DNA of 64,000 nucleotides from Alistipes ihumii AP11 (GTDB lineage Bacteria > Bacteroidota > Bacteroidia > Bacteroidales > Rikenellaceae). The translations under genes and the position numbers were made by a program. Location of the stretch: contig NZ_CP102294.1 of assembly GCF_025144665.1 (NCBI RefSeq), forward strand, positions 1-64,000. Reading direction: 5' to 3'. How positions within the stretch are numbered: the stretch's first letter is position 1; every line of letters begins with the position of its first letter. Of the stretch, positions 1-64,000 are shown one piece after another. Under the pieces are notes generated by a model, which had not been told where the DNA came from, ran no database searches, and saw only the letters and a program-made list of their open reading frames with translations.

Positions 1-378
1 GTCGTTGAGCCGGTGCAGCAGTTTCTCGTACTCGGGGCTCTCGTAGTCGGTCCGCTCGGCGATCTGCGCCGTCAGGCGGTCGATCTCCTTTTCCAGATCG
101 AGCACTTCGGCGAAAGCCGACTCGGTCTCGGCATAGAGCGTCGTCGTGTCGGCCACCTTCATCTGCTGGGGCAGGTATCCGATCGTGCACTCGCCGTTAC
201 GCGAGACGCCGCCCGAGGTGGGCGGCTGCTCCCCGACGAGCACCTTGAGCATCGTCGACTTGCCCGCTCCGTTCTTGCCCACCAGACCGATCCGGTCTTT
301 GGGGTTGATCAGAAACGATATCTCCTTGAATAGATCCTGTCCGCCGAAGCTGACGGTCAGGTTGTCCACCGAAATCAT
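1..378 (-). CDS. ABC-F family ATP-binding protein, N-terminal part (runs off the window)
   Basis: The 126 visible residues are the N-terminal end of a soluble ABC-F ATPase. The protein opens MISVDNLTVSFGGQ and has a Walker A motif GKNGAGKST near residues 38-46, then the usual GYLPQQ Q-loop region near residue 76. The charged segment after it (ELEKEIDRL-like) fits the start of the arm subdomain. There is no membrane segment. ABC-F proteins act on ribosomes as translation factors or antibiotic-protection factors; which subfamily this is cannot be told from the fragment. The ATG lies 7 bases downstream of the rpe stop codon, so the two genes are probably co-transcribed. The second ATPase domain lies outside the window. 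Confidence 0.9.
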   Translation of the reverse strand, partial: MISVDNLTVSFGGQDLFKEISFLINPKDRIGLVGKNGAGKSTMLKVLVGEQPPTSGGVSRNGECTIGYLPQQMKVADTTTLYAETESAFAEVLDLEKEIDRLTAQIAERTDYESPEYEKLLHRLND

Positions 379-385
379 TCCTCCG

Positions 386-1036
386 CTATACGTTCAACAG
401 TTCGTGAATGGTCGCTTCGGGATTCTCGCTGGCGAACACCGTGCTCCCGGCCACGAGCACCTCGCAGCCTGCGGCGTACACCTCGGCCGCGTTGGCGAGC
501 GTGATGCCGCCGTCGATCTCGATCACGGCCCGCGAGCCGCAGCGGTCGATCTCCCGGCGGAGCTCGGCCACTTTCTCGGTCGATCCTTCGATGAACGACT
601 GTCCGCCGAATCCCGGCTCCACGCTCATCACGAGCACCAGATCGAGTTCGTTCAGGTAGGGCGCGACGGCCGCGGCGGGCGTCTTCGGCTTGATCGACAC
701 CCCGGCCTTGGCGCCGGCCTTTTTGATCATGGCGATCGCGCCGCGCACGTCCTCGGTCGCCTCGAGGTGGATCGTGACGATGTCCGCTCCCGCCCGGACG
801 AAGCGTTCGACGTATTTCTCAGGATTCACGATCATCAGGTGCGTGTCGAGCACTTTCTTCGTGCCTTGGCGGATCGGGCCCATGACCGGGAACCCGAACG
901 AGATGTTCGGCACGAAGACGCCGTCCATCACGTCGATGTGGATCCACTCGGCCTCGCTGCGGTCGAGCATCGCGATGTCGTCGGCCAGATGGCCGAAATC
1001 GGCCGAGAGGACCGAGGGGGATATGATTCTTGGCAT
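386..1036 (-). CDS. rpe: Ribulose-phosphate 3-epimerase
   Basis: A 216-residue protein of the usual length for the family. It interconverts D-ribulose 5-phosphate and D-xylulose 5-phosphate in the pentose phosphate pathway. Family landmarks are all present: the start ISPSVLSADF, the metal-site segment WIHIDVMDGVFVPN, DTHLMI with the metal-binding His, MSVEPGFGGQ, and EIDGGI followed by VAGSTVF for phosphate binding. An upstream in-frame extension on this strand exists but has no homology-like content, so I start at the ATG giving MPRIISP. A TAccTTTG promoter box lies 38 bases upstream. The ABC-F gene follows directly. Confidence 0.96.
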   Translation of the reverse strand: MPRIISPSVLSADFGHLADDIAMLDRSEAEWIHIDVMDGVFVPNISFGFPVMGPIRQGTKKVLDTHLMIVNPEKYVERFVRAGADIVTIHLEATEDVRGAIAMIKKAGAKAGVSIKPKTPAAAVAPYLNELDLVLVMSVEPGFGGQSFIEGSTEKVAELRREIDRCGSRAVIEIDGGITLANAAEVYAAGCEVLVAGSTVFASENPEATIHELLNV

Positions 1037-1073
1037 AATCCGTCTGTTTTTGTCGGTTTGCTGTAAATTCGTA

Positions 1074-1103
1074 CAAAGGTAATGATTTTTATCGCTATTT
1101 TTG
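1074..1103. promoter_or_regulatory. Divergent -7 boxes for rpe and rmuC
   Basis: On the minus strand TAccTTTG occupies 1081-1074 and points at rpe. On the plus strand TAttTTTG occupies 1096-1103 and points at rmuC. Both match the Bacteroidota sigma-ABfr -7 consensus TAnnTTTG. I see no good TTG -33 element at 19-20 bases for either. Confidence 0.6.
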
Positions 1104-1146
1104 CTCTGTCGCCTATCCCGGCGGCAGAAATCGAACCGAAACGACC

Positions 1147-2523
1147 ATGCTGTATGCTTTTGTTTTGTTGGTCGGGCTGGCCGTCGGCGCTCTGGTCGTC
1201 GCCGGATTGGTCCACCGCCCGGCCGCCCGCCGCTGGGCGGAGACCGAGCGCGGGCTTCGCGCCGAGGCCGAGACGCGAAATGCCGAGTTGAATGCGCTGA
1301 CCCGCGACGCGGCCGGGAGTTCCGCGCAGCGACAGGCGCTGGAGAAGGAACTCGCCGAGCTGAAGGCCGAGCGCGAGCGCGAGCGGGCCCGCCGCGCCGA
1401 GGAGATCGCCGCACTCGAACAACAACAACGGCTGGCGTTCAAGAATCTGGCCAACGAAATACTCGATGAGAAGAGTCGGCAGTTCAAGCAGAGCAACCGC
1501 GAATCGCTCGAATCGCTGCTGAATCCTTTCCGCGAGCAGATCGAGGGTTTCCGCAAGCGTGTCGACGAGGTGTATAAAGGGGAAATTGAGCAACACTCTT
1601 TACTCAAAAATGAAATTTGTAGGCTCCGCGAGGCGAACCTGCGCATGTCCGAGGAGGCCGACAACCTGACCCGCGCGCTCAAGGGCAACTCGAAAGTGCA
1701 GGGCGACTGGGGCGAGATGCTTCTCGAGACGATTCTCGACAGTTCGCATCTGACCAAGGGCATCCACTACGAGACGCAGCACAACCTGAAGGACGAGCAG
1801 GGCAACAACCTGCGTCCCGACGTGATTCTGAAGCTGCCCGAGGGCAAGCGGATCGTCATCGACTCGAAGGTTTCGCTGACGGCTTACGTGGCCTATACCG
1901 AGAGCGCGACGCCCGAGGAAGCCTCGCGTGCCGTGAAGGACCATCTGCGTTCGGTGCGCGCCCATGTCGACGAGCTGAGCGGCAAGTGCTATCAGGCGCT
2001 GCTCGACCGGACGCGGTCCGAATCGCCCGATTTCGTCATCATGTTCGTTCCGAGCGAGCCGGCTTTCCTGCTTGCGATGCAGCAGGACGCCTCGCTGTGG
2101 GGCTATGCTTACAACAAGAAGGTGATCGTCAGCAGCCCGACGAATCTGTTCGCTCTGCTCAAGATCGTCGACGACCTGTGGAAGCGCGACATGCAGAGCC
2201 GCAACGCGAGAAAAATAGCGGACGAGGGCGGCAAGCTCTACGATAAGTTCGTGGGTTTCGCCGAGACGCTGCTCGATCTGGGCAAGAGCATCTCCGCCTC
2301 GTCGGAAAAGTACGAAAAGGCGATCAAGCAGCTCAAGACGGGTCAGGGCAATCTGATCCGCCGCACCGAGCGGCTGCGCGAGCTGGGCGTCAAAGCGACC
2401 AAAAGCCTCCCGAACCAGCTGTCCGACTACGACGAGGAGGACGAGCGGACGGAAATAGAGACCGTAACCGAAAACGAGGACAAGAACGGAGAGGAGAGCG
2501 CTTCCGTCCCGAACGTCCGTTGA
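1147..2523 (+). CDS. rmuC: DNA recombination protein RmuC
   Basis: 458 residues. The protein has one N-terminal membrane anchor (about residues 2-22), a long charged coiled coil (about 30-180) that narrows to a segment rich in Lys and Glu, and then the RmuC catalytic-core-like domain. The landmark stretches are KVQGDWGEMLLE, PDVILKLPEGKRIVIDSKVSL and ADEGGKLYDKFVGF. RmuC limits DNA inversions and related rearrangements in E. coli and is predicted to have a PD-(D/E)XK nuclease-like fold; PDVI...IDSKVS fits that core. The tail is acidic and low in complexity. The gene stands alone, divergent from rpe. Confidence 0.93.
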   Translation: MLYAFVLLVGLAVGALVVAGLVHRPAARRWAETERGLRAEAETRNAELNALTRDAAGSSAQRQALEKELAELKAERERERARRAEEIAALEQQQRLAFKNLANEILDEKSRQFKQSNRESLESLLNPFREQIEGFRKRVDEVYKGEIEQHSLLKNEICRLREANLRMSEEADNLTRALKGNSKVQGDWGEMLLETILDSSHLTKGIHYETQHNLKDEQGNNLRPDVILKLPEGKRIVIDSKVSLTAYVAYTESATPEEASRAVKDHLRSVRAHVDELSGKCYQALLDRTRSESPDFVIMFVPSEPAFLLAMQQDASLWGYAYNKKVIVSSPTNLFALLKIVDDLWKRDMQSRNARKIADEGGKLYDKFVGFAETLLDLGKSISASSEKYEKAIKQLKTGQGNLIRRTERLRELGVKATKSLPNQLSDYDEEDERTEIETVTENEDKNGEESASVPNVR

Positions 2524-2638
2524 TCCGTAAGCGATAGGCAGACTATGCTTTCAAGTTCGGCGTTCCGGTTCGTATCATCGTTTGATTACATCTGATAGGT
2601 CTGAAGTTTCATAAATTTTAAACCTGTAAAAGGACGTT

Positions 2639-2893
2639 ATGACAAAAAGCGAGTTAACCGCGAACTTGAAGGAATGGGAATTGGAGCATCTGTATTCCCT
2701 CGATGGATCATTAGAACCTGATAAATATATCCTATATCATAACTATTCCGTTTGGGAATATTTCTTCTTCGACGAAAAAGGAGGTCGTAGTAATATGAGA
2801 TTTTTTCATTCCGAAGAAGAAGCTTACGATTTTATTTATCAAGATGCTTTAAGTTTCCATCAAACAAGTGAGAAATATGGCATAAAATGGTGA
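2639..2893 (+). CDS. Small AT-rich hypothetical protein
   Basis: 84 residues, opening MTKSELTANLKEWELEHLY and containing YSVWEYFFFDEKGG and EEEAYDFIYQDAL. I do not recognise the family. There is no signal peptide or membrane segment; it looks like a small, soluble, acidic and aromatic-rich protein. Base composition is clearly more AT-rich than the flanking rmuC and pheA genes, which suggests recent acquisition. A decayed paralogue lies 186 bases downstream, and its preserved motifs support the idea that this reading frame is a genuine gene. Confidence 0.6.
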   Translation: MTKSELTANLKEWELEHLYSLDGSLEPDKYILYHNYSVWEYFFFDEKGGRSNMRFFHSEEEAYDFIYQDALSFHQTSEKYGIKW

Positions 2894-3078
2894 TCAGATG
2901 ATTTCCAAAGCCTAAGCGGCCATGAATCGAAGTCAGGGCAATTTGATTTACCTTGACTTATGAAATTTTAAATACAATCAAGTTTTGCGGTACCTATCTT
3001 TGGTCAATCTGGTACAAGAATTCATACAAAGCCCTTCGGAATTTAGGACTATATCCGACCTTTATATAAAAGTTAGAT

Positions 3079-3330
3079 ATGACCAGAAAAGAATTGAAGC
3101 GGAAACTTGAAAAGTCAGGACGTTTAAGTCGTTATTTTTAGATGGTTCCCTTCGTTCAGATTGTGGCATTTTATTGAGAAATTATTCTGTATGGGAATAT
3201 TTCCATATGGACGAAAGGGGAAATCGGACGCCTTTAAATTATTTACTTCGGCAGGAAAAGCCTATGATTATTATAAAAATGCGTTAGATTCTTGCAACGT
3301 TTTTCAGACGGCATTAAACAAACGCCCAAG
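3079..3330 (+). pseudogene. Frameshifted paralogue of the preceding small gene
   Basis: Three consecutive frames each retain part of the upstream gene. Frame 1 from the ATG at 3079 reads MTRKELKRKLEKSGRL and stops at 3139-3141. Frame 3 from about 3138 reads LDGSLRSD, then RNYSVWEYFHMDERGNR. A third frame from about 3230 reads FKLFTSAGKAYDYYKNALDS, matching MRFFHSEEEAYDFIYQDALS of the intact copy. Order and spacing match the intact gene at 2639-2893, so this is a tandem duplicate broken by at least two indels. Function unknown. Confidence 0.65.
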
Positions 3331-3463
3331 TAGTTTGCGGCCGAGCGATCTTCGGAGAGCCGGATTTCCCCTGATATGGCCTGCCCGAAGTTTCCGGATC
3401 GTCGCCTGGTTGTGAAATTTCCATGTTTGCCGGGCCGAGTTGTTAAATTCGGGGCGGGGCGCA

Positions 3464-3493
3464 TTGTTTTTTCTCTTTTTTGTTATACATTTG
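3464..3493 (+). promoter_or_regulatory. Promoter of the aromatic amino acid operon
   Basis: TTG at 3464-3466, a 19-base spacer, then TAcaTTTG at 3486-3493. This is a near-ideal Bacteroidota promoter. Transcription would start near 3500, giving a leader of about 190 nt before pheA. That leader contains the attenuator peptide and terminator described next. Confidence 0.75.
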
Positions 3494-3540
3494 CCGTGTC
3501 GAACAGAAACTGTAGAACGTTTAATCCGTTACGAGGAACG

Positions 3541-3621
3541 ATGAATCAGCTTTCGCCTTTTTTTGGTTATTATTTTTACTTCTACTTTACCAAAAGCGGA
3601 CTGGGATCGCGTTGCCTTTAG
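3541..3621 (+). CDS. Phe/Tyr-rich leader peptide of the aromatic operon (attenuator peptide)
   Basis: A 26-residue reading frame (MNQLSPFFGYYFYFYFTKSG, then LGSRCL) between the operon promoter and pheA. Residues 7-16 are FFGYYFYFYF: five Phe and four Tyr in ten residues, with only one Gly between. The operon downstream makes exactly these two amino acids, so this is the classical layout of a transcription-attenuation leader peptide. The Phe/Tyr codons span 3559-3588. A ribosome stalled there would leave the antiterminator arm (3603-3609) free. A ribosome that reached the stop codon (3619-3621) would cover it. No known gene symbol is assigned. Confidence 0.85.
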   Translation: MNQLSPFFGYYFYFYFTKSGLGSRCL

Positions 3622-3656
3622 CGAACGAATCGAACGATGAAAAGATAGACGATCCC
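3603..3656 (+). promoter_or_regulatory. Antiterminator helix of the Phe/Tyr attenuator
   Basis: GGGATCG at 3603-3609 is perfectly complementary to CGATCCC at 3650-3656. The second arm overlaps the 5' arm of the terminator (3652-3660), so the two helices exclude each other. The first arm lies within the last codons of the leader peptide and is masked when the ribosome finishes translating it. This is seen directly in the sequence; the regulatory outcome is inferred. Confidence 0.75.
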
Positions 3657-3685
3657 GGTCCTTGCAAGGTCCGGGATTTTTTTTT
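3652..3685 (+). terminator. Rho-independent terminator/attenuator upstream of pheA
   Basis: ATCCCGG (3652-3658) pairs with CCGGGAT (3671-3677). The stem continues inward past a U-U mismatch with CC/GG around a six-base loop. A run of nine T (3677-3685) follows. It ends only 3 bases before the pheA ATG, so it can only work as a conditional attenuator. Confidence 0.85.
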
Positions 3686-3688
3686 GAG

Positions 3689-4558
3689 ATGAAGATGACA
3701 AGCCAGAACGAATGGACGGAGCCGGAAACGGCGGGCGGCGTGCCTTTGCGCGTCGCCATTCAGGGCTACGAAGGTAGTTTCCATCATATCGTCGCGCGTC
3801 GCTTTCTGGGCGAGCGGGCGGAAATCGTTCCCTGCGATACGTTCCGCGAAGTGGCCCGGCAGGTCGAGAGCGGCGGAGCCGAGTACGGTATCATGGCGAT
3901 CGAGAACTCGATCGCGGGAAGTATTCTGCCCAATCTGGGTATTCTGCATAACAGCCGTCTTCAGGTGACCGGGGAGTATTACCTGCATATCCGGCAGAAC
4001 CTGATGGCGCTGCCCGGGGTCGGGCTCGAGGGAATCGAGGAGGTGCACTCACACCCGATGGCGCTGCTGCAGTGCGTCGATTTTCTCGATACGCATCGCT
4101 GGCGTCTGGTCGAGACCGAGGATACGGCCCTCAGCGCCCGGCGCATCGCCGAGCGGGGCATCCGCAATGCGGCCGCCATAGCCGGCGATTTGGCCGCCGA
4201 GCTTTTCGGGCTCGAAATCGTCGCGGCGGACATCCACTCGATCCGTAATAACTACACGCGTTTTTTGGTGCTTCGTCCCGACCACCAGCCGATCGACGAG
4301 CGCTCGGACAAGGCTTCGCTCTGCTTCAAGACCGACCATCGTCATGGCTCGCTGATACGCGTACTGCGCGAAATGGAGGACTCGACGATCAATATGACCA
4401 AGCTGCAGTCCTCGCCGATTCCGAGCGAGCCGTGGCACTATATGTTTCATGTCGACATGGAGTTCGCCTGCATGGACGACTATAACCGCGTGATCGAGCG
4501 GATGCGGTCGGTCACCAGCGAGTTGCACGTGTACGGCGTGTACCGCAAAGGACAATGA
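3689..4558 (+). CDS. pheA: Prephenate dehydratase
   Basis: 289 residues from the ATG at 3689; an ATG at 3695 is also possible, and an upstream TTG inside the terminator loop is rejected. It converts prephenate to phenylpyruvate. The substrate-binding domain begins VAIQGYEGSFHH (the family GxxGSFSH-like motif) and has EYGIMAIENSIAGS. The NNYTRFLVL segment carries the catalytic TRF motif. A C-terminal ACT-type domain (SLIRVLREME..., about 205-289) would bind Phe. There is no chorismate mutase domain here; that activity is fused to the DAHP synthase at the end of the operon. It is the first structural gene after the Phe/Tyr attenuator and overlaps the next gene by ATGA. Confidence 0.95.
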   Translation: MKMTSQNEWTEPETAGGVPLRVAIQGYEGSFHHIVARRFLGERAEIVPCDTFREVARQVESGGAEYGIMAIENSIAGSILPNLGILHNSRLQVTGEYYLHIRQNLMALPGVGLEGIEEVHSHPMALLQCVDFLDTHRWRLVETEDTALSARRIAERGIRNAAAIAGDLAAELFGLEIVAADIHSIRNNYTRFLVLRPDHQPIDERSDKASLCFKTDHRHGSLIRVLREMEDSTINMTKLQSSPIPSEPWHYMFHVDMEFACMDDYNRVIERMRSVTSELHVYGVYRKGQ

Positions 4559-5754
4559 GAATGATTGAAAAACGACAAGAGATGAAACCGATCGAAATGA
4601 AATTGGCCCGGAGACTCGGCGGAGTGGGGGAGTACTATTTCTCGAAAAAGCTGCGCGAAATCGACCGGATGCGTGCCTCGGGCCGTCAGATCATCAATTT
4701 GGGTATCGGCAGTCCCGACAGGCCGCCCCATCCGGACGTGATCGGAACGCTGGCCGCCGAGGCCGCCAAGCCCGGCAATCACGGCTATCAGCCTTACAAG
4801 GGCGCGGCCGTGCTGCGCGAGGCGTTCGCGCTTTGGTATAAGGAGCGCTACGGCGTTGCGCTCGATCCGGAGGGCGAGATTCTTCCGCTGATCGGGTCGA
4901 AAGAGGGCGTGATGCACGTCTGTATGACCTATCTCGACGAAGGCGACCGTGTGCTGGTGCCCAATCCCGGCTATCCGACCTACCGTTCGGCGGTGACGAT
5001 CGCCGGGGGCGTCTGCGTTGATTACGTGCTGCGCGAGGACGGCGGGTGGATGCCCGATTTCGACGAAATCGAGCGCGGCGGTCTGCAAGGCGTCAAGATG
5101 ATGATCGTCAACTATCCGCACATGCCGACCGGAGCCGCCCCGAAGGAGGGCCTGTTCCGCCGTCTGGTCGATTTCGCCCGCCGGCACGGCATCCTGCTGC
5201 TGCACGACAATCCGTACAGCTTTCTGCGCAACGACCGTCCGGAGAGCCTGCTGGCCACGCCCGGAGCGACGGAAGTGGCGCTCGAGCTCAATTCGCTGAG
5301 CAAAAGTCACTGCATGGCGGGCTGGAGAATCGGGATGATCGGCGGAGCCCGCGAGCGCATCGACGAGATCATCCGTTTCAAGAGTAACATGGACTCGGGC
5401 ATGTTCTATCCGCTGCAGGCTGCTGCCGCGAAAGCCCTGTCGCTGGGCGACGACTGGTATCGGGAGCTCAATGCGCTGTACCGCCGCCGCGAGGCCAAGG
5501 CTTACGAGATACTCGACGCGGTCGGCTGCACCTACGATCCCGTTCAGGCGGGGCTGTTCGTTTGGGGACGGCTCCCCGAGGGAGCCGGAGACTGCTATGA
5601 GTTTTCGGACAGGGTATTGAACGGCTGCGGCGTGTTCCTGACGCCCGGCGGCATTTTCGGTTCGGAGGGCGACCGTTACATCCGCATCAGCCTCTGCGCA
5701 ACGGAGGAAGTGCTGCAACGCGCGGCCGACCAAATAAAAGGAATGGTATTATGA
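4555..5754 (+). CDS. PLP-dependent aminotransferase of the aromatic operon
   Basis: 399 residues, fold-type I aminotransferase of the aspartate/LL-DAP type. Visible landmarks: the N-terminal INLGIGSPDRPPHP, the PNPGYPTY segment, VNYPHMPTG (usual form NYPNNPTG), DNPYSFLRND, and the PLP Schiff-base lysine in SLSKSHCMAGWRIG. The C-terminal part ends RYIRISLCATEE. Its place between pheA and tyrA, with ATGA overlaps on both sides, indicates it transaminates phenylpyruvate and 4-hydroxyphenylpyruvate (or prephenate); the exact substrate is inferred from context only. The H in YPHMPTG where most relatives have N is worth noting. Confidence 0.9.
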   Translation: MRMIEKRQEMKPIEMKLARRLGGVGEYYFSKKLREIDRMRASGRQIINLGIGSPDRPPHPDVIGTLAAEAAKPGNHGYQPYKGAAVLREAFALWYKERYGVALDPEGEILPLIGSKEGVMHVCMTYLDEGDRVLVPNPGYPTYRSAVTIAGGVCVDYVLREDGGWMPDFDEIERGGLQGVKMMIVNYPHMPTGAAPKEGLFRRLVDFARRHGILLLHDNPYSFLRNDRPESLLATPGATEVALELNSLSKSHCMAGWRIGMIGGARERIDEIIRFKSNMDSGMFYPLQAAAAKALSLGDDWYRELNALYRRREAKAYEILDAVGCTYDPVQAGLFVWGRLPEGAGDCYEFSDRVLNGCGVFLTPGGIFGSEGDRYIRISLCATEEVLQRAADQIKGMVL

Positions 5755-6590
5755 AAGCGGCCATCGTAGGCGTCGGGCTGATCGGAGGATCGTTTGCTCT
5801 GACGCTCAAGGATAACGGAATTTGCGACGAGGTGATCGGAGTCGACAATTCCGAGCGAAACCGGGCCAAGGCGCTCGAACTGGGGCTCGTCGACCGGACG
5901 GCATCGCTGGCCGAGGCTGTCGCCGGGGCCGATCTGGTGGTGCTGGCTACGCCGGTAGATTCTATTCCGCTGCTGGCCGTCAAGGTGCTCAATCAGGTCG
6001 ATCGGCAGGTCGTTATCGACATGGGCTCGACCAAGCAGGAACTGTGCGAGGTGATCGCGCAGCACCCGCGCCGGGGCCGCTTCGTAGCGACGCATCCGAT
6101 GTGGGGAACCGAGTACAGCGGTCCCGAGGCGGCCGAGCACGACGCTTTCAGGGGCCGCACGGTCGTCTTCTGCGACCGCGAGCTGAGCGATCCGGACGCC
6201 GTGGAGTTCGTCGAGCGGGTCTATGAGCGGATAGGCATGCCGATCAAGTACATGAGCGCCGAGGAGCAGGACACCCATACGGCTTATGTGAGCCATATAT
6301 CGCACATTACGTCGTTCGCGCTCGCGCTGACCGTGCTCGAGAAGGAGCGCGAGGAGGAGCATATTTTCGATCTGGCCGGAGGCGGCTTCGAGAGCACGGT
6401 CCGTCTGGCCAAGAGCTCGCCCGAGACTTGGGTTCCGATCTTCATGCAGAACAAGTATAACGTGCTCGACGTGCTGCGGGAGCATATCCACCAGTTGCAG
6501 ATTTTCCGGCGCATGCTCGAGCGTGACGATACGGAAGGGCTGCGAACGATGATGCAGCGCGCCAACCGGATCAGGAAGATATTGAAATAG
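5751..6590 (+). CDS. tyrA: Prephenate dehydrogenase
   Basis: 279 residues, a stand-alone TyrA without mutase or ACT fusion. It oxidatively decarboxylates prephenate to 4-hydroxyphenylpyruvate. The N-terminus is a Rossmann NAD(P) site, VGVGLIGGSFAL. VVLATPVDSI, DMGSTKQ and the ATHPMWGTEYSGP segment with its active-site His are present. The HTAYVSHISHITSFALAL helix matches the family dimer domain. It overlaps the aminotransferase stop by ATGA. A 159-base gap separates it from the DAHP synthase gene. Confidence 0.94.
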   Translation: MKAAIVGVGLIGGSFALTLKDNGICDEVIGVDNSERNRAKALELGLVDRTASLAEAVAGADLVVLATPVDSIPLLAVKVLNQVDRQVVIDMGSTKQELCEVIAQHPRRGRFVATHPMWGTEYSGPEAAEHDAFRGRTVVFCDRELSDPDAVEFVERVYERIGMPIKYMSAEEQDTHTAYVSHISHITSFALALTVLEKEREEEHIFDLAGGGFESTVRLAKSSPETWVPIFMQNKYNVLDVLREHIHQLQIFRRMLERDDTEGLRTMMQRANRIRKILK

Positions 6591-6614
6591 CCGGCCGGGG
6601 ATTCCGAGAGGGGA

Positions 6615-6638
6615 GGCCCGGGCGTCGGCGTCCGGGCC
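6615..6638 (+). other. GC-rich hairpin between tyrA and the DAHP synthase gene
   Basis: GGCCCGG (6615-6621) pairs with CCGGGCC (6632-6638), and the stem continues inward with GCG/CGT around TCGG. There is no U-tract after it. It may be an mRNA stabilising or processing structure within the operon. The rest of the 159-base gap shows nothing recognisable. Confidence 0.45.
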
Positions 6639-6749
6639 GGAACGGAACGAAAGCCGCCGGTCGGGATCGCTTCTCGGCGGAGCGGGGCCTTCCCGTTTCG
6701 TCCGGGCTCCGGCAAGGCAAATGAGAAACAACGCGAAAAGAACAACTAT

Positions 6750-7811
6750 ATGAAACCGTTTGACATCAAGGCGAAACGCCCGCTCATTATCTCGGGCCCG
6801 TGCAGTGCGGAAACCGAGGAACAAACTTTGGAGACCTGCCGGCGGATTGCCGACACGGGTCTCGTCGACGTGCTGAGGGCCGGCATTTGGAAGCCGCGTA
6901 CGAAGCCCGGTTCGTTCGAAGGCGTGGGCCTCAAGGGGCTCGCGTGGATGAGCCGTGCCCGCGAGATTACGGGCTTGCCGATCGGCACCGAGGTAGCTAC
7001 GTCCAAGCATGTAGAGGCGGCGCTGGAATTCGGCGTGGACGTGATTTGGGTCGGCGCGCGCACGACGGTCAATCCGTTCAGCGTGCAGGATATAGCCGAT
7101 GCGCTGAAAGGTTCGGACGTGACCGTGCTGATCAAGAATCCGATGAATCCCGACATCGAGCTGTGGGGCGGCGCCGTCGCGCGGATGCGTAACGCCGGCA
7201 TCGAGAAGCTCGGGCTGATTCACCGCGGCTTTTCGGCCTACGGAGCCTCGCTGTACCGCAACAATCCGATGTGGCATCTGGCCATCGAGATGCGGAGCCG
7301 TTTCCCCGAGCTGCCGATGATCTGCGATCCGTCGCATATCTGCGGCTGCCGCGACTATCTGCTCGACGTGGCGCAGAAGAGCGCCGATCTGGATTACGAC
7401 GGGCTGATCGTCGAAAGCCATATCTGTCCCGACAAGGCGTGGAGCGACGCTTCGCAACAACTGACGCCCGACGGGCTCGAGGCGTTGCTTCGGAGCATCG
7501 TATGGCGCCGCTCGACGACCGACAGCCCTTCCTATCAGCAGGCCTTGGCGAAGCTGCGCGCGCAAATCGATCAGATCGACGCCGAGACTTTCGAGCTGCT
7601 CGGCAAGCGGATGCGCGTGGCCGAGGAGATCGGCCGCGTGAAGAAGGAGAACAACGTGGCGATCCTGCAGGGAGGCCGCTGGAGCAGCATCGTCGACCGG
7701 GTCGTCTCGCAGGCTCCGAAGCTGGGGGTCAGCGAAGAGTTTCTCAAGACCGTTCTCGAAGCCATTCATCTCGAGAGCATCAACCTGCAGAACCGGATCA
7801 TGAACCGGTAA
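6750..7811 (+). CDS. Bifunctional 3-deoxy-7-phosphoheptulonate synthase / chorismate mutase
   Basis: 353 residues. Residues 1-255 are a class I-beta (KDO8P-like) DAHP synthase: IISGPCSAET, GIWKPRTKPGSFEG, the metal/substrate segments IHRGFSAYG and CDPSHICG, and VESHICPDKAWSDA. Residues about 268-350 are an AroQ-type chorismate mutase: LAKLRAQIDQIDAETFELLGKRM, then AEEIGRVKKENN. The fusion joins the first step of the shikimate pathway to the branch step toward Phe and Tyr. It explains why neither pheA nor tyrA carries a mutase domain. In such fusions the mutase domain commonly serves as the prephenate/chorismate sensor for feedback. It is the last gene of the operon; a terminator follows. Confidence 0.94.
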   Translation: MKPFDIKAKRPLIISGPCSAETEEQTLETCRRIADTGLVDVLRAGIWKPRTKPGSFEGVGLKGLAWMSRAREITGLPIGTEVATSKHVEAALEFGVDVIWVGARTTVNPFSVQDIADALKGSDVTVLIKNPMNPDIELWGGAVARMRNAGIEKLGLIHRGFSAYGASLYRNNPMWHLAIEMRSRFPELPMICDPSHICGCRDYLLDVAQKSADLDYDGLIVESHICPDKAWSDASQQLTPDGLEALLRSIVWRRSTTDSPSYQQALAKLRAQIDQIDAETFELLGKRMRVAEEIGRVKKENNVAILQGGRWSSIVDRVVSQAPKLGVSEEFLKTVLEAIHLESINLQNRIMNR

Positions 7812-7875
7812 GGCGCGTAAGAAAATTGCGTTTTTCGACGTATTGTTTGCGCATTCTGTTCGGAATCTTTATTTT

Positions 7876-7908
7876 GGGGAAGTTCTCGCGACGGGACTTC
7901 CCCTTTTT
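7876..7908 (+). terminator. Terminator of the aromatic operon
   Basis: GGGGAAGT (7876-7883) pairs with ACTTCCCC (7896-7903), followed by TTTTT. It stands only 16 bases before the next ATG, so the following kinase gene either has a promoter overlapping this region or depends on read-through. Confidence 0.75.
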
Positions 7909-7923
7909 CGTAACGATAGCCTG

Positions 7924-9384
7924 ATGAAACGAAAACCTGACTTTTCCCTGCCGGCGATCGGCCGTTATGTGGAGGCGCTCGGCGCGCCCTACGGACTGTT
8001 TCGCACGCTGGGCGACGTATCGCCCGAGTACGATGCCTGCGGGGCCCCGATCTTCATAGCCGGCAACTACGCGGCGGTATTCCGGATACGGACGGCCGAC
8101 GGCAAGCGCAGGGCGTTGAAATGCTACATACGGCCGACGGGCTATGCCGAGGCGATATGCGAGGCGTTGGGGCGCGTCCGGTCTCCGTATCTGGTCGAGT
8201 GTCGCTATCTGCCCGACGAACTGTACGTGTTCGATCTGGCCGGACAGGGCAGCTACCGTTCGGTCATGCTGATGGAGTGGGCCGACGGCGAGCCTTTGGG
8301 CCGTTGCCTGGCCCGTCTGTGCGGAGCGGGCGACCGCGAAGGGCTCGGGGCGCTGGCCCGGCGCTTCGACCGTTTGGGCCTGTGGCTGCTGGAGGCCGAT
8401 TTCGCGCATGGCGATCTGAAGCAGGACAATCTGATCGTCATGCCCGACGGGTCGTTGCGCCTGATCGATTACGACGGGGTCTACCTGCCCTCGCTGGCGG
8501 GCAGGCCCGGACTGGTAGCCGCCTCGCCGGCTTACCGGCATCCCTTGTGCGGCAACGGGTTTTTCGGCCCGGAGGCGGACGACTATCCGCTGGCCCTGAT
8601 AAGCTTCAGTCTGCATGCGCTTGCGGACGACCCGTCGCTGTTTCTTCGCTATAGCGACGGCGAGAACATTCTGCTCGATGCGGAACAGGTGCAGCCCGGC
8701 CGTTCGGAGTTGTACGACCGACTGATGGATCGGTTCGCCAAGGAGGGCGCGCTTGCGCAGGTTCGTCTCGGCCGATTGCTGAGAAGTCCCTCGCCCCGTT
8801 TGGACGGGCTTGCGGAGGCGTTGGCAGGGCTCTCCGGAATCGAGACGACATCCGGAGCGGCAAGTTGGAGCGTGATTGACGATGAGGATCCCCGGATGGC
8901 CGTCGTCTCGCAGGGAGGTCTTTTCGGCTATGCCGATTTGGAACAGGGAAGGCTTCTCCTGCCTCCGGTCTATCAGGATGCGGGGCCTTTCCGCGAGGGG
9001 CTGGCCGTCGTGCGCCTCGGCGATCGGTTCGGCCTGATCGACCGCGATGGGGTGTGGCGGGTCGACTGCGGTCGGTACGACTATGTGGGGCCGTTGAGCG
9101 GAGGCCGGGCTCTGGTCCGCCGCGACGGTCTCTACGGCTTCATAGACCGCCACGGTCGCGAGGCGATAGCCGTGAGGTATCCGTTCGCCTGTAGGTTTCA
9201 CGAGGGCCGGGCGGTCGTTCGTATCGGCGACAAGTACGGCTATATCGATACCGAGGGACATCAGGCGATCCCGCCCGTTTTCGACCGGGCATATCGCTTC
9301 ATTGGAGGGAAAGCGCGTGTCAACCGTTGCGGCGAGACTTTTTTTATTGACAAATCGGATGAATGTTGGCTTAAATTTGATTAA
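7924..9384 (+). CDS. Protein kinase-like protein with C-terminal WG repeats
   Basis: 486 residues. Residues about 40-270 form an atypical protein-kinase domain. The ATP-binding lysine is in ALKCY (K66). The catalytic loop is HGDLKQDN (162-169, Asp164). The metal-binding segment is IDYDG (Asp182), replacing the usual DFG. Residues about 325-480 carry WG-type repeats (GLFGYADLEQ, DRFGLIDRDG, GLYGFIDRHG, DKYGYIDTEG), a beta-rich repeat common in Bacteroidota. There is no signal peptide or membrane segment, so it is probably cytoplasmic. It opens a three-gene set with a VWA protein and a pseudokinase of the same architecture. All catalytic residues are present, so it is probably an active kinase. 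Substrate unknown. Confidence 0.85.
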   Translation: MKRKPDFSLPAIGRYVEALGAPYGLFRTLGDVSPEYDACGAPIFIAGNYAAVFRIRTADGKRRALKCYIRPTGYAEAICEALGRVRSPYLVECRYLPDELYVFDLAGQGSYRSVMLMEWADGEPLGRCLARLCGAGDREGLGALARRFDRLGLWLLEADFAHGDLKQDNLIVMPDGSLRLIDYDGVYLPSLAGRPGLVAASPAYRHPLCGNGFFGPEADDYPLALISFSLHALADDPSLFLRYSDGENILLDAEQVQPGRSELYDRLMDRFAKEGALAQVRLGRLLRSPSPRLDGLAEALAGLSGIETTSGAASWSVIDDEDPRMAVVSQGGLFGYADLEQGRLLLPPVYQDAGPFREGLAVVRLGDRFGLIDRDGVWRVDCGRYDYVGPLSGGRALVRRDGLYGFIDRHGREAIAVRYPFACRFHEGRAVVRIGDKYGYIDTEGHQAIPPVFDRAYRFIGGKARVNRCGETFFIDKSDECWLKFD

Positions 9385-9502
9385 AGTCGCTAACTTTATT
9401 CCGTTATTTTCGGGATGGGCGGATCCCTGGTTTGGTTTTTTCGGAAATGCCTGTTGTGACGCGTGCCGATACACAATTTTAAGATATTGACAGACAAGAT
9501 AT

Positions 9503-10360
9503 ATGTATGAGGCAAGAATCAGCCGGAACCATCCGGCTGCGTTTCTGATTCTGATCGATCAGTCCGGTTCCATGTCGGAGCCTACGACGTTCCATGGCCG
9601 CAGAATGTCCAAGTCCGAGGCCGTTGCCCTGACGGTCAATATGCTGATTGACGAATTGCTGAACCGTTGCAAGCGCGAGGAAGGGTATCGCGACTATTTC
9701 GATATTGCCGTACAAGGTTATCACGGCGACCGGGTGGTTTCGCTCTGGGGCGATCCGGAGCGGACGTTCATGCGTCCGAGCGAGCTGGCGGGAGCCGAGC
9801 TCTGCCGCGTGGACGTCCAGCAGGAACGTACGCTGCCCGGAGGCAAGACCGTCGTTTCGGTCATAAGTCAGAAAATCTGGGTCAGGCCTTTGGCGTCGGA
9901 TAAGACCCCGATGTACTCGGCCCTGAGGCGATGCCACGAGCTGTGCAGCCAGTGGTGCGCCCGGCGTTCAAACCGCGAGAGCTATCCGCCGACGATCTTC
10001 AATATTACGGACGGCGAGTCGTCCGAGGGCGACGAGCGGCGGTTGCTCGACGCGGCCGAGAGCATCCGCAAGTTGGGTACGGACGACGGGACCGCCCTTT
10101 TGATCAACATCCATATTTGCTCGGACGAGAGCCGGAGACAAGTGCTGTTTCCGATGTCCGAGCAGGAGCTGCCCGAGCAGCGTTATGCCCGGCTGTTGTA
10201 CCGGATGTCGAGTACGATGCCGGATATTTACGGCGAAAGCATCGTCCGTTTGCGCGGAGGGGGCGACGGGCCTTTTCGCGGGATGAGCTACAATGCCGGA
10301 ATGACGGAGCTGGTGAGCATGATGGATATCGGATCAGTCAGTGTGAATCTATTATTTTGA
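9503..10360 (+). CDS. VWA-domain protein of the kinase/pseudokinase module
   Basis: 285 residues, essentially a single von Willebrand A domain. The MIDAS metal site is intact: DQSGSM at residues 19-24, the Thr of KTPMYSALRRCHEL and Asp in FNITDGESSEGD. No signal peptide or transmembrane helix is visible, which distinguishes it from secreted or Bat-type VWA proteins and resembles cytoplasmic TerY-like VWA proteins. TerY proteins are known to occur with protein kinases and PP2C phosphatases; here only kinases flank it. It lies 118 bases after the kinase gene and 7 bases before the pseudokinase gene. The C-terminal part ends in a hydrophobic tail with no recognised domain. Confidence 0.85.
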   Translation: MYEARISRNHPAAFLILIDQSGSMSEPTTFHGRRMSKSEAVALTVNMLIDELLNRCKREEGYRDYFDIAVQGYHGDRVVSLWGDPERTFMRPSELAGAELCRVDVQQERTLPGGKTVVSVISQKIWVRPLASDKTPMYSALRRCHELCSQWCARRSNRESYPPTIFNITDGESSEGDERRLLDAAESIRKLGTDDGTALLINIHICSDESRRQVLFPMSEQELPEQRYARLLYRMSSTMPDIYGESIVRLRGGGDGPFRGMSYNAGMTELVSMMDIGSVSVNLLF

Positions 10361-10367
10361 GAGAGAT

Positions 10368-11882
10368 ATGGGTTTGGCGATACATAATTTGATAGAGTCG
10401 GTTTGCAATCCTTCGGGACGTTTCAAAATGCTGGACGGAATCCGTGTGAAAACGGACAGCAAGGGAGACCCTGTATTTTTGTATAAGGATCGGTCCGTCT
10501 GCTTCTGGGTGGATTGGAACGGGAACGGGTATGTCCTGAAATGTTTTTTGCATTGCCAAGAGTCGGACAAGGCTTCCTTGCAGCAGATCGCCGAATATCT
10601 CGAGGGAATCAATTCGCCCTTTTTGGTCGATTACGTTTATCTGAACGATGAGATGCTCGTATTCGACGATTCGGGAAACAGTTATTATATCGACGTCGTT
10701 CTGATGGGATATTCTTCGGAGATGGTTCCGATGGACGAGTTTCTGGACAGGGCGGCCAAGCGCGGCGACCGGCAGGCGGTGGACCGGCTGTTGGACGATT
10801 TCTGCCGGATGGCGGTCTGGCTGATCAATGACAGGATCGTGCACGGCGCGATCCGCGCGAGCAATGTGCTGGTCGCTTCCGATGGAACGGTGCACCTGAT
10901 CAATTACGAGTCGATGAGGATTCCCCCGAGCGGATCGATGCATGGCAGCGTGATCGACAACGATAACATCGTCGTGGCCAATCTGGCGCTCGCATTGCGC
11001 GTGCTGCGCGACGACCCGAGCCTGTTCTATACGCTGAGGGGCAATTCGATGTTCCGGCTGCCCATACTCCGCTCGTCCCTGTTGCCCATGTTCGCGCATG
11101 CGGCGCAGAAATCGGGTTGCGTGCCGATGCAGACGCTCGTCGAAATGCTTTCGACCTGTAATCATACCCTGCACAGCCGGCGTGAGCTCTCCGAGGTGCT
11201 CGAGGCGCTGACGGCCGACCGTACGCCGGTAACGGTCGATTTGTCGAAAATCGCTATCGATTCGGAAGAGGAAACCTATATGCACGAAATGGCTTGCGAG
11301 AACGAGCGAAAGCTGCGAGACAACAGCTTCAAGGCGCAGTATAGCTGGGTTGGCGGAATGAGCGAGGCGCTGATCAGCGCGGAGCAGAACGGCAGATGGG
11401 GGTATATCGACGGCGAGGGCCGTGTCGTGCTGCCGTTCCAGTACAAGTGGGCCAGCGACTTCGCCGAAGGCCGGGCGGTCGTCGTCGCCCCGTCCGGGAC
11501 GTATGCGCTGATTGACAAGACGGGCCGGGAGATTTTGCCCGCCATGTACGAATTGATGGAATGGGACGCGGTGCACGGAGTGGTCAAAGTCTCTTACGAA
11601 GGCGTATTCGGCCTGGCCGATCGCAACGGAACGGAGATCGTACCGTTGCAATACGACTGGATGGGCGATACCGACAATTCGCTGATCCTGGTCCGCGACG
11701 AGGCGGGACGTTGCGGCTATATCCGTCACGACGGCAAACAAGCTATCGCGCTGCAATACGACGATGCCTACGACTTCGACGAGCAGAATAAGGCGCTGGT
11801 CGTTCTCGGCGATCGCTCGTTCTATATCGATCTGGAGGGAAACGAATTGTTCGAGGCGGATGAGATGAAGGTGGCGAGGTGA
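10368..11882 (+). CDS. Pseudokinase with C-terminal WG repeats
   Basis: 504 residues with the same architecture as the gene at 7924. An N-terminal kinase-like fold keeps the lysine (YVLKCF, K58) and the loop shape, but the catalytic loop reads HGAIRASN (159-166), so the catalytic Asp is Ala161 and the usual Lys is Arg. The DFG position reads INYES (Asn179). It therefore lacks the catalytic base and the metal ligand and is probably inactive. Residues about 336-495 are WG repeats (GRWGYIDGEG, GTYALIDKTG, GVFGLADRNG, GRCGYIRHDG). It is soluble. It is probably a scaffold or regulator of the active kinase, paired with the VWA protein 7 bases upstream. That role is inference. Confidence 0.83.
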   Translation: MGLAIHNLIESVCNPSGRFKMLDGIRVKTDSKGDPVFLYKDRSVCFWVDWNGNGYVLKCFLHCQESDKASLQQIAEYLEGINSPFLVDYVYLNDEMLVFDDSGNSYYIDVVLMGYSSEMVPMDEFLDRAAKRGDRQAVDRLLDDFCRMAVWLINDRIVHGAIRASNVLVASDGTVHLINYESMRIPPSGSMHGSVIDNDNIVVANLALALRVLRDDPSLFYTLRGNSMFRLPILRSSLLPMFAHAAQKSGCVPMQTLVEMLSTCNHTLHSRRELSEVLEALTADRTPVTVDLSKIAIDSEEETYMHEMACENERKLRDNSFKAQYSWVGGMSEALISAEQNGRWGYIDGEGRVVLPFQYKWASDFAEGRAVVVAPSGTYALIDKTGREILPAMYELMEWDAVHGVVKVSYEGVFGLADRNGTEIVPLQYDWMGDTDNSLILVRDEAGRCGYIRHDGKQAIALQYDDAYDFDEQNKALVVLGDRSFYIDLEGNELFEADEMKVAR

Positions 11883-11953
11883 TCTTCCGTATTGCGGACT
11901 GCGCTTATCGTACGAAAGTCCTGCCCGGCAATCGGGCGACTGACGGAAAAAAG

Positions 11954-11984
11954 AAGGCCGGCCCCCGGAAAGAGGGCCGGCCTT
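11954..11984. terminator. Strong hairpin downstream of the pseudokinase gene
   Basis: AAGGCCGGCCC (11954-11964) pairs perfectly with GGGCCGGCCTT (11974-11984). On the minus strand it is followed by C then TTTTTT; on the plus strand the following bases are only moderately T-rich. It is probably a convergent terminator. Confidence 0.65.
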
Positions 11985-12185
11985 GTGTTATTCTTTGCTG
12001 GCATGTTCGAGCCGCCTCGCGGACTTGCCGTTCCGCTATGCGCCGGTTCGGAAAGCTTTTGCCGTTCCGGTTATTTCGGAGGCTGTATTTGCATCGGGCA
12101 AGTCTGCCCGGGCTTCGGCATATGGCGGAATCGCCTCGATCGTTTCGATTCGGGGAGAAGCGTCTGCCGAGCCGGTTACCCAAGG

Positions 12186-12230
12186 AACAAAAAAGCAGAT
12201 TGCGGCTCCGTCGTGTCGCAATCTGCTTTT
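12186..12230 (-). terminator. Terminator of dnaK
   Basis: A 14-bp perfect stem: AAAAGCAGATTGCG (12191-12204) with CGCAATCTGCTTTT (12217-12230). In the dnaK direction it is followed by TTTTTTG. It lies 26 bases beyond the dnaK stop codon. Confidence 0.85.
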
Positions 12231-12255
12231 GTCAATCCTTGCGATATCTGCTGTA

Positions 12256-14190
12256 CTATTTCACTTCCTCGAAATCGACGTCGGTCACATTATTGTCGCC
12301 GGCCGCCTGCGATTGTCCTCCGCCGGCTCCCGTTCCGCTTGCTCCCGCTCCGGATTGGGCCCCTGCGTTCGGACCCTGCTGGGCGTTTTGCTGGGCGTTA
12401 TACATATCCTGCGAAGCCGCTTGCCATGCATTGTTGAGCTCGGTCGTCGCGCTGTCGATGTCGGCCAGGTTCTGAGCCTTGTGGGCGTCCTTCAGCTTGC
12501 CGAGCGCCGCGTCGATCGCTCCCCGCTTGTCGGCGGGAATCTTGTCGCCGTACTCTTTAAGCTGCTTCTCGGTCGAGAAAATCATGCTGTCGGCGGCATT
12601 GATCTTGTCGATGCGCTCGCGCTCCTGCTTGTCCTTCTCTTCGTTGGCCTTCGCCTCGTCGCGCATCCGCTGGATCTCCTGCTCCGTGAGGCCCGACGAA
12701 GCTTCGATGCGGATCTTCTGCTCCTTGCCCGTACCCTTATCTTTAGCCGATACGTTCAGGATGCCGTTGGCGTCGATGTCGAACGTCACCTCGATTTGCG
12801 GTACGCCGCGCGGGGCAGCCGGGATACCGTCCAGATGGAAGCGCCCGATCGTCTTGTTGTCGCGGGCCATTTGGCGCTCGCCCTGCAGCACATGGATTTC
12901 GACCGAGGGCTGGTTGTCGGCCGCAGTCGAGAATACCTCGCTCTTGCGCGTCGGGATCGTCGTGTTCGCGTCGATCAGGCGCGTGAACACGCCTCCGAGC
13001 GTCTCGATGCCGAGCGACAGCGGGGTCACGTCGAGCAGCAGCACGTCTTTGACCTCGCCGGTCAGCACGCCGCCCTGAATGGCCGCACCGATAGCGACGA
13101 CTTCGTCCGGGTTCACGCCCTTGGACGGAGCCTTGCCGAAGAACTCCTCGACGACTTTCTGAATGGCGGGGATACGGGTCGAGCCTCCCACGAGGATCAC
13201 CTCGTCGATCTGGCTGTTGGTCAGGCCCGCGTCGGCCATGGCCTTCTTACACGGCTCGATCGTCGCGCGGATCAGATGGTCGGCCAGTTGCTCGAACTTG
13301 GCGCGCGTGAGGGTCATGACCAAGTGCTGCGGAATGCCGTCTACCGGCATGATGTACGGCAGGTTGATTTCCGTCGAGGTCGAGCTCGACAGCTCGATTT
13401 TGGCTTTTTCGGCCGCTTCCTTGAGCCGCTGCAGGGCCATCGGGTCCTTGCGCAGGTCGATGTTGTGCTGCTTTTGGAACTCGTCGGCCATCCAGTCGAT
13501 GATCACGTGGTCGAAGTCGTCGCCTCCGAGGTGGGTGTCGCCGTTGGTCGATTTGACCTCGAACACGCCGTCGCCCAGTTCCAGAATCGAGATATCGAAC
13601 GTACCGCCGCCCAGGTCGTACACGGCGATCTTCATGTCCTTATTAGCCTTGTCCAAACCGTAGGCGAGCGCGGCCGCCGTCGGCTCGTTGATGATCCGGC
13701 GGACTTTCAGGCCCGCGATCTCACCGGCTTCCTTGGTCGCCTGACGCTGCGAGTCCGAGAAGTAGGCCGGTACGGTGATAACTGCCTCGCTCACTTCGGT
13801 GCCCAAATAATCTTCGGCCGTTTTCTTCATTTTCTGAAGGATGATGGCCGAAATTTCCTGAGGCGAGTAGAGGCGCCCGTCGATGTCGATGCGGGGGGTA
13901 TTGTTGTCGCCTCGTACTACCGCATAGGATGCTCGCTCGATGTCCTTGCCCACTTTGTCGTAGGTCTCGCCCATGAAGCGCTTGATCGACGTGATCGTCC
14001 GCTTGGGGTTGGTGATGGCCTGACGCTTGGCCGGGTCGCCTACCTTGCGCTCGTTGTTGTCTACGAAAGCGACGATCGAGGGCGTCGTGCGCCGTCCTTC
14101 GCTGTTGGGTATTACCACCGGCTCGCTGCCTTCCATGACGGCGACGCAGGAGTTCGTGGTACCGAGGTCAATTCCAATAATCTTTCCCAT
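12256..14190 (-). CDS. dnaK: Molecular chaperone DnaK (Hsp70)
   Basis: 644 residues. Hsp70 ATPase domain with [11 protein letters not shown] at the start, [30 protein letters not shown] and VGGSTRIPA. The substrate-binding domain has [15 protein letters not shown] and [12 protein letters not shown]. The tail ends [10 protein letters not shown], close to the EEVD-like end typical of bacterial DnaK, after a Gly/Gln/Ala-rich linker. An upstream in-frame extension is rejected because the ATG at 14190 gives the canonical [10 protein letters not shown] start. No grpE or dnaJ is adjacent. No CIRCE element (TTAGCACTC-type) is visible upstream. Confidence 0.97.
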
Positions 14191-14305
14191 AATCGTTATC
14201 TGTTTATTTCTGTTATTACTCAGTTTATCGTTCTGATTTTGTTTTGCTCTCGGATTCTTCAATCTTTATGCCAAGCGGTCCGACAGGGCGATTTTGCGTC
14301 TATGC

Positions 14306-14392
14306 TGTCAGCGAGGGCGCTGCCATTCGGACAAGTTGGCATCCTTCGCTGACATTTCGTCCGATCGGAAACTGTTTTTGCGAAAATCGGAC
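14306..14392. repeat. Two inverted repeats in the dnaK upstream region
   Basis: TGTCAGCGA (14306-14314) is the inverse of TCGCTGACA (14346-14354), with an inner TGCCA/TGGCA pair. Immediately next, GTCCGAT (14359-14365) is the inverse of ATCGGAC (14386-14392). They lie in the 309-base intergenic region between dnaK (minus) and a small HTH gene (plus). They could be operators or leader structures for dnaK; which is not known. Nothing else is recognised in the stretch. Confidence 0.45.
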
Positions 14393-14499
14393 GATACATT
14401 TTGAATTTATAATAATTTACCTTAATTTTAAAAGCAGATCGCCATGGCATGAAAATGGAATCGAAATCTTGCATAACTATAAACTAAACCTCAGACGTT

Positions 14500-14754
14500 A
14501 TGGTAATTACATTTAACGAGCTGCGTCGTATCAAGGACAAGCTGCCCAGCGGCAGTTCGCAGCGGATTGCCGATGAATTGAATTTGGATGTCAACGTCGT
14601 TCGCAATTATTTCGGCGGCAGGCATTTCGATGAGGGAGGGTGCCCGGCAGGGATTCATATCGAAAGCGGCCCGGACGGCGGGGTCGTTACATTGGACGAT
14701 ACGTCCATACTGGAATGCGCGATGCGCATCATAGCCGAAAATGCCGAGGCATAG
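14500..14754 (+). CDS. Small helix-turn-helix DNA-binding protein, Bacteroidales type
   Basis: 84 residues. The N-terminal half (FNELRRIKDKLPSGSSQRIADELNLDVNVVRNYFGG) reads as a helix-turn-helix, with RIADELNLDVNVVRNYF as the recognition unit. The C-terminal half (GIHIESGPDGGVVTLDDTSILECAMRII) is a short conserved extension. I recognise the pattern as a widespread uncharacterised Bacteroidales DNA-binding protein; its target is unknown. It is divergent from dnaK and ends before a strong hairpin. Confidence 0.75.
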   Translation: MVITFNELRRIKDKLPSGSSQRIADELNLDVNVVRNYFGGRHFDEGGCPAGIHIESGPDGGVVTLDDTSILECAMRIIAENAEA

Positions 14755-14781
14755 TAGCCTTCGCACGGAACCGATAGTTTA

Positions 14782-14818
14782 CAGTGGAAGGGGAGCGCAT
14801 AGCGCTCCCCTTCCACTG
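14782..14818. terminator. 17-bp perfect hairpin between convergent genes
   Basis: The 17-base arm at 14782-14798, starting CAGTGGAAGGGGAGCGC, is the exact inverse of 14802-14818 with loop ATA. It lies between the ends of the HTH gene (+) and the MscS gene (-), so it probably terminates both, although neither side has a long T-run. Confidence 0.65.
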
Positions 14819-14837
14819 CGTTTGTCCGGAGACCGTG

Positions 14838-16145
14838 TCAAGCCAGCGGAGTTCCGCTTCCGGCTCGTGCGGAAACGTTTGTTGTCGGGGAAAGGCTTCC
14901 GAACTCGGAGGCGGAGGGAGCGGCCGGCCGTTGGTATAGCCGCAGTCCGAAAGCGGGCATGACCGCCAGCAGGTGGTTGAGCAGGTCGGCTACCACTTGC
15001 TCGTAGACCGGAAACGATTTTTCGGTCGAGAAGCCGTATATTTCCAACGTCAGGCCGTTTTCGTCCCACGGAAGATAACGGGCCAGTACGGGGAGCGAGT
15101 GCACGACTTTCGGATGTCGGGCCATGTAGATCTGGGCATAGCAGCGGAACAAGCCGAAATTCGTCCGGCACGGGCTCGTGCCGGTTTGCCGGTCGAGTAT
15201 TAGCATGGCCTCGGCCAGTTCGGCGATGCGCGGATCGGCGGTCAGGGCCGTAAGCTGCTCCTCCGAAAGCGTCGAGACGGTCGTCGCGTCGATGCGCAGC
15301 GGGCGCTTGAAACGCCGTCCGGCGCTCTCCTCCATGTTGCGCCAGTTCGTGAACGACTCCGAAACGAGCGAGTAGATCGGTATCATCGTCATCGTATTGT
15401 CCCAATTGCGGACCTTCACGCTGTTGACATTGATTTCGCTGACGACCCCGTCCGCTCCTTTCGACGGCATCTCGATCCAGTCGCCGGGCCTTATCATGTC
15501 CTGAGCCGAGAGCTGGATCGATGCGACGAAGCCCAGAATCGTGTCCTTGAACACGAGCGACACCAGCGCCGCCGAAGCTCCCAGTCCGAGCAGCAGGTCC
15601 GTCGGATCGCGGCCGATCAGGATCGAGACGATCAGGATGCCTGCGATTATCCATACGACGATCTTGGCCGTCTGTACGTAGCCCCGGATCGATTTCCGGC
15701 GCGACTGGGGTTTCGATTCGTAAATGTCGTTGACCGTATTGAGCAGCGCTCCGATCATCAGCGCTCCCACGACCGTCATGTAGACGCGCAGCACGAGCGT
15801 GATCGCTCCGATCAGCGCGGGCCCGTACCCGCTGAAGACTGTTCTGACCAGAGCCAACAACCCGCCGGCAGTTGCCAGTTCGATCAGTCGGGGAAAGAAT
15901 TTGTGCCGTAGCAGATGGTCGTCCCACAGCGTTTCGGTCTTGCTGACCGCATGCCGGATCAGGCCGAGCAGGACCTTCGTCCCGAGCCGGTCCAGTACCC
16001 ATACCAGCAGGGCCAGTACGGCGAATGTCGCCAGCAGCGTGAAAGCGCTTGCTCCGGCCGGGCTCAGCCCGGTTTTCTGCAAATAGCTTTCGAGCGATTG
16101 CAGCAGGAGGAATTTCTCGGTCGGATTCTGTGCGAGTATTTCCAT
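14838..16145 (-). CDS. MscS-family mechanosensitive ion channel
   Basis: 435 residues from the ATG giving MEILAQNP. About four to five N-terminal membrane helices (residues ~28-190) precede the MscS core: LLGLGASAALVSLVFKDTILGFVASIQL, the pore-lining helix with small residues, then the beta domain DMIRPGDWIEMPSKGADGVVSEINVNSVKVRNWDN. A C-terminal cytoplasmic region of about 170 residues follows. These channels release solutes during hypo-osmotic shock. The size and extra helices are closer to the YbdG-like branch than to the 286-residue E. coli MscS. The gene stands alone and has its own TAtcTTTG box. Confidence 0.9.
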   Translation of the reverse strand: MEILAQNPTEKFLLLQSLESYLQKTGLSPAGASAFTLLATFAVLALLVWVLDRLGTKVLLGLIRHAVSKTETLWDDHLLRHKFFPRLIELATAGGLLALVRTVFSGYGPALIGAITLVLRVYMTVVGALMIGALLNTVNDIYESKPQSRRKSIRGYVQTAKIVVWIIAGILIVSILIGRDPTDLLLGLGASAALVSLVFKDTILGFVASIQLSAQDMIRPGDWIEMPSKGADGVVSEINVNSVKVRNWDNTMTMIPIYSLVSESFTNWRNMEESAGRRFKRPLRIDATTVSTLSEEQLTALTADPRIAELAEAMLILDRQTGTSPCRTNFGLFRCYAQIYMARHPKVVHSLPVLARYLPWDENGLTLEIYGFSTEKSFPVYEQVVADLLNHLLAVMPAFGLRLYQRPAAPSASEFGSLSPTTNVSARAGSGTPLA

Positions 16146-16257
16146 GTCGTCGTTTTTGGGGAAGCTTGCGAGGAATTGTTTCGTTGAATTATGTATTTGT
16201 TGCTGATTTGCAATTATATAGTCTGATTTGAAGGACCGCTGCACGGACTTGCGTCTG

Positions 16258-16265
16258 CAAAGATA
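16258..16265 (-). promoter_or_regulatory. -7 box of the MscS-family gene
   Basis: TAtcTTTG read on the minus strand, 113 bases upstream of the start codon. No good -33 TTG at the usual distance. Confidence 0.5.
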
Positions 16266-16327
16266 ACCGCATCGGTCCACGATTCCGAACGTGCGGGATA
16301 AAATTAATACGTCGGGATGCCTTTCTG

Positions 16328-16358
16328 TTGTATTTGGTAAAAAAAATGCGTAGGTTTG
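16328..16358 (+). promoter_or_regulatory. Promoter of secDF
   Basis: TTG at 16328-16330, a 20-base spacer and TAggTTTG at 16351-16358. The secDF ATG follows 68 bases downstream. Confidence 0.65.
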
Positions 16359-16425
16359 CAGACCAAATGCGGATATTGCAGTAAGATAGCCGACAATCGA
16401 AACAAAAATAATAACTAAAAACAAC

Positions 16426-19400
16426 ATGCAGAATAAAGGTGCACTGAAATTTTTGGCCATCGCTCTCGCGATCGCTTGCGCGTATCAGCTGTCGTTTACG
16501 TTCGTTACGCGGCATGTCGAGAAGAAAGCGGCCGAATATGCAGCCGGGGATGCCGTGAAAGAGCAGAATTACCTCGACTCGATCAAGTCCCAGACGGTCT
16601 ACAACCTCGGTTTCGTCAAGTTCAACTACAAGGAGTGCAAGGAGAAGGAGATCAACCTGGGCCTCGACTTGCGCGGCGGTATGAACGTGATGCTCGAAAT
16701 TTCGGTCGAGGACGTCGTCCGGGCTCTTTCGAACGACAGCAAAGACCCCGCTTTCAATCAGGCGCTCAAGGAGGCCACCGAGGCTCAGAAAAACAGTACG
16801 AGCGACTATATCACGCTTTTCGCCGAGGCATACGAGCGGATCTCGAACGGAGGACGGCTCAGCTATGTCTTCAATACGCCCGAGTTGCGCGAGCAGATCA
16901 CTCCGAACAGTTCGAATGCCGATGTGATCAAAGTGCTCCGCAAGTCGGCCGACGGCGCGATCGAGAACTCGTTCAACGTGCTCCGCAACCGTATCGACCG
17001 TTTCGGCGTTACGCAGCCCAATATTCAGCGTTTGGAGAACTCGGGCCGCATTCTGGTCGAGCTGCCGGGCGTGAAGGAGCCCGAGCGCGTGCGCAAACTG
17101 CTTCAGGGTACGGCGAGCCTCGAGTTCTGGGCTACCTATAATAATACGGAGATCTACCCCCTGCTGATGGAGGCCAATCAGGTGATCAAGGACCTGCAGG
17201 ACGCCGGTCAGATCGCGGGCGGCGATACGACCGCGCGCGAGGTGGCTGCCGTAGACTCGCTTGCTTCGCGTCAGGCCGTCTCCGACAGTACGTCGCTGCT
17301 GTCGGCTCTCGACAGTCTGGGACATCCGGCCGAGGCCGAGGACGATGCCGCTCTGGCTGCCCAGTATCCGCTTTTCTCGAAGCTGACGCCGGTCGCCGAT
17401 CAGCAAGGACGGGTGGGCGACGGGCCGGTTATCGGTCAGGCGCTGTCGTTCGATACGGCGACGGTCAACCGCTATCTGAATCTGCCGCAGGTTAAGGCGT
17501 TGCTGCCCCGCGATCTGAAGTTGATGTGGGGCATCAAGCCCGTCGATGTGCAGGAGACGGTCTTCCAGCTTTACGCCATCAAGGCCAATACGCGCGACGG
17601 CAAGGCTCCGCTCGACGGCGGCGCGGTCGTGAGCGCTCACGAAGGATATGCGCAGCACGGATCGAGCGCCGTGGTTTCGATGACGATGAATGCGTCGGGA
17701 GCCCGCACATGGGCCCGTATGACGGCCGATAACATCGGTCAGTGCATCGCCATCGTGCTCGACGGCTACGTCTATTCGGCTCCCGTGGTCAATCAGGAGA
17801 TTACGGGAGGTCAGTCGGAGATTTCGGGTCACTTCACCATTACCGAGGCCCGCGACTTGGCCAATGTGCTCGAGTCGGGCAAGCTGCCCGCTCCGGCGCG
17901 CATCACGCAGGATACGGTCGTCGGTCCTTCGCTCGGACAGGAGTCGATCAATTCGGGTATGTTGTCGTTCATTCTGGCATTCGTGCTCGTGCTTCTTTAT
18001 ATGATCTTCTTCTACAACAAGGCCGGCATGGTGGCCAGCATCGCACTGATATGCAACCTGTTCTTCCTGTTCGGCGTGCTCGTCTCGTTCGGAGCCGTGC
18101 TGACGCTGCCCGGTATCGCCGGTATCGTGCTGACGATGGGTATGGCCGTCGACGCCAACGTGATCATTTACGAGCGAGTCAAGGAGGAGTTGCGTATGGG
18201 CAAGACGCTGAGCGTCTCGGTGGCCGAAGGATACAAGAACGCCATGTCGGCCATCATCGACGGTAACGTCACGACGCTGATCACCGGTATCGTGCTGTTC
18301 GTCTTCGGTACGGGTCCCGTTCAGGGTTTCGCTACGACGCTGATCATCGGTATCATCACGTCGCTGTTCACGGCCATCCTGATCACGCGCCTGATTTTCG
18401 TCGGCATGCTTTCCCGCGAAAAGAAGATCACGTTCTCGAACCGCCTGACCGAGAATTTCTTGGCTCATACGAAATTCGACTTCATCGGCAAGCGGAAAAT
18501 CACCTATATCATTTCGGGCGCGTTCCTGCTCGTTACGCTCGTCTCGCTCGCCGTGCGCGGTATGAACTACGGCGTCGACTTCTCGGGAGGCCGGGCTTAT
18601 GTCGTGCGTTTCGACCATAACGTGACCGCCAACGAGGTGCGCGACGCGCTGAGCACCGTTTTCGACGGCGCCGATGCCAACAGCAGTTATGAGGTGAAGC
18701 AGTTCGGGCCCGAGAACCAGATGCGCATCGTTACTCAGTACAAGTACGACGACGCGGGCGACAACGTGACGGCCGAGATCGACAAGATGCTTTACAAGGC
18801 TTTGGCTCCGCTGAACGACGAGTCGCTGACCGAGGACGAGTTCGTAACGACGGCGACCAATCCGGTGGGCATCATCAGTTCCGACAAGGTAGGTCCGAGC
18901 GTGGCCCACGACATTAAGGTCAATTCGGTGATCGCCGTGCTGTTCAGCCTGCTGGCCATCGCGCTTTACATCATTATCCGCTTCAAGCGCTGGCAATGGG
19001 GCGTCGGCAGTGTGATCTCGCTGGCTCTCGACGCGCTGTTCACGATCGGACTGTTCTCGCTGCTGCACGGTATTCTGCCTTTCAATCTCGAGGTCGATCA
19101 GTCGTTCATCGCGGCCATTCTGACGATCATAGGCTACTCGATCAACGACAAGGTCGTGATCTTCGACCGTATCCGCGAGTACCAGACGCTCTATCCGAAA
19201 CGCAATATCCGGGAGAATATCAACAACGCGATCAACTCCACCTTGTCCCGTACGATCAACACCTCGGGCACGACGTTGGTCGTACTGCTGGCGATCTTCC
19301 TGTTCGGCGGCGAGGTGATCCGCGGTTTCGTGTTCGCGCTGCTGTTCGGCGTGCTGATCAGTACCTACTCGACGGTATTCACGGCTACTCCGATCGCTTA

Positions 19401-19434
19401 CGACCTGATCCGCAGGGACCGGAAGCAGGCTTAG
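16426..19434 (+). CDS. secDF: Fused protein translocase subunit SecDF
   Basis: 1002 residues: SecD followed by SecF in one chain, the common Bacteroidota form. It uses the proton gradient to help pull proteins out of the SecYEG channel on the periplasmic side. The SecD half has an N-terminal membrane helix, LGLDLRGGMNVMLEI, a large periplasmic P1 domain (~60-500), then the six-helix RND-like bundle with GIVLTMGMAVDANVIIYERVKEE. The SecF half starts near residue 685 (FDFIGKRKITY), has MNYGVDFSGGRAYVVRF, and ends with IIGYSINDKVVIFDRIREY. Both D-x-x-I/V-(I/F)-x-x-R helices with the key Asp are intact. It is a single gene with its own promoter and terminator. Confidence 0.97.
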   Translation: MQNKGALKFLAIALAIACAYQLSFTFVTRHVEKKAAEYAAGDAVKEQNYLDSIKSQTVYNLGFVKFNYKECKEKEINLGLDLRGGMNVMLEISVEDVVRALSNDSKDPAFNQALKEATEAQKNSTSDYITLFAEAYERISNGGRLSYVFNTPELREQITPNSSNADVIKVLRKSADGAIENSFNVLRNRIDRFGVTQPNIQRLENSGRILVELPGVKEPERVRKLLQGTASLEFWATYNNTEIYPLLMEANQVIKDLQDAGQIAGGDTTAREVAAVDSLASRQAVSDSTSLLSALDSLGHPAEAEDDAALAAQYPLFSKLTPVADQQGRVGDGPVIGQALSFDTATVNRYLNLPQVKALLPRDLKLMWGIKPVDVQETVFQLYAIKANTRDGKAPLDGGAVVSAHEGYAQHGSSAVVSMTMNASGARTWARMTADNIGQCIAIVLDGYVYSAPVVNQEITGGQSEISGHFTITEARDLANVLESGKLPAPARITQDTVVGPSLGQESINSGMLSFILAFVLVLLYMIFFYNKAGMVASIALICNLFFLFGVLVSFGAVLTLPGIAGIVLTMGMAVDANVIIYERVKEELRMGKTLSVSVAEGYKNAMSAIIDGNVTTLITGIVLFVFGTGPVQGFATTLIIGIITSLFTAILITRLIFVGMLSREKKITFSNRLTENFLAHTKFDFIGKRKITYIISGAFLLVTLVSLAVRGMNYGVDFSGGRAYVVRFDHNVTANEVRDALSTVFDGADANSSYEVKQFGPENQMRIVTQYKYDDAGDNVTAEIDKMLYKALAPLNDESLTEDEFVTTATNPVGIISSDKVGPSVAHDIKVNSVIAVLFSLLAIALYIIIRFKRWQWGVGSVISLALDALFTIGLFSLLHGILPFNLEVDQSFIAAILTIIGYSINDKVVIFDRIREYQTLYPKRNIRENINNAINSTLSRTINTSGTTLVVLLAIFLFGGEVIRGFVFALLFGVLISTYSTVFTATPIAYDLIRRDRKQA

Positions 19435-19458
19435 CTTTACGCGTGAGGGAAACGAACG

Positions 19459-19497
19459 AAACGGCCGCTGTTTTTGCAGCGGCCGTTTTGTTCTTTT
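19459..19497 (+). terminator. Terminator of secDF
   Basis: AAACGGCCGCTG (19459-19470) pairs with CAGCGGCCGTTT (19477-19488), followed by TTGTTCTTTTT. Confidence 0.85.
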
Positions 19498-19500
19498 TAT

Positions 19501-19508
19501 TATCTTTG
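19501..19508 (+). promoter_or_regulatory. -7 box of cdaA
   Basis: TAtcTTTG sits only 8 bases before the first cdaA ATG and directly after the secDF terminator. If used, transcription begins within a few bases of that ATG. Confidence 0.5.
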
Positions 19509-19516
19509 CTTCCGAT

Positions 19517-20305
19517 ATGGGCTTCGGATTTTTAAATATGACGCTGATCGACGTGATCGACATTTTTGTCGTTGCGTTGCTGATGTTTCAGATTTACCGG
19601 CTGACGCGCGGCACCAACGCGCTGCGCATCGTGGCGGGCATTCTGATCGTCTATCTGTTGTGGATCGTTGTGCGGGCTCTCAAGATGGAACTGCTGAGCA
19701 TGATACTCGGTCAGGTGATCGGAGTCGGGGTCATTGCGCTGATCATCGTTTTCCAGCAGGAGATTCGGCGTTTTTTGTTGTTGCTCGGCACGCAGTACAC
19801 CAATCGCCGGCACTCGTTCATGAGCCGGATATTCCGTCCCCGGGGCCGGGGCGTGAACGTCGTGGGGCAGGAGTGGATCGAAACGGTCGTCGAGGCCAGC
19901 GCCGATATGGCCCGTACGAAAACCGGTGCGCTGATCGTTATCGCGCGTGCCGTCAATCTGCTTCCGATCATCGAAAAGGGCGAGAAGATCGACGCGCTGA
20001 TTTCGGGGCCGCTGATCAAGAACATCTTTTTCAAGAATTCTCCGCTGCACGACGGAGCGATCGTCATTGCCAACGGACGGATCGCTGCAGCCAAGTGCGT
20101 GCTGCCGTCGACCGAGCGCGAGGTCCCGATGGAGTTCGGCATGCGGCACCGCGCAGCTCTCGGCGCTTCGGAGGCGACCGATGCGCTGGTGATCGTCGTA
20201 TCGGAGGAGCGCGGATCGATCTCGATCGCTCGTAAGGGACATATCAGTCAGGATATTACTCCCGCTCATCTGCGCATTCTGCTTCGTAAGGGACTTTCCG
20301 TTTGA
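19517..20305 (+). CDS. cdaA: Diadenylate cyclase CdaA
   Basis: 262 residues. Three N-terminal membrane helices (about 9-27, 35-50 and 58-78) are followed by a DisA_N/DAC domain (~95-245). The active-site motifs are intact: NSPLHDGAIVI (DGA) and MRHRAALG (RHR). It condenses two ATP to cyclic di-AMP at the membrane. The first ATG is almost leaderless relative to the -7 box at 19501-19508; an ATG at 19538 (MTLIDVIDIF) would give a normal leader and still keep the first helix, so the true start may be either. No cdaR-like partner gene is adjacent; the neighbour is secDF. Confidence 0.94.
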   Translation: MGFGFLNMTLIDVIDIFVVALLMFQIYRLTRGTNALRIVAGILIVYLLWIVVRALKMELLSMILGQVIGVGVIALIIVFQQEIRRFLLLLGTQYTNRRHSFMSRIFRPRGRGVNVVGQEWIETVVEASADMARTKTGALIVIARAVNLLPIIEKGEKIDALISGPLIKNIFFKNSPLHDGAIVIANGRIAAAKCVLPSTEREVPMEFGMRHRAALGASEATDALVIVVSEERGSISIARKGHISQDITPAHLRILLRKGLSV

Positions 20306-20641
20306 CAGTTATGACAGTTCGGGACGGCCGTTTTTTCGACGATGTCGGTTCGTGCGGGCGGTACGATATGAGATGCAGCTCCTCGGGGGAATGGGGCCTC
20401 TTTTGCGGGAGGACAATGCAGAAATCGGGCGGCTATGTGCCGCGAGTTGCCGCAATCGGTTGTCTTTCCGCGCTTAAGAATTCGGCGGCGGTCGTTTGGA
20501 AGGTTTTTTGCAGAGGTGCCGATCGTAAAGCCTGCCGGCGATCGGCGTGCCGGAGACGGAGAGCCTCGGCGGGCGACGGACTGCTTTTTCTGCCGGACGA
20601 CGTGCGAACGCCCGGCGATTGATCAATAAAAAACAAAAGCG
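20306..20641. other. Intergenic stretch with no recognised content
   Basis: 336 bases between cdaA and the lipoprotein gene. I see no reading frame with family features, no TAnnTTTG box and no clear terminator. Confidence 0.5.
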
Positions 20642-21154
20642 ATGAAAAAACAATTGGTTACCGCCAGTCTGCTGGCACTGCTTGCCGCTTCGTGCGGCCA
20701 TCGGACGGATCGCAGTACCGCCGCGCCCGATTCTTCGAAACCGGCTGCCGCCGCTTCGGCTCAGGCTACCGATACGGCAGCTCTCGGTCCGGAAATGCTG
20801 CGGACCTACGAAGGTCTTCTGCCCGCTGCCGACGGGCCCGGCATTCGCTATGAACTGACGCTTGAGAACCGCGAGCACAGCGGCGACGGGACCTACCGTT
20901 TGGCCATGACCTATCTCGAGGCCGAAAACGGACGGGACACCACGTTCTTTTCGAGCGGCCGATGGGGTACGCTGCGCGGTACGGACGACGATCCTGACGC
21001 GACTGTTTACCAGCTCAATATCGGCGATACGACGCTCGAGCAGATCAATTTTCTGAGCTATCCCGACAGCCTGATCATGCTGGGCGCGGATATGAAGCGG
21101 GCCGAGTCGAAACTCAACTATACGCTGAAGCTGGTTTCGTCCGTCGAGCGGTAA
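20642..21154 (+). CDS. NlpE-like lipoprotein
   Basis: 170 residues with a lipoprotein signal peptide (lipobox LAASC, Cys18), followed by an Ala/Ser/Asp-rich tether (~20-50). The domain from about 55 to 150 (TYEGLLPAADGPGIRYELTL, then SSGRWGTLRG and YQLN) matches the NlpE N-terminal beta-barrel-like domain. NlpE in E. coli is an outer-membrane lipoprotein tied to copper and envelope stress sensing. The CxxC metal-type motif of E. coli NlpE is not present here, so the copper role should not be assumed. It stands alone, with no operon partner. Confidence 0.75.
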   Translation: MKKQLVTASLLALLAASCGHRTDRSTAAPDSSKPAAAASAQATDTAALGPEMLRTYEGLLPAADGPGIRYELTLENREHSGDGTYRLAMTYLEAENGRDTTFFSSGRWGTLRGTDDDPDATVYQLNIGDTTLEQINFLSYPDSLIMLGADMKRAESKLNYTLKLVSSVER

Positions 21155-21192
21155 AACGGGGCGAGCGGAGCGCATCGAATCCGGATTTTGAA

Positions 21193-21200
21193 TACCTTTG
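21193..21200 (+). promoter_or_regulatory. -7 box of the EamA transporter gene
   Basis: TAccTTTG, 21 bases upstream of the ATG at 21222. Its position excludes the upstream in-frame TTG (21198) as the start codon. Confidence 0.6.
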
Positions 21201-21221
21201 CGTGTCAAATTCGGACAGGCG

Positions 21222-22145
21222 ATGGAAGACCGTAATATCCGAGGCCATGCGGCCATGTTGGGGGTGGGCGTGATTTTCGGCTTGCTTTCCCCCGTCTCCA
21301 AGGCATTGCTCGATTCGGGGCTTATCAGTCCTGCGGGACTGATGATGACCCGTACGGCGGGCGCAGCGGCGGCATTTTGGACCGCTTCGTTGTTCGTGCG
21401 CCGCGAGCCGGTCGCGTTGCGCGACCGGCTTTCGCTCTTTTTCGCGGCCCTGCTCGGCATCGTGCTCAATCAGGGTTCGTTCATTCTGGGGGTGTCGATG
21501 ACCTCGCCGATCGACGCGTCGGTCGTTACGACGACGGCGCCGATTTTCGCCATGATTATCGCGGCGCTCTATTTGCGCGAGCCGATTACCGGCATGAAGA
21601 TAGCCGGTGTGGCTATCGGGGCGGTCGGGGCGCTGATGCTGATCCTCTCTTCCCCGGCGGCGGCCTCCTCCGGCAGCGGCTCGATCGGCGGCGATCTGCT
21701 GTGCATGTTCGCGCAGTTGTCGTACGCTACTTATTTCGTCGTCTTCAAAGGTTTGATCGGTCGTTACGGGCCGGTTACGCTGATGAAGTGGATGTTCCTT
21801 TTCGCAACGCTTTGCTGGTTGCCTTTCGGGGCGGAGGATTTCGTTTCGACTCGTTGGCAGGCGTTCGGGTGGCGGAATTTCGCCGAGGTAGGTTTTATCG
21901 TGCTCGGGGCGACGTTTCTGACCTATCTGCTGTTGCCTGTCGGACAGAAGAACCTGCGCCCGACGGTCGGCTGCATGTACAATTACCTGCAGCCGCTGGT
22001 TGCCTCGCTGGTCGCCGTTCTCGCGGGTATGGACCGTTTCACGACGATCAAGGCGGCGGCCGTCGTGCTGGTTTTTGCCGGGGTTTATGCCGTGACCCGG
22101 AGCAAATCCAAGGCTCAGATGGACGCCGAGGCATCCCGGCGGTAG
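21222..22145 (+). CDS. EamA-family (DMT superfamily) transporter
   Basis: 307 residues with ten predicted membrane helices arranged as two EamA repeats (~8-140 and ~155-290). Typical features are VSKALLDSGLISPAGLMMTRT in the first repeat, TSPIDASVVTTTAPIFAMIIAALYLREPIT, and GATFLTYLLLPVGQKNLRPTVGCMYNYLQPLVASLVAVL in the second. These are metabolite or amino-acid exporters of the inner membrane; the substrate cannot be told. The start is chosen because the -7 box ends 21 bases before this ATG. A Ser/Gly-rich loop separates the halves. Confidence 0.88.
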   Translation: MEDRNIRGHAAMLGVGVIFGLLSPVSKALLDSGLISPAGLMMTRTAGAAAAFWTASLFVRREPVALRDRLSLFFAALLGIVLNQGSFILGVSMTSPIDASVVTTTAPIFAMIIAALYLREPITGMKIAGVAIGAVGALMLILSSPAAASSGSGSIGGDLLCMFAQLSYATYFVVFKGLIGRYGPVTLMKWMFLFATLCWLPFGAEDFVSTRWQAFGWRNFAEVGFIVLGATFLTYLLLPVGQKNLRPTVGCMYNYLQPLVASLVAVLAGMDRFTTIKAAAVVLVFAGVYAVTRSKSKAQMDAEASRR

Positions 22146-22273
22146 TTTCCGGCGGTTTCTCTGCGATTCGCGTCGCTTTCGCGAGGGGATGCGACCGAGA
22201 AAAAAGGGACTTTTCCGACTTCCCCGAAGGGTTGCCGGTGAGAACGGCCCTTTCCGTTTTTCCTGAAAAATTT

Positions 22274-22281
22274 TATCTTTG
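22274..22281 (+). promoter_or_regulatory. -7 box of the CPA2 antiporter gene
   Basis: TAtcTTTG, 27 bases upstream of the ATG at 22309. Confidence 0.55.
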
Positions 22282-22308
22282 CGTTATCTATCCGATCCTG
22301 CTGAAAAG

Positions 22309-24549
22309 ATGAACGGCTCCAAGCGCAACTATATGATATACGGGACGATGCTCGCCGTGTTCGGGCTGCTGATGTGGTGGGTCGTCCGGATGGGAGAAGC
22401 CTACGATACGTCCGACGTGGTTGCCGTGCGGCATGCGGACTCGTCGGTCGATCTGTTGCGCGAGACTTTGGCGTCGAACCTGACGCACCCGGTGCCGCTG
22501 CTGCTGTTGCAGATCATAGCGATTTTGGTTGCCGTCAGGATCTTTTCCTATCTGTTCAAGTATCTCGGTCAGCCCGGCGTGATCGGCGAGATCGTGGCCG
22601 GAATCGTGCTGGGGCCTTCCGTGCTGGGCCATTTCTTTCCCGGCGCGTTCGAGTTCCTGTTCGAGCCGTCGTCGCTCGTGCCGCTGAACGTGATCAGCCA
22701 GATCGGCCTGGTGCTGTTCATGTTCGTGATCGGTATGGAGCTCGATCTGGGCGTCGTGCGCCGTAAGGCGAGCGAGACGCTCGTCATCAGCCACGCGAGC
22801 ATTATCGTGCCGTTTTTTCTCGGGCTGGTGCTCGCATATTGGGTCTATCCCGAGTTCGGGGCGCATCACGCTCCTTTCCTCTCTTTCGCGCTGTTCATCG
22901 GCATATCGGTCAGCATCACGGCTTTTCCCGTACTGGCCCGGATCGTGCAGGAGCGCAACCTGGGCAAAACGCCGATGGGAATGCTCGCAATCGCCAGCGC
23001 TGCGAACAACGACGTGACGGCGTGGTGTCTGCTCGCGGCCGTGATCGCCGTAGCCAAGGCGGGAGACGCGGTCGGCGCGCTCTATACGATTGCCCTGACG
23101 GCCGTTTACATCCTGTTCATGTTCTGCCTCGCGCGCCCGTTCCTGCGTAAGATCGGCGAACTGTATAACAAGCGCGAGACGGTGGGCAAGACGCTCGTGG
23201 CTTTCATTTTCCTCGTGCTGATCCTTTCGTCTTACATTACCGAGGTACTCGGCATCCATGCGTTGTTCGGCGCTTTTCTGGCAGGAGTGATCATGCCCGA
23301 CAACCTGAGTTTCCGGCGCGTGATGACCGAGAAAGTCGAGGATGTGGCCGTCGTGCTGTTCCTGCCGCTGTTTTTCGTTTTCACCGGCCTGAGGACCGAA
23401 ATAGGCTTGCTCAATACCCCCCATCTGTGGGGCGTCTGCGCGCTGTTCATCGTGATGTCGATCGCAGGCAAATTGCTCGGCGCTACGCTGTCGGCGCGGG
23501 CCGTCGGCGAGTCGTGGAAGGACAGCCTGTCGATCGGCGTGCTGATGAACACGCGCGGACTGATGGAGCTCATCGTGCTCAACATCGGTTACGAGATGGG
23601 GATCATTCCCGGCTCGCTGTTCGTCATATTCGTGATTATGGCGCTGTTCACGACCTTCATGGCCACGCCGCTGCTGTCGCTGATCGAGAAGCTGTTCGCC
23701 CGCGAGTCGCGCGCGAAGCGGCCGGCGATCCACCGCTATCCGCGTATTCTGATCTCGTTCGCCAATCCCGAGAGCGGCCCGGTGTTCCTGAAATTGGTCA
23801 ATCTGCTTTACGGCCGCATGATCGGCGGCGCCAAGGTGACGGCCGTGCACTATACGATCGGGACCGATACGAGTCCGTTGAACGCCTACGACTATTCCAA
23901 AGGCAGCTTTGCCCCGCTGCGTGCCGAGGCCGACCGACTCGGACTCCGGATCGATACGCGCTACCGGGTGACGGACCGTTATGTGGAGGATCTGCGCTCG
24001 CTGGCCATGCGCGAGCATTACGATTTCGTACTGACGGGAGCGGGGCCCAGCTTCATCCGCAACTATCTCGGACCGGTGCGCCGCACGCCGCTTGCCGGGG
24101 CCGAGTACCGTGTCGGCGGACTGTTGCGCCGGCGCAACTGGCTCTTCCCCGAGGGGCTTTCGCCCGATAAGAGCCGTATTCTGTTTCAGAGCATTCCCTG
24201 CACGCTGGGAGTGTTCGTCAATCGCGGCATCGGGACGGTGACCCGTGTCGGCGTGATGCTGGGCGGCCCGGACGACCGGATGCTGTTGCAGTATATCCGG
24301 ACTGCGGCCGAGCGGATCGAGGTCGAGCTGATGTCGGTCGATCCGGAGCTGGATTTGGCTTCGGAAATGACGCCGTCCGGGCGTCTGACCCTGTGCGGGC
24401 CGGGCACTCCGCTCGAGCGCTGCATCGAGGGCAAGCAGTTGGTCGTCGTGAGCTACGACGCATGGAACCACCTGATTCGGTACGCTCGTCCGCTGCTCGA
24501 TGCCTTGCCTTCTTTCGTGATCGTCAAGCCCCGGCAGGACGCGCGGTAG
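22309..24549 (+). CDS. CPA2-family cation/proton antiporter with C-terminal USP-like region
   Basis: 746 residues. The N-terminal helix (~10-25) is followed by a short extracytoplasmic stretch, then about 12 membrane helices (~60-465). Family motifs include GQPGVIGEIVAGIVLGPSVLG, FMFVIGMELDLG, TAFPVLARIVQE, ASAANNDVTAWCLLA (the ion-binding ND pair) and GVLMNTRGLMELIVLNIG. The remaining roughly 270 residues (from about 480) are soluble and resemble two degenerate universal-stress-protein-like domains, probably regulatory. It exchanges Na+ or K+ for protons across the inner membrane; the ion is not determinable. It is monocistronic with its own -7 box. Confidence 0.9.
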   Translation: MNGSKRNYMIYGTMLAVFGLLMWWVVRMGEAYDTSDVVAVRHADSSVDLLRETLASNLTHPVPLLLLQIIAILVAVRIFSYLFKYLGQPGVIGEIVAGIVLGPSVLGHFFPGAFEFLFEPSSLVPLNVISQIGLVLFMFVIGMELDLGVVRRKASETLVISHASIIVPFFLGLVLAYWVYPEFGAHHAPFLSFALFIGISVSITAFPVLARIVQERNLGKTPMGMLAIASAANNDVTAWCLLAAVIAVAKAGDAVGALYTIALTAVYILFMFCLARPFLRKIGELYNKRETVGKTLVAFIFLVLILSSYITEVLGIHALFGAFLAGVIMPDNLSFRRVMTEKVEDVAVVLFLPLFFVFTGLRTEIGLLNTPHLWGVCALFIVMSIAGKLLGATLSARAVGESWKDSLSIGVLMNTRGLMELIVLNIGYEMGIIPGSLFVIFVIMALFTTFMATPLLSLIEKLFARESRAKRPAIHRYPRILISFANPESGPVFLKLVNLLYGRMIGGAKVTAVHYTIGTDTSPLNAYDYSKGSFAPLRAEADRLGLRIDTRYRVTDRYVEDLRSLAMREHYDFVLTGAGPSFIRNYLGPVRRTPLAGAEYRVGGLLRRRNWLFPEGLSPDKSRILFQSIPCTLGVFVNRGIGTVTRVGVMLGGPDDRMLLQYIRTAAERIEVELMSVDPELDLASEMTPSGRLTLCGPGTPLERCIEGKQLVVVSYDAWNHLIRYARPLLDALPSFVIVKPRQDAR

Positions 24550-24592
24550 CTTTGTGTCTGCTCAGCGGGGACCGACCCCGACTCCCGCGTTT

Positions 24593-25102
24593 CTATTTCA
24601 GTTCCCTGACGGCTTTCAGCGCCGCATCGTAGTCGGGCTCGTTCTTGATTTCGGACACGTATTCGATGTATCGGACGATTCCTTTGCGGTCCACGACGAC
24701 GACGCCGCGACCCAGCAGCCGCAGCTCCTTGATGACGAATCCGTATTTCATGCCGAAATCCAGGTCGCGGTAGTCCGAGTAGACGCGGACGTTGTCGATG
24801 TGCTCGGCCGCGCAGAAGCGTTTTTGAGCGAACGGCAGATCGACCGACAGCGACAGGATGACGACGTCTTTGTCGAGCCGGGAGGCTTCGCGGTTGAAGC
24901 GGATGTTCTGCAACGCGCAGACGGATGTGTCCACGGACGGAAATACGCTTATGATCATTGTTTTGTCCTTGAATTGCGTCGAGGCCACCGGTTGCAGATT
25001 CCCGTCCAGTACCTCGAAACGGGGCGCGCGGTCTCCCGGCAGCAGATGCGTGCCTACGAGCGTTACCGGTTGTCCCCCGAAAGTGATTTTCCAATTGTCC
25101 AT
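24593..25102 (-). CDS. tpx: Thiol peroxidase
   Basis: 169 residues, Tpx branch of the peroxiredoxins. The peroxidatic Cys is in PSVDTSVCALQ (Cys62) and the resolving Cys in RFCAAEHIDN (Cys97), the spacing characteristic of Tpx. VTLVGTHLLPGDRAPRFEVLD at the start and VVVVDRKGIVRYIEYVSEI near the end also match. It reduces hydroperoxides in the cytoplasm with electrons from thioredoxin. It is divergent from ybaK; no TAnnTTTG box is seen on its side. Confidence 0.96.
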   Translation of the reverse strand: MDNWKITFGGQPVTLVGTHLLPGDRAPRFEVLDGNLQPVASTQFKDKTMIISVFPSVDTSVCALQNIRFNREASRLDKDVVILSLSVDLPFAQKRFCAAEHIDNVRVYSDYRDLDFGMKYGFVIKELRLLGRGVVVVDRKGIVRYIEYVSEIKNEPDYDAALKAVRELK

Positions 25103-25224
25103 AACGAAGATTTAAAAGGTTTTATGCATCGGACGACATGCAACTTTAGTACCGGAATGCCGCTGCCGTTTTTCTTTCCCGAAGCAATGCGCTATCTTCG
25201 CCGAAGAAAGGAGGGCTTCGACGC

Positions 25225-25707
25225 ATGGGAGAGAAAGTGAGCAAGACGAATGCGGCCCGTTTGCTGGACCGCGCGAAAATTCATTACGAGCTGATCCCCT
25301 ACAGGGTGGACGAGGACGATCTGGCAGCCGTCCATGTGGCCGAGCAGCTCGGCGAGCCGATTGAGCGCGTGTTCAAGACGCTCGTGCTGCGCGGCGACCG
25401 GACGGGCGTTCTGATCTGCGTCGTGCCGGGCGACGCGGAGGTCGATCTGAAGGCGGCGGCCCGCGCATCGGGCAACAAGAGCGTCGAGATGCTGCACATG
25501 AAAGAACTGCTGCCGACGACCGGCTATATCCGGGGCGGCTGCTCGCCGATCGGGATGAAAAAGTCCTTTCCGACCTATATCCATTCGACCTGCCGGCTTT
25601 ACGATTCGATCTACGTCAGCGCCGGCGTGCGCGGATTGCAGATTCGTATTGCGCCCGACGACCTGATCGGTACGACGGACGCATCGGTCGTCGATCTGAC
25701 AGTCTGA
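25225..25707 (+). CDS. ybaK: Cys-tRNA(Pro)/Cys-tRNA(Cys) deacylase YbaK/EbsC
   Basis: 160 residues, YbaK/aminoacyl-tRNA-editing domain. ARLLDRAKIHYELIPYRVDE, VFKTLVLRGDRTG, the catalytic-lysine segment DLKAAARASGNKSVEML and GYIRGGCSPIGMKK all match. YbaK hydrolyses Cys mischarged on tRNA-Pro. A TAtcTTCG sequence (one mismatch from the -7 box) lies at 25192-25199. The mutY gene follows 6 bases after the stop, so the two are co-transcribed. Confidence 0.94.
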   Translation: MGEKVSKTNAARLLDRAKIHYELIPYRVDEDDLAAVHVAEQLGEPIERVFKTLVLRGDRTGVLICVVPGDAEVDLKAAARASGNKSVEMLHMKELLPTTGYIRGGCSPIGMKKSFPTYIHSTCRLYDSIYVSAGVRGLQIRIAPDDLIGTTDASVVDLTV

Positions 25708-25713
25708 GCGTAT

Positions 25714-26784
25714 ATGCGTCCGATGAAACAGACCAGCGACATAAGCGCCGTTCTGATCGAATGGTACGGCCGGCATTTCCGTCCGCTGCCTTGGCGCGAG
25801 ACGTCCGATCCGTACCTGATCTGGCTGTCGGAGGTGATCCTGCAGCAGACCCGCGTGGCGCAGGGCCTCGACTATTTCCGCCGGTTCGCTTCGCGTTTTC
25901 CCGACGTGCGTTCGCTGGCCGCCGCGACCGAGGACGAAGTGCTGAAGCTGTGGCAGGGGCTGGGCTATTACAGCCGGGCCCGTAGTCTGCATGCGGCCGC
26001 CCGCCGGGTGGCGGAGCGTTTCGACGGCGTTTTCCCGACCGGTTACGACGACGTGCGCTCGCTGCCCGGCGTGGGCGACTATACGGCCTCGGCAGTCTGC
26101 TCGATTGCCTACGGCCAGCCCTGCGCCGTGGTCGACGGGAACGTCTATCGCGTATTGTCGCGCCTGACGGACGCCGATGTGCCGACCGATACGGCTGCCG
26201 GAAAGCGTTATTATGCCGAACGGGCCCGCTCGCTGCTCGACGAGTCGCGTCCGGGCCTGCACAATCAGGCGGTCATGGAGTTCGGCGCGTTGCAGTGCGT
26301 GCCGGCGAACCCCGACTGCGAATGTTGTCCGTTACGCGACCGTTGTCTTTCGCTGGCTCGCGGCACGGTGGCCGACCGTCCTCCGAAGCGGGAGAAAAAG
26401 GCGGCGGTCCCCCGTTACTTCAATTATCTGCACGTTCGTTGCGCCGGCTCGACGCTGCTGGCGAAGCGGACCGGCCGCGATATCTGGCGCAATCTGTACG
26501 AGTTTCCGTTGATCGAGACGCCCCGGGCGGTCGATTTCGGCGAACTGCAGCGGACGGCTCGGTGGCGGGAGTGGTTCGACGAGGCGGGGGATGTCCGCGT
26601 TTCGGGCATGCTCCCGATGCCCCGGCATGTGCTGTCGCACCGTGTGATCCATGCCTGTTTCTATCGGGTCGACCTGCCGACCTGGCCGGCAGGATTGTCG
26701 TCCTTTCTGAAAGTTCTTTCGTCGGAAATATCCCGTTACCCTGTCTCTCGACTGACCGAGCTTTATCTGGAGCGAGGGGAGTGA
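25714..26784 (+). CDS. mutY: Adenine DNA glycosylase MutY
   Basis: 356 residues. It removes adenine mispaired with 8-oxoguanine. The catalytic Glu is in WLSEVILQQTR, the HhH-GPD motif is SLPGVGDYTASAV ending in VDGNVYRVL (catalytic Asp), and the iron-sulfur cluster cysteines have C-x6-C-x2-C-x5-C spacing in LQCVPANPDCECCPLRDRC. A C-terminal NUDIX-like 8-oxoG recognition domain (~225-350) contains MPRHVLSHRVIHACFY. It lies directly after ybaK. Confidence 0.96.
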   Translation: MRPMKQTSDISAVLIEWYGRHFRPLPWRETSDPYLIWLSEVILQQTRVAQGLDYFRRFASRFPDVRSLAAATEDEVLKLWQGLGYYSRARSLHAAARRVAERFDGVFPTGYDDVRSLPGVGDYTASAVCSIAYGQPCAVVDGNVYRVLSRLTDADVPTDTAAGKRYYAERARSLLDESRPGLHNQAVMEFGALQCVPANPDCECCPLRDRCLSLARGTVADRPPKREKKAAVPRYFNYLHVRCAGSTLLAKRTGRDIWRNLYEFPLIETPRAVDFGELQRTARWREWFDEAGDVRVSGMLPMPRHVLSHRVIHACFYRVDLPTWPAGLSSFLKVLSSEISRYPVSRLTELYLERGE

Positions 26785-27301
26785 GCTTGCCCGAGGCCGG
26801 GGAGGGTGCGCCTGCCTTATGCCGGCATGTCCGATGAGATGGCCGTTCCGTCATGTCGGAGGCGGGCGATCCGAGTAGGCGATGCCGGCGGCGCGCGGTT
26901 CCGTTTGAGACGGGGGCTTTCCCTTGCTGCTCATCTGCCGTTCTGCGCGTAGGCTTGGAGCCGTTTTTGTCTTGTCTTTCAGTAGGGTACGGCGCGTCCG
27001 GTCATGAACGGGTATATCCTGCTGCTCTCCGGATTGTTCCCCGGCGATTGGGAGCGCTTCCGTTTTCCCGCTCTGTTTCTATTCTTCCGTATGATTTGGG
27101 TCCGTTTCCGTTTCGTTTTCCGCAAGGGCATCCGCTCCGTTGCCTTGCGGTAGACTGAGGATTTTCTCCGCCCGGCCGCGAGCGGTATCCTGCCGGGTTC
27201 CGGATGGCTTTTCTTTCGGCCGGGAGATACCCGGTCCGCCGGGAGAAGCTGGCAGACTATTTGATGTGTAAACATGGCAGTAATTCCTAACGGATAGTTT
27301 C
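26785..27301. other. Intergenic stretch with no recognised content
   Basis: 517 bases between mutY and the pirin gene. Short frames on both strands have no family features; no clear terminator or TAnnTTTG box. Confidence 0.5.
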
Positions 27302-28021
27302 ATGGACATGCTTTTGCACAAGGCCGCCACGCGCGGCTATTTCGACCACGGCTGGCTCAGGACCCACCATACGTTCAGTTTCGCCGACTATTACGATCCG
27401 GCGCGCCTCAATTTCGGTGCGCTGAGGGTCCTCAACGACGATACGGTTGTTCCGGGGGCGGGTTTCGGCATGCATCCGCATCGTGAGATGGAGGTCGTTT
27501 CGATTCCGTTGAGCGGCCGGCTCGAGCACAAGGACAGCCTCGGGCACGCGGACGTGATCCGTGCGGGCGAAATTCAGGCAATGAGTGCCGGGACGGGTAT
27601 CTATCACAGCGAGTACAACCCGAGCCGCAGCGCGCCCGTCGAGTTTCTGCAAATATGGATTTTCCCGAACCGTCGGGGCGTCAAGCCCCGCTACGAGAAT
27701 GCCGTGATTTCCGATCTGGCGCGTCCCGGCGAGCTGTCGGAGATCGTCTCTCCCTACCCGGGAAACGGTCGCGGCCTGTGGATCTATCAGGACGCATGGC
27801 TGTCGCTGGGCGATTTGCGGCAGAATACGCGTGTCGAATACGTGTTGCACAGCGCCGGCAGTTACGGCGTCTACGTATTCGTCGTGGAAGGCAACGTCGA
27901 AATCGCCGGTACGACCCTCGGCCGCCGCGACGGGCTGGGCGTTACCCGCATGTCCGACTTCTCGCTTCGGGCGTTGAGCGATACCCGCGTGCTATTGATC
28001 GAGGTTCCTCCCGTCGGGTGA
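27302..28021 (+). CDS. Pirin family protein (YhhW-like)
   Basis: 239 residues, bicupin of the pirin family. The N-terminal cupin carries the metal site FGMHPHREMEVVSIPLSGRLEHKDSLG and an iron-binding-type MSAGTGIYHSEYNP. The C-terminal cupin (~150-238) is less conserved. The start HKAATRGYFDHGWLRTHHTFSFADYYDP is the family signature. Some members oxidise quercetin, others act as redox sensors; the role here is open. Its last 30 bases overlap the convergent DUF2721 gene. Confidence 0.92.
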   Translation: MDMLLHKAATRGYFDHGWLRTHHTFSFADYYDPARLNFGALRVLNDDTVVPGAGFGMHPHREMEVVSIPLSGRLEHKDSLGHADVIRAGEIQAMSAGTGIYHSEYNPSRSAPVEFLQIWIFPNRRGVKPRYENAVISDLARPGELSEIVSPYPGNGRGLWIYQDAWLSLGDLRQNTRVEYVLHSAGSYGVYVFVVEGNVEIAGTTLGRRDGLGVTRMSDFSLRALSDTRVLLIEVPPVG

Positions 28022-28528
28022 TTCGCTGCGGTTGCCTCGCTGCGAGACGGGCCGAGCTTCCTGTTGCGTGCCGGGGCGCTTTCTCGCGCGACTTCTGTTC
28101 CGGGAACGTTTGGGCCTGTTCTGTCCTTCGAGCCGTTTCTCTTCCACATGGTCGAGATGTACTTCGAGCGCGCGGACCGAGATCAGCAGCTCGCGGATCG
28201 ATATCCATAGCGAGACGACCAGCAGACCCAGCGCCGCGCCGAACGTATAGACGGCCGTTTTCTGCAAGCCGATGTATATCAGCAGCGTGCATACTACGCA
28301 CAGCAACAGGCTGCTGACGCCGTAGATCTGCATCGAGCGGGTCATGTGCAGCCTGCGCCGCAGGTTGTCCATTTGCTGCTGCGTGATCGGCGAGGGGTTG
28401 CTCTCGTGTTCCTTTTTCAGATTGCGGATGACCGAGGCATAGGCGAGAAAGCGGTTTGTGTAGGCCAGCATGATCAGCGATATGGCCGAAAACAGGATCG
28501 ACGGGGTCGTCAGTGTCAATTCTTCCAT
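27992..28528 (-). CDS. DUF2721 membrane protein
   Basis: 178 residues. One N-terminal membrane helix (~10-30), a cytoplasmic loop with LRRRLHMTRSMQIYG, then two helices (~70-90 and ~97-117). Helix layout and the TPSILFSAISLIMLAYTNRFLAYASVIRNL start fit DUF2721, a family of unknown function. The last ~50 residues are strongly basic (RPKRSRNRSRARKR). This tail is coded over the end of the pirin gene, suggesting the reading frame was extended into its neighbour. It lies 64 bases after the MATE gene and may share its transcript. Confidence 0.78.
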   Translation of the reverse strand: MEELTLTTPSILFSAISLIMLAYTNRFLAYASVIRNLKKEHESNPSPITQQQMDNLRRRLHMTRSMQIYGVSSLLLCVVCTLLIYIGLQKTAVYTFGAALGLLVVSLWISIRELLISVRALEVHLDHVEEKRLEGQNRPKRSRNRSRARKRPGTQQEARPVSQRGNRSESPDGRNLDQ

Positions 28529-28592
28529 GAGACAGTTTTTTGCGTTTTGCGCGGGGGAGTGCTTTCGGGCCGTTCCCCCGCGTTTTATCGTT

Positions 28593-29918
28593 TTATATTT
28601 TCCGGTCTTGCCAACGGGCCTTTTTCAGGTAGAGGCTTGCCAGCAGCAGCAGTACCAGCGCGTAAACGTGTTCGGTGGTCCAGCACAGCGCGACGTCCGA
28701 GTGCCGGTAGAGCACGATCCATACCGTGTAGATCGCGTATACGCTCAGCGTCGCGAGTTCCAGCATCAGGGCCGAGCGGGTGTTGCCGGTTCCCGAGACG
28801 ACGTTGAAGCGGATGAAGGCCGGCACGCTGATCAGGTAGGATGAGAGCATGACCCGCAGCGAGGCGACCGACCCGTCGATCAGCGACTGCTCGTCGGTGT
28901 ATATGCGCAGGATCAGCTCCGGGAAAGCTGCCAACAGGGCCAGCAGCGGAATGACGATCAGATAGCACATGCCCACGATCCGCCGCGTCGTGCCGGCGAC
29001 CAGCTCCGGCTGTCCGGCTCCCATTTGGTTGCTCACGAGCGTGCTGGCCGTCGAAGCGAACGAGCTGACGATGACGAAGACGATGCCCGACACGCTGCGG
29101 ATGATGTTCGTGACGGCCAGCGGCCGCTCGCCCAGATGCTCGACCGCGATGAAAAAGAAAAACCATGTCGAAATGGCGACGAACATCTGGATCATCGTCC
29201 ATACCGAGACGTTCAGCATGCCCCGCAGCAGCTTGGGCGAGAATCCCGCGAAGCGGAACAGCCCGTATTTGCGATGATCGATCCTCAGGCGGGTGTAGAC
29301 GATGAAGAATACCATCGAGATCATCTCCGAGGCCGACGAGGCGATCGCCGCTCCGGCGATGCCCATGGCCGGCAGGCCCAGCTTGCCGAAAACCAGCACG
29401 TAGTTCAGTACGACGTTCGACAGTACCATGACGATCGAGTTCAGCGTCAGTGTTTTCGTATTCGTGATGCCGACGAAGAACGCCCGGAACATAATCGCGA
29501 CGAACGCGAAAAAGAATCCGAACACGCGCCAGTTCGTGTAGCTGACGGCGGCTTCGTACACTTCGTCGGAGCTGATCAGCGAGCGCAGCACCATCGGAGT
29601 GAACGTGTGCGATATGACGAACATCACGGCCGCCAGCGACAGCAGGAACAGCAGTCCTTGCTGGAACAGCGGCCCGATCAGAGCATAGGCTTTCTCGCCG
29701 TTGCGCCGCGCAATCAGAATCTGAGCCCCGATTCCGAAACCGAATCCGAGCATGAAAATCACCAGATAATATACGCTTCCGAGGGCCGAGGCTCCCAGCT
29801 CTACTTCGCCCACGCGACCGAGAAAAGCTGTGTCGGTCAGCCCGATCATGTTCTCCATCAGCAGGCTGATGAGAATCGGGTAGGCGATCGTCCATATTTG
29901 CTTGCGGGTCGGTTTCAT
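28593..29918 (-). CDS. MATE family efflux transporter
   Basis: 441 residues with 12 predicted membrane helices in two MatE halves. The start MKPTRKQIWTIAYPILISLLMENMIGLTDTAFLGRVGEVELGASALG and the second-half segment NQMGAGQPELVAGTTRR are typical of the DinF/NorM group. It is an inner-membrane exporter driven by Na+ or H+; substrate unknown. The ATG at 29918 is chosen over longer upstream frames because a full promoter lies 57 bases before it. Confidence 0.93.
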   Translation of the reverse strand: MKPTRKQIWTIAYPILISLLMENMIGLTDTAFLGRVGEVELGASALGSVYYLVIFMLGFGFGIGAQILIARRNGEKAYALIGPLFQQGLLFLLSLAAVMFVISHTFTPMVLRSLISSDEVYEAAVSYTNWRVFGFFFAFVAIMFRAFFVGITNTKTLTLNSIVMVLSNVVLNYVLVFGKLGLPAMGIAGAAIASSASEMISMVFFIVYTRLRIDHRKYGLFRFAGFSPKLLRGMLNVSVWTMIQMFVAISTWFFFFIAVEHLGERPLAVTNIIRSVSGIVFVIVSSFASTASTLVSNQMGAGQPELVAGTTRRIVGMCYLIVIPLLALLAAFPELILRIYTDEQSLIDGSVASLRVMLSSYLISVPAFIRFNVVSGTGNTRSALMLELATLSVYAIYTVWIVLYRHSDVALCWTTEHVYALVLLLLASLYLKKARWQDRKI

Positions 29919-29974
29919 AAGGCGTGCGGATATTTTGCATTTGCCGTGCCGTTCCGGCCGGAGGCAAAGGGTCG

Positions 29975-30004
29975 CAAAGATACGATTTTTGTACGGATTG
30001 CCAA
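29975..30004 (-). promoter_or_regulatory. Promoter of the MATE gene
   Basis: Minus strand TTG (30004-30002), 19-base spacer, TAtcTTTG (29982-29975). A near-consensus Bacteroidota promoter. Confidence 0.7.
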
Positions 30005-30184
30005 TCGCTCGCATGAAAAATAAGCGGATTGGCGTGTCCCGGCCGGAAAGGGCGGATTGCCGTCGCCGGACAGGCGTCGCTCGGGAGGCGAGGGACCGGT
30101 CGATGAGCCGAGGACAGAAAACGGCGGGTCTTTGCATAATCCGGAATAAAAGCGTATTTTGGAAACGATCTGAAAGTCGACGCT

Positions 30185-30796
30185 ATGAAAAGTATCCTAT
30201 GTACGCTGGTCCTTTGCATGTTTATGGGGGGCGGGCGGATTTCCGTTCTCGGAAAGACGGTTCGTCCGGCCGCGGAAAGCGGCTGCTCGGCTTCTCCTGC
30301 CGGCTCGGAAAAAATATCGAAACAACGGGCCCGTGCCTATCGTAAAAAACAGGCTGTTTGGCAAAAGGCTCAGGCCGAGCGCGAGGCGGCACTTCGTGAG
30401 GCGCGAATCGAGCGGGACAAAGCCATGCGGGAACGACAAATGGCTTTGCGCGAGGCCCAGCTTGAGCGCGAGGCGGCACTTCGTGAGGCGCAAATCGAGC
30501 GGGACAAAGCCATGCGGGAACGGCAAATGGCTTTGCGCGAGGCCCAGCTTGAGCGCGAGGCGGCACTTCGTGAGGCGCAAATCGAGCGGGACAAAGCTAT
30601 GCGAGAACGGCAAATGGCTTTGCGCGAGGCCCGGATCGAGCGTGAAGCGGCTATGCGCGAAGCGTGTGCGGAACGCAGGAAGGACCTGGACGTTGCCTTG
30701 CGAAAGCAGCGGAAAGCCCTGCGAAAGACAGTTGCAAAGCAGAAAAGGGCGTTACGCAAGGCCGAGCGGGCCCGGCAACGGGCATGGGAGCGTTAG
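30185..30796 (+). CDS. Exported highly charged repeat protein (predicted long helix)
   Basis: 203 residues. A signal peptide-like start (MKSILCTLVLCMFMGGG, residues 1-17) is followed by a short region and then an uninterrupted Arg/Glu/Ala/Gln/Lys-rich region (~45-203) with no prolines. Residues ~65-151 are three nearly identical 29-residue units, each containing EREAALREA, IERDKAMRER and QMALREA. The composition and i/i+4 Arg-Glu pattern predict a single alpha-helix or coiled coil about 20 nm long. The C-terminal part turns strongly basic (RKALRKTVAKQKRALRK). I do not recognise a family; a periplasmic spacer or nucleic-acid/peptidoglycan-binding role would be speculation. Confidence 0.7.
   Translation: MKSILCTLVLCMFMGGGRISVLGKTVRPAAESGCSASPAGSEKISKQRARAYRKKQAVWQKAQAEREAALREARIERDKAMRERQMALREAQLEREAALREAQIERDKAMRERQMALREAQLEREAALREAQIERDKAMRERQMALREARIEREAAMREACAERRKDLDVALRKQRKALRKTVAKQKRALRKAERARQRAWER
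30377..30637 (+). repeat. Three tandem 87-bp repeats inside the charged repeat protein gene
   Basis: Units start at 30377, 30464 and 30551; a partial, diverged fourth starts at 30638. Units differ at only a few bases. The unit length is a multiple of three, so gain or loss of units keeps the frame. Confidence 0.92.
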
Positions 30797-31235
30797 GAAA
30801 CGACCGATCGGAGGCGGCTGACAATTCTTCATCGACGGAAATTCTCGTAGGGTGTCCTCGTGGACCGGTCGCGGTTGGCTATGCCGGGGAGCCGGATAAG
30901 GCCGTATACTTCGGATTTCGTTGTTCCGCGGTTTTCTCGAGTGGCTTTCCTTGCGCTCCGGCCTTTCGTTTTACCGGTAGGAAATGGCGCGGGAGCGAAT
31001 AGCGGCAGGGCTGTAGGTATTGCTTCCCCCGATATTCGTATCGTGCGCGTTGCCGTTGTTTCGGGAGCCCTGCCGCATCGCCGCTTTGAAATATTTGTTA
31101 TTTTTGTCCGTTGCGGTCCGGGGATCGAGGCGGCTTCGGGGATTCGCGGGAGCGGCCGTCGGCCGGCCGGGAGTCGTCCGCAGCGGCCGGGCGGTTCGTC
31201 GCCGCTTATTGCTTGTTTATTATCACCGAAATTCG
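30797..31235. other. Intergenic stretch holding a possible xth promoter
   Basis: 439 bases. A TAttTTTG box lies at 31099-31106, about 130 bases upstream of xth, with no TTG at the usual distance. Nothing else recognised. Confidence 0.45.
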
Positions 31236-32000
31236 ATGAAGATCGTCACGTACAACGTCAATGGGATTCGCAGCGCAATCGGCAAAGGGCTCTGCGACTG
31301 GATCGCCGACGAGCGTCCCGACGTGCTTTGCCTGCAGGAAACCAAAGCCCAGCCCGAGCAGATTCCTTCGGAAGCTTTCGAGCGCATGGGTTACCGCTGC
31401 CACTACTTTTCGGCCGTCAAGAAAGGTTACAGCGGGGTGGCGATTCTGACCCTCTGCGAGCCCGACCGCGTCGTGCCGGGCATGGGGATCGAGCGCTACG
31501 ACAGCGAGGGCCGCTTTCTGAGAGCCGACTACGGCGACCTGTCGGTGGTCAGCGTCTATCATCCTTCGGGCACATCGGGCGACGAGCGGCAGGCATTCAA
31601 GATGCGCTGGCTCGACGATTTCTCTGACTACGTGTCGCGCCTGCTCGAGACCCGCCCGAAACTGATTCTTTGCGGCGACTTCAATATCTGTCACCGGCCG
31701 ATCGATATTCACGATCCGGTGCGCAATGCGACCGTCAGCGGGTTTCTGCCCGAAGAGCGCGAGTGGATCGGCCGCTTTATCGACGGCGGATTCATCGACA
31801 CGCTCCGGTTCTTTCATCCGGAGCCGCACTTGTATACGTGGTGGAGCTTCCGCGCGAATGCCCGGGCGAACAACAAAGGTTGGCGGATCGACTATGCGAT
31901 GGCCTCCGAGGCCGTCCGGCCGATGCTGCGCGACGCGCGGATTCTGCCCGATGTCCGGCACTCGGACCATTGTCCGATGCTGCTGGAGATTGATTTCTGA
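31236..32000 (+). CDS. xth: Exodeoxyribonuclease III (AP endonuclease)
   Basis: 254 residues, EEP-fold nuclease of the ExoIII/APE1 type. Active-site motifs in order: YNVNGIRSA, LCLQETKAQPEQ, VSVYHPSG, LCGDFNICHRPID, WSFRANARANNKGWRIDYAMAS and RHSDHCPMLLEI. It cleaves at abasic sites and acts as a 3'-5' exonuclease. An upstream frame extension is rejected because the ATG at 31236 gives the canonical MKIVTYNVNGIRS. dinB follows 26 bases downstream, forming a DNA-damage pair. Confidence 0.96.
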   Translation: MKIVTYNVNGIRSAIGKGLCDWIADERPDVLCLQETKAQPEQIPSEAFERMGYRCHYFSAVKKGYSGVAILTLCEPDRVVPGMGIERYDSEGRFLRADYGDLSVVSVYHPSGTSGDERQAFKMRWLDDFSDYVSRLLETRPKLILCGDFNICHRPIDIHDPVRNATVSGFLPEEREWIGRFIDGGFIDTLRFFHPEPHLYTWWSFRANARANNKGWRIDYAMASEAVRPMLRDARILPDVRHSDHCPMLLEIDF

Positions 32001-32026
32001 CTTTTCCCGCCTCACGCTTCTCACCC

Positions 32027-33109
32027 GTGCCCGAGCGCAAGATCATACATATCGACATGGACGCTTTCTATGCCTCCGTCGAGCAGCGCGACCATCCCGA
32101 GTACCGGGGCCGTCCGCTGGTCGTCGGCCGTGCCGAGGGCCGGGGCGTGGTAGCCGCGGCCAGCTACGAGGCGCGACAGTACGGTATCCGTTCGGCTATG
32201 CCGTCGGTCCGGGCCGTGCGGCTGTGTCCCGACCTGATTTTCGTGCCCGGGCGCATGGAGGTTTACCGGAGCGTGTCGGCACAGATTCATCGCATTTTCC
32301 ATGAGTACACCGATCTGGTCGAGCCGCTCGCGCTGGACGAGGCTTTTCTGGACGTGACCGAAAACAAGGTCGGTTTGGCGCTGGCCGTCGACGTGGCCCG
32401 GGCCATACGGCGCCGCATCCGCGACGAGCTGGGGCTTGTCGCTTCGGCCGGCGTGTCGTACAACAAGTTTCTGGCGAAAGTGGCTTCCGACTATCGCAAG
32501 CCCGACGGGCTGTGCACGATCCATCCCGACCGCGCGGCGGCCTTTATCGCGCGTTTGCCGATCGAGGCGTTTTGGGGAGTGGGGCGAGTAACGGCCCGCC
32601 GGATGCACGAGCTGGGCATCCGTAGCGGGGCCGATCTGCGGGCGCAGCCGCTCGACTTTCTCGTCGAGCGTTTCGGCAAGGCGGGGCGCCTGTATCACCA
32701 GTTCGCACAGGGAATCGATCTGCGTCCGGTCTGCCCGACGCGCGTGCGCAAATCGGTCGGCTGCGAGTCGACGTTCGAGAGCGACCGCGTGACGCTCGGC
32801 GAGATGAGCGAGGAGCTGTACGCGCTTTCGGCCCGGCTTCGCCGTCGGCTCGAACGCGCCGCGTTCCGAGGCCATACGCTGACGCTCAAGGTCAAGTTCG
32901 CCGATTTCCGCCAGATAACCCGGAGCCTTTCGCCCGGAGAAGAGCTGTCGGCCTCATCCGGATTGTTTCCGCTGGCGGAGCGCTTGCTGCGCGAGTCCGG
33001 CGTGCCGGGCCGTCCGGTCAGGCTGCTGGGCCTTTCGGTGTCGAATCCGGCGCAGGACCTGCCGCCCGAGCAGCACGAGCTGTACCGCCAGCTGCGACTG
33101 GAGTTTTGA
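32027..33109 (+). CDS. dinB: DNA polymerase IV (Y-family)
   Basis: 360 residues. Starts at GTG 32027: the catalytic Asp is in IIHIDMDAFYASVEQRD, and the first in-frame ATG would cut it off, so a non-ATG start is required. Further motifs: GVVAAASYEARQYGIRSAMP, LALDEAFLDVTENK with the catalytic Asp-Glu pair, SAGVSYNKFLAKVASD and GVGRVTARRMHELGI (HhH). The little-finger domain is C-terminal. It performs translesion synthesis. No beta-clamp-binding motif is obvious at the short C-terminus (PPEQHELYRQLRLEF). Confidence 0.95.
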   Translation: MPERKIIHIDMDAFYASVEQRDHPEYRGRPLVVGRAEGRGVVAAASYEARQYGIRSAMPSVRAVRLCPDLIFVPGRMEVYRSVSAQIHRIFHEYTDLVEPLALDEAFLDVTENKVGLALAVDVARAIRRRIRDELGLVASAGVSYNKFLAKVASDYRKPDGLCTIHPDRAAAFIARLPIEAFWGVGRVTARRMHELGIRSGADLRAQPLDFLVERFGKAGRLYHQFAQGIDLRPVCPTRVRKSVGCESTFESDRVTLGEMSEELYALSARLRRRLERAAFRGHTLTLKVKFADFRQITRSLSPGEELSASSGLFPLAERLLRESGVPGRPVRLLGLSVSNPAQDLPPEQHELYRQLRLEF

Positions 33110-33628
33110 GTGCCGGATTCCGCACACGGCGCGTTCTCCGGGCCGGTTTTTCCCTTCGGAAGTAGGTCTCCTCGCTGACGTGTTTTGTGTGTACGAAGCC
33201 TCGCCTTTCCTGTCGGTCGTTCCGTTGCCGGGAAAGTTTTTCGAGCCCTATCCCGTTCGGTTGCCGCTGTGTCTCGGCCTTTCACGGCCTTCGGGTATTC
33301 CGCCCGACCCGATCCGGGCTTCGGCTGTCTGCGGGTCGTAGCAGGTTTTCGCCGTTCGGTCGCTTCCGTTTCGGTGCGCCGGCCTGCCCGGATACGAAGC
33401 CGGGAGCGCTTTGAGCGGGGATCGGCAGGGCGATTTTTCGGGCCGTTTTGCCGCTCCGGCTTGCAATATTGATAAATGATCGCTTAATTTGTAAGATCGG
33501 CCGGGCGGCCGTTTCTCGATTTCCGGTCGGTAGTGTCGCCGGAGTTCGGAAAAAGCGGCCCGGCAGGAGCCTCCGGCATGGACGAATATGGATAATTACT
33601 GACAAACCTAATGATAATCCGAACCGAA
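33110..33628. other. Intergenic stretch upstream of the rhamnose cluster
   Basis: 519 bases. No convincing reading frame, no TAnnTTTG box and no strong hairpin. Any regulatory site for the rhamnosidase gene is not recognisable by eye. Confidence 0.45.
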
Positions 33629-35401
33629 ATGAAAAAACTTTTAGCCTTCTCTTGTTTGATGTGCGCCGCGACGCTGTCGGCCGCCGGTCCGATGGGCAAG
33701 GGCAGCCTGCCCCCCGTTTTCCCGAAAGACGTGGCCGACAAGGCGCAGTTCGATACCCGGACGCGGGCCTATCTGTCGCCTGTTCGCGTGATGTGGACGC
33801 AAAACGGCGAGCTGATCGACGGCGCGCAGAACCTGTTGTTGCAGGGCAACGGCCAGGCTACGACGGCCGCTACGCCCAAGGTCGTCTTTACGGCCAAAGA
33901 GGGCAAGCGGCCGTCGATTCTGCTCGACTTCGGCCGCGAGATTCACGGCGGCCTGCAGTTCGTTACCTGCATCCGCGCCTCGACCAAGCCGGTCAAGGTG
34001 CGCGTGCGGCTGGGCGAGTCGGTCGGCGAGGCGATGTGCAACATTACGCCCGAGAACGGCGCGACGAACGATCATGCGATGCGCGACTATACGATCGAGC
34101 TTCCGTGGCTCGGCGTGTGCGAAGTGGGCAATTCCGGCTTCCGCTTCGTGCGGATCGATCTGCTCGAAGATGACGTCGAGCTGCCTATCAAGGAGATACG
34201 TGCGAGCCTTCTCTATCGCGACATTCCCTACCTGGGCTCGTTCCGCTCGAGCGATCCGCGCGTGGACAGCATCTGGATGACCGGAGCCTACACGCTGCAT
34301 CTGAACCTGCAGGAGTATCTGGTCGAGGCTCCGAAGCGCGACCGGCTCGTATGGCTCGGCGACTTGCATCCCGAAGTGCGCACGGCGCTGGCCGTTTTCG
34401 GCGACAACGAGGCTTTGTCGCGCGGGCTCGACTTCGCCCGCGACGAGACGCCGCTGCCTGGCTGGATGAACGGCATGTGCTCCTATTCGCTGTGGTGGGT
34501 GCTGATTCACCGCGACTATTACAAGTATCGCGGCGACATGGACTATTTGCGCGAGCAGCAGCCCTATCTGAGCCAGTTGCTCAGGATTCTGATGAGCAAG
34601 GTCGATGCCGAGGGGCGCGAGCACCTCGACGGGGGCGGCCGTTTCCTGGACTGGCCGACGAGCGAGGATACGCTCGCGATCGATGCCGGTCTGCATGCGC
34701 TGATGCTGATGACGCTCGAGGCCGGCGGCGAGATGCTGACCGCGCTGGGCGACAAGGAGCTGGCCGGGCAATGTTTCGAGACCGCCGGACGGATGAAGAA
34801 AGTGACGCCCGACTACCGTACGTCGAAACAGTCGGCCGCGCTGATTGCGTTGGCCGGGATCGTACCGGCCGAGAAGGCGAACGAGGAAGTGCTGAGCGTC
34901 GGCGGCCCGCACGGTTTCTCGACGTTCTACGGATATTACATGCTGCAGGCTCAGGCCAAGGCGGGCGACTATGCCGGCGCGATCCGCAACATGAAGGACT
35001 ATTGGGGTGGCATGCTCGATCTGGGCGCCACGACCTTCTGGGAGGATTTCGACGTGGACTGGCTGAAGAACGCCGCGCGCATCGACGAACTGACGCCTGC
35101 GGGCAAAATCGACGTTCACCGCACCTACGGCGACTATTGTTACAAGGGATACCGTCACAGCCTGGCCCACGGTTGGGCATCGGGTCCGACCGCTTTCCTG
35201 AGCGAGTACGTGCTCGGCGTGCAGATCGTCGAGCCGGGCTGCAAGGTCGTCCGTGTCGAGCCGCATTTGGGCGATCTGGAATGGGTCGAGGGAACGGTTC
35301 CCACCCCCTACGGCGTGATACGGGTCCGTCATGACAAGCGTCCGGACGGTACGGTGCGCTCGAAGATCGAGGCTCCGAAAGGCGTGAAGGTGATCAAGTG
35401 A
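33629..35401 (+). CDS. Alpha-L-rhamnosidase (GH78-like), exported
   Basis: 590 residues from the ATG giving the signal peptide MKKLLAFSCLMCAATLSA; an ATG six codons upstream is less likely. A beta-rich domain (~40-200, ILLDFGREIHGGLQF) precedes an (alpha/alpha)6 barrel (~200-520) with APKRDRLVWLGDLHPEV, the counterpart of the GH78 acid-residue segment, and EDFDVDWL plus HSLAHGWASGPTAFLSEYVLG. A C-terminal beta domain with VEPHLGDLEWVEGTVPTPYG follows. It would release L-rhamnose from plant or bacterial glycans. Location upstream of rhaB-rhaA-rhaT-rhaM supports the assignment. 590 residues is short for GH78. Confidence 0.8.
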   Translation: MKKLLAFSCLMCAATLSAAGPMGKGSLPPVFPKDVADKAQFDTRTRAYLSPVRVMWTQNGELIDGAQNLLLQGNGQATTAATPKVVFTAKEGKRPSILLDFGREIHGGLQFVTCIRASTKPVKVRVRLGESVGEAMCNITPENGATNDHAMRDYTIELPWLGVCEVGNSGFRFVRIDLLEDDVELPIKEIRASLLYRDIPYLGSFRSSDPRVDSIWMTGAYTLHLNLQEYLVEAPKRDRLVWLGDLHPEVRTALAVFGDNEALSRGLDFARDETPLPGWMNGMCSYSLWWVLIHRDYYKYRGDMDYLREQQPYLSQLLRILMSKVDAEGREHLDGGGRFLDWPTSEDTLAIDAGLHALMLMTLEAGGEMLTALGDKELAGQCFETAGRMKKVTPDYRTSKQSAALIALAGIVPAEKANEEVLSVGGPHGFSTFYGYYMLQAQAKAGDYAGAIRNMKDYWGGMLDLGATTFWEDFDVDWLKNAARIDELTPAGKIDVHRTYGDYCYKGYRHSLAHGWASGPTAFLSEYVLGVQIVEPGCKVVRVEPHLGDLEWVEGTVPTPYGVIRVRHDKRPDGTVRSKIEAPKGVKVIK

Positions 35402-35707
35402 CAGACGGCTCGTCGTTCGCGTCCGGCGGGTGCGGCGGACGGTCCGTGAAAAGGACGGTGTCAAAAAACATATTTTTTATATCATTATTTTCACAGACCG
35501 TTCGTATCCGTTCGATTAAATTTGTTAACGCAAAACGAAGGGAAAGATACGTACATCCGCCGGGACGTCTCCGGACGAGAAGAGGCGCCGGAGATGAGGC
35601 ATATATCGCCGCTTCGCCCGGTCTTTTCCCGGGCGGGTAGCAGCAGCCCGCCGTTTTGCGGGGCGATGAGCAAAAAACGAACAACTTAAAACCAAACCTA
35701 TAGACAG
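35402..35707 (+). promoter_or_regulatory. Leader region of rhaB with -7 box and a small hairpin
   Basis: 306 bases. TAaaTTTG at 35517-35524 is a candidate -7 box, placing the start near 35530 and giving a roughly 175-nt leader. GGCGGG (35632-35637) can pair with CCCGCC (35647-35652), followed by GTTTTG, a weak attenuator-like structure. No operator was recognised. Confidence 0.4.
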
Positions 35708-37183
35708 ATGAAGCAATATTCGTTTCTCGCGTTCGATCTGGGAGCCACCAGCGGCCGCACGATCCTCGGAACGCTGAACGAGGGCAAGCTCCAGATGAAG
35801 GAGCTGACTCGCTTCCCGAACCAGATTCTCGAACTGGGCGGACATTTTTACTGGAATATCTATTCGCTGTACGAGCATCTGAAGGCCGGCATGGTCGCCG
35901 CCGCGAAAGAGGATGTCGAGATCGAGTCGATCGGTATCGACACATGGGGCGTCGATTTCGCCTTTCTGGGGTCCGACGGCCAGATGCTGGGCATGCCCTA
36001 TGCGTACCGCGATCCGCATACGATGGGGGCTCCCGAAGAGTATTTCGAGAAGATCATGTCGCGCAAGGAGGTGTACGAGGCTACCGGCATTCAGGTGATG
36101 AACTTCAACAGCCTGTACCAGCTTTACGCGATGAAGCGCGATAAGTCGTCGCTACTGGCCGCCGCCAAGGAGGCTCTGTTCATCCCCGACGCGCTGAGCT
36201 ACATGCTGACGGGTAAGAAAGTGGTCGAGTATACGATCGCTTCGACCTCCCAGATGCTCAATCCCCGCACGAAGAAGTTCGAAAAAGAGTTGCTCGAGAA
36301 GATGGGCGTCGATCCCGAACTGTTCGGCCAGATCGTGATGCCGGGCTACGTGATCGGCGAGCTGACCGATACGCTGGCCGCCGAGACCGGGCTGGGTAAG
36401 ATTCCGGTCGTCGCCGTCGCCGGACACGATACCGCTTCGGCCGTCGCCGCCGTTCCGGCCAAGAACGAGAAGTTCGCTTACCTGAGTTCCGGAACCTGGT
36501 CGCTGATGGGTATCGAGGTGAAAGACCCGATCATCACCGAGGAGACGATGCGCCTGAACATCACCAATGAGGGCGGCGTCGAGGGCACGACCCGGCTGCT
36601 GAAGAACATCACGGGCATGTGGATTCTCGAACAGTGCATCAAGGAGTGGAAGAAGGAGGCGATCGAGTACACCTACCCCGAGATCGTCAAGATGGCGCGC
36701 GACGCCGAGCCCTTCCAGTCGTTCATCGATCCCGACGACGCGTCGTTCGCCAATCCCAAGAGCATGATCGCGGCGATCAAGGAGTTCTGCACCAAGAGCG
36801 GGCAGAAAGTGCCGCGCAATCATTCGGAGCTGATCCGCTGCATTTTCGAGAGTTTGGCTCTCAAGTACAAGAACGTGCTCGACAAGTTCCGCTCGCTGGC
36901 TCCGTTCCCGATCGAGAGGCTGCATATCATCGGCGGCGGCGCGAAGAACCGTCTGCTGAACCAGTTCACGGCCAACGCTACCGGCGTGACGGTCGTGGCA
37001 GGGCCTTCGGAAGGAACGGCTATCGGCAACATCATGTTGCAGGCCCGTGCCGCCGGCTGCGTGAACTCGCTGCAGGAGATGCGCAACATGATCAGCGAGG
37101 CGATCGAGATCGAGACCTTCACGCCCGAGGATACCGACGCGTGGAACGCCGCATACGAAAAGATCAAAGGCTTGATCAAATAA
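35708..37183 (+). CDS. rhaB: Rhamnulokinase
   Basis: 491 residues, FGGY carbohydrate kinase. It phosphorylates L-rhamnulose to L-rhamnulose 1-phosphate. Landmarks: N-terminal phosphate loop FLAFDLGATSGRTILG, ESIGIDTWGVDFAFLG (catalytic Asp region), VVAVAGHDTASAVAAVP, YLSSGTWSLMGIE and the ATP-site segment IIGGGAKNRLLNQFTANATG. It is the first metabolic gene of the rha set; rhaA follows after 82 bases. Confidence 0.95.
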   Translation: MKQYSFLAFDLGATSGRTILGTLNEGKLQMKELTRFPNQILELGGHFYWNIYSLYEHLKAGMVAAAKEDVEIESIGIDTWGVDFAFLGSDGQMLGMPYAYRDPHTMGAPEEYFEKIMSRKEVYEATGIQVMNFNSLYQLYAMKRDKSSLLAAAKEALFIPDALSYMLTGKKVVEYTIASTSQMLNPRTKKFEKELLEKMGVDPELFGQIVMPGYVIGELTDTLAAETGLGKIPVVAVAGHDTASAVAAVPAKNEKFAYLSSGTWSLMGIEVKDPIITEETMRLNITNEGGVEGTTRLLKNITGMWILEQCIKEWKKEAIEYTYPEIVKMARDAEPFQSFIDPDDASFANPKSMIAAIKEFCTKSGQKVPRNHSELIRCIFESLALKYKNVLDKFRSLAPFPIERLHIIGGGAKNRLLNQFTANATGVTVVAGPSEGTAIGNIMLQARAAGCVNSLQEMRNMISEAIEIETFTPEDTDAWNAAYEKIKGLIK

Positions 37184-37265
37184 AACCGGACGGGCGGCCG
37201 TCCCGCGGCGGCCGGTCCCGTTCTTTCATCGAAATCAATCGTTTCAACTTAAAACCTAAAGACCA

Positions 37266-38519
37266 ATGAAAGACGCACAGATTCAGAAAGCCTACGAGGC
37301 CGCCAAGGAGCGCTATGCCGAAATCGGCGTGAATACCGATGCCGTGCTCGAACAGATTGCCAAGGTATCGCTGTCGCTGCACTGCTGGCAGACCGACGAC
37401 GTGACCGGTTTCGAGAATCCCGACGGCCAGCTCTCCGGAGGTATTCAGGCTACGGGCAACTATCCGGGCAAGGCCCGCAACATCGAGGAGGTCCGCAAGG
37501 ACATCGAAAAGGTCAAGACGCTGCTCCCCGGTAACCATCGTCTGAACATCCACGCCATCTACGGCGACTTCGGCGGCCAGAAGGTCGACCGCGACCAAAT
37601 CGAGCCGAAGCACTTCCAGAGCTGGATCGACTGGGCCAAGGCCAACAACATGAAGCTCGACTTCAACAGCACCAGCTTCTCGCACCCGAAGAGCGGCGAC
37701 CAGACGCTGTCGAACCGCGACAAGGGCATCCGCGACTTCTGGATCGAGCATACGATCCGCAGCCGCAAAATCGCCGACGAGATGGGTAAGCAGCTCGGCG
37801 ACAAGGCCTGCCACAACCTGTGGATTCACGACGGATCGAAGGACCTGACCGTCGACCGTTACCTGTACCGCTCGCTGCTGAAGGACTCGCTGGACAAGAT
37901 CTTCGCCGTGAAGTGCCCGAACGTGAAGGATGCCGTCGAGAGCAAAGTGTTCGGCGTGGGTCTCGAAAGCTATACGGTCGGCTCGCACGAGTTCTATATG
38001 GGCTATGCCGTTCAGAACGGAATCATGTGCACGCTCGACATGGGACACTTCCATCCGACCGAGGAGACTTACGACAAGATTTCGTCCCTGCTGCTCTTCA
38101 CTCCGGAGATCATGCTGCACGTAAGCCGTCCGGTACGCTGGGACAGCGACCACGTCGTGATCCTGAACGACAGCGTGCAGCTGCTCGCGCAGGAGATCGT
38201 ATGGGCCAATGCCTTGGGCAAGACCAATATCGGCCTCGACTACTTCGATGCCTCGATCAACCGCATCGGCGCTTACGTCGTAGGTAGCCGTGCCACGCAG
38301 AAAGCGTTCCTTCAGGCCCTGCTGACTCCGATCGGCAAGCTCCGCGAGTACGAGGCCGAAGGCAAGCTGTTCCAGCGCATGGCCGTGCTCGAGGAAGCCA
38401 AGAGCATGCCTTGGGCTGCCGTTTACGACTACTTCTGCTACCAGAACAACGTTCCCGTGGCCGAAGACTACATCGCCGAAATCGAGAAGTACGAGAAGGA
38501 AGTTACCTCGAAAAGATAG
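37266..38519 (+). CDS. rhaA: L-rhamnose isomerase
   Basis: 417 residues, matching the family length. It converts L-rhamnose to L-rhamnulose. Metal and active-site segments are recognisable: SLSLHCWQTDDVTGFE, LDFNSTSFSHP, NLWIHDGSKD, LESYTVGSHEFYMGYA and TLDMGHFHPTEE. HVSRPVRWDSDHVVILND completes the site. Very even, GC-rich codon use suggests high expression. The rhaB-rhaA gap has a GC-rich imperfect inverted repeat at about 37187-37225. Confidence 0.97.
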   Translation: MKDAQIQKAYEAAKERYAEIGVNTDAVLEQIAKVSLSLHCWQTDDVTGFENPDGQLSGGIQATGNYPGKARNIEEVRKDIEKVKTLLPGNHRLNIHAIYGDFGGQKVDRDQIEPKHFQSWIDWAKANNMKLDFNSTSFSHPKSGDQTLSNRDKGIRDFWIEHTIRSRKIADEMGKQLGDKACHNLWIHDGSKDLTVDRYLYRSLLKDSLDKIFAVKCPNVKDAVESKVFGVGLESYTVGSHEFYMGYAVQNGIMCTLDMGHFHPTEETYDKISSLLLFTPEIMLHVSRPVRWDSDHVVILNDSVQLLAQEIVWANALGKTNIGLDYFDASINRIGAYVVGSRATQKAFLQALLTPIGKLREYEAEGKLFQRMAVLEEAKSMPWAAVYDYFCYQNNVPVAEDYIAEIEKYEKEVTSKR

Positions 38520-38538
38520 TAACAGCTAACCGATGAGA

Positions 38539-38583
38539 CTATCCGCCGTGCGTTTCGTGCAAGCGAAACGCGCGTGCGGATAG
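38539..38583 (+). other. Two-part hairpin between rhaA and rhaT
   Basis: CTATCCGC pairs with GCGGATAG at the base, and GCGTTTCG with CGAAACGC above an internal loop. There is no T-run after it. Possibly an mRNA-stability or partial-termination element that lowers transporter expression relative to rhaA; function is inferred. Confidence 0.6.
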
Positions 38584-38610
38584 CTCGTATCTTAAAACTA
38601 CTGCCGGATT

Positions 38611-39654
38611 ATGGAAATTTTATTGGGCTTACTGATCATCGCCATAGGAAGCTTCGGGCAATCTAGCTCCTATGTGCCCATCAAGAAAGTGAAAAGCTGG
38701 GCTTGGGAAAGCTTCTGGATCGTTCAGGGTATTTTCGCATGGCTCGTATTCCCGTTTCTGGGCGCGCTGCTGGGCGTGCCTCAGGGCATGGGGCTTTTCG
38801 AGCTGCTCGGCTCGGGCGGAGCGCTCAAATCGATTGTTTACGGTGTACTCTGGGGCGTCGGCGGTCTGACGTTCGGACTCAGCATGCGCTATCTGGGCGT
38901 CGCGCTCGGCCAGTCGATTTCGCTGGGTACCTGCGCCGGCTTCGGCACGTTGCTGCCGGCCATCTTCGCCGGGACGAACCTGTTCCGGGGCGAGGGGCTG
39001 ATCCTGCTCGTAGGCGTGTGCATCACGCTGGCAGGTATCGCCGTGATCGGCTATGCCGGCTCGCTGCGTTCGAAGAACATGACCGAAGAGGAGAAAAAGG
39101 CCGCGATCAAGGATTTCGCGTTGACCAAGGGCCTGCTCGTAGCGCTGTTGGCCGGCGTGATGAGCGCTTGCTTCGCGCTGGGCCTCGATGCGGGAGCCCC
39201 GATCAAGGAGGCGGCCCTCTCCAACGGCGTGAAACCGCTTTTCGCCGGTCTGCCGGTCATTCTGCTCGTAACTTTCGGCGGCTTTTTGACCAATGCCGCC
39301 TATTGCATTCAGCAGAACGTGAAGAATCACACCGGAGGGGACTATTTCTCCGTGTCGGGCAGCGTACTGGTCAACAATCTGCTTTTCTGCGCTTTGGCCG
39401 GCGTACTGTGGTACTCGCAGTTCTTCGGCTTGGAAATGGGCAAGAGCTTCTTGGCCGACTCGCCGCTGCTGCTCGCTTTCTCGTGGAGCATTCTGATGTC
39501 GCTGAACGTCACCTTCTCGAACGTATGGGGCATTCTGCTCAAGGAGTGGAAGGGTTGCGACCGCAAGACGATTACCGTGCTGGTCGTCGGCTTAGTGATT
39601 CTGGTCTTCTCGGTCTTCGCTCCGTCGTTGATGAACATGGCTTTCGGATATTAG
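38611..39654 (+). CDS. rhaT: L-rhamnose/proton symporter RhaT
   Basis: 347 residues, ten predicted membrane helices, DMT-superfamily RhaT. Recognised from GSFGQSSSYVPIKKVKSWAWESFWIVQGIFAW at the start (the family's SSxxPxxKVKxWxWE pattern), GGLTFGLSMRYLGVALGQSISLG and WYSQFFGLEMGKS. It imports L-rhamnose with a proton. Context inside the rha cluster agrees. Confidence 0.94.
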   Translation: MEILLGLLIIAIGSFGQSSSYVPIKKVKSWAWESFWIVQGIFAWLVFPFLGALLGVPQGMGLFELLGSGGALKSIVYGVLWGVGGLTFGLSMRYLGVALGQSISLGTCAGFGTLLPAIFAGTNLFRGEGLILLVGVCITLAGIAVIGYAGSLRSKNMTEEEKKAAIKDFALTKGLLVALLAGVMSACFALGLDAGAPIKEAALSNGVKPLFAGLPVILLVTFGGFLTNAAYCIQQNVKNHTGGDYFSVSGSVLVNNLLFCALAGVLWYSQFFGLEMGKSFLADSPLLLAFSWSILMSLNVTFSNVWGILLKEWKGCDRKTITVLVVGLVILVFSVFAPSLMNMAFGY

Positions 39655-39725
39655 CCGCATGAACCTATTCGGGTTTTGCGGGCCTGCCGCCTGCGGAACC
39701 CATAACCGAATAAAACTTCGAAATT

Positions 39726-40037
39726 ATGAGATGTGCATTCAAAATGAAACTCAAGCTCGGATGCGAGGTTGAGTATGAGAAGCGCCACCGCGCCATCTGG
39801 CCCGAGCTGGTCAAACTGCTCAAGGAAACGGGCGTCAGCGAGTATTCGATTTTTTGGGACAAGGAGACGAATTTGCTGTTCGCCGTTCAGGAACAGGCGG
39901 GCGACAGCGGCTCGCAGGATCTGGGTACGAATCCCGTCGTTAAAAAATGGTGGGATTACATGGCCGACATCATGGACGTCAATCCCGACAATTCGCCGGT
40001 GTCGATTCCCCTGAAGGAGGTTTTCTATATGAAATAG
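39726..40037 (+). CDS. rhaM: L-rhamnose mutarotase
   Basis: 103 residues, RhaM/YiiL family. It interconverts alpha and beta anomers of L-rhamnose. Typical segments: VEYEKRHRAIWPELVKLLKETGVSEYSIFWD with the catalytic His, LFAVQEQ, KKWWDYMADIMDVNPDNSP and the C-terminal LKEVFYM. It is the last gene of the cluster, followed by a terminator. The position often held by the rhamnulose-1-phosphate aldolase gene is empty here. Confidence 0.94.
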   Translation: MRCAFKMKLKLGCEVEYEKRHRAIWPELVKLLKETGVSEYSIFWDKETNLLFAVQEQAGDSGSQDLGTNPVVKKWWDYMADIMDVNPDNSPVSIPLKEVFYMK

Positions 40038-40074
40038 GGAATCCTTCCGGTTTCGGCCGGTTGATCGGATGCAG

Positions 40075-40107
40075 CGGAGGGCGGCCGACGGGCCGCCCTC
40101 CGTTTTT
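40075..40107 (+). terminator. Terminator of the rhamnose cluster
   Basis: CGGAGGGCGGCC (40075-40086) pairs with GGCCGCCCTCCG (40091-40102), followed by TTTTT. Confidence 0.88.
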
Positions 40108-40209
40108 CGGGTTTTCGGTCTTGTCGTCCGACGATGTTCCGAAATTTTTCCGAAATATGCCGTATTCGGGTCAAAATGTTTATCTTTAGGGTAGTGTTAG
40201 TACCCGATT

Positions 40210-40482
40210 ATGTCGAAACTCACCCGTCTCTGCATCTGTTTTCTCGCCTTTTGTCTTTTTCTCGACGGTTGCACCGAACGGACGAACGTCGATGTCGGTT
40301 GTCGTTCTATTGTCGGAATGCGGTTTCTGAGAGCGTTCGTTCCGGACGATGGCGTTGCGTGGCGCCCGGCGGATTGGCCGTCGCGCTGCAGCCGAAAGCG
40401 GTCTCTTGCGGCAGCAGCGGCATGCCGTCTCTCTGCGGGTTCGTGCCTTGGCAACGGTCAATTTGTTCAGTTGACGATTTAA
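40210..40482 (+). pseudogene. Fragment resembling the start of the following regulator gene
   Basis: The 90-residue frame begins MSKLTRLCICFLAFCLFLDGCTER. This parallels the start of the next gene (MRNFTRLCVFLLF, then WSGCGDR) at protein and DNA level (shared CACCCGTCT then TGC). After about residue 25 the similarity ends and the sequence has no family features. It ends immediately before the next ATG. The simplest reading is a truncated duplicate of the regulator's 5' end. A short lipoprotein (lipobox LDGC) translated upstream of the regulator cannot be excluded. Confidence 0.5.
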
Positions 40483-42231
40483 ATGGACGATCATATGCGA
40501 AATTTCACCCGTCTTTGCGTTTTTCTGCTGTTTATCTCTTGTTGCTGGAGCGGTTGCGGCGACCGTTCGGTCCGGCACCGGATGCTGGAGGCCGAGGCTC
40601 GTTTCGACACGGTACCGTCGGATATTTTCCGGCTGTTGTCGGAGGTCGGGTCTCCCGACAGTCTCTCTTCCGAGGACCGGGCCCTTTACGATCTGCTGAC
40701 GCTCAGGTCTTACAGCATTGGGGGTAAGCCGCTGCCCGACTCGCTGGTTCGGCATGTGTACGCATACTATCATGCGACCGACGACAGCCTGCACCGTGCG
40801 CGGGCATCTCTTTATATGAGCCGTCTCCATTACAAGTCGAGATCCCATTTCCGCCAATGGTTGCTTCCCCTGCTCGAGGCAGAACGTTACGCGCCTGCGG
40901 ATAATTTGCTTCTTCGCGGCCAAATCTCTTCCGACATGGGAGCCGTCTATGAAATGCAGTACGAGGACGAACTGGCATTCGACAAGTATCGCCGGGCCTA
41001 CGAGATTTTCAAACGGCTGGGACGGTTGGATTTGCAGGTTCGGGCCGCCGGTCGTACGGGGTACGTGCACTTTTACCTGCACCGCTACGACAGCGCCCGA
41101 TATTATTTCCGGGAGGGATTTCGGATATCCGGGATTCTCCGCGATACGGCCATGCTCTCGAATTTTGAATACAGTATAGGGAACGTTTTCAAATACGAGA
41201 ACAGGCTCGATTCGGCCTATGATTATTTCAATCGGGCGATTGCGTGGAGCCGGGATACGACCCCTGAGATGCGCCTTTTGCTGGCCGATGTCTACCTCGA
41301 GCAGAACAAGGTGCTCGACGCCCGAAGGACTTTGCTGAAAGGACTTTCCGTTTTCAAGCGGAGGAAGGACACGGCCAAGATATGCGGCGCGTATCTCGTT
41401 CTGAGACAAATCGAGGAGAAGGCCGGGAACCGGGAGTTCGCGCTGGTGGCTGCCGACAGCGCCCACAGATACAAGGATTTTCTGACGGACTTCGTTCAGG
41501 AGAACCTGATCTCCGAGATACGCAAGGATTCCGATAACTTGCAGCTCGCCGGCGAGCGTAACCGGCTGTTGCTCCAAAGGCGTAATCTGTGGCTGGTTCT
41601 GTCGCTTTGTCTGGCGGCGCTTCTGGGCGGTCTTTGCCTCTACTTCGTGGCCGTCTCTCGCCGCGACCGGCGGATTTTGCAGGCCGAGTCCGACCGCCGG
41701 CGTCAGGAGAACGAGACGCAGCGGGTCCGCTTGCAGTTACAGGGCGAGACGATCAGCCGTCAGCAGACCGAATTGAGGCTCGAGCGCATGCGCTCGAAAC
41801 TGGGCGAATCGCGCCAGCTGCTGTTACGGCATTTGGAGGTGCAACGCCATATCAGCGAGTTGAAGCGGGCAGGAGAGCAGGAAGACGATCTTGACGGACA
41901 GCAGGTCGCTCGTTTGATCGACCGATTCTCGCTGACTCCGAATAGCTGGCCCGAGCTGGCTCGGATCATCGATCAGATTTACGACGATCTGCCGGTGGGC
42001 CTTTCGGAGGTTTATCCACAGTTGTCGGTCGACGACGTTCGTCTTTGCTGCATGATTATCGTCGGTTTGTCGTCCTCGGAGATCGCGCAGGTTCTGGACA
42101 TCCGTACCGAGTCCGTCTACCGCAAGCGCCGTCGTCTGAAGAAGAAATTGTCTTTGGGCGAGAAGGACAGTCTTCGCGAGCACTTGCTGCGGTTCATAGA
42201 CCGGATGGCGGACGATCCGCGAGCAGTCTGA
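40483..42231 (+). CDS. TPR-repeat, transmembrane, LuxR-like HTH regulator
   Basis: 582 residues from ATG 40483; ATG 40495 is equally possible. A hydrophobic export signal ending near SGCGD (lipoprotein-like, although Trp at -3 is unusual) is followed by a tetratricopeptide-type helical region (~40-340), one membrane helix (LWLVLSLCLAALLGGLCLYFVAV, ~370-393), a coiled coil (~395-470), and a C-terminal HTH (~505-575) with LSVDDVRLCCMIIVGLSSSEIAQVLDIRTESVYRKRRRLKKKL. This is the common Bacteroidota design for a one-component membrane regulator that senses in the periplasm and binds DNA inside. Its target may be nearby (rha cluster) but there is no direct evidence. Confidence 0.85.
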   Translation: MDDHMRNFTRLCVFLLFISCCWSGCGDRSVRHRMLEAEARFDTVPSDIFRLLSEVGSPDSLSSEDRALYDLLTLRSYSIGGKPLPDSLVRHVYAYYHATDDSLHRARASLYMSRLHYKSRSHFRQWLLPLLEAERYAPADNLLLRGQISSDMGAVYEMQYEDELAFDKYRRAYEIFKRLGRLDLQVRAAGRTGYVHFYLHRYDSARYYFREGFRISGILRDTAMLSNFEYSIGNVFKYENRLDSAYDYFNRAIAWSRDTTPEMRLLLADVYLEQNKVLDARRTLLKGLSVFKRRKDTAKICGAYLVLRQIEEKAGNREFALVAADSAHRYKDFLTDFVQENLISEIRKDSDNLQLAGERNRLLLQRRNLWLVLSLCLAALLGGLCLYFVAVSRRDRRILQAESDRRRQENETQRVRLQLQGETISRQQTELRLERMRSKLGESRQLLLRHLEVQRHISELKRAGEQEDDLDGQQVARLIDRFSLTPNSWPELARIIDQIYDDLPVGLSEVYPQLSVDDVRLCCMIIVGLSSSEIAQVLDIRTESVYRKRRRLKKKLSLGEKDSLREHLLRFIDRMADDPRAV

Positions 42232-42448
42232 CGGTTTCGTAAGAGACCTCGGTTCGTCTGCGTCCGGAGCCGTTCGACGACCGTTCGGACCGTAACCGGG
42301 ACGATGTGGGGGCGACCCGACATGGGATTCATGGACTGTCCGTTTTCTCGGCCGGCAGGCCGCGGAGAGTCGCTTGTCGAAATGGCGGACGTTTCGGTCG
42401 GATCGTTTCGGCCGGGAAATCTCCGACAGGCGTTACGGCGGTAGCATG

Positions 42449-42496
42449 AATAAAGACAGCGCCCCGTTTCCTGTGAAACGGGGCGCTGTCTTTATT
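42449..42496. terminator. Bidirectional terminator between the regulator and rplI
   Basis: A 22-bp perfect stem: 42449-42470 (starting AATAAAGACAGCG) with 42475-42496, loop CTGT. The A/T-rich base of the stem gives a T-run in both directions. It serves the convergent regulator and ribosomal protein operon. Bases 42232-42448 hold nothing recognisable. Confidence 0.9.
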
Positions 42497-42510
42497 TAGA
42501 AAACTCTGCC

Positions 42511-42951
42511 TTACTCTTCGGCGACCACCTCGAAATGAACGGTCGCGGAGATTCCTTTGTAGATTTTGACAGAGGCTTCGTAGGCTCCTATCGTCTTCAC
42601 TGCATCCAGCGAGATGCTCTTGCGATCCACCGTGATGCCCTTGGCTTCGAGGGCTTCGGCCAGGTGAGCCGCCGTGATCGATCCGAAAATGCGTCCTTCC
42701 TCGGCCTTGGCCGTCAGCTTCAGCGAGGTTTCGGCGATCTTGGCCGCGAGCGCCTCGGCGTCGCCTACCAGCTTGGCTTCCTTGTGGGCCTGCTGCTTGA
42801 GGTTCTCGGCCAGTATTTTGCGGGCCGAAGCCGTCGCGCTTTTGGCCAAACCCTGCGGGATCAGGTAGTTGTTCGCATAACCGGGGCGTACGTCCACGAT
42901 GTCGTTTGCATAGCCCAACTTGTCTACGTCCTTGATCAGAATGACTTCCAT
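42511..42951 (-). CDS. rplI: 50S ribosomal protein L9
   Basis: 146 residues. N-terminal domain MEVILIKDVDKLGYANDIVDVRPGYANNYLIPQGLA is the L9 signature, followed by the long connecting helix and the C-terminal domain (EGRIFGSITAAHLAEAL). Third gene of the rpsF-rpsR-rplI operon, 20 bases after rpsR. Confidence 0.98.
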   Translation of the reverse strand: MEVILIKDVDKLGYANDIVDVRPGYANNYLIPQGLAKSATASARKILAENLKQQAHKEAKLVGDAEALAAKIAETSLKLTAKAEEGRIFGSITAAHLAEALEAKGITVDRKSISLDAVKTIGAYEASVKIYKGISATVHFEVVAEE

Positions 42952-42971
42952 AGTGTATCCTCCGGTTTAGA

Positions 42972-43241
42972 TTATTTGAACATGTCGGTTACGAAAGGCA
43001 GCATGGCCAAATGACGGGCACGCTTGACGGCGGTAGCCACCTTCTTCTGGTACTTCTGCGAGGTACCGGTCAGGCGGCGGGGCAGCAGTTTGCCCTGCTC
43101 GTTGAGGAATTTCTTGAGAAACTCCGCGTCCTTGTAGTCGACGTATTTGATGCCGGCTTTCTTGAAGCGGCAGTATTTTTTCTTCTTGACCTCTACGGTA
43201 GGCGGGTTGAGGTATCTGATTTCCGATTGATTCTGTGCCAT
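42972..43241 (-). CDS. rpsR: 30S ribosomal protein S18
   Basis: 89 residues with [37 protein letters not shown] and the [11 protein letters not shown] end. It binds next to S6 in the 30S platform. It starts 6 bases after rpsF. Confidence 0.98.
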
Positions 43242-43247
43242 GACTGT

Positions 43248-43589
43248 TTACTCCTGTTTTGATTTGTTCTTGTTTCTGCGTTTTTCTGCGTATTCGACGG
43301 CGTATTTGTCCATTCTGAAGGTCAGGAAACGGATCACGCGCTCGTCGCGGCGGTACTGGGTCTCGAGCTTCTCGACGAGGTCGCCTTCGCCCTCGAACTC
43401 GATCAGGTAGTAAAAGCCGGTGGTCTTCTTCTGGATCGGATAGGCCAGCTTGCGCAGTCCCCAATCCTCGGAGGAGACGATCTGACCGCCGTTCTCGGTG
43501 ATGACACCTTGGAATTTGCCGAACAGTTCCTTCGTCTGGACGTCAGACAGAACCGGAGTGGCAATGAAAACGGTTTCGTAATGATTCAT
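43248..43589 (-). CDS. rpsF: 30S ribosomal protein S6
   Basis: 113 residues from the ATG giving [18 protein letters not shown]; longer upstream frames are rejected because the promoter lies only 37 bases before this [19 protein letters not shown] and [26 protein letters not shown] match S6. The C-terminus lacks the glutamate tail seen in enterobacteria. It leads the operon rpsF-rpsR-rplI. Confidence 0.97.
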
Positions 43590-43625
43590 AATCGGTTGAA
43601 TTAATCGTTTGTACAAAATGTGCCG

Positions 43626-43655
43626 CAAAGGTAGCAAAAAATAATCAATCCGCAA
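43626..43655 (-). promoter_or_regulatory. Promoter of rpsF-rpsR-rplI
   Basis: Minus strand TTG (43655-43653), 19-base spacer, TAccTTTG (43633-43626). The leader before rpsF is only about 30 nt, so there is no room for a long S6/S18 autoregulatory leader. Confidence 0.75.
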
Positions 43656-43974
43656 TACTTTGCCTTGAGTCGGAGGCTTTTCCGCCGGTAGTCCGGTCCG
43701 CTCCGGGCTCGAACTGTCCGGTCCCGCCCGGGCGGCCGTGCCGCAGGATGTTCCGCGTCGTGTCGCCCGGTCTCTATATCTTTTGCGTCCGGGAGGATAG
43801 GGGGGAGGGGGCGAGCGTTTGTCCGGCGCTTCGGCGCGCGTTTGCGCTTGTCGCCTCCGGCAGGCGAACGCTTCCCGTTCCATTCGGCTTTGCCGGGCAG
43901 AAATTATTCCGAAACGGCCGGACGAAACGGCGAGATTTTTACCGTTAGCGGACTAACAAACGGAAAACAATTCT

Positions 43975-43982
43975 TACCTTTG
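43975..43982 (+). promoter_or_regulatory. -7 box of the fumarase gene
   Basis: TAccTTTG, 30 bases upstream of the start codon. The remainder of the 423-base gap from rpsF (43656-43974) shows no gene or other site I can support. Confidence 0.55.
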
Positions 43983-44012
43983 TCCGTGTGGAATTTTTAA
44001 AACAGAGATGAT

Positions 44013-45623
44013 ATGGCTGAATTCATTTATCAGGAACCGTTCCCGCTGTCGGAGGATACGACGGAATACCGCCTGCTTACGAAGGATTACGTGAAAACGG
44101 TCGAGTGCGACGGCCGCCGCATTCTGAAAGTGGCCCCCGAGGGTCTGGAACTGCTGGCGCGCGAGGCGATCGCCGACGTGTCGTTCTACCTGCGCGCGTC
44201 GCATCTGCAGAAACTGACGCGCATTCTGGACGATCCGGAAGCGACCGACAACGACAAGTTCGTCGCCTATACGATGTTGCTCAATCAGACGGTCGCCGCC
44301 GAAGGCGAGTTGCCGACCTGTCAGGATACCGGTACGGCCATCGTGATCGGCAAGAAGGGCGAGGACGTCTATACGGGCTGCAACGACGCCGAGATGCTCT
44401 CGAAGGGTATCTACGAGACATACCGCGACCGCAACCTGCGCTATTCTCAGGTCGTTCCTTTCACGATGACCGAGGAAAAGAACACCGGCACGAACCTTCC
44501 GGCCCAGATCGACCTGTACGCGACTCAGGGTAATGCGTACAGCTTCCTGTTCATCACCAAGGGAGGGGGCTCGGCCAACAAGACGTTCCTGTACCAGCAG
44601 ACCAAGGCGCTTCTGAACGAGAAGTCGCTGACCGAGTTCATCAAGACCCATATCATGGACCTCGGCACGTCGGCCTGTCCTCCGTACCATTTGGCCATTG
44701 TGATCGGCGGTACGTCGGCCGAGGCCAACCTCGCCGCCGTCAAGAAGGCTTCGGCCGGATACCTCGACCATTTGCCCACGTCGGGCAACGAGGGCGGCCG
44801 TGCGTTCCGCGATCTGGAATGGGAGGAAAAGGTGCTTAAAATCTGTCAGGAGAGCGGCGTGGGCGCCCAGTTCGGCGGCAAATACCTCGTGCACGACGTG
44901 CGCGTGATACGCATGCCGCGCCATGCGGCCTCGTGTCCCGTAGGCATCGGCGTGAGCTGCAGCGCCGACCGCAACGTGAAGGCCAAGATCACCGAGGACG
45001 GCATTTTCCTCGAGCAGCTCGAGAAAAATCCGGCCCGTTTCCTGCCCAAGACCGCTCCGGGCATGAAGCCTGCCGTCGACATCGATCTGGACGAGGGAAT
45101 GGACAAGGTGCGCGAGATTCTGTCGAAATACCCTGTCAAGACGCGCCTGAACCTGAAAGGCACGCTGATCGTCGCGCGCGACATCGCCCATGCCCGCATC
45201 AAGCAGATGCTCGACGAAGGCAAGCCGATGCCCGAGTATTTCAAGAATCATCCGATCTATTATGCAGGTCCGGCCAAGACGCCGCAGGGCATGGCTTCGG
45301 GTAGCTTCGGCCCGACGACCGCCGGCCGTATGGACCCCTATGTCGACCTGTTCCAAGATCACGGCGGCTCGCTCGTGATGGTGGCCAAGGGCAACCGCTC
45401 GCAGGCCGTGACCGATGCCTGCCGGAAGCACGGGGGCTTTTATCTCGGCTCGATCGGCGGTCCGGCCGCCGTGCTGGCCCGCAACAGCATCAAGAAAGTC
45501 GAAGTGGTCGATTTTCCCGAGCTGGGCATGGAGGCCGTGCGCAAGATCTACGTCGAAGACTTCCCCGCCTTTATCATCGTCGACGACAAGGGCAACGATT
45601 TCTTCGCCGAGTTCAAGAAATAG
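44013..45623 (+). CDS. Fumarate hydratase, class I
   Basis: 536 residues, iron-sulfur class I fumarase of the single-chain FumA/FumB type. The N-terminal domain carries [13 protein letters not shown] and the iron-sulfur region cysteines ([16 protein letters not shown] and [19 protein letters not shown]). The C-terminal domain has [37 protein letters not shown], the swivel segment. It hydrates fumarate to malate; in gut Bacteroidota it works in the reductive direction toward succinate. It is oxygen-sensitive, consistent with an anaerobe. It is monocistronic with its own promoter and terminator. Confidence 0.95.
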
Positions 45624-45654
45624 GACTTCGTTTTTGCAAGAAGTCGGAAAGTTG

Positions 45655-45703
45655 GCCGGAGGGCGCTCCGAGAATCATTCTCGGAGCGCCCTCCGGCTGT
45701 TTT
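45655..45703 (+). terminator. Terminator of the fumarase gene
   Basis: The 21-base arm at 45655-45675 (starting GCCGGAGGGCGCTCCG) is inverted exactly at 45677-45697, followed by TGTTTT. Confidence 0.88.
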
Positions 45704-45839
45704 GCATCATGGATATAGAACCCCGGATCGGGACATCCGGGAACGGATCGCGAGGGTATAATAAAAAGAGAGTCGGTTACGTTCTATCAGGAGTTTGTCC
45801 GAAATAGCGGGTCGGATTTTCCGTTTTGCTAAAAACCGT

Positions 45840-45847
45840 TATTTTTG
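45840..45847 (+). promoter_or_regulatory. -7 box of batD-batE-recR
   Basis: TAttTTTG, 22-34 bases upstream of the two candidate batD start codons. Confidence 0.5.
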
Positions 45848-45881
45848 CAGCTAATTGATCTGTTCAAATATGTTACGTGCG

Positions 45882-47726
45882 ATGAAATACCTGCTTGCGG
45901 TGGCGGCGTTGCTGTCGCTGACCTTTCCGGCGCGGGCCCAGAAAGTCGACTTCGAGGTCGGCGCTCCGGGCGTGGTGGCCGTGGGCGAGGCTTTCCGGAT
46001 CGAGTTTACGGTGAATGCCAAGCCCGACGGGTTTACGCCTCCCGCATTCGGCGGGTTCGACGTGCTGGCCGGCCCGACGACCTCGGAGGGGACTTCCGTG
46101 TCGATCGTCAACGGCCATGTCAGCAAGACGGTTTCGTTTACCTATACCTATGTCCTGCAAGCCCAGAACGAGGGGCTGGCTACCATCTCGGCCGCATCCG
46201 TACAGGTCGAAGGCAAAACCTACTCGACCCGGCCGCTGACGATCGAGGTGGTGTCGGGCGAAGCGATGCCGGGGCAGGGCGGCGCTTCCGCCGGAGGCGC
46301 GGATAAGAAAGCGGATGCCGAAGCTCGGAGCGGCAAGCTGGCTCCGGACGATATCCTGCTGCGGGTGACCGTCAATCGGAACAATGTCTACAAGGGGCAG
46401 CCCGTACGGGTAGCCTTCAAACTTTATACGCGGGTGCAACTGAGCGGAATAGAGAGCGTCAAGTATCCTGCTTTCAACGGTTTCTGGGCGCAGGAGCTCA
46501 ACGTAGACGGTTACAGTTGGCAGCGGGAGACGCTGAACGGCAAGGTCTACGACGCCCGTGTCGTGAAAGAGGTGCTGCTTTACCCTCAGCAGTCGGGTAC
46601 GCTGCATATCGAGCAGAGCAGCATGACGGTCGTCGCACAGATCGTCGTTCAGTCGCGTAGCCACAGCCAGTCGCTTTTCGACGATTTCTTCGGCGGCCAG
46701 TCGGTGCAGGAGGTGCGCAAGAATCTGTCGGCAGCGCCCGTACCGGTGACGGTCAGGGATTTTCCTGCCGGCGCGCCGGCTTCGTTCAACGGCGCGGTCG
46801 GCAAGTTCCAGCTCAACGGCAGCCTCGACAAGCAGACCGTAACGGCCAATGCTTCCGATACCTATCTGCTCAAGTTGTCGGGAAGCGGTAATCTGCCGCT
46901 GATTCAGGCTCCGAAGCCCGAGCTGCCCGCCTCGTTCGAGTCCTACGGCAACGGGAAGTCGACCGAGAGCCTCAGCCATAATGCCTCGGGCATATCCGGC
47001 TACAAACAGTTCGAGTTTCCTTTTATTCCCCGGGCGGAGGGCAATTATTCGATTCCTCCGGTCGAGTTCAGCTATTTCGATCCCGATGCGGCCAAGTACG
47101 TCACGCTGACTACGCCGCCTTTCGGAGTCGAAGTGCTGCCCGATTCGACGGGCGGAAGCTCCGGCGGGGGGATCGTCAGCGGCATCGGCCGGGAGGACCT
47201 GAAAATTCTCGACAGCGACATACGGTTCATCCGGCTCGGCGACTCGGGCCTTTCGCGCAAGGGAAGCCTGCTGTTCGGGAGCGCCGCCTACTTCGGGATG
47301 CTCGCCGTGCTGTTGGCTTTGTTCGTCGCGGTTTACCTTTACTTGAAAAAGCATCTGCGCGACTTGCAGAACGTGACGCTGGTGCGCAATCGCAAGGCGA
47401 GCAAGGTCGCTCTCCAGCGTTTGCGTGCCGCGCACGATCATATGGCGGCTCGCGAGGAGAAGCAGTTCTACGAGGAGATGCTTCGGGCGCTGTGGGGGTA
47501 CATGAGCGACAAGCTGAACATTCCGGTGGCCAATCTTACCAAGGACAATATCCGCGAGGAATTGCTTCGCCGCGATATTTCCGCCGAGCTGGCCAACCAC
47601 TATATCGGCATCATTTCCGATTGCGAGTACGCGCAGTATTCTCCTTCGGCCTCCGTGCAGATGACCGAGCTGTACGGCGAGGCCGTGCGGATGCTGTCGA
47701 AATTCGAGTCCCTGATTAAAAAGTAA
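45882..47726 (+). CDS. batD: BatD family protein
   Basis: 614 residues from the ATG giving MKYLLAVAALLSLTFPARA (signal peptide); the ATG at 45870 is an alternative. The long periplasmic part consists of beta-sandwich repeats with FRIEFTVNAKPDGFTPPAFGGFDVLAGP, the BatD oxygen-tolerance signature. A membrane helix follows at ~475-497 (AAYFGMLAVLLALFVAVYLYL), then a ~120-residue cytoplasmic tail. BatD belongs to the MoxR-Bat systems linked to envelope and oxidative stress tolerance in Bacteroides. It is co-transcribed with batE (TAATG junction) and recR. batA, batB, batC and moxR are not in the window. Confidence 0.9.
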   Translation: MKYLLAVAALLSLTFPARAQKVDFEVGAPGVVAVGEAFRIEFTVNAKPDGFTPPAFGGFDVLAGPTTSEGTSVSIVNGHVSKTVSFTYTYVLQAQNEGLATISAASVQVEGKTYSTRPLTIEVVSGEAMPGQGGASAGGADKKADAEARSGKLAPDDILLRVTVNRNNVYKGQPVRVAFKLYTRVQLSGIESVKYPAFNGFWAQELNVDGYSWQRETLNGKVYDARVVKEVLLYPQQSGTLHIEQSSMTVVAQIVVQSRSHSQSLFDDFFGGQSVQEVRKNLSAAPVPVTVRDFPAGAPASFNGAVGKFQLNGSLDKQTVTANASDTYLLKLSGSGNLPLIQAPKPELPASFESYGNGKSTESLSHNASGISGYKQFEFPFIPRAEGNYSIPPVEFSYFDPDAAKYVTLTTPPFGVEVLPDSTGGSSGGGIVSGIGREDLKILDSDIRFIRLGDSGLSRKGSLLFGSAAYFGMLAVLLALFVAVYLYLKKHLRDLQNVTLVRNRKASKVALQRLRAAHDHMAAREEKQFYEEMLRALWGYMSDKLNIPVANLTKDNIREELLRRDISAELANHYIGIISDCEYAQYSPSASVQMTELYGEAVRMLSKFESLIKK

Positions 47727-48496
47727 TGGCGATGAAAAGGATATTTCTTGTGCTGGCGCTGTTGTCGGGCCTGTGCGTCCGGGCCGCTGCCCCGCTCGAT
47801 ACGGAGAAGATATGGAACGACGCCAATACGGCTTACGTCAATGCCGACTATCCGGCTGCCACGGAGGGGTACGAGCGGTTGCTCGGCGAAGGGTACGAGA
47901 GCGCTCAGCTCTACCTGAATCTCGGCAACGCCTATTTCAAGCGGGGTATGAACGGGCGGGCCATACTCAATTACCGGAAGGCGCTCAGGCTCGCTCCGGG
48001 CGACGAGGATATCCGTTACAACCTGTCGATCGCCGAAGCCCGCACGCAGGATCGTATCGAGTCGGTTCCCGTCTTTTTCGTCAAGCGGTGGATCGTGTCG
48101 CTCGGACGTTCCGTCGGGAGCAACACGTGGGCCGTGCTGAGCCTCGTGTTTTTCGCGCTGATGCTTTTCTGCACGGGCGTGTACCTGTTGTTGAGGCGTG
48201 TTTCGTTCCAGAAAGCCGGATTCTGCGGAGCGCTCGTCTCGCTGTTGCTTTTCGTCGTTTCGGTCGCGTACGCGTCGGCCGGGCGCAAGGCCCGCCTGCA
48301 TCCCGACGAGGCGGTCGTCATGAGCTCGGCCGCGCCGGTCAAAAGCTCGCCCGACGCTTCGAGCACCGATATTTTCGTGCTGCATGAGGGCACTAAGGTC
48401 GGCGTCCGCAACTCGCTGGGGGACTGGCGCGAAATCGTGATCGCCGACGGAAACAAGGGTTGGATTCAGGCTTCGGCCATCGAAATGATCGATTAG
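47726..48496 (+). CDS. batE: BatE-like TPR/SH3 membrane protein
   Basis: 256 residues. A signal peptide or anchor (MAMKRIFLVLALLSGLCVRA) is followed by two to three TPR units (~30-105, YLNLGNAYFKRGMNGRAILNYRKALRLAPGDEDIRYNL), two membrane helices (~132-152 and ~161-180), and a C-terminal SH3-like domain (~185-255, VKSSPDASSTDIFVLHEGTKVGVRNSLGDWREI). This order is the BatE architecture. Its ATG overlaps the last base of the batD stop codon. Confidence 0.88.
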   Translation: MAMKRIFLVLALLSGLCVRAAAPLDTEKIWNDANTAYVNADYPAATEGYERLLGEGYESAQLYLNLGNAYFKRGMNGRAILNYRKALRLAPGDEDIRYNLSIAEARTQDRIESVPVFFVKRWIVSLGRSVGSNTWAVLSLVFFALMLFCTGVYLLLRRVSFQKAGFCGALVSLLLFVVSVAYASAGRKARLHPDEAVVMSSAAPVKSSPDASSTDIFVLHEGTKVGVRNSLGDWREIVIADGNKGWIQASAIEMID

Positions 48497-48501
48497 CCGA
48501 T

Positions 48502-49095
48502 ATGTCGAAACTTTTGGACGAGGTCGTATCGGAGCTGTCCCGCCTGCCGGGTATCGGCAGACGCACGGCGATGCGGTTGGCTATGCATCTGCTGCGCATG
48601 GAGCCCCGCGACGTGGAGCTGATGTCCGAATCGATTTCCCGGTTCCGGACCGACATACGCTATTGCTCCCGGTGCAACAATCTGTCGGACGACGATCTCT
48701 GCGAGATTTGCGCCGATACGTCGCGCGATGCGTCGACCGTCTGCGTCGTCGAGCAGGTCAAGGACCTGCTGTCGATCGAGAATACCCGTCAGTATAACGG
48801 GCTGTATCACGTGCTGGGCGGCGTGATCTCGCCCATGCAGGGCATCGGCCCTTCGGACCTGAAGATCGACCTGCTGCTCGACCGTATCGCCCGGGGCGAC
48901 GTGCGCGAGGTGATTCTCGCGCTGAGCACGACGGTCGAGGGCGAGACGACCTCTTTCTACATTACGCGGCGTCTCTCCTCCTGCGAGGGTGTGCGCGTTA
49001 CGTCGATCGCCCGAGGTATCGGCTTCGGCGATGAGCTCGACTATGCCGACGAGCTGACTATTGCCCACGCGATTCACAATCGTCGCCCGGTCTGA
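48502..49095 (+). CDS. recR: Recombination mediator protein RecR
   Basis: 197 residues. HhH segment LSRLPGIGRRTAMRLAMHLL, a four-cysteine zinc finger YCSRCNNLSDDDLCEIC, then a Toprim domain with VVEQVKDLLSIENTRQYNGLYHVLGGVISPMQGIGP and the Walker B-like end. It helps RecO load RecA at gaps. The start at 48502 is chosen because it gives MSKLLDEVVSELSRLPGIG and lies 5 bases after the batE stop. It is the third gene of the batD-batE-recR transcript. Confidence 0.96.
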   Translation: MSKLLDEVVSELSRLPGIGRRTAMRLAMHLLRMEPRDVELMSESISRFRTDIRYCSRCNNLSDDDLCEICADTSRDASTVCVVEQVKDLLSIENTRQYNGLYHVLGGVISPMQGIGPSDLKIDLLLDRIARGDVREVILALSTTVEGETTSFYITRRLSSCEGVRVTSIARGIGFGDELDYADELTIAHAIHNRRPV

Positions 49096-49577
49096 TACGG
49101 CCCGGCTCTCCTTTTGCTACGTTTGCGGTTTCTCTGCCGTCTGCTGACAGGCCGTTTGCCATCGCGGACGAGCGTTCGCTTGTCCGGCCGGATTTCGGTC
49201 CGCAGACCGAAGGAGCTCGTCTGTTCAGGGGAATGCCGCATTATGCCTGCCGTCGCTTCAAGCGGGTCTTACGATTCGCATGAGCTGCGTCTGGGATCGT
49301 AAAACGGATTCCGGACGGATGTACGGTCCGGTCTTTCATTTTTTACGGCCCGATCCGTCTCTGTTTCAGCCAAGGAGCTTTCGGACTGAAATCCGGCTGA
49401 TTCCGGGCTGCGCTTGGCATGTGTTCTGCCTCACGTCTGCGGACAGGCTTTTTGCGAAGCTCGGCCTGTTTCCCGGATCTTTGTCGAATGTCCGTCCCTT
49501 TTACGCATCGGGGCATGCCTGTTCCCGAAACGGCTCTGGCCGCTCCGTTGGAAGACATTCGCGTCGGAGTCCGCTCG
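49096..49577. other. Intergenic stretch with no recognised content
   Basis: 482 bases between the convergent recR and ridA genes. Short frames lack family features; no strong T-tailed hairpin seen. Confidence 0.5.
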
Positions 49578-49955
49578 CTACTTGACCGCGATCGTTTCGA
49601 TTTCGACGCGGGCGCCCATCGGCAGACGCCCTACCTCGTAGCAGACGCGGGCGGGCATGTCTTTTGCATAGAAACGCGCGTAGACGGAGTTCATTGCGGC
49701 GAAGTCGTTCATGTCGGCAAGCAGGACGACCGATTTGACGACGTCCGAGAGCGAGTATCCCGCTTCGCGGAGGATCGCTTCGACGTTTCGCAGCGCCTGC
49801 TCGGTCTGCTGCTCGACGGTATCGGGCATCGTACCGTCGGCCGGGTCGATCGGGAGCTGGCCCGAGACGTACAGCGTGGCGCCCGATGCCTCGACTCCCT
49901 GAGAGTAGGGACCCACGGCAGCCGGGGCCGCCGAAGTGGAGATGATTCTTTTCAT
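49578..49955 (-). CDS. ridA: RidA family enamine/imine deaminase
   Basis: 125 residues, YjgF/YER057c/UK114 family. AAPAAVGPYSQGVEASGATLYVSGQLPIDPADG and the C-terminal MPARVCYEVGRLPMGARVEIETIA with the catalytic-site Arg and Glu are typical of the RidA subfamily. It hydrolyses 2-aminoacrylate and related imines released by PLP enzymes. It stands alone, with a TAaaTTTG box upstream. Confidence 0.96.
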   Translation of the reverse strand: MKRIISTSAAPAAVGPYSQGVEASGATLYVSGQLPIDPADGTMPDTVEQQTEQALRNVEAILREAGYSLSDVVKSVVLLADMNDFAAMNSVYARFYAKDMPARVCYEVGRLPMGARVEIETIAVK

Positions 49956-49984
49956 AGCTCGGTGTGTGACGAGTTCGGTTTTCG

Positions 49985-50044
49985 CAAATTTAGGGTAAAA
50001 CCGTGCAGGTACGTTCCTGCTCTTTGAAATATTTCGTATTTTTG
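49985..50044. promoter_or_regulatory. Divergent -7 boxes for ridA and the META-domain gene
   Basis: TAaaTTTG on the minus strand at 49992-49985 (ridA) and TAttTTTG on the plus strand at 50037-50044 (META gene). Confidence 0.55.
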
Positions 50045-50089
50045 CGCTGAAATTTATTCAATAACTATATAGGAAAAACAAAAGGAATT

Positions 50090-50521
50090 ATGAAGACTAC
50101 AGTGCGTTTACTGCTGATTGCTGCGCTGGCCGTGTCGGTAGCCGCTTGCTGTTCCTGCCGCAAGGGCAGGAAAAATGCCAAGCCCTTGACGGGAACTACC
50201 TGGTCGCTCGTCGAATGGCAAGGACGGCCTTTTCAGGCCAAGGACAACTACCGGCTGGTTTTCGGTACCGAGGAGGGCCGGTTCGGCGGCCGTGGCGACT
50301 GCAATTCGATCATGGGCAACTATTCGGTGACCGACAAGGGCGGCATGAAAATCGAGTCTGTCGCCTCGACGCGGGCCTTTTGTCCCGATCAGGCGCAGGA
50401 AGACCGATTTATCAAAGAACTGGACCGTATCGACTCGTACCGTATCGACGGCGATCTGCTGATGCTGATGCGCGACGGCGAACTGCTGATGGTCATGCAG
50501 GCCCAGCCGTCCGCCGAATAG
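50090..50521 (+). CDS. META/HslJ-domain lipoprotein
   Basis: 143 residues. Lipoprotein signal (VAAC, Cys20) followed by a META domain (~34-138): LTGTTWSLVEWQGRPF, FGGRGDCNSIMGNYSV and STRAFCPDQAQEDRFIKELD. Two conserved Cys (in GDC and AFC) are present. META-domain proteins such as HslJ are envelope proteins linked to heat shock or antibiotic tolerance; the exact role is not known. It is followed by a terminator. Confidence 0.88.
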   Translation: MKTTVRLLLIAALAVSVAACCSCRKGRKNAKPLTGTTWSLVEWQGRPFQAKDNYRLVFGTEEGRFGGRGDCNSIMGNYSVTDKGGMKIESVASTRAFCPDQAQEDRFIKELDRIDSYRIDGDLLMLMRDGELLMVMQAQPSAE

Positions 50522-50556
50522 CGTTGCGTTCGGCTACGGGCAACGATAGGGCCGGG

Positions 50557-50580
50557 ACCGGAAAAGGTTCCGGCTTTTTT
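50557..50580 (+). terminator. Terminator of the META-domain gene
   Basis: CCGGAA (50558-50563) pairs with TTCCGG (50568-50573) around AAGG, followed by CTTTTTT. Confidence 0.8.
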
Positions 50581-51069
50581 GTGTCCGGGCCGCTCCGGTC
50601 GGCGATGTCCCGCGGACGATAGCATGAAGCGGGCGACGGCTCCGAGGTTTCGGGCATGCGGGGCGGAATGCTGCTTTTGCGACAGCGGACGGGCGGATGA
50701 CTCGTTGCGAGGACCGGTTTGTTTCTCGTCCCTTGGGAACGACTTCTGCTTTTTCGTAGCATAAGGGCTTCGCATCGCTGGAGACATAGATATGGGGTGT
50801 TTACCCTGCCGGAGAACTTTTTCGCTCGTAGTGAGTCTGTTGTTTCATTCGTCCGGTATTCGGTTCGTTTTATGTTCTTGTCAATTAATTGTTTGCGCCT
50901 TTGTCTTTTCCTCGGAGCCGAGGCGGTTCCGGGCGGCACGACGGTCGCCCGTTTAGGGAAAATGTATTCTTCTGACTGTGTTCCGCTTATCTTTCCGCCC
51001 GATTTTTTCCGAGGAAAACGTCCGGGTCCGAAGCGGAAAATCCCTCCGGAATGCTTTTCTTTGTCTCGT
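50581..51069. other. Intergenic stretch upstream of the radical SAM gene
   Basis: 489 bases. It is open in the frame of the downstream gene, but the translated part has no family features, so I treat it as non-coding. No consensus TAnnTTTG box seen. Confidence 0.45.
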
Positions 51070-52335
51070 ATGAAAAGCGGTATTCTGGATAAGCTCACCG
51101 TGCTGGCCGAGTCGGCCAAGTACGACGTTTCCTGCGCTTCGAGCGGCGTGACCCGCCGTCACAGGGAAGGGGACGTGGGAAGCGCGTCGGGGTGGGGCAT
51201 ATGCCATACGTTCACGGCCGACGGGCGTTGCGTTTCGCTGCTCAAGATCATGCTGACGAACCATTGCGTCTACGATTGCGCCTATTGCATCAACCGCCGC
51301 AGCAACGACATCCGCCGGGCCTCGTTCACGGTCGGCGAGCTGGTCGATCTGACGATCGGGTTCTACCGCCGCAACTACATCGAGGGTCTGTTTCTCAGTT
51401 CCGGCGTGCTGCGTAACCCCGACTACACGATGGAGCGGATGGTCCGGGTGGTTCGCGAGCTGAGGACCGTGCATCGTTTCAACGGCTACATTCATATGAA
51501 GAGTATCCCGGGGGCGAGTGCCGAACTGGTGCACGAGGCGGGCCTCTACGCCGACCGTCTGAGCGTCAACGTCGAGATTCCGACCGACGAGAATCTGCGG
51601 CGACTGGCGCCCGAGAAGAACCATGCGAGCGTCTATGCGCCGATGGGCTATATTCAGCAGGGCGTGCTTGCGAGCGCCGAGGAACGCCGTCTGTTCCGCC
51701 ACGCGCCCCGCTTTGCGCCGGCCGGGCAGAGCACGCAGATGATCGTCGGGGCGACCGACGAGAGCGACAGCCAGATTCTCAGGCTGGCTTCCTCGTTGTA
51801 CGAGCGCCCGTCGATGAAACGGGTCTATTACTCGGGCTTTATTCCGGTCAACGCTTACGACAACCGTTTGCCGGCGCTCAAGCAAGCGCCGCTGGTGCGC
51901 GAGAACCGGCTTTATCAGGCCGATTGGCTGATGCGCTTCTACGGGTTCCGTCCGGACGAAATCGCCGATGACGCGCATCCGCAGCTCGATTTGGAGATCG
52001 ACCCGAAGCTGGCGTGGGCTCTCCGTCATCCGGAGGCGTTCCCGGTCGACCTGAACCGGGCCGACTACGCCATGATTCTGCGCGTGCCGGGGATCGGCGT
52101 CAAGTCGGCCAAGCTGATCGTCTCGTCTCGCCGCTTCGGCCGCATCACGCTTTCGGCGCTGAAGAAAATGGGCGTCGTCGTGAAAAAGGCGCAGTACTTC
52201 ATCGCTTGCGGAGAGCTGCCTGCGCGGACGATCAACGAGGTGCGGCCCGAGCATTTGCGACGGATACTGACGGCTAAGGTTCCGTCCCGCGCCGCGCTCG
52301 ACGGCAGCCAGCTAACGCTTGCATTTCCCGAATAA
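51070..52335 (+). CDS. Putative DNA modification/repair radical SAM protein
   Basis: 421 residues. Radical SAM cluster motif CVYDCAYC gives C-x3-C-x2-C at Cys66, Cys70 and Cys73. The barrel follows (~60-280), with QSTQMIVGATDESD late in it. A C-terminal helix-hairpin-helix (LNRADYAMILRVPGIGVKSAKLIV, ~328-351) suggests DNA binding. The start at 51070 gives MKSGILDKLTVLAESAKYDVSCASSG. I recognise the family known as the radical SAM protein linked to uracil-DNA-glycosylase-type proteins (TIGR03916-like). The next gene is its usual partner. The substrate lesion is unknown. Confidence 0.88.
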   Translation: MKSGILDKLTVLAESAKYDVSCASSGVTRRHREGDVGSASGWGICHTFTADGRCVSLLKIMLTNHCVYDCAYCINRRSNDIRRASFTVGELVDLTIGFYRRNYIEGLFLSSGVLRNPDYTMERMVRVVRELRTVHRFNGYIHMKSIPGASAELVHEAGLYADRLSVNVEIPTDENLRRLAPEKNHASVYAPMGYIQQGVLASAEERRLFRHAPRFAPAGQSTQMIVGATDESDSQILRLASSLYERPSMKRVYYSGFIPVNAYDNRLPALKQAPLVRENRLYQADWLMRFYGFRPDEIADDAHPQLDLEIDPKLAWALRHPEAFPVDLNRADYAMILRVPGIGVKSAKLIVSSRRFGRITLSALKKMGVVVKKAQYFIACGELPARTINEVRPEHLRRILTAKVPSRAALDGSQLTLAFPE

Positions 52336-52348
52336 TGGAGTCGAACGC

Positions 52349-53110
52349 ATGATTGTTTTCCGGTACGACCGAACGTTCGAGGGGTTGCTCACCGTCGTGT
52401 TCGACGCCTATTCCCGAAAGAGTTTTCCCGAGCGCCTGATCGGTCCGGGCGAGCCGGTCCCGATGTTCGCCCGGGAGGTGCTCGACTCGACGACCGATCC
52501 GGTCCGGGCGGAGCGGGTATGGAAGGGGTTGCGGAAGAAGCTGCCCCGGCGTCTTCGCAACATGCTCCTCCACGTCTGGTTGTCCGAGTCCGTAGGGGCC
52601 GACGAATTACTGCTGCGCTATATGCGTAAGATATTCGATTCGCCGGAACGGAAGTCGGCCGACTTCACCGACGCGGACGTGCTCGCCGTGCACGACATCG
52701 CCCGCACGGTTTCCCGCGAGGCGCACCATCTGATTCAGTTCGCCCGCTTGCGCAAGATGGCCGATGGTTCCTATTATGCTCCCGTATCGCCCAAGTGCAA
52801 TGCGCTGCCGCTCGCTGTCGGTTATTTCCATGATCGCTTCGCCGACCAGAGATGGCTCGTTTATGATCTGAAACGGCGTTACGGTTATGCCTACGATTTG
52901 CACGAGGTCCGCGAGGTCGTTTTCGAAAGCCTTTCCGACGCTCCGTCCGAGCGGTTGACGGACGATCTGCTCGATGCCGACGAGCTTGCCTTCCAGCGTT
53001 TGTGGAAAAGCTACTTCGACGCGCTGGCGATTCCCGAACGGCTCAATCCTCGCTTGCAACGCCGGCAGATGCCCGCACGGTTTTGGAAGTATCTGATCGA
53101 AAAGGAGTAA
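52349..53110 (+). CDS. DUF4130 (TIGR03915-like) putative DNA repair protein
   Basis: 253 residues. IVFRYDRTFEGLLTVVFDAY at the start, EAHHLIQFARLRKMADGSYYAPVSPKCNALPLAVGYFHDRFADQRWLVYDLKRRYGYAYD in the centre, and FDALAIPERLNPRLQRRQMPARFWKYLIE at the end match the family that always sits beside the radical SAM protein. It starts 13 bases after that gene. In many bacteria this domain is fused to a uracil-DNA-glycosylase domain; here it is stand-alone. Catalytic role unknown. Confidence 0.87.
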   Translation: MIVFRYDRTFEGLLTVVFDAYSRKSFPERLIGPGEPVPMFAREVLDSTTDPVRAERVWKGLRKKLPRRLRNMLLHVWLSESVGADELLLRYMRKIFDSPERKSADFTDADVLAVHDIARTVSREAHHLIQFARLRKMADGSYYAPVSPKCNALPLAVGYFHDRFADQRWLVYDLKRRYGYAYDLHEVREVVFESLSDAPSERLTDDLLDADELAFQRLWKSYFDALAIPERLNPRLQRRQMPARFWKYLIEKE

Positions 53111-53149
53111 CGGCTACCCCGTGTTTCGTCTTATCGACTCGGTCGGCGG

Positions 53150-53190
53150 TTCTCCGGGTCGTTTTCGAAACGACCCGGAGAATTCGGTTT
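53150..53190 (+). terminator. Terminator of the radical SAM/DUF4130 pair
   Basis: TTCTCCGGGTCGTTT (53150-53164) pairs with AAACGACCCGGAGAA (53168-53182), then TTCGGTTTT. Between here and 53391 nothing is recognised. Confidence 0.8.
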
Positions 53191-53391
53191 TGCAAGACGG
53201 GAGCGGTATGGGCCGTATGCGGACATTGTCTCGAAAAAGGAGCTCGGTTCCGGATTCCGTTACCCGGCTTTGATTTCTGCTTTCGGAAAACCGGCGGATT
53301 TTCGGTCCTTCCGACTTGCGGCCCTCTGTTATGGGGGACGGGCAGTTTGGCAATCGTGAATGCGGAAATCCTTCAGTCTGTGAAACCCATA

Positions 53392-53431
53392 CAACGACGT
53401 ACGGCCGTCGGAAGACGGCCGTACGTCGTTG
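53392..53431. terminator. 18-bp perfect hairpin after the DMT permease gene
   Basis: CAACGACGTACGGCCGTC (53392-53409) is inverted exactly at 53414-53431 with loop GGAA. It lies 12 bases after the end of the minus-strand permease gene and probably terminates it, although the T-run is weak. Confidence 0.65.
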
Positions 53432-53443
53432 CGTTTCGTCCGG

Positions 53444-54445
53444 CTACGCTCCGGCGTAAACGAGGAAGCCGAGTCCGATGACGAACAGGATGAACATCAT
53501 TAGGTTCAGGCGTTTCGATACGGCCGGAGCGCTCCGGAACTCTTTCCATACCAGAATGCCCCAAAGCGCGGAGACGAGCGTCGCGCCTTGCCCCAGACCG
53601 TACGATATGGCCGCTCCGGCCTGTCCCGACGCGATCATGCTGAACGACTGGCCCAGACACCAGATCATTCCGCCGACCATGCCGACCATGTGCGTGCCTG
53701 CCGAGCCCCGGAAATAGCCTCCGATTCGGATCGGAGGGCCCTCGACCGGTCTTTTCATGGCGATCGTGTTGAAAATGAAGTTGCTGGCGAACACTCCGAC
53801 TGCGAATACGAAAACCGCCGTGTAGGGAGTCAGCTTGCCGGCGGCCGGATGGGCGAAGTCGGTCAGGTCCATCGAGGCCGCGACGAAGCGGTAGAAGAAC
53901 GCCATGATGATTCCGGCCGCGATGGAGATGCCGATCCCCTTGGCCGGTACTTTCTGCGTACCTTTCAGCATTTTCCGGTACGCCATGCCGTTGAGCACGA
54001 TCGCCACGACGATCAGCACGACGCCGAGGAGGATAAACAGAGGCTGGCCTTTCGCCTCGCCGAAGTAGTTGACCAGCACGCCCAGCACGAGCGCCAGTCC
54101 GATACCTACCGGAAAGGCTACCGACAGCCCGCTGATTGCGATGGCGGCCGCCAGCAGGATGTTGGCGGCGTTGAACACGACGCCGCCCAGAAAGGCGCTG
54201 CCGAGGCTGTTCCGGTCGGCCTGAGCCAGATCGGGCAGAAAGCTGCGTCCCTCGCTTCCGATGCTGCCGAGCGTGAAGGCCGACAGAATCGAGAACAGCA
54301 GTACGCCGATCACGTAGTCCCAGTAGAAATACTCGTACCGCCACGTTTTCGAGGCCAGTTTCTGCATATTGCCCCACGAGCCCCAGCAAAGCATCGTCAC
54401 GACGCAGAAAATTACGGCCAGCGTGTAATTGTTTACGATGTACAT
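53444..54445 (-). CDS. DMT/GRP-type sugar or nucleoside permease
   Basis: 333 residues, ten predicted membrane helices. The start VIFCVVTMLCWGSWGNMQKLASKTWRYEYFYWDYVIGVLLF and the segment GLSVAFPVGIGLALVLGVLVNYF resemble the ribose/glucose (RbsU/GlcU) and ureide-permease branch of the DMT superfamily. A ribokinase gene lies 233 bases upstream on the same strand, so ribose or ribonucleoside import is the best guess. Substrate is inferred from context. Confidence 0.8.
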   Translation of the reverse strand: MYIVNNYTLAVIFCVVTMLCWGSWGNMQKLASKTWRYEYFYWDYVIGVLLFSILSAFTLGSIGSEGRSFLPDLAQADRNSLGSAFLGGVVFNAANILLAAAIAISGLSVAFPVGIGLALVLGVLVNYFGEAKGQPLFILLGVVLIVVAIVLNGMAYRKMLKGTQKVPAKGIGISIAAGIIMAFFYRFVAASMDLTDFAHPAAGKLTPYTAVFVFAVGVFASNFIFNTIAMKRPVEGPPIRIGGYFRGSAGTHMVGMVGGMIWCLGQSFSMIASGQAGAAISYGLGQGATLVSALWGILVWKEFRSAPAVSKRLNLMMFILFVIGLGFLVYAGA

Positions 54446-54678
54446 GGTTATTCGGTTTTTAAGGTTCGATCGATCTTTCTGGACGTCCGCTCGCTCGCCG
54501 TAGGGAGCCGGTTCGTCCGCCGTATTCCCGTTTTCGTTTCGGATGCGTGCGTTCCCGACGCCGTCGCGCCTGCATTCGCGCGCTTCGGATCATGCCGGCA
54601 CGGTCCCGTCGGGGCCCCTCGTATTTCTTCCTGCGCTCTCAGGCCGATCTCTGCGATCCGAGAGGATACAGGGTAGTT

Positions 54679-55611
54679 TTATCCGTAAAACGCGTCCGTT
54701 TCGCTGCGGTACGGAGCCGACGCCTGTGCTCCCATGCGTGTCACGGAGATAGCGGCGGCCTTGGCGCCGAAACGGACCGCGTCGGTCAGGTTCCTTCCTT
54801 CCGATAGCGCTACGACCAGCCCGGCGTTGAATACGTCGCCCGCGGCCGTCGTGTCGACCGCTTCGACCCGATGGGCCGGGATCACCTCGCAACGTCCGCC
54901 TTCGCACAGCAGCGCTCCCTTCTTGCCGAGCGTGACGATCACGTGCCGCACGCCCGCCCGATGAATCGTCCGTGCGGCCTGCTCGGCCGAGCGCTCGTCC
55001 CTGACCGGGATGCCCGTAATCAACTCGGCCTCGGTTTCGTTCGGCGTTATCAGATAAAGATTTTTCAGCAATTGTTCCGACAGCGTGGCGGCCGGCGCCG
55101 GATTCAGCACGACCCGCTTGCCTCGCTCGGCGGCCAGCGATGCGACGTACTCTATGGTCGGCATCGGAGTTTCGAGCTGCATCAGGACCAGATCGCACGC
55201 GTCGATCGCCGCAAGGGCCTTGTTGATGTCCAGCGGCAACAGGCTGGCGTTGGCTCCCGATGCGACGACGATCGTGTTTTCGGCCCGGTTGTCCACCGCG
55301 ATCAGCGCGACGCCCGACGGCTCGTGCGGGTCGGTGAAAACGAACGAGGTATCGATTCCCTCCTCGGCGAGCTGCTGACGGGTGGTAACGCCGAACAGGT
55401 CGTTGCCCGTCTTGCAGACGAACGTGACTTCGGCTCCGAGCCGTGCCGCCGCTACGGCTTGGTTGGCGCCTTTCCCGCCCGGGTTCATCAGGAACGTGCC
55501 GCCCAGAACGGTCTCTCCGGGCCGCGGCAGATGGTCCGTCTTGACGACCATGTCGGTGTTCGTGCTGCCGACCACCAGGATTTTGCCGGTTTTTGGCGTA
55601 GTGCTATTCAT
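54679..55611 (-). CDS. rbsK: Ribokinase
   Basis: 310 residues, PfkB family. GSTNTDMVVKTDHLPRPGETVLGGTFLMNPGGKGANQAVAAARLG is the ribokinase N-terminal signature. The C-terminal PfkB motif is DTTAAGDVFNAGLV with the catalytic Asp; the usual ribokinase form is DTTAAGDTFNGA. ITPNETEAE is also present. It phosphorylates D-ribose to ribose 5-phosphate. The permease gene lies downstream on the same strand. No rbsD or regulator is adjacent. Confidence 0.93.
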   Translation of the reverse strand: MNSTTPKTGKILVVGSTNTDMVVKTDHLPRPGETVLGGTFLMNPGGKGANQAVAAARLGAEVTFVCKTGNDLFGVTTRQQLAEEGIDTSFVFTDPHEPSGVALIAVDNRAENTIVVASGANASLLPLDINKALAAIDACDLVLMQLETPMPTIEYVASLAAERGKRVVLNPAPAATLSEQLLKNLYLITPNETEAELITGIPVRDERSAEQAARTIHRAGVRHVIVTLGKKGALLCEGGRCEVIPAHRVEAVDTTAAGDVFNAGLVVALSEGRNLTDAVRFGAKAAAISVTRMGAQASAPYRSETDAFYG

Positions 55612-55765
55612 GTCGGATAATTTTTAAATTCTTTGCAGGAGATGTCGTATTCGGAACGACAGCAATTCTTTTGCCGCATCGGACGGTGAGACGCTCTATG
55701 GCCGAAAAACCGACGGGATTCGTACTGACGAAATGCGGCTTGTTATCCCGGATGCTCGAAGGACG

Positions 55766-56917
55766 TCAGTACGGATGATCCTCCTTGCCGAGCTCCTTCT
55801 CGGAGATTCTCACCCGGTTCATCGACCGCCAGACATACCAAATGTAGGCGACCACGAACGGGATGAGCAGCGAGACGATGCTCATCACATAGAGCGTGAA
55901 CCGGCTCGAGGAGCTGTTGTAGATCGTCAGGGAGCTCTGCGGATCGGTCAGCGAGGGGTAGTAGGCCGTATCGTTGTACCCGGCTGTCAGCAGCAGACAG
56001 AGCACGGTCAGCACCGTGCCCGCGCCGGCGAACCAGATACCCCGGCGGCCCCGGCGGAACAGCCCCTCGGCGATGCCCCACAGCACAGAGAGGATACCTG
56101 CGACCAGCAGCACGAAAACGACCGGCATCGCAAGCAGGTTGTGCAGATACTTGTACGGCTCCTCGCTGATCCGGCCGCTTGCCGGATCGACCGCCCAGCC
56201 CCGGGCGAGCAGCAGCGTGACCAGAAAGGCCACGAACGTCGCGACGAATGCCGCCGCGTTCCAGCGTAGGTGACGCCGCGACCGGTCGAAAATGCTCTGC
56301 TCGTCGATGTTGTTCATGAAGTAGAGCAGGCCGAGTACGCGCGAAAGGAACAGAACGGCCAGTCCCAGCAGAATGTTGCGCGGGTCGGCCAGCGCGTCGA
56401 GTCCGTACCAGGGGGTGGCCCACTGCGAGATGGTGTTGAATCCGTCCGTGCTCGCGAAGTTGGCCCGGTCGACCGTGAACTGCGCGCCGAAGAACAGCGT
56501 GCCTACGGCCGTTCCGAGCAGGAAAGTCCCCGCTATGCCGTTGACGATCAGAAAGGCGTTGAACGTCTTTTCGCCCAGAAAGTTCGACGGCTTGCGTCGG
56601 TACTCGTACGAGACGGCCTGAATGACGAATACGAGCAGGATCAGCATCCAGACGTAGAAGGCCCCGCCGAAGCTCGTGCTGTAAAAGAGCGGGAACGACG
56701 CGAAGAAGGCTCCGCCGAACGTGACGAGCGTCGTGAACGTGAGTTCCCATTTCCGTCCCAGCGAGTTGACGATCAGGTTGCGTTCCGTTTCGGTGCGTCC
56801 GATCGTGTAGAGCATCGCTTGTCCGCCCTGTACGAACAGCAGGAAGACCAGCAGCGCCCCGAGCAGCGAGATGATGAACCACCAGTAGTGTTGCAGGAAA
56901 ATATGTACCGTATCCAT
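55766..56917 (-). CDS. cydB: Cytochrome bd ubiquinol oxidase subunit II
   Basis: 383 residues, about nine membrane helices. VQGGQAMLYTIGRTETERNLIVNSLGRKWELTFTTLVTFGGAFFASFPLFYSTSFGGAFYVWMLILL is the CydB signature, and the C-terminal half contains AGYNDTAYYPSLTDPQSSLTI. It supports the heme subunit CydA. The start (ATG 56917) lies 11 bases after the cydA stop; a longer overlapping frame is rejected. In anaerobic Bacteroidota, bd oxidase scavenges nanomolar oxygen. Confidence 0.95.
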   Translation of the reverse strand: MDTVHIFLQHYWWFIISLLGALLVFLLFVQGGQAMLYTIGRTETERNLIVNSLGRKWELTFTTLVTFGGAFFASFPLFYSTSFGGAFYVWMLILLVFVIQAVSYEYRRKPSNFLGEKTFNAFLIVNGIAGTFLLGTAVGTLFFGAQFTVDRANFASTDGFNTISQWATPWYGLDALADPRNILLGLAVLFLSRVLGLLYFMNNIDEQSIFDRSRRHLRWNAAAFVATFVAFLVTLLLARGWAVDPASGRISEEPYKYLHNLLAMPVVFVLLVAGILSVLWGIAEGLFRRGRRGIWFAGAGTVLTVLCLLLTAGYNDTAYYPSLTDPQSSLTIYNSSSSRFTLYVMSIVSLLIPFVVAYIWYVWRSMNRVRISEKELGKEDHPY

Positions 56918-56928
56918 AGCTCTTTCCG

Positions 56929-58551
56929 TTATTGGTTGTCGATAGAGGTTCGTTCTTGTGCGGCGTGCGCGTCGGGGGGCTCGGGCCCGATGCGGATTTG
57001 CCGCGTCATGATCATCAGCTCGGCGATCAGCAGCGTCGTGAACAGCACGACGAACAGGAAGAAGGCCGTTATCAGCGAGCCGGTGTTGATTCTCGAGACG
57101 GAGGCTACGGTCGGCAGCAGGTCCTGAATGGTCCACGGCTGGCGTCCTACCTCGGCGACGATCCAGCCCGACACCGACGCGAGATAGGCCAGCGGGATCG
57201 ACCACAACATCGCGTACAGCATCCACCGTTTGCCGGCCAGCGTGCGCCGGTAGCAGAAGAACAGGATGGCGGCGAACAGCAGGATGAAGTAGCCGCCCAG
57301 AGCGACCATCACGCGGAACGAATAGAAGACCGTCGGCACGTTCGGAACGACGTCGGTCGGCTCCTTGAGAAATCCGTATCCGATCGAAGCGAACTGCTTC
57401 TCGATGAAAGCCTTTCCGGCGGGATCGTCCGGATCGAACAGCTTTTCGAATCGGGCTTGCTCCTGCTCGTCGCCTGTCCGGCGTGCCTCGCGGTAGCCTT
57501 CGAGCGTCTCGAGGGCCTCCCGTCCGAGTTCCATGCGCTGCTCGGTCGACGGAATGCCGTACTTTTCGTTACCGTATACCAGATCGTTGATGCCCGGAAC
57601 GAAGGCGTTCGCGTCGCGGAAAGCCATCAGAGACAGCATTTTCGGAATTTCGATCCGGAATGCGAACGCGCTGTCGTCGCTCGTGCGGACGGTCCTGTCG
57701 ACCGGTCGGAGCGCTCCGACCGCGACCAGTCCCGCCTCTTGGCGCCCGTCGTAGAGGGCTTCCATGGCCGCCAGCTTCATCGGCTGCGTCCGGGCCACCT
57801 GCACGGCCGAACCGTCGCCCGTCATCGCGGCCATCAGCGAGAAGAACAGCCCGAACACCGATGCGACGACGATGCTCCTGCGCGCGAACAGCTCCTCGCG
57901 TTTGCGCAGCAGATACCATGCGCTGATGCCGACGACTACGACGGCCGACAGCACGTAGGCAGACGTGACCGTGTGGAAGAACTTGTTGATCGCCACCGGC
58001 GACAGCACCACGTCCCAGAACGAGGTCATCTCCTGACGGGCGGTCTCGACGTTGAACGTCGTGCCGACGGGCGACTGCATCCATGCGTTAGCTACCAGAA
58101 TCCACAGCGCCGAGAGATTGGCGCCGATGGCCGTGATCCAAGTGGATGCCAGATGAAAGCCTTTCGATACCTTGTTCCAGCCGAAAAACATCACGGCGAA
58201 AAACGTAGCTTCCAGGAAAAAGGCCATAATGCCCTCGATGGCCAGCGGGGCACCGAAAATGTCGCCGACGAAATGGGAGTAGTTCGACCAGTTCGTGCCG
58301 AACTCGAACTCGAGGATCAGGCCCGTCGCCACGCCGATCGCGAAGTTGATCGCGAAGATGCGGATCCAGAATTTCGTCGTGCGCTTCCAGAAGGGATCGC
58401 CCGTGCGGTAGTAGAGCGTTTCCATGATCGCGCAGATGAAACCGAGCCCGAGCGTCAGCGGCACGAACAGCCAGTGGTAGATCGCCGTCATCGCGAATTG
58501 CGCCCGCGACCAGTCTACCACGTTCATCAGATCGGTAGAGGTAAGTATCAT
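56929..58551 (-). CDS. cydA: Cytochrome bd ubiquinol oxidase subunit I
   Basis: 540 residues. Heme ligands are visible: His in FAMTAIYHWLFVPLTLG (b595/d side) and His in NKFFHTVTSAYVLS (b558). The quinol-site Q loop (from TGDGSAVQVARTQPMKLAAMEALYD on) is long, and EVGRQPWTIQDLLPT is the late-helix GRQPW motif. It reduces O2 to water with quinol electrons. Gene order DUF4492-cydA-cydB is characteristic of Bacteroidota; spacing to both neighbours is 4-11 bases. Confidence 0.96.
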   Translation of the reverse strand: MILTSTDLMNVVDWSRAQFAMTAIYHWLFVPLTLGLGFICAIMETLYYRTGDPFWKRTTKFWIRIFAINFAIGVATGLILEFEFGTNWSNYSHFVGDIFGAPLAIEGIMAFFLEATFFAVMFFGWNKVSKGFHLASTWITAIGANLSALWILVANAWMQSPVGTTFNVETARQEMTSFWDVVLSPVAINKFFHTVTSAYVLSAVVVVGISAWYLLRKREELFARRSIVVASVFGLFFSLMAAMTGDGSAVQVARTQPMKLAAMEALYDGRQEAGLVAVGALRPVDRTVRTSDDSAFAFRIEIPKMLSLMAFRDANAFVPGINDLVYGNEKYGIPSTEQRMELGREALETLEGYREARRTGDEQEQARFEKLFDPDDPAGKAFIEKQFASIGYGFLKEPTDVVPNVPTVFYSFRVMVALGGYFILLFAAILFFCYRRTLAGKRWMLYAMLWSIPLAYLASVSGWIVAEVGRQPWTIQDLLPTVASVSRINTGSLITAFFLFVVLFTTLLIAELMIMTRQIRIGPEPPDAHAAQERTSIDNQ

Positions 58552-58555
58552 ATCG

Positions 58556-58777
58556 TTAAGGTTTAGAATCCAGCATTCGTTCGATCACGTAGTCGCCCTT
58601 TTGCCGCTCGTTTTCGAACCCGCCGAGCGTGTCGGGAAAGAAAAAGAGCTTCAGGATGCCGAACATGATAAGCAGCTTGAGCAGCACGACCGCCCACAGC
58701 GTGCGTCCCAGCGTCATGGCCCGGAAGCCGTCCGCGTAGAAGCGGTAGACTCGGTATATCGGATTGCGGTTCGTCAT
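58556..58777 (-). CDS. DUF4492 small membrane protein, CydX-like position
   Basis: 73 residues from the ATG giving MTNRNPIYRVYRFYADGFRAMTLGRTLWAVVLLKLLIMFGILKLFFFPDTL (first 20 cited: MTNRNPIYRVYRFYADGFRA). It has one strong membrane helix (~27-45) and a soluble acidic tail. I recognise DUF4492, found upstream of cydAB throughout Bacteroidota. By position and size it may be a third oxidase subunit analogous to CydX; that is inference. It ends 4 bases before cydA. Confidence 0.85.
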   Translation of the reverse strand: MTNRNPIYRVYRFYADGFRAMTLGRTLWAVVLLKLLIMFGILKLFFFPDTLGGFENERQKGDYVIERMLDSKP

Positions 58778-58804
58778 GTGCGGTGCGGTATGGCGTTTGT
58801 AAAT

Positions 58805-58840
58805 CAAATATATGAATTATTTTGAAATTGCGTATCTTTG
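58805..58840. promoter_or_regulatory. Divergent -7 boxes for the cyd operon and the HAD gene
   Basis: TAtaTTTG on the minus strand at 58812-58805 (28 bases before the DUF4492 ATG) and TAtcTTTG on the plus strand at 58833-58840 (21 bases before the HAD ATG). Confidence 0.55.
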
Positions 58841-58861
58841 TATGCCACCAACTCAAAATGT

Positions 58862-59494
58862 ATGAAAAAGTTCCGGACCATCGTGTTCGATCTGGGCGGC
58901 GTGCTGATCGACTATAGTCTCGAGCGTTCGATCGAGGCTTTCCGCAGGATAGGATACGGACAGATCGAAACGCTGATCGATCCCTACCGGCAGTCGGGCG
59001 TGCTGTTGCAGCTCGAAAAGGGCGAGGTCGGCCCCGAGGCGCTCTACGACGAGATTTCGCGTTCGGTAGGCCGTCCGGTCGATCCGAAGGCGATCGACGC
59101 GGCCTTGTGCGGCTTCCTGCTCGACATACCCGACTACAAACTCGACATGTTGCTCGATTTGCGTCGCCGGGGATTCCGCCTCTTTATGCTCAGCAATACC
59201 AATACCATTATGATGACCTATATGAAAAACGGGGTATTCCGCAAGCAGGGACTGACGATCGACGCCTATTTCGACCGGCTGTTCCTGTCGTACGAGATGG
59301 GATTGGTCAAGCCCGGGGCGGAGATTTTCCGTCGGATGATCGAGTCGTCGGGCATCGTTCCCTCCCAGACGCTTTTCATCGACGATTCGCAGGCTAACGT
59401 CGATACGGGGAAGGCTTGCGGATTCGATACTTATCTGGCGGCCCGGAACGAGGATTTCCGGCCGTTGTTCGACCGCATCGAACCGCTGGTTTGA
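58862..59494 (+). CDS. HAD-superfamily phosphatase (YihX-like)
   Basis: 210 residues. HAD motifs are in order: IVFDLGGVLIDYS (the second Asp position of the DxDx motif is Gly, DLGG, as in the YihX/epoxide-hydrolase-N branch), LFMLSNTN (motif II), LVKPGAEIF (Lys, motif III) and TLFIDDSQANV (motif IV). YihX dephosphorylates alpha-glucose 1-phosphate in E. coli; the substrate here is not known. It stands alone, divergent from cyd. Confidence 0.9.
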   Translation: MKKFRTIVFDLGGVLIDYSLERSIEAFRRIGYGQIETLIDPYRQSGVLLQLEKGEVGPEALYDEISRSVGRPVDPKAIDAALCGFLLDIPDYKLDMLLDLRRRGFRLFMLSNTNTIMMTYMKNGVFRKQGLTIDAYFDRLFLSYEMGLVKPGAEIFRRMIESSGIVPSQTLFIDDSQANVDTGKACGFDTYLAARNEDFRPLFDRIEPLV

Positions 59495-59555
59495 GTCGGC
59501 AGACATATCGTAATGGCTTTGGAAGAATGAGTTAGGAAAGCTAAAAGCCGGGAAT

Positions 59556-59572
59556 ATAGTACGGCGTACTAT
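59556..59572. repeat. Palindrome upstream of the split small membrane gene
   Basis: ATAGTAC-GGC-GTACTAT, a 7-bp perfect inverted repeat, 73 bases before the next reading frame. Possible operator. Confidence 0.4.
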
Positions 59573-59644
59573 GTTATCGATATATTCAAGTATCCCGTTC
59601 TGTCTTCGGTGAGAATACGGAAGAAGTCATAAGAAAATACCGAT

Positions 59645-59785
59645 ATGGAAGGTGAACCCAAGCTAATGGACAAGGTCTTCGACAAATTTGCCCAGTGGGC
59701 GGATTGGAGCGAAAAGGACCCGGTAAGAGAGATCATATTCGTTATCTGTACTCATATTGTCGGGCTACTGCTCATCATATTGTAG
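59645..59785 (+). CDS. Small AT-rich protein with C-terminal membrane helix (5' part of a TAG-split locus)
   Basis: 46 residues: MEGEPKLMDKVFDKFAQWAD, then a soluble linker and a hydrophobic end IIFVICTHIVGLLLIIL. It stops at TAG (59783-59785). The same frame continues without any other stop as PIIAM and into the 65-residue frame at 59798, so the hydrophobic helix is cut in the middle of a plausible longer gene. Base composition is more AT-rich than the neighbours. No family recognised. Confidence 0.45.
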   Translation: MEGEPKLMDKVFDKFAQWADWSEKDPVREIIFVICTHIVGLLLIIL

Positions 59786-59797
59786 CCCATAATCGCA

Positions 59798-59995
59798 ATG
59801 ATTGCGGCCCGCTCGTACACCAACGCACAAAGGGAGCAGGAAGCCAAAGAAGATGAGGAACTATTAGAATGGTGGAGAAGAGAAAGGGAGGAAGAATACG
59901 TAAAATGGGTGAGAAGCAATGGCAGGTACAAGGGTGAGGATGAGTATGAGGACGAGGATGAATATGAATATGAATATGAAAATAAAAGGGGATAA
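59798..59995 (+). CDS. Small acidic/charged protein (3' part of the TAG-split locus)
   Basis: 65 residues from ATG 59798, in the same frame as the preceding short gene. After MIAARSYTNAQREQEAKEDE it is strongly charged (EELLEWWRREREEEYVKW), then ends in an acidic tyrosine-rich run (DEYEDEDEYEYEYE) coded by a GA-rich low-complexity tract at 59934-59990. If read through, TAG aside, the two frames make a ~116-residue protein with one or two membrane helices and a charged tail. No family recognised. Confidence 0.4.
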   Translation: MIAARSYTNAQREQEAKEDEELLEWWRREREEEYVKWVRSNGRYKGEDEYEDEDEYEYEYENKRG

Positions 59996-60086
59996 AGGGA
60001 GTAGCTACGGGAAAAACGAAAATGAACGATGAGACGAGCAAACCCGTCTCATGGATAAGATAATTTACCTTTAAAAAGAAAACGAT

Positions 60087-60965
60087 ATGAAAAAAAGCTT
60101 TCTTTTCGCGATTCTCGCTTGGGCGCTGACCGGCTGCGCCGAACGACAGGCAGATTCTGCGCCTGCCGTGCTGACCGACCGGATACGGTTCGCTGAGGCG
60201 GTATTTCCTTCGGACGGAAAGCTGCTCGTGGGCAGTTTCGGGTCGAGCGAGCTCGACCCGCTCAATACCGAAGGAAAAGGGTATGTGCTGGAATTCACCG
60301 ATACCGTCTCGCGCGTGCTGATTCCCTCCGACGGCAATCTGTCGGCTCCGAAGGGCATGCTTGTCAAGGACAGCTGCCTGCTGATCGCCGACGTCGGCAA
60401 GCTGGCCGTGTACGATCTGCGCGATACGGCGGCCGCTCCTCAGATCGTCCGTTTCCCCGACGGAGAGCTGTACGTCAACGACATGGCCCTGCATGGAAAT
60501 ACGCTTTACGTGACGGTGACCAACACGGGAAGCATCTATTCGCTCGACGTGACGCGCCCGTATGCGATCGACACCGCCTCGCTCAAACCGTATGTGACGA
60601 TTCCCGGAGCCAACGGCATCGCGATTCGCGGCGATACGATGTACGTCGCGTCCTATCCGCCCGACGGCGTGACGACGCCCGACAATGCGATCTATTGTAT
60701 CGAAAACATTTCGGCGCCTGTGGCGACCAAGCTGTTCGGCCGGCCGGGGCAGTACGACGGCCTGGCGTTGAGCGCCGACGGCAGCCGCCTCTATTTTACG
60801 AATTGGGTCGATTCCGAGGTGGGGTACTACGATTTCGCGGACAAACAGGTTCACCTGCTCGATCCCGGCGTAGCGATCGGTGGCCCGGCCCGGTTGTCGC
60901 TCGACGGGGACCGGCTCTATGTTCCCGATCTGCCCGGAAGCCGCGTCGTCATTCTGCCGCTCTGA
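60087..60965 (+). CDS. SMP-30/NHL-type beta-propeller lipoprotein
   Basis: 292 residues. Lipoprotein signal with lipobox LTGC (Cys17). The rest is made of about six beta-propeller blades, visible as repeating segments such as GKLLVGSFGSSELDPLN, PKGMLVKDSCLLIADVGKLAVYDL, VNDMALHGNTLYVTVTNTGSIYSLD, NGIAIRGDTMYVASYPPDG and DGLALSADGSRLYFTNWVDSEVGYYD. The pattern resembles SMP-30/gluconolactonase-like periplasmic proteins. Whether it has lactonase activity is unknown. It stands alone. Confidence 0.8.
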   Translation: MKKSFLFAILAWALTGCAERQADSAPAVLTDRIRFAEAVFPSDGKLLVGSFGSSELDPLNTEGKGYVLEFTDTVSRVLIPSDGNLSAPKGMLVKDSCLLIADVGKLAVYDLRDTAAAPQIVRFPDGELYVNDMALHGNTLYVTVTNTGSIYSLDVTRPYAIDTASLKPYVTIPGANGIAIRGDTMYVASYPPDGVTTPDNAIYCIENISAPVATKLFGRPGQYDGLALSADGSRLYFTNWVDSEVGYYDFADKQVHLLDPGVAIGGPARLSLDGDRLYVPDLPGSRVVILPL

Positions 60966-61325
60966 GATTTTTCCCATGCGGCAGAACCGTCGCGGTTCCG
61001 CTGAAGGAGTGCGGTGGCACCGGTCCGTTTCGGTTTTTCGGTTCGGGACGGTTTCCTGAATGCCGCTTTACGGCCGGGAGAGGGCGGGGCTGTGTGTTTG
61101 GTTCCTGTTCGAAGGTATGTGTCGTCTCGGTGCGGAAACGGCGTTTTCTGACACTTCGCCGTCCGTATGTCCAGCGACATGCCCGTTTGGAAACCGGCCG
61201 GCGGATTCCGTTGCGGCCGGGACAGGGGGATGTTTGCGGCGGTCGTGCCGGCGTTTGTTGGTAAATCCCGAAAAACGTATTACTTTTGCACGGTTCGTTT
61301 CCGGACGGCGGACGGATTTTCAGTT
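60966..61325 (+). promoter_or_regulatory. Intergenic stretch with the tRNA-Pro promoter
   Basis: TTG at 61258-61260, a 20-base spacer and TActTTTG at 61281-61288 place a start about 30 bases before the tRNA. The remaining ~290 bases show nothing recognisable. Confidence 0.6.
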
Positions 61326-61400
61326 CGGGGTGTAGCGCAGCCCGGTTAGCGCACCTGCTTTGGGAGCAGGGGGTCCCAGGTTCGAATCCTGGTACCCCGA
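61326..61400 (+). tRNA. tRNA-Pro (anticodon TGG)
   Basis: 75 nt without an encoded CCA. Acceptor stem CGGGGTG/TACCCCG with one G-T pair; D arm GCGCAGCCCGGTTAGCGC; anticodon arm CCTGC-TTTGGGA-GCAGG with anticodon TGG; T arm CCAGG-TTCGAAT-CCTGG; discriminator A. It serves as the integration target of the adjacent element, whose insertion left it intact. Confidence 0.96.
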
Positions 61401-61410
61401 CAACGGAGAA

Positions 61411-61442
61411 AAGCCTTTCAGACTACTCTGAAAGGTTTTTTT
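61411..61442 (+). terminator. Terminator after tRNA-Pro (element-derived copy)
   Basis: CCTTTCAGA (61414-61422) pairs with TCTGAAAGG (61427-61435), followed by seven T. Confidence 0.8.
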
Positions 61443-61483
61443 GTATCTTGTCGCAGCCGTTTCGATTTTGCCGATTTTTGCTC

Positions 61484-61528
61484 GGTTAACACGTTTTTCA
61501 GCCATTTATGTTAACCAATGTGTCAACC
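61484..61528. repeat. Candidate integrase arm-type sites, left end
   Basis: GGTTAACAC at 61484-61492 (inverse of GTGTTAACC), TGTTAACC at 61509-61516 and GTGTCAACC at 61520-61528. Matching copies GTGTCAACC (63178-63186) and GTGTTAACC (63190-63198) lie near the right end, also separated by AAT-type spacing. Confidence 0.5.
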
Positions 61529-61538
61529 AAACGACACC

Positions 61539-61973
61539 ATGAAAGCAAGCACCGAGGTTGTTTGTTACAAGTACAAACCATTAAAAGACGGCACACTTCC
61601 TTTAATGCTCCGAGTTACGAAAGACCGCAAACGCAAATACGTTTCGCTCGGCCTTTCCCTGCCCGAAAAGTTTTGGGATTTCGAAAAAGGCAAGCCCAAA
61701 CGCAACTGCCCCAACAAGGAACGAATCGAACGGCTGATAGCCGCAAAAACGGCGGAATACAACGACCTTATTGTCGAAATGACCGCCCAGCAACGCGAGT
61801 ACACCGCCGATACGTTAGTGTCGCACTTTCGGTCGCAGACACAATGCGGGAGCGTCGTTGAATTATACGACAAGCTGATTACCGACATGAAGCGGGAAAA
61901 GCAACTCGGCAAAGCAGAGGTTTACAAATACTCCCGCGCATCGCTACTGTTGGATCTGCATGCAATTTGCTGA
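61539..61973 (+). pseudogene. Truncated tyrosine-type site-specific integrase
   Basis: 144 residues. It contains the Arm-DNA-binding domain (CYKYKPLKDGTLPLMLRVTKDRKRKYVSLGLSLPEKFWDFEKGKPKRNC cited by its first part CYKYKPLKDGTLPLMLRVTK, residues ~9-28) and the start of the SAM-like core-binding domain (GSVVELYDKLITDMKREKQLGKAEVYKYSRASLL, ~112-138). Complete Bacteroidota relatives have ~400 residues; the catalytic Arg/His/Tyr domain is missing. At about 61955 the integrase-like sequence ends abruptly and very AT-rich DNA begins. It is therefore inactive by itself. Confidence 0.85.
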
Positions 61974-62060
61974 AAATTACAAAGAAAAAAAATGCTCATT
62001 GTCACATAAAAGAAAAATACATATATTTAAATCACTATTTACAACTCAATAACCCATATT

Positions 62061-63047
62061 ATGACTTATGCAATTTATTTCGGATTGGCTTTCATACTTT
62101 TTTTAATTCAAAACTGGATTGGTAGTCGCTCATATTCAAAAGGATATGTGCGATTTTCATTACTTGACGAACAAGATGAAGCCATATCATTCAATTATGC
62201 AGTTAAAGTCTTTGGGCCTTTAGTCTATTTGATTTTATGTGTAGCAATACTACAATATTTTCAATTAAACGAATATGTAAGTAATATCATATACGTAATA
62301 TATTTTTATATAATACTACGTCTACTAATCATAATCTTATATGGTAGAGGACGCATCGTAAATTGGTGGATAATATCTATTTACTACTTATCAATTATTC
62401 TAATAGCATACATATTTTGCCAAACATTTATTGATAAAGTAAATGATATTTTACCAGACTTTTCAGAATTAAAAAATGAGATATGGTTACTCATAATCAT
62501 TTTTATATATCAAATTGGCAATAGCACCCAAGAATCTACACCTGCTAATCAAATATATGAACCAACATTAGCTTATCTCCCTGAATTGAAAAATCGAAAG
62601 AAAAAATACATACTAAGGAATTATACAAAATTTAGTAAAAAATATTCTTCTTTATTACCAGACAATCCCAGCCTCCAAATTGTAATAATATCCATATTAA
62701 TATTTGAAAACTTTAATAAGCCTCAATTTATAAGATTATTAGAAAGAATATGGGTTAGAGTTAGCAATAAACCAGCAACGCAAGGAATTATGCAAATTGC
62801 GCATAGCAAGCCGTTATCAGATATCGAAAGTGTACGCATTGGATGTTCCAGTTTAAACCAGAAATATCTTGACAATAAAGACTCATATAAACCATTTCGC
62901 CGCACAATAAAATATCATTGCCCTGATAGAAAATATATTCGTCAAATATTATTCATTTCAAAAGCTATTATTGATAATACCACAACTCAAAGGTCATTTA
63001 ATGATTTATATTCAGAAATAACTGACGAGTTCTCTTTATATGATTGA
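62061..63047 (+). CDS. AT-rich multi-pass membrane protein, element cargo
   Basis: 328 residues. Four to five membrane helices (about 1-17, 47-67, 73-93, 101-121 and 140-153) followed by a ~170-residue soluble C-terminal domain rich in Lys. GC content is far below the rest of the window, pointing to transfer. I do not recognise the family. One stretch, IFENFNKPQF (214-223) then TQGIMQI (240-246), resembles the E-x-x-NP ... G-x-MQ pattern of SLT/lysozyme-type transglycosylases, with Glu216 as the candidate acid. This is a weak resemblance by eye, not an assignment. As sole cargo of a tRNA-targeted mini-element it may be a defence or abortive-infection gene; that is inference. Confidence 0.75.
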   Translation: MTYAIYFGLAFILFLIQNWIGSRSYSKGYVRFSLLDEQDEAISFNYAVKVFGPLVYLILCVAILQYFQLNEYVSNIIYVIYFYIILRLLIIILYGRGRIVNWWIISIYYLSIILIAYIFCQTFIDKVNDILPDFSELKNEIWLLIIIFIYQIGNSTQESTPANQIYEPTLAYLPELKNRKKKYILRNYTKFSKKYSSLLPDNPSLQIVIISILIFENFNKPQFIRLLERIWVRVSNKPATQGIMQIAHSKPLSDIESVRIGCSSLNQKYLDNKDSYKPFRRTIKYHCPDRKYIRQILFISKAIIDNTTTQRSFNDLYSEITDEFSLYD

Positions 63048-63280
63048 TTTGGAGTTAAATTGCGTCGTATCTTAAAGAATAGGGAAAGAGGGCCGAAAAA
63101 ATGCGGCGTTTTCTTTTGACACCAGCAATACTGTACTAATTCACTTAATTATTAACCTGCATTGGGATTTCACAAATGTGTCAACCAATGTGTTAACCGA
63201 GAAATAACGGTAAAAGCGAAAAGAAGTCAATATGTGCGTTAGAATGTGTTTGAAAGGCGTTTTTATACAACACAAGCCAT

Positions 63281-63377
63281 TTAGCGTACCTGCTTTGGGT
63301 GCAGGGGGGCAGGTTCGAATCCTGGTACCCGACAACGGAGAAAAGCCTTTCAGACTACTCTGAAAGGCTTTTCTCCG
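63281..63377 (+). repeat. Right attachment site: tRNA-Pro 3' fragment plus native terminator
   Basis: 63281-63332 repeats the tRNA from TTAGCG through the discriminator with several substitutions (for example GGGTGCAG in the anticodon arm and a missing C in the acceptor), so it cannot be a functional tRNA; the 5' third is absent. The following CGGAGAAAAGCCTTTCAGA (63336-63354) pairs with 63359-63377 in a 19-bp perfect stem. The longer stem here suggests this is the original chromosomal terminator of tRNA-Pro. Confidence 0.8.
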
Positions 63378-63521
63378 TGTGGATGTGACCGCCGCATATC
63401 GTCGTTTTTCGCTCGGGTTACACCTTTTTTGCCCGTTTGTGTAAACTGAGATTTACCGGATGAGAAAGTGTCGATAGGTGGCTTCGGGTAGCTTTTCCTG
63501 TACGGTCGGAGTATGCGACAG

Positions 63522-63546
63522 GGCCGGCAACGAAAAATTGCCGGCC
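63522..63546 (-). terminator. Terminator of the GH5-like gene
   Basis: GGCCGGCAA (63522-63530) pairs with TTGCCGGCC (63538-63546), loop CGAAAAA, 33 bases beyond the minus-strand stop codon. The T-run is short. Confidence 0.6.
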
Positions 63547-63578
63547 TTGTTCGATAGTCATCCGTATCGTGTTTCTGC

Positions 63579-64000
63579 CTATTCTCCGTGCAGGGCCGCG
63601 TCTTTTTGCTTGTATTCGCGGATCAATTCAAAAATGTAAGGGCCGCGTTCGGTCGGCGTGCAGCTTTGCTCGATGTTGCCTCGCAGCGAGAAATTCCAAA
63701 ACAGGGAGAGTTGGACTCCGGCTTTGAGGAACGCTTCGAAGAACGGAACGTATTCCTCGCGCGATCCGCGGATCGCCCCGAACTCGCCCATTACGTATAC
63801 CTTGCCCAGCGATCGGGCCGTTTCGACGGCGATGGCGATCTGCTCGTCGAGGGAGACCTTGCCCAGATCGGCAAACTGGCGGCCGTGCTGGTATACGTGC
63901 TCCGAGACGGTTTCGATCGGTCCCGGATTCAGTATGCGGCTGATCTTGCGGTATTGTTTCGTGTCGTCGATTGTCATCCGGTCGCGGGTATACTGATTGT
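63579..64000 (-). CDS. GH5-like glycoside hydrolase, C-terminal part (runs off the window)
   Basis: 140 visible residues, open to the window edge; the first internal ATG is not the start. The segment VYVMGEFGAIRGS contains the GEFG motif with the Glu nucleophile of GH5 cellulase-type enzymes, and LSLFWNFSLRGNIEQSCTPTERG is the late barrel strand with the substrate-site Trp. ETVSEHVYQHGRQFADL fits an earlier strand. The substrate cannot be told, and the signal peptide region lies outside the window. A terminator follows the stop. Confidence 0.75.
   Translation of the reverse strand, partial: NQYTRDRMTIDDTKQYRKISRILNPGPIETVSEHVYQHGRQFADLGKVSLDEQIAIAVETARSLGKVYVMGEFGAIRGSREEYVPFFEAFLKAGVQLSLFWNFSLRGNIEQSCTPTERGPYIFELIREYKQKDAALHGE

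Follow-up and report, generated by a model that had tools for sequence, protein, structure and literature searches.

In E. coli, pheA is preceded by pheL, coding for a Phe-rich leader peptide with Phe codons only, and by a switch between an antiterminator and a terminator. A putative attenuator was listed in 2005 before the genes pheA>hisHb>aroAIbeta-aroQ>tyrA of Bacteroides thetaiotaomicron (PMC1173090, Table 7), and short ORFs resembling leader peptides have been described in the same species (PMC7366714). In 2021, clues of leader-peptide attenuation at amino acid operons were reported, together with a conserved element 5' of pheA across Flavobacteriaceae (PMC9723704). As shown in Table 1, the window, that is, the whole stretch of 64,000 nucleotides analysed here, carries upstream of the operon pheA-aminotransferase-tyrA-DAHP synthase/chorismate mutase (3689-7811) a leader which very probably acts as a ribosome-mediated (leader-peptide) transcription attenuator, controlling the combined operon in response to a shortage of charged tRNA-Phe or tRNA-Tyr. 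The hallmarks of such devices are found together: a leader ORF before the first gene, codons for the amino acids made by the operon, an intrinsic terminator, and a mutually exclusive antiterminator with a 5' arm that a ribosome would cover or leave free. As read from the domain matches, the products of the operon serve the synthesis of both Phe and Tyr, the aminotransferase being presumably that of the pathway. The start of pheA is uncertain, because in protein comparison the homology to relatives begins only near residue 20, and the ATG at 3695 may be used instead of that at 3689.

Table 1. Positions of the leader elements and operon genes in the window
Feature	Position	Strand	Remarks
Likely promoter	3464-3493	+	TTG 3464-3466, 19-nt spacer, TACATTTG 3486-3493
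Leader ORF	3541-3621	+	26 codons plus TAG (3619-3621), peptide MNQLSPFFGYYFYFYFTKSGLGSRCL
Predicted sensor run FFGYYFYFYF	3559-3588	+	ten codons: 5 Phe, 4 Tyr, 1 Gly
Arm 2, 5' strand of predicted antiterminator	3598-3609	+	GGACTGGGATCG, within the last leader codons
Arm 3, common to predicted antiterminator and terminator	3650-3661	+	CGATCCCGGTCC
Predicted intrinsic terminator	3652-3685	+	hairpin 3652-3677, nine T 3677-3685
pheA, prephenate dehydratase	3689-4558	+	PF00800, E 5.7e-56
Class I/II aminotransferase	4555-5754	+	domain match; role inferred
tyrA, prephenate dehydrogenase	5751-6590	+	NF006307, 349.9 bits (cut-off 295)
DAHP synthase fused to chorismate mutase	6750-7811	+	PF00793 and PF01817

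The sequence-only reading had described at this place a consensus Bacteroidota promoter, a leader of 26 codons containing FFGYYFYFYF, and a terminator whose nine T precede the pheA ATG. Each of these could be located again: the TTG and TACATTTG elements are both present, the latter fitting what we take to be the Bacteroidota -7 motif, TAnnTTTG; the run lies within the leader ORF, with Phe or Tyr in nine of its ten codons; and the T-run ends shortly before the ATG at 3689. A scan of the window under comparable rules gave no other F/Y-rich short ATG ORF with a hairpin and a T-run on either strand. A simple sigma-70/terminator scan picked up neither the promoter of the pheA leader nor its terminator. 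The same reading had paired 3603-3609 with 3650-3656. This pairing exists, but its 7 bp are only part of a longer predicted antiterminator helix of 12 bp between 3598-3609 and 3650-3661, in which 11 pairs are Watson-Crick and one is G-U. The energies computed for a free arm 2 were -20.6 kcal/mol for the antiterminator versus -16.6 kcal/mol for the terminator, and when arm 2 was treated as covered the terminator alone could form. Arm 2 begins 9 nt past the final Phe codon of the run. For the leader as a whole, the minimum free energy was not unusual (z -0.63).

From this arrangement we infer the transcription start, the translation of the leader, the stalling, the termination and the response to Phe and Tyr. 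RNA polymerase would start near 3500, and a ribosome would translate the leader behind it. With both amino acids in ample supply, the ribosome should reach the stop codon and cover arm 2, so that arm 3 would pair with arm 4, the terminator would form, and transcription would end at about 3685. When Phe or Tyr is short, the ribosome would stall within the run and leave arm 2 exposed; the 12-bp helix of arms 2 and 3 could then form ahead of the synthesis of arm 4, allowing read-through into pheA. Since a stall is possible at every Phe or Tyr codon, the sensor would behave as an OR gate. A different function of the leader would be chiefly to boost pheA translation by reinitiation, as proposed at leader genes in the accessible text of PMC4833913, or to act as a peptide in trans, with termination being constitutive or leaky. 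We regard this as extremely unlikely, since the terminator lies between leader and gene, since the distance from leader stop to pheA is 67 nt and not the 11-14 bp at which stop-to-gene distances peak in Bacteroidetes according to the same text (PMC4833913), and since the leader peptide outside the F/Y run looks, by eye, poorly conserved beyond close relatives.

The conservation of the putative attenuator was followed in the DNA upstream of pheA in relatives. The pheA protein search gave a match in 42 of 61 relatives and in 139 of 295 genomes of the order, and from a search of named genome contigs the best 80 of 123 matches were used. Upstream DNA was taken from the loci of all three pheA searches and from 80 stretches, 110 of the 139 order-level genomes being read. 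The resulting 217 loci, minus 3 that were too short and 27 duplicates, left 187 non-redundant regions, counts over which are not independent because the sequences are related. A region was scored as positive if an ATG or GTG ORF 10-45 codons long, in which F or Y made up 6 or more of 10 residues, was followed by a hairpin and a T-run. Leader plus terminator were found in 155/187 regions, in 0/187 reverse strands and in 0/187 sequences of each of five dinucleotide shuffles. Leaders with or without a terminator were found in 166 regions, compared with 5/187 reverse strands and 2-4/187 per shuffle. In 107 of the 155 regions, the motif TANNTTTG was present 110 to 15 nt 5' of the first leader, with 10.4 such regions expected from mononucleotide shuffles.

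The remaining 32 regions comprised 11 with a leader and no detected terminator and 21 with neither. Five of the former were inspected (L008, L065, L127, L128 and L170, in addition to the duplicate L009), and all showed a strong hairpin followed by a T-tract that is interrupted or poor. Among the 21, L017, L027 and L055 carry a terminator and a weaker F/Y leader, and in four others that were inspected (L154, L157, L160 and L178) a leader was absent. At L157 and L160, a promoter-like TATTTTTG motif ends just 14 and 7 nt, respectively, 5' of a pheA ATG, as would fit a loss of the attenuator at these two loci.

The codon content of 175 leaders was then compared. In their densest ten residues, 1380 F/Y codons were counted in frame, while the two alternative frames gave 455 and 432, and the true frame was the best for F/Y in 175/175 leaders, a result that is partly built in because the leaders were selected by F/Y density; a fairer test is the comparison of leader counts with those on reverse strands and in shuffles. 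Phe outnumbers Tyr in these ten residues (811 F versus 569 Y), and 6/175 leaders contain one Tyr or none, as might be expected if the device in practice sensed a single amino acid, Phe, like pheL of E. coli, and the Tyr codons were tolerated filler. This possibility is very unlikely, since 169/175 leaders contain at least two Phe plus at least two Tyr codons, and since tyrA is itself in the operon: the aminotransferase, tyrA and DAHP synthase/chorismate mutase genes follow pheA in the same order in 66/80 named loci. Of the other 14, several end with the contig, two have a different order and the others have no match to at least one of the genes. A Trp codon also occurs in 52/175 leaders. In a group of Flavobacteriaceae-type leaders (L188, L191, L193-L196, L200, L201, L211 and L214), Trp directly precedes the run (FWN or FWT, then the F/Y run), and, as it is kept there, Trp might also be sensed in these leaders.

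Next, the pairing of the two arms was examined across relatives. The 3' part of the leader and the 5' arm of the terminator gave a mean duplex energy of -17.0 kcal/mol, compared with -9.2 for shuffled sequences and -10.8 for mismatched partners taken from other loci. The antiterminator duplex ranked in the best 5% against its own shuffles in 152/175 leaders, and did so against mismatched partners in 90/175. Within Rikenellaceae, where 30 of the 36 leader records were covered (L028, L172-L175 and L177 were excluded from the alignment), 239/270 positions of arm 2 and arm 3 pair, while 500 permutations gave a mean of 216 and a maximum of 228, the register being free to vary in real and permuted partners alike. 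Compensatory changes were seen from A-U to U-A at pairs 3 and 9, and at pair 5 from U-G to A-U or G-C. The covariation score of the terminator stem on a plain MAFFT alignment (A1) was reached by 0/500 shuffles. On the same alignment the antiterminator was 61.3% paired versus 59.5% in the shuffles (27/500), and a slide by one column scored higher; this weak signal is probably due to loop lengths that shift the register. A conserved protector hairpin between arm 1 and arm 2 was not supported, being in the best 5% of shuffles in 33/175 leaders. The run, the antiterminator and the terminator are thus kept in relatives, with compensatory changes, and the loss of the Phe/Tyr run or of the alternative helices that would have spoken against the sequence-only reading was not encountered.

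The positions of these elements also agree with a control by ribosomes. Arm 2, defined as the best duplex found and looked for only downstream of the run, starts at a median of 10 nt (IQR 8-12) 3' of the last F/Y codon in the 175 leaders. With assumed footprint sizes, a ribosome at the stop codon would cover at least part of arm 2 in 174/175 leaders, and one stalled at the last F/Y codon would leave all of arm 2 free in 126/175, as would one stalled at the third-last in 172/175. These counts fit the earlier proposal that a stalled ribosome frees the arm and a ribosome at the stop covers it. When arm 2 was excluded from folding, the terminator formed in 175/175 leaders. With arm 2 free, the antiterminator took the minimum free energy at equilibrium in just 53/175, and therefore the predicted switch must be kinetic in most relatives. 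In computed folds, arm 3 was mostly paired with arm 2 before arm 4 emerged in 171/175 leaders, although this count is favoured by the choice of arm 2 as the best duplex, and the 100% of pairing between arms 2 and 3 follows from that choice by construction. Taken together, sequence and comparison show the elements of the leader, their conservation, the two mutually exclusive helices and their geometry.

The low share of leaders in which the antiterminator wins at equilibrium would also allow for a stabilising factor, and U is abundant in the F/Y run. It could thus be argued that the terminator is controlled by something other than the ribosome (a metabolite-binding aptamer, a T-box or an RNA-binding protein), with the run being incidental or a U-rich RNA element. 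We consider this very unlikely. The run is in frame within a short ORF in 166/187 regions, against the few cases on reverse strands and in shuffles, the F/Y codons are concentrated in one frame (keeping in mind the selection of leaders for F/Y density), and the spacing of arm 2 behind the run is narrow; the leader counts and the frame count also make a U-rich element as such unlikely. Furthermore, none of the Rfam leader families searched (Bacteroid-trp, T-box, riboswitches and others) reached the gathering score in the window or in 13 loci. Matches below threshold at 3300-3800 (MicC, Virus_CITE_1, ohsC and NsiR1) were far below their gathering scores. A tRNA gene at 61326-61400 is the sole Rfam match at gathering score within the window.

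The range of the predicted ribosome-controlled device was assessed in a phylum-wide sample of 198 genomes, 172 of them with a pheA match. Among the 31 genomes read out of 44 matching genomes of the same class, the leader was present in 26 and leader plus terminator in 20, whereas the device was found in 1 of the 39 genomes read from other classes; the sample is not random, because the genomes read had the better matches. L286, among the 30 top loci of this sample, belongs to the same class, is without the device, and was counted with that class. These numbers suggest that the device belongs to the class Bacteroidia.

The window locus is a single attenuator unit. In 20/187 regions, two F/Y leaders, each with its own terminator, were found in tandem (L029, L031-L033, L037-L039, L045, L046, L058, L064, L071, L075, L091, L109, L180, L183, L187, L189 and L198), spanning nine families of the order plus Hymenobacter and Saprospirales loci. 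The unit's own antiterminator ranked in the best 5% for 16/20 upstream and 18/20 downstream units. The TANNTTTG motif occurred between the tandem units in 0/20 and before the first unit in only 10/20. We speculate, with the chances for and against about balanced, that Bacteroidia inherited one Phe-and-Tyr attenuator which was repeatedly doubled for the same signal, the need for two escapes sharpening the response, and that, given also the His leaders before hisG described below, leader-peptide attenuation is a main mode of amino acid control in these bacteria.

Other leaders were searched for in this genome and in relatives. On the minus strand of the same genome (G000:C1:2397665-2397721, L255), a candidate His leader, MILNSRFHHHHHRSRKHR, is followed by a GC-rich hairpin and a T-run before hisG. 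A His-rich leader was present upstream of hisG in 27/30 loci, in none of the reverse strands and in 1/300 mononucleotide shuffles. Upstream of hisG at L349 there are two His-rich leader candidates, possibly a tandem his attenuator. A genome-wide pattern search for Phe/Tyr runs (at most one mismatch) gave no excess, with 57 sites versus 63 in a reversed-pattern control, and none of five sites inspected was clearly a second attenuator. In this genome, inspection by eye of the DNA before four aspartokinase genes, ilvD and two leuA-like genes gave no obvious leader, and a model search for trpE gave no match.

If the proposed mechanism holds, it would tune Phe and Tyr synthesis to supply in a large bacterial group of the gut and the environment, by a sensor reading both amino acids at once and encoded in a conserved regulatory RNA without an Rfam match. 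The single and tandem attenuators would form a natural series in which the effect of a doubled switch is measurable. The sequence-only reading had held an attenuator of this type in Bacteroidota to be notable. This claim is weaker than stated, since PMC1173090 and PMC9723704 precede it; the kind of device is already known. As far as we found, the mixed sensor, the geometry, the range and the tandem copies are new, and searches of open-licence PMC papers turned up neither a mixed Phe/Tyr sensor nor tandem leaders for the same signal.

Several described systems can be set beside this locus. The Bacteroid-trp RNA (RF01692), which we take to be a Trp attenuator, matched neither the window nor the 13 loci. 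It is listed as a cis-regulatory motif of Bacteroidetes in Table 1 of PMC2864571. The entry for B. thetaiotaomicron (PMC1173090) resembles the window in its predicted attenuator and its same four functions, but it is a database prediction with tyrA in the last position, and the accessible text gives no leader peptide, codons, conservation or mechanism for it. The 5' elements of pheA and hisG in Flavobacterium psychrophilum (PMC9723704) share with our locus a structured element 5' of pheA without an Rfam match, whereas the accessible text of that paper gives no leader sequence, role of Tyr or range beyond Flavobacteriaceae. Like the tandem pheA leaders, the tandem attenuators of Salmonella mgtCBR have two leader ORFs in one leader RNA; however, according to the accessible text those respond to two signals, ATP and proline, while both tandem pheA leaders carry the same Phe/Tyr codons (PMC3641672). 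Finally, the locus shares with pheL-pheA of E. coli a Phe-rich leader and a predicted switch upstream of pheA, and it differs from it in its mixed Phe and Tyr codons, in the four-gene operon serving both amino acids and in belonging to another phylum.
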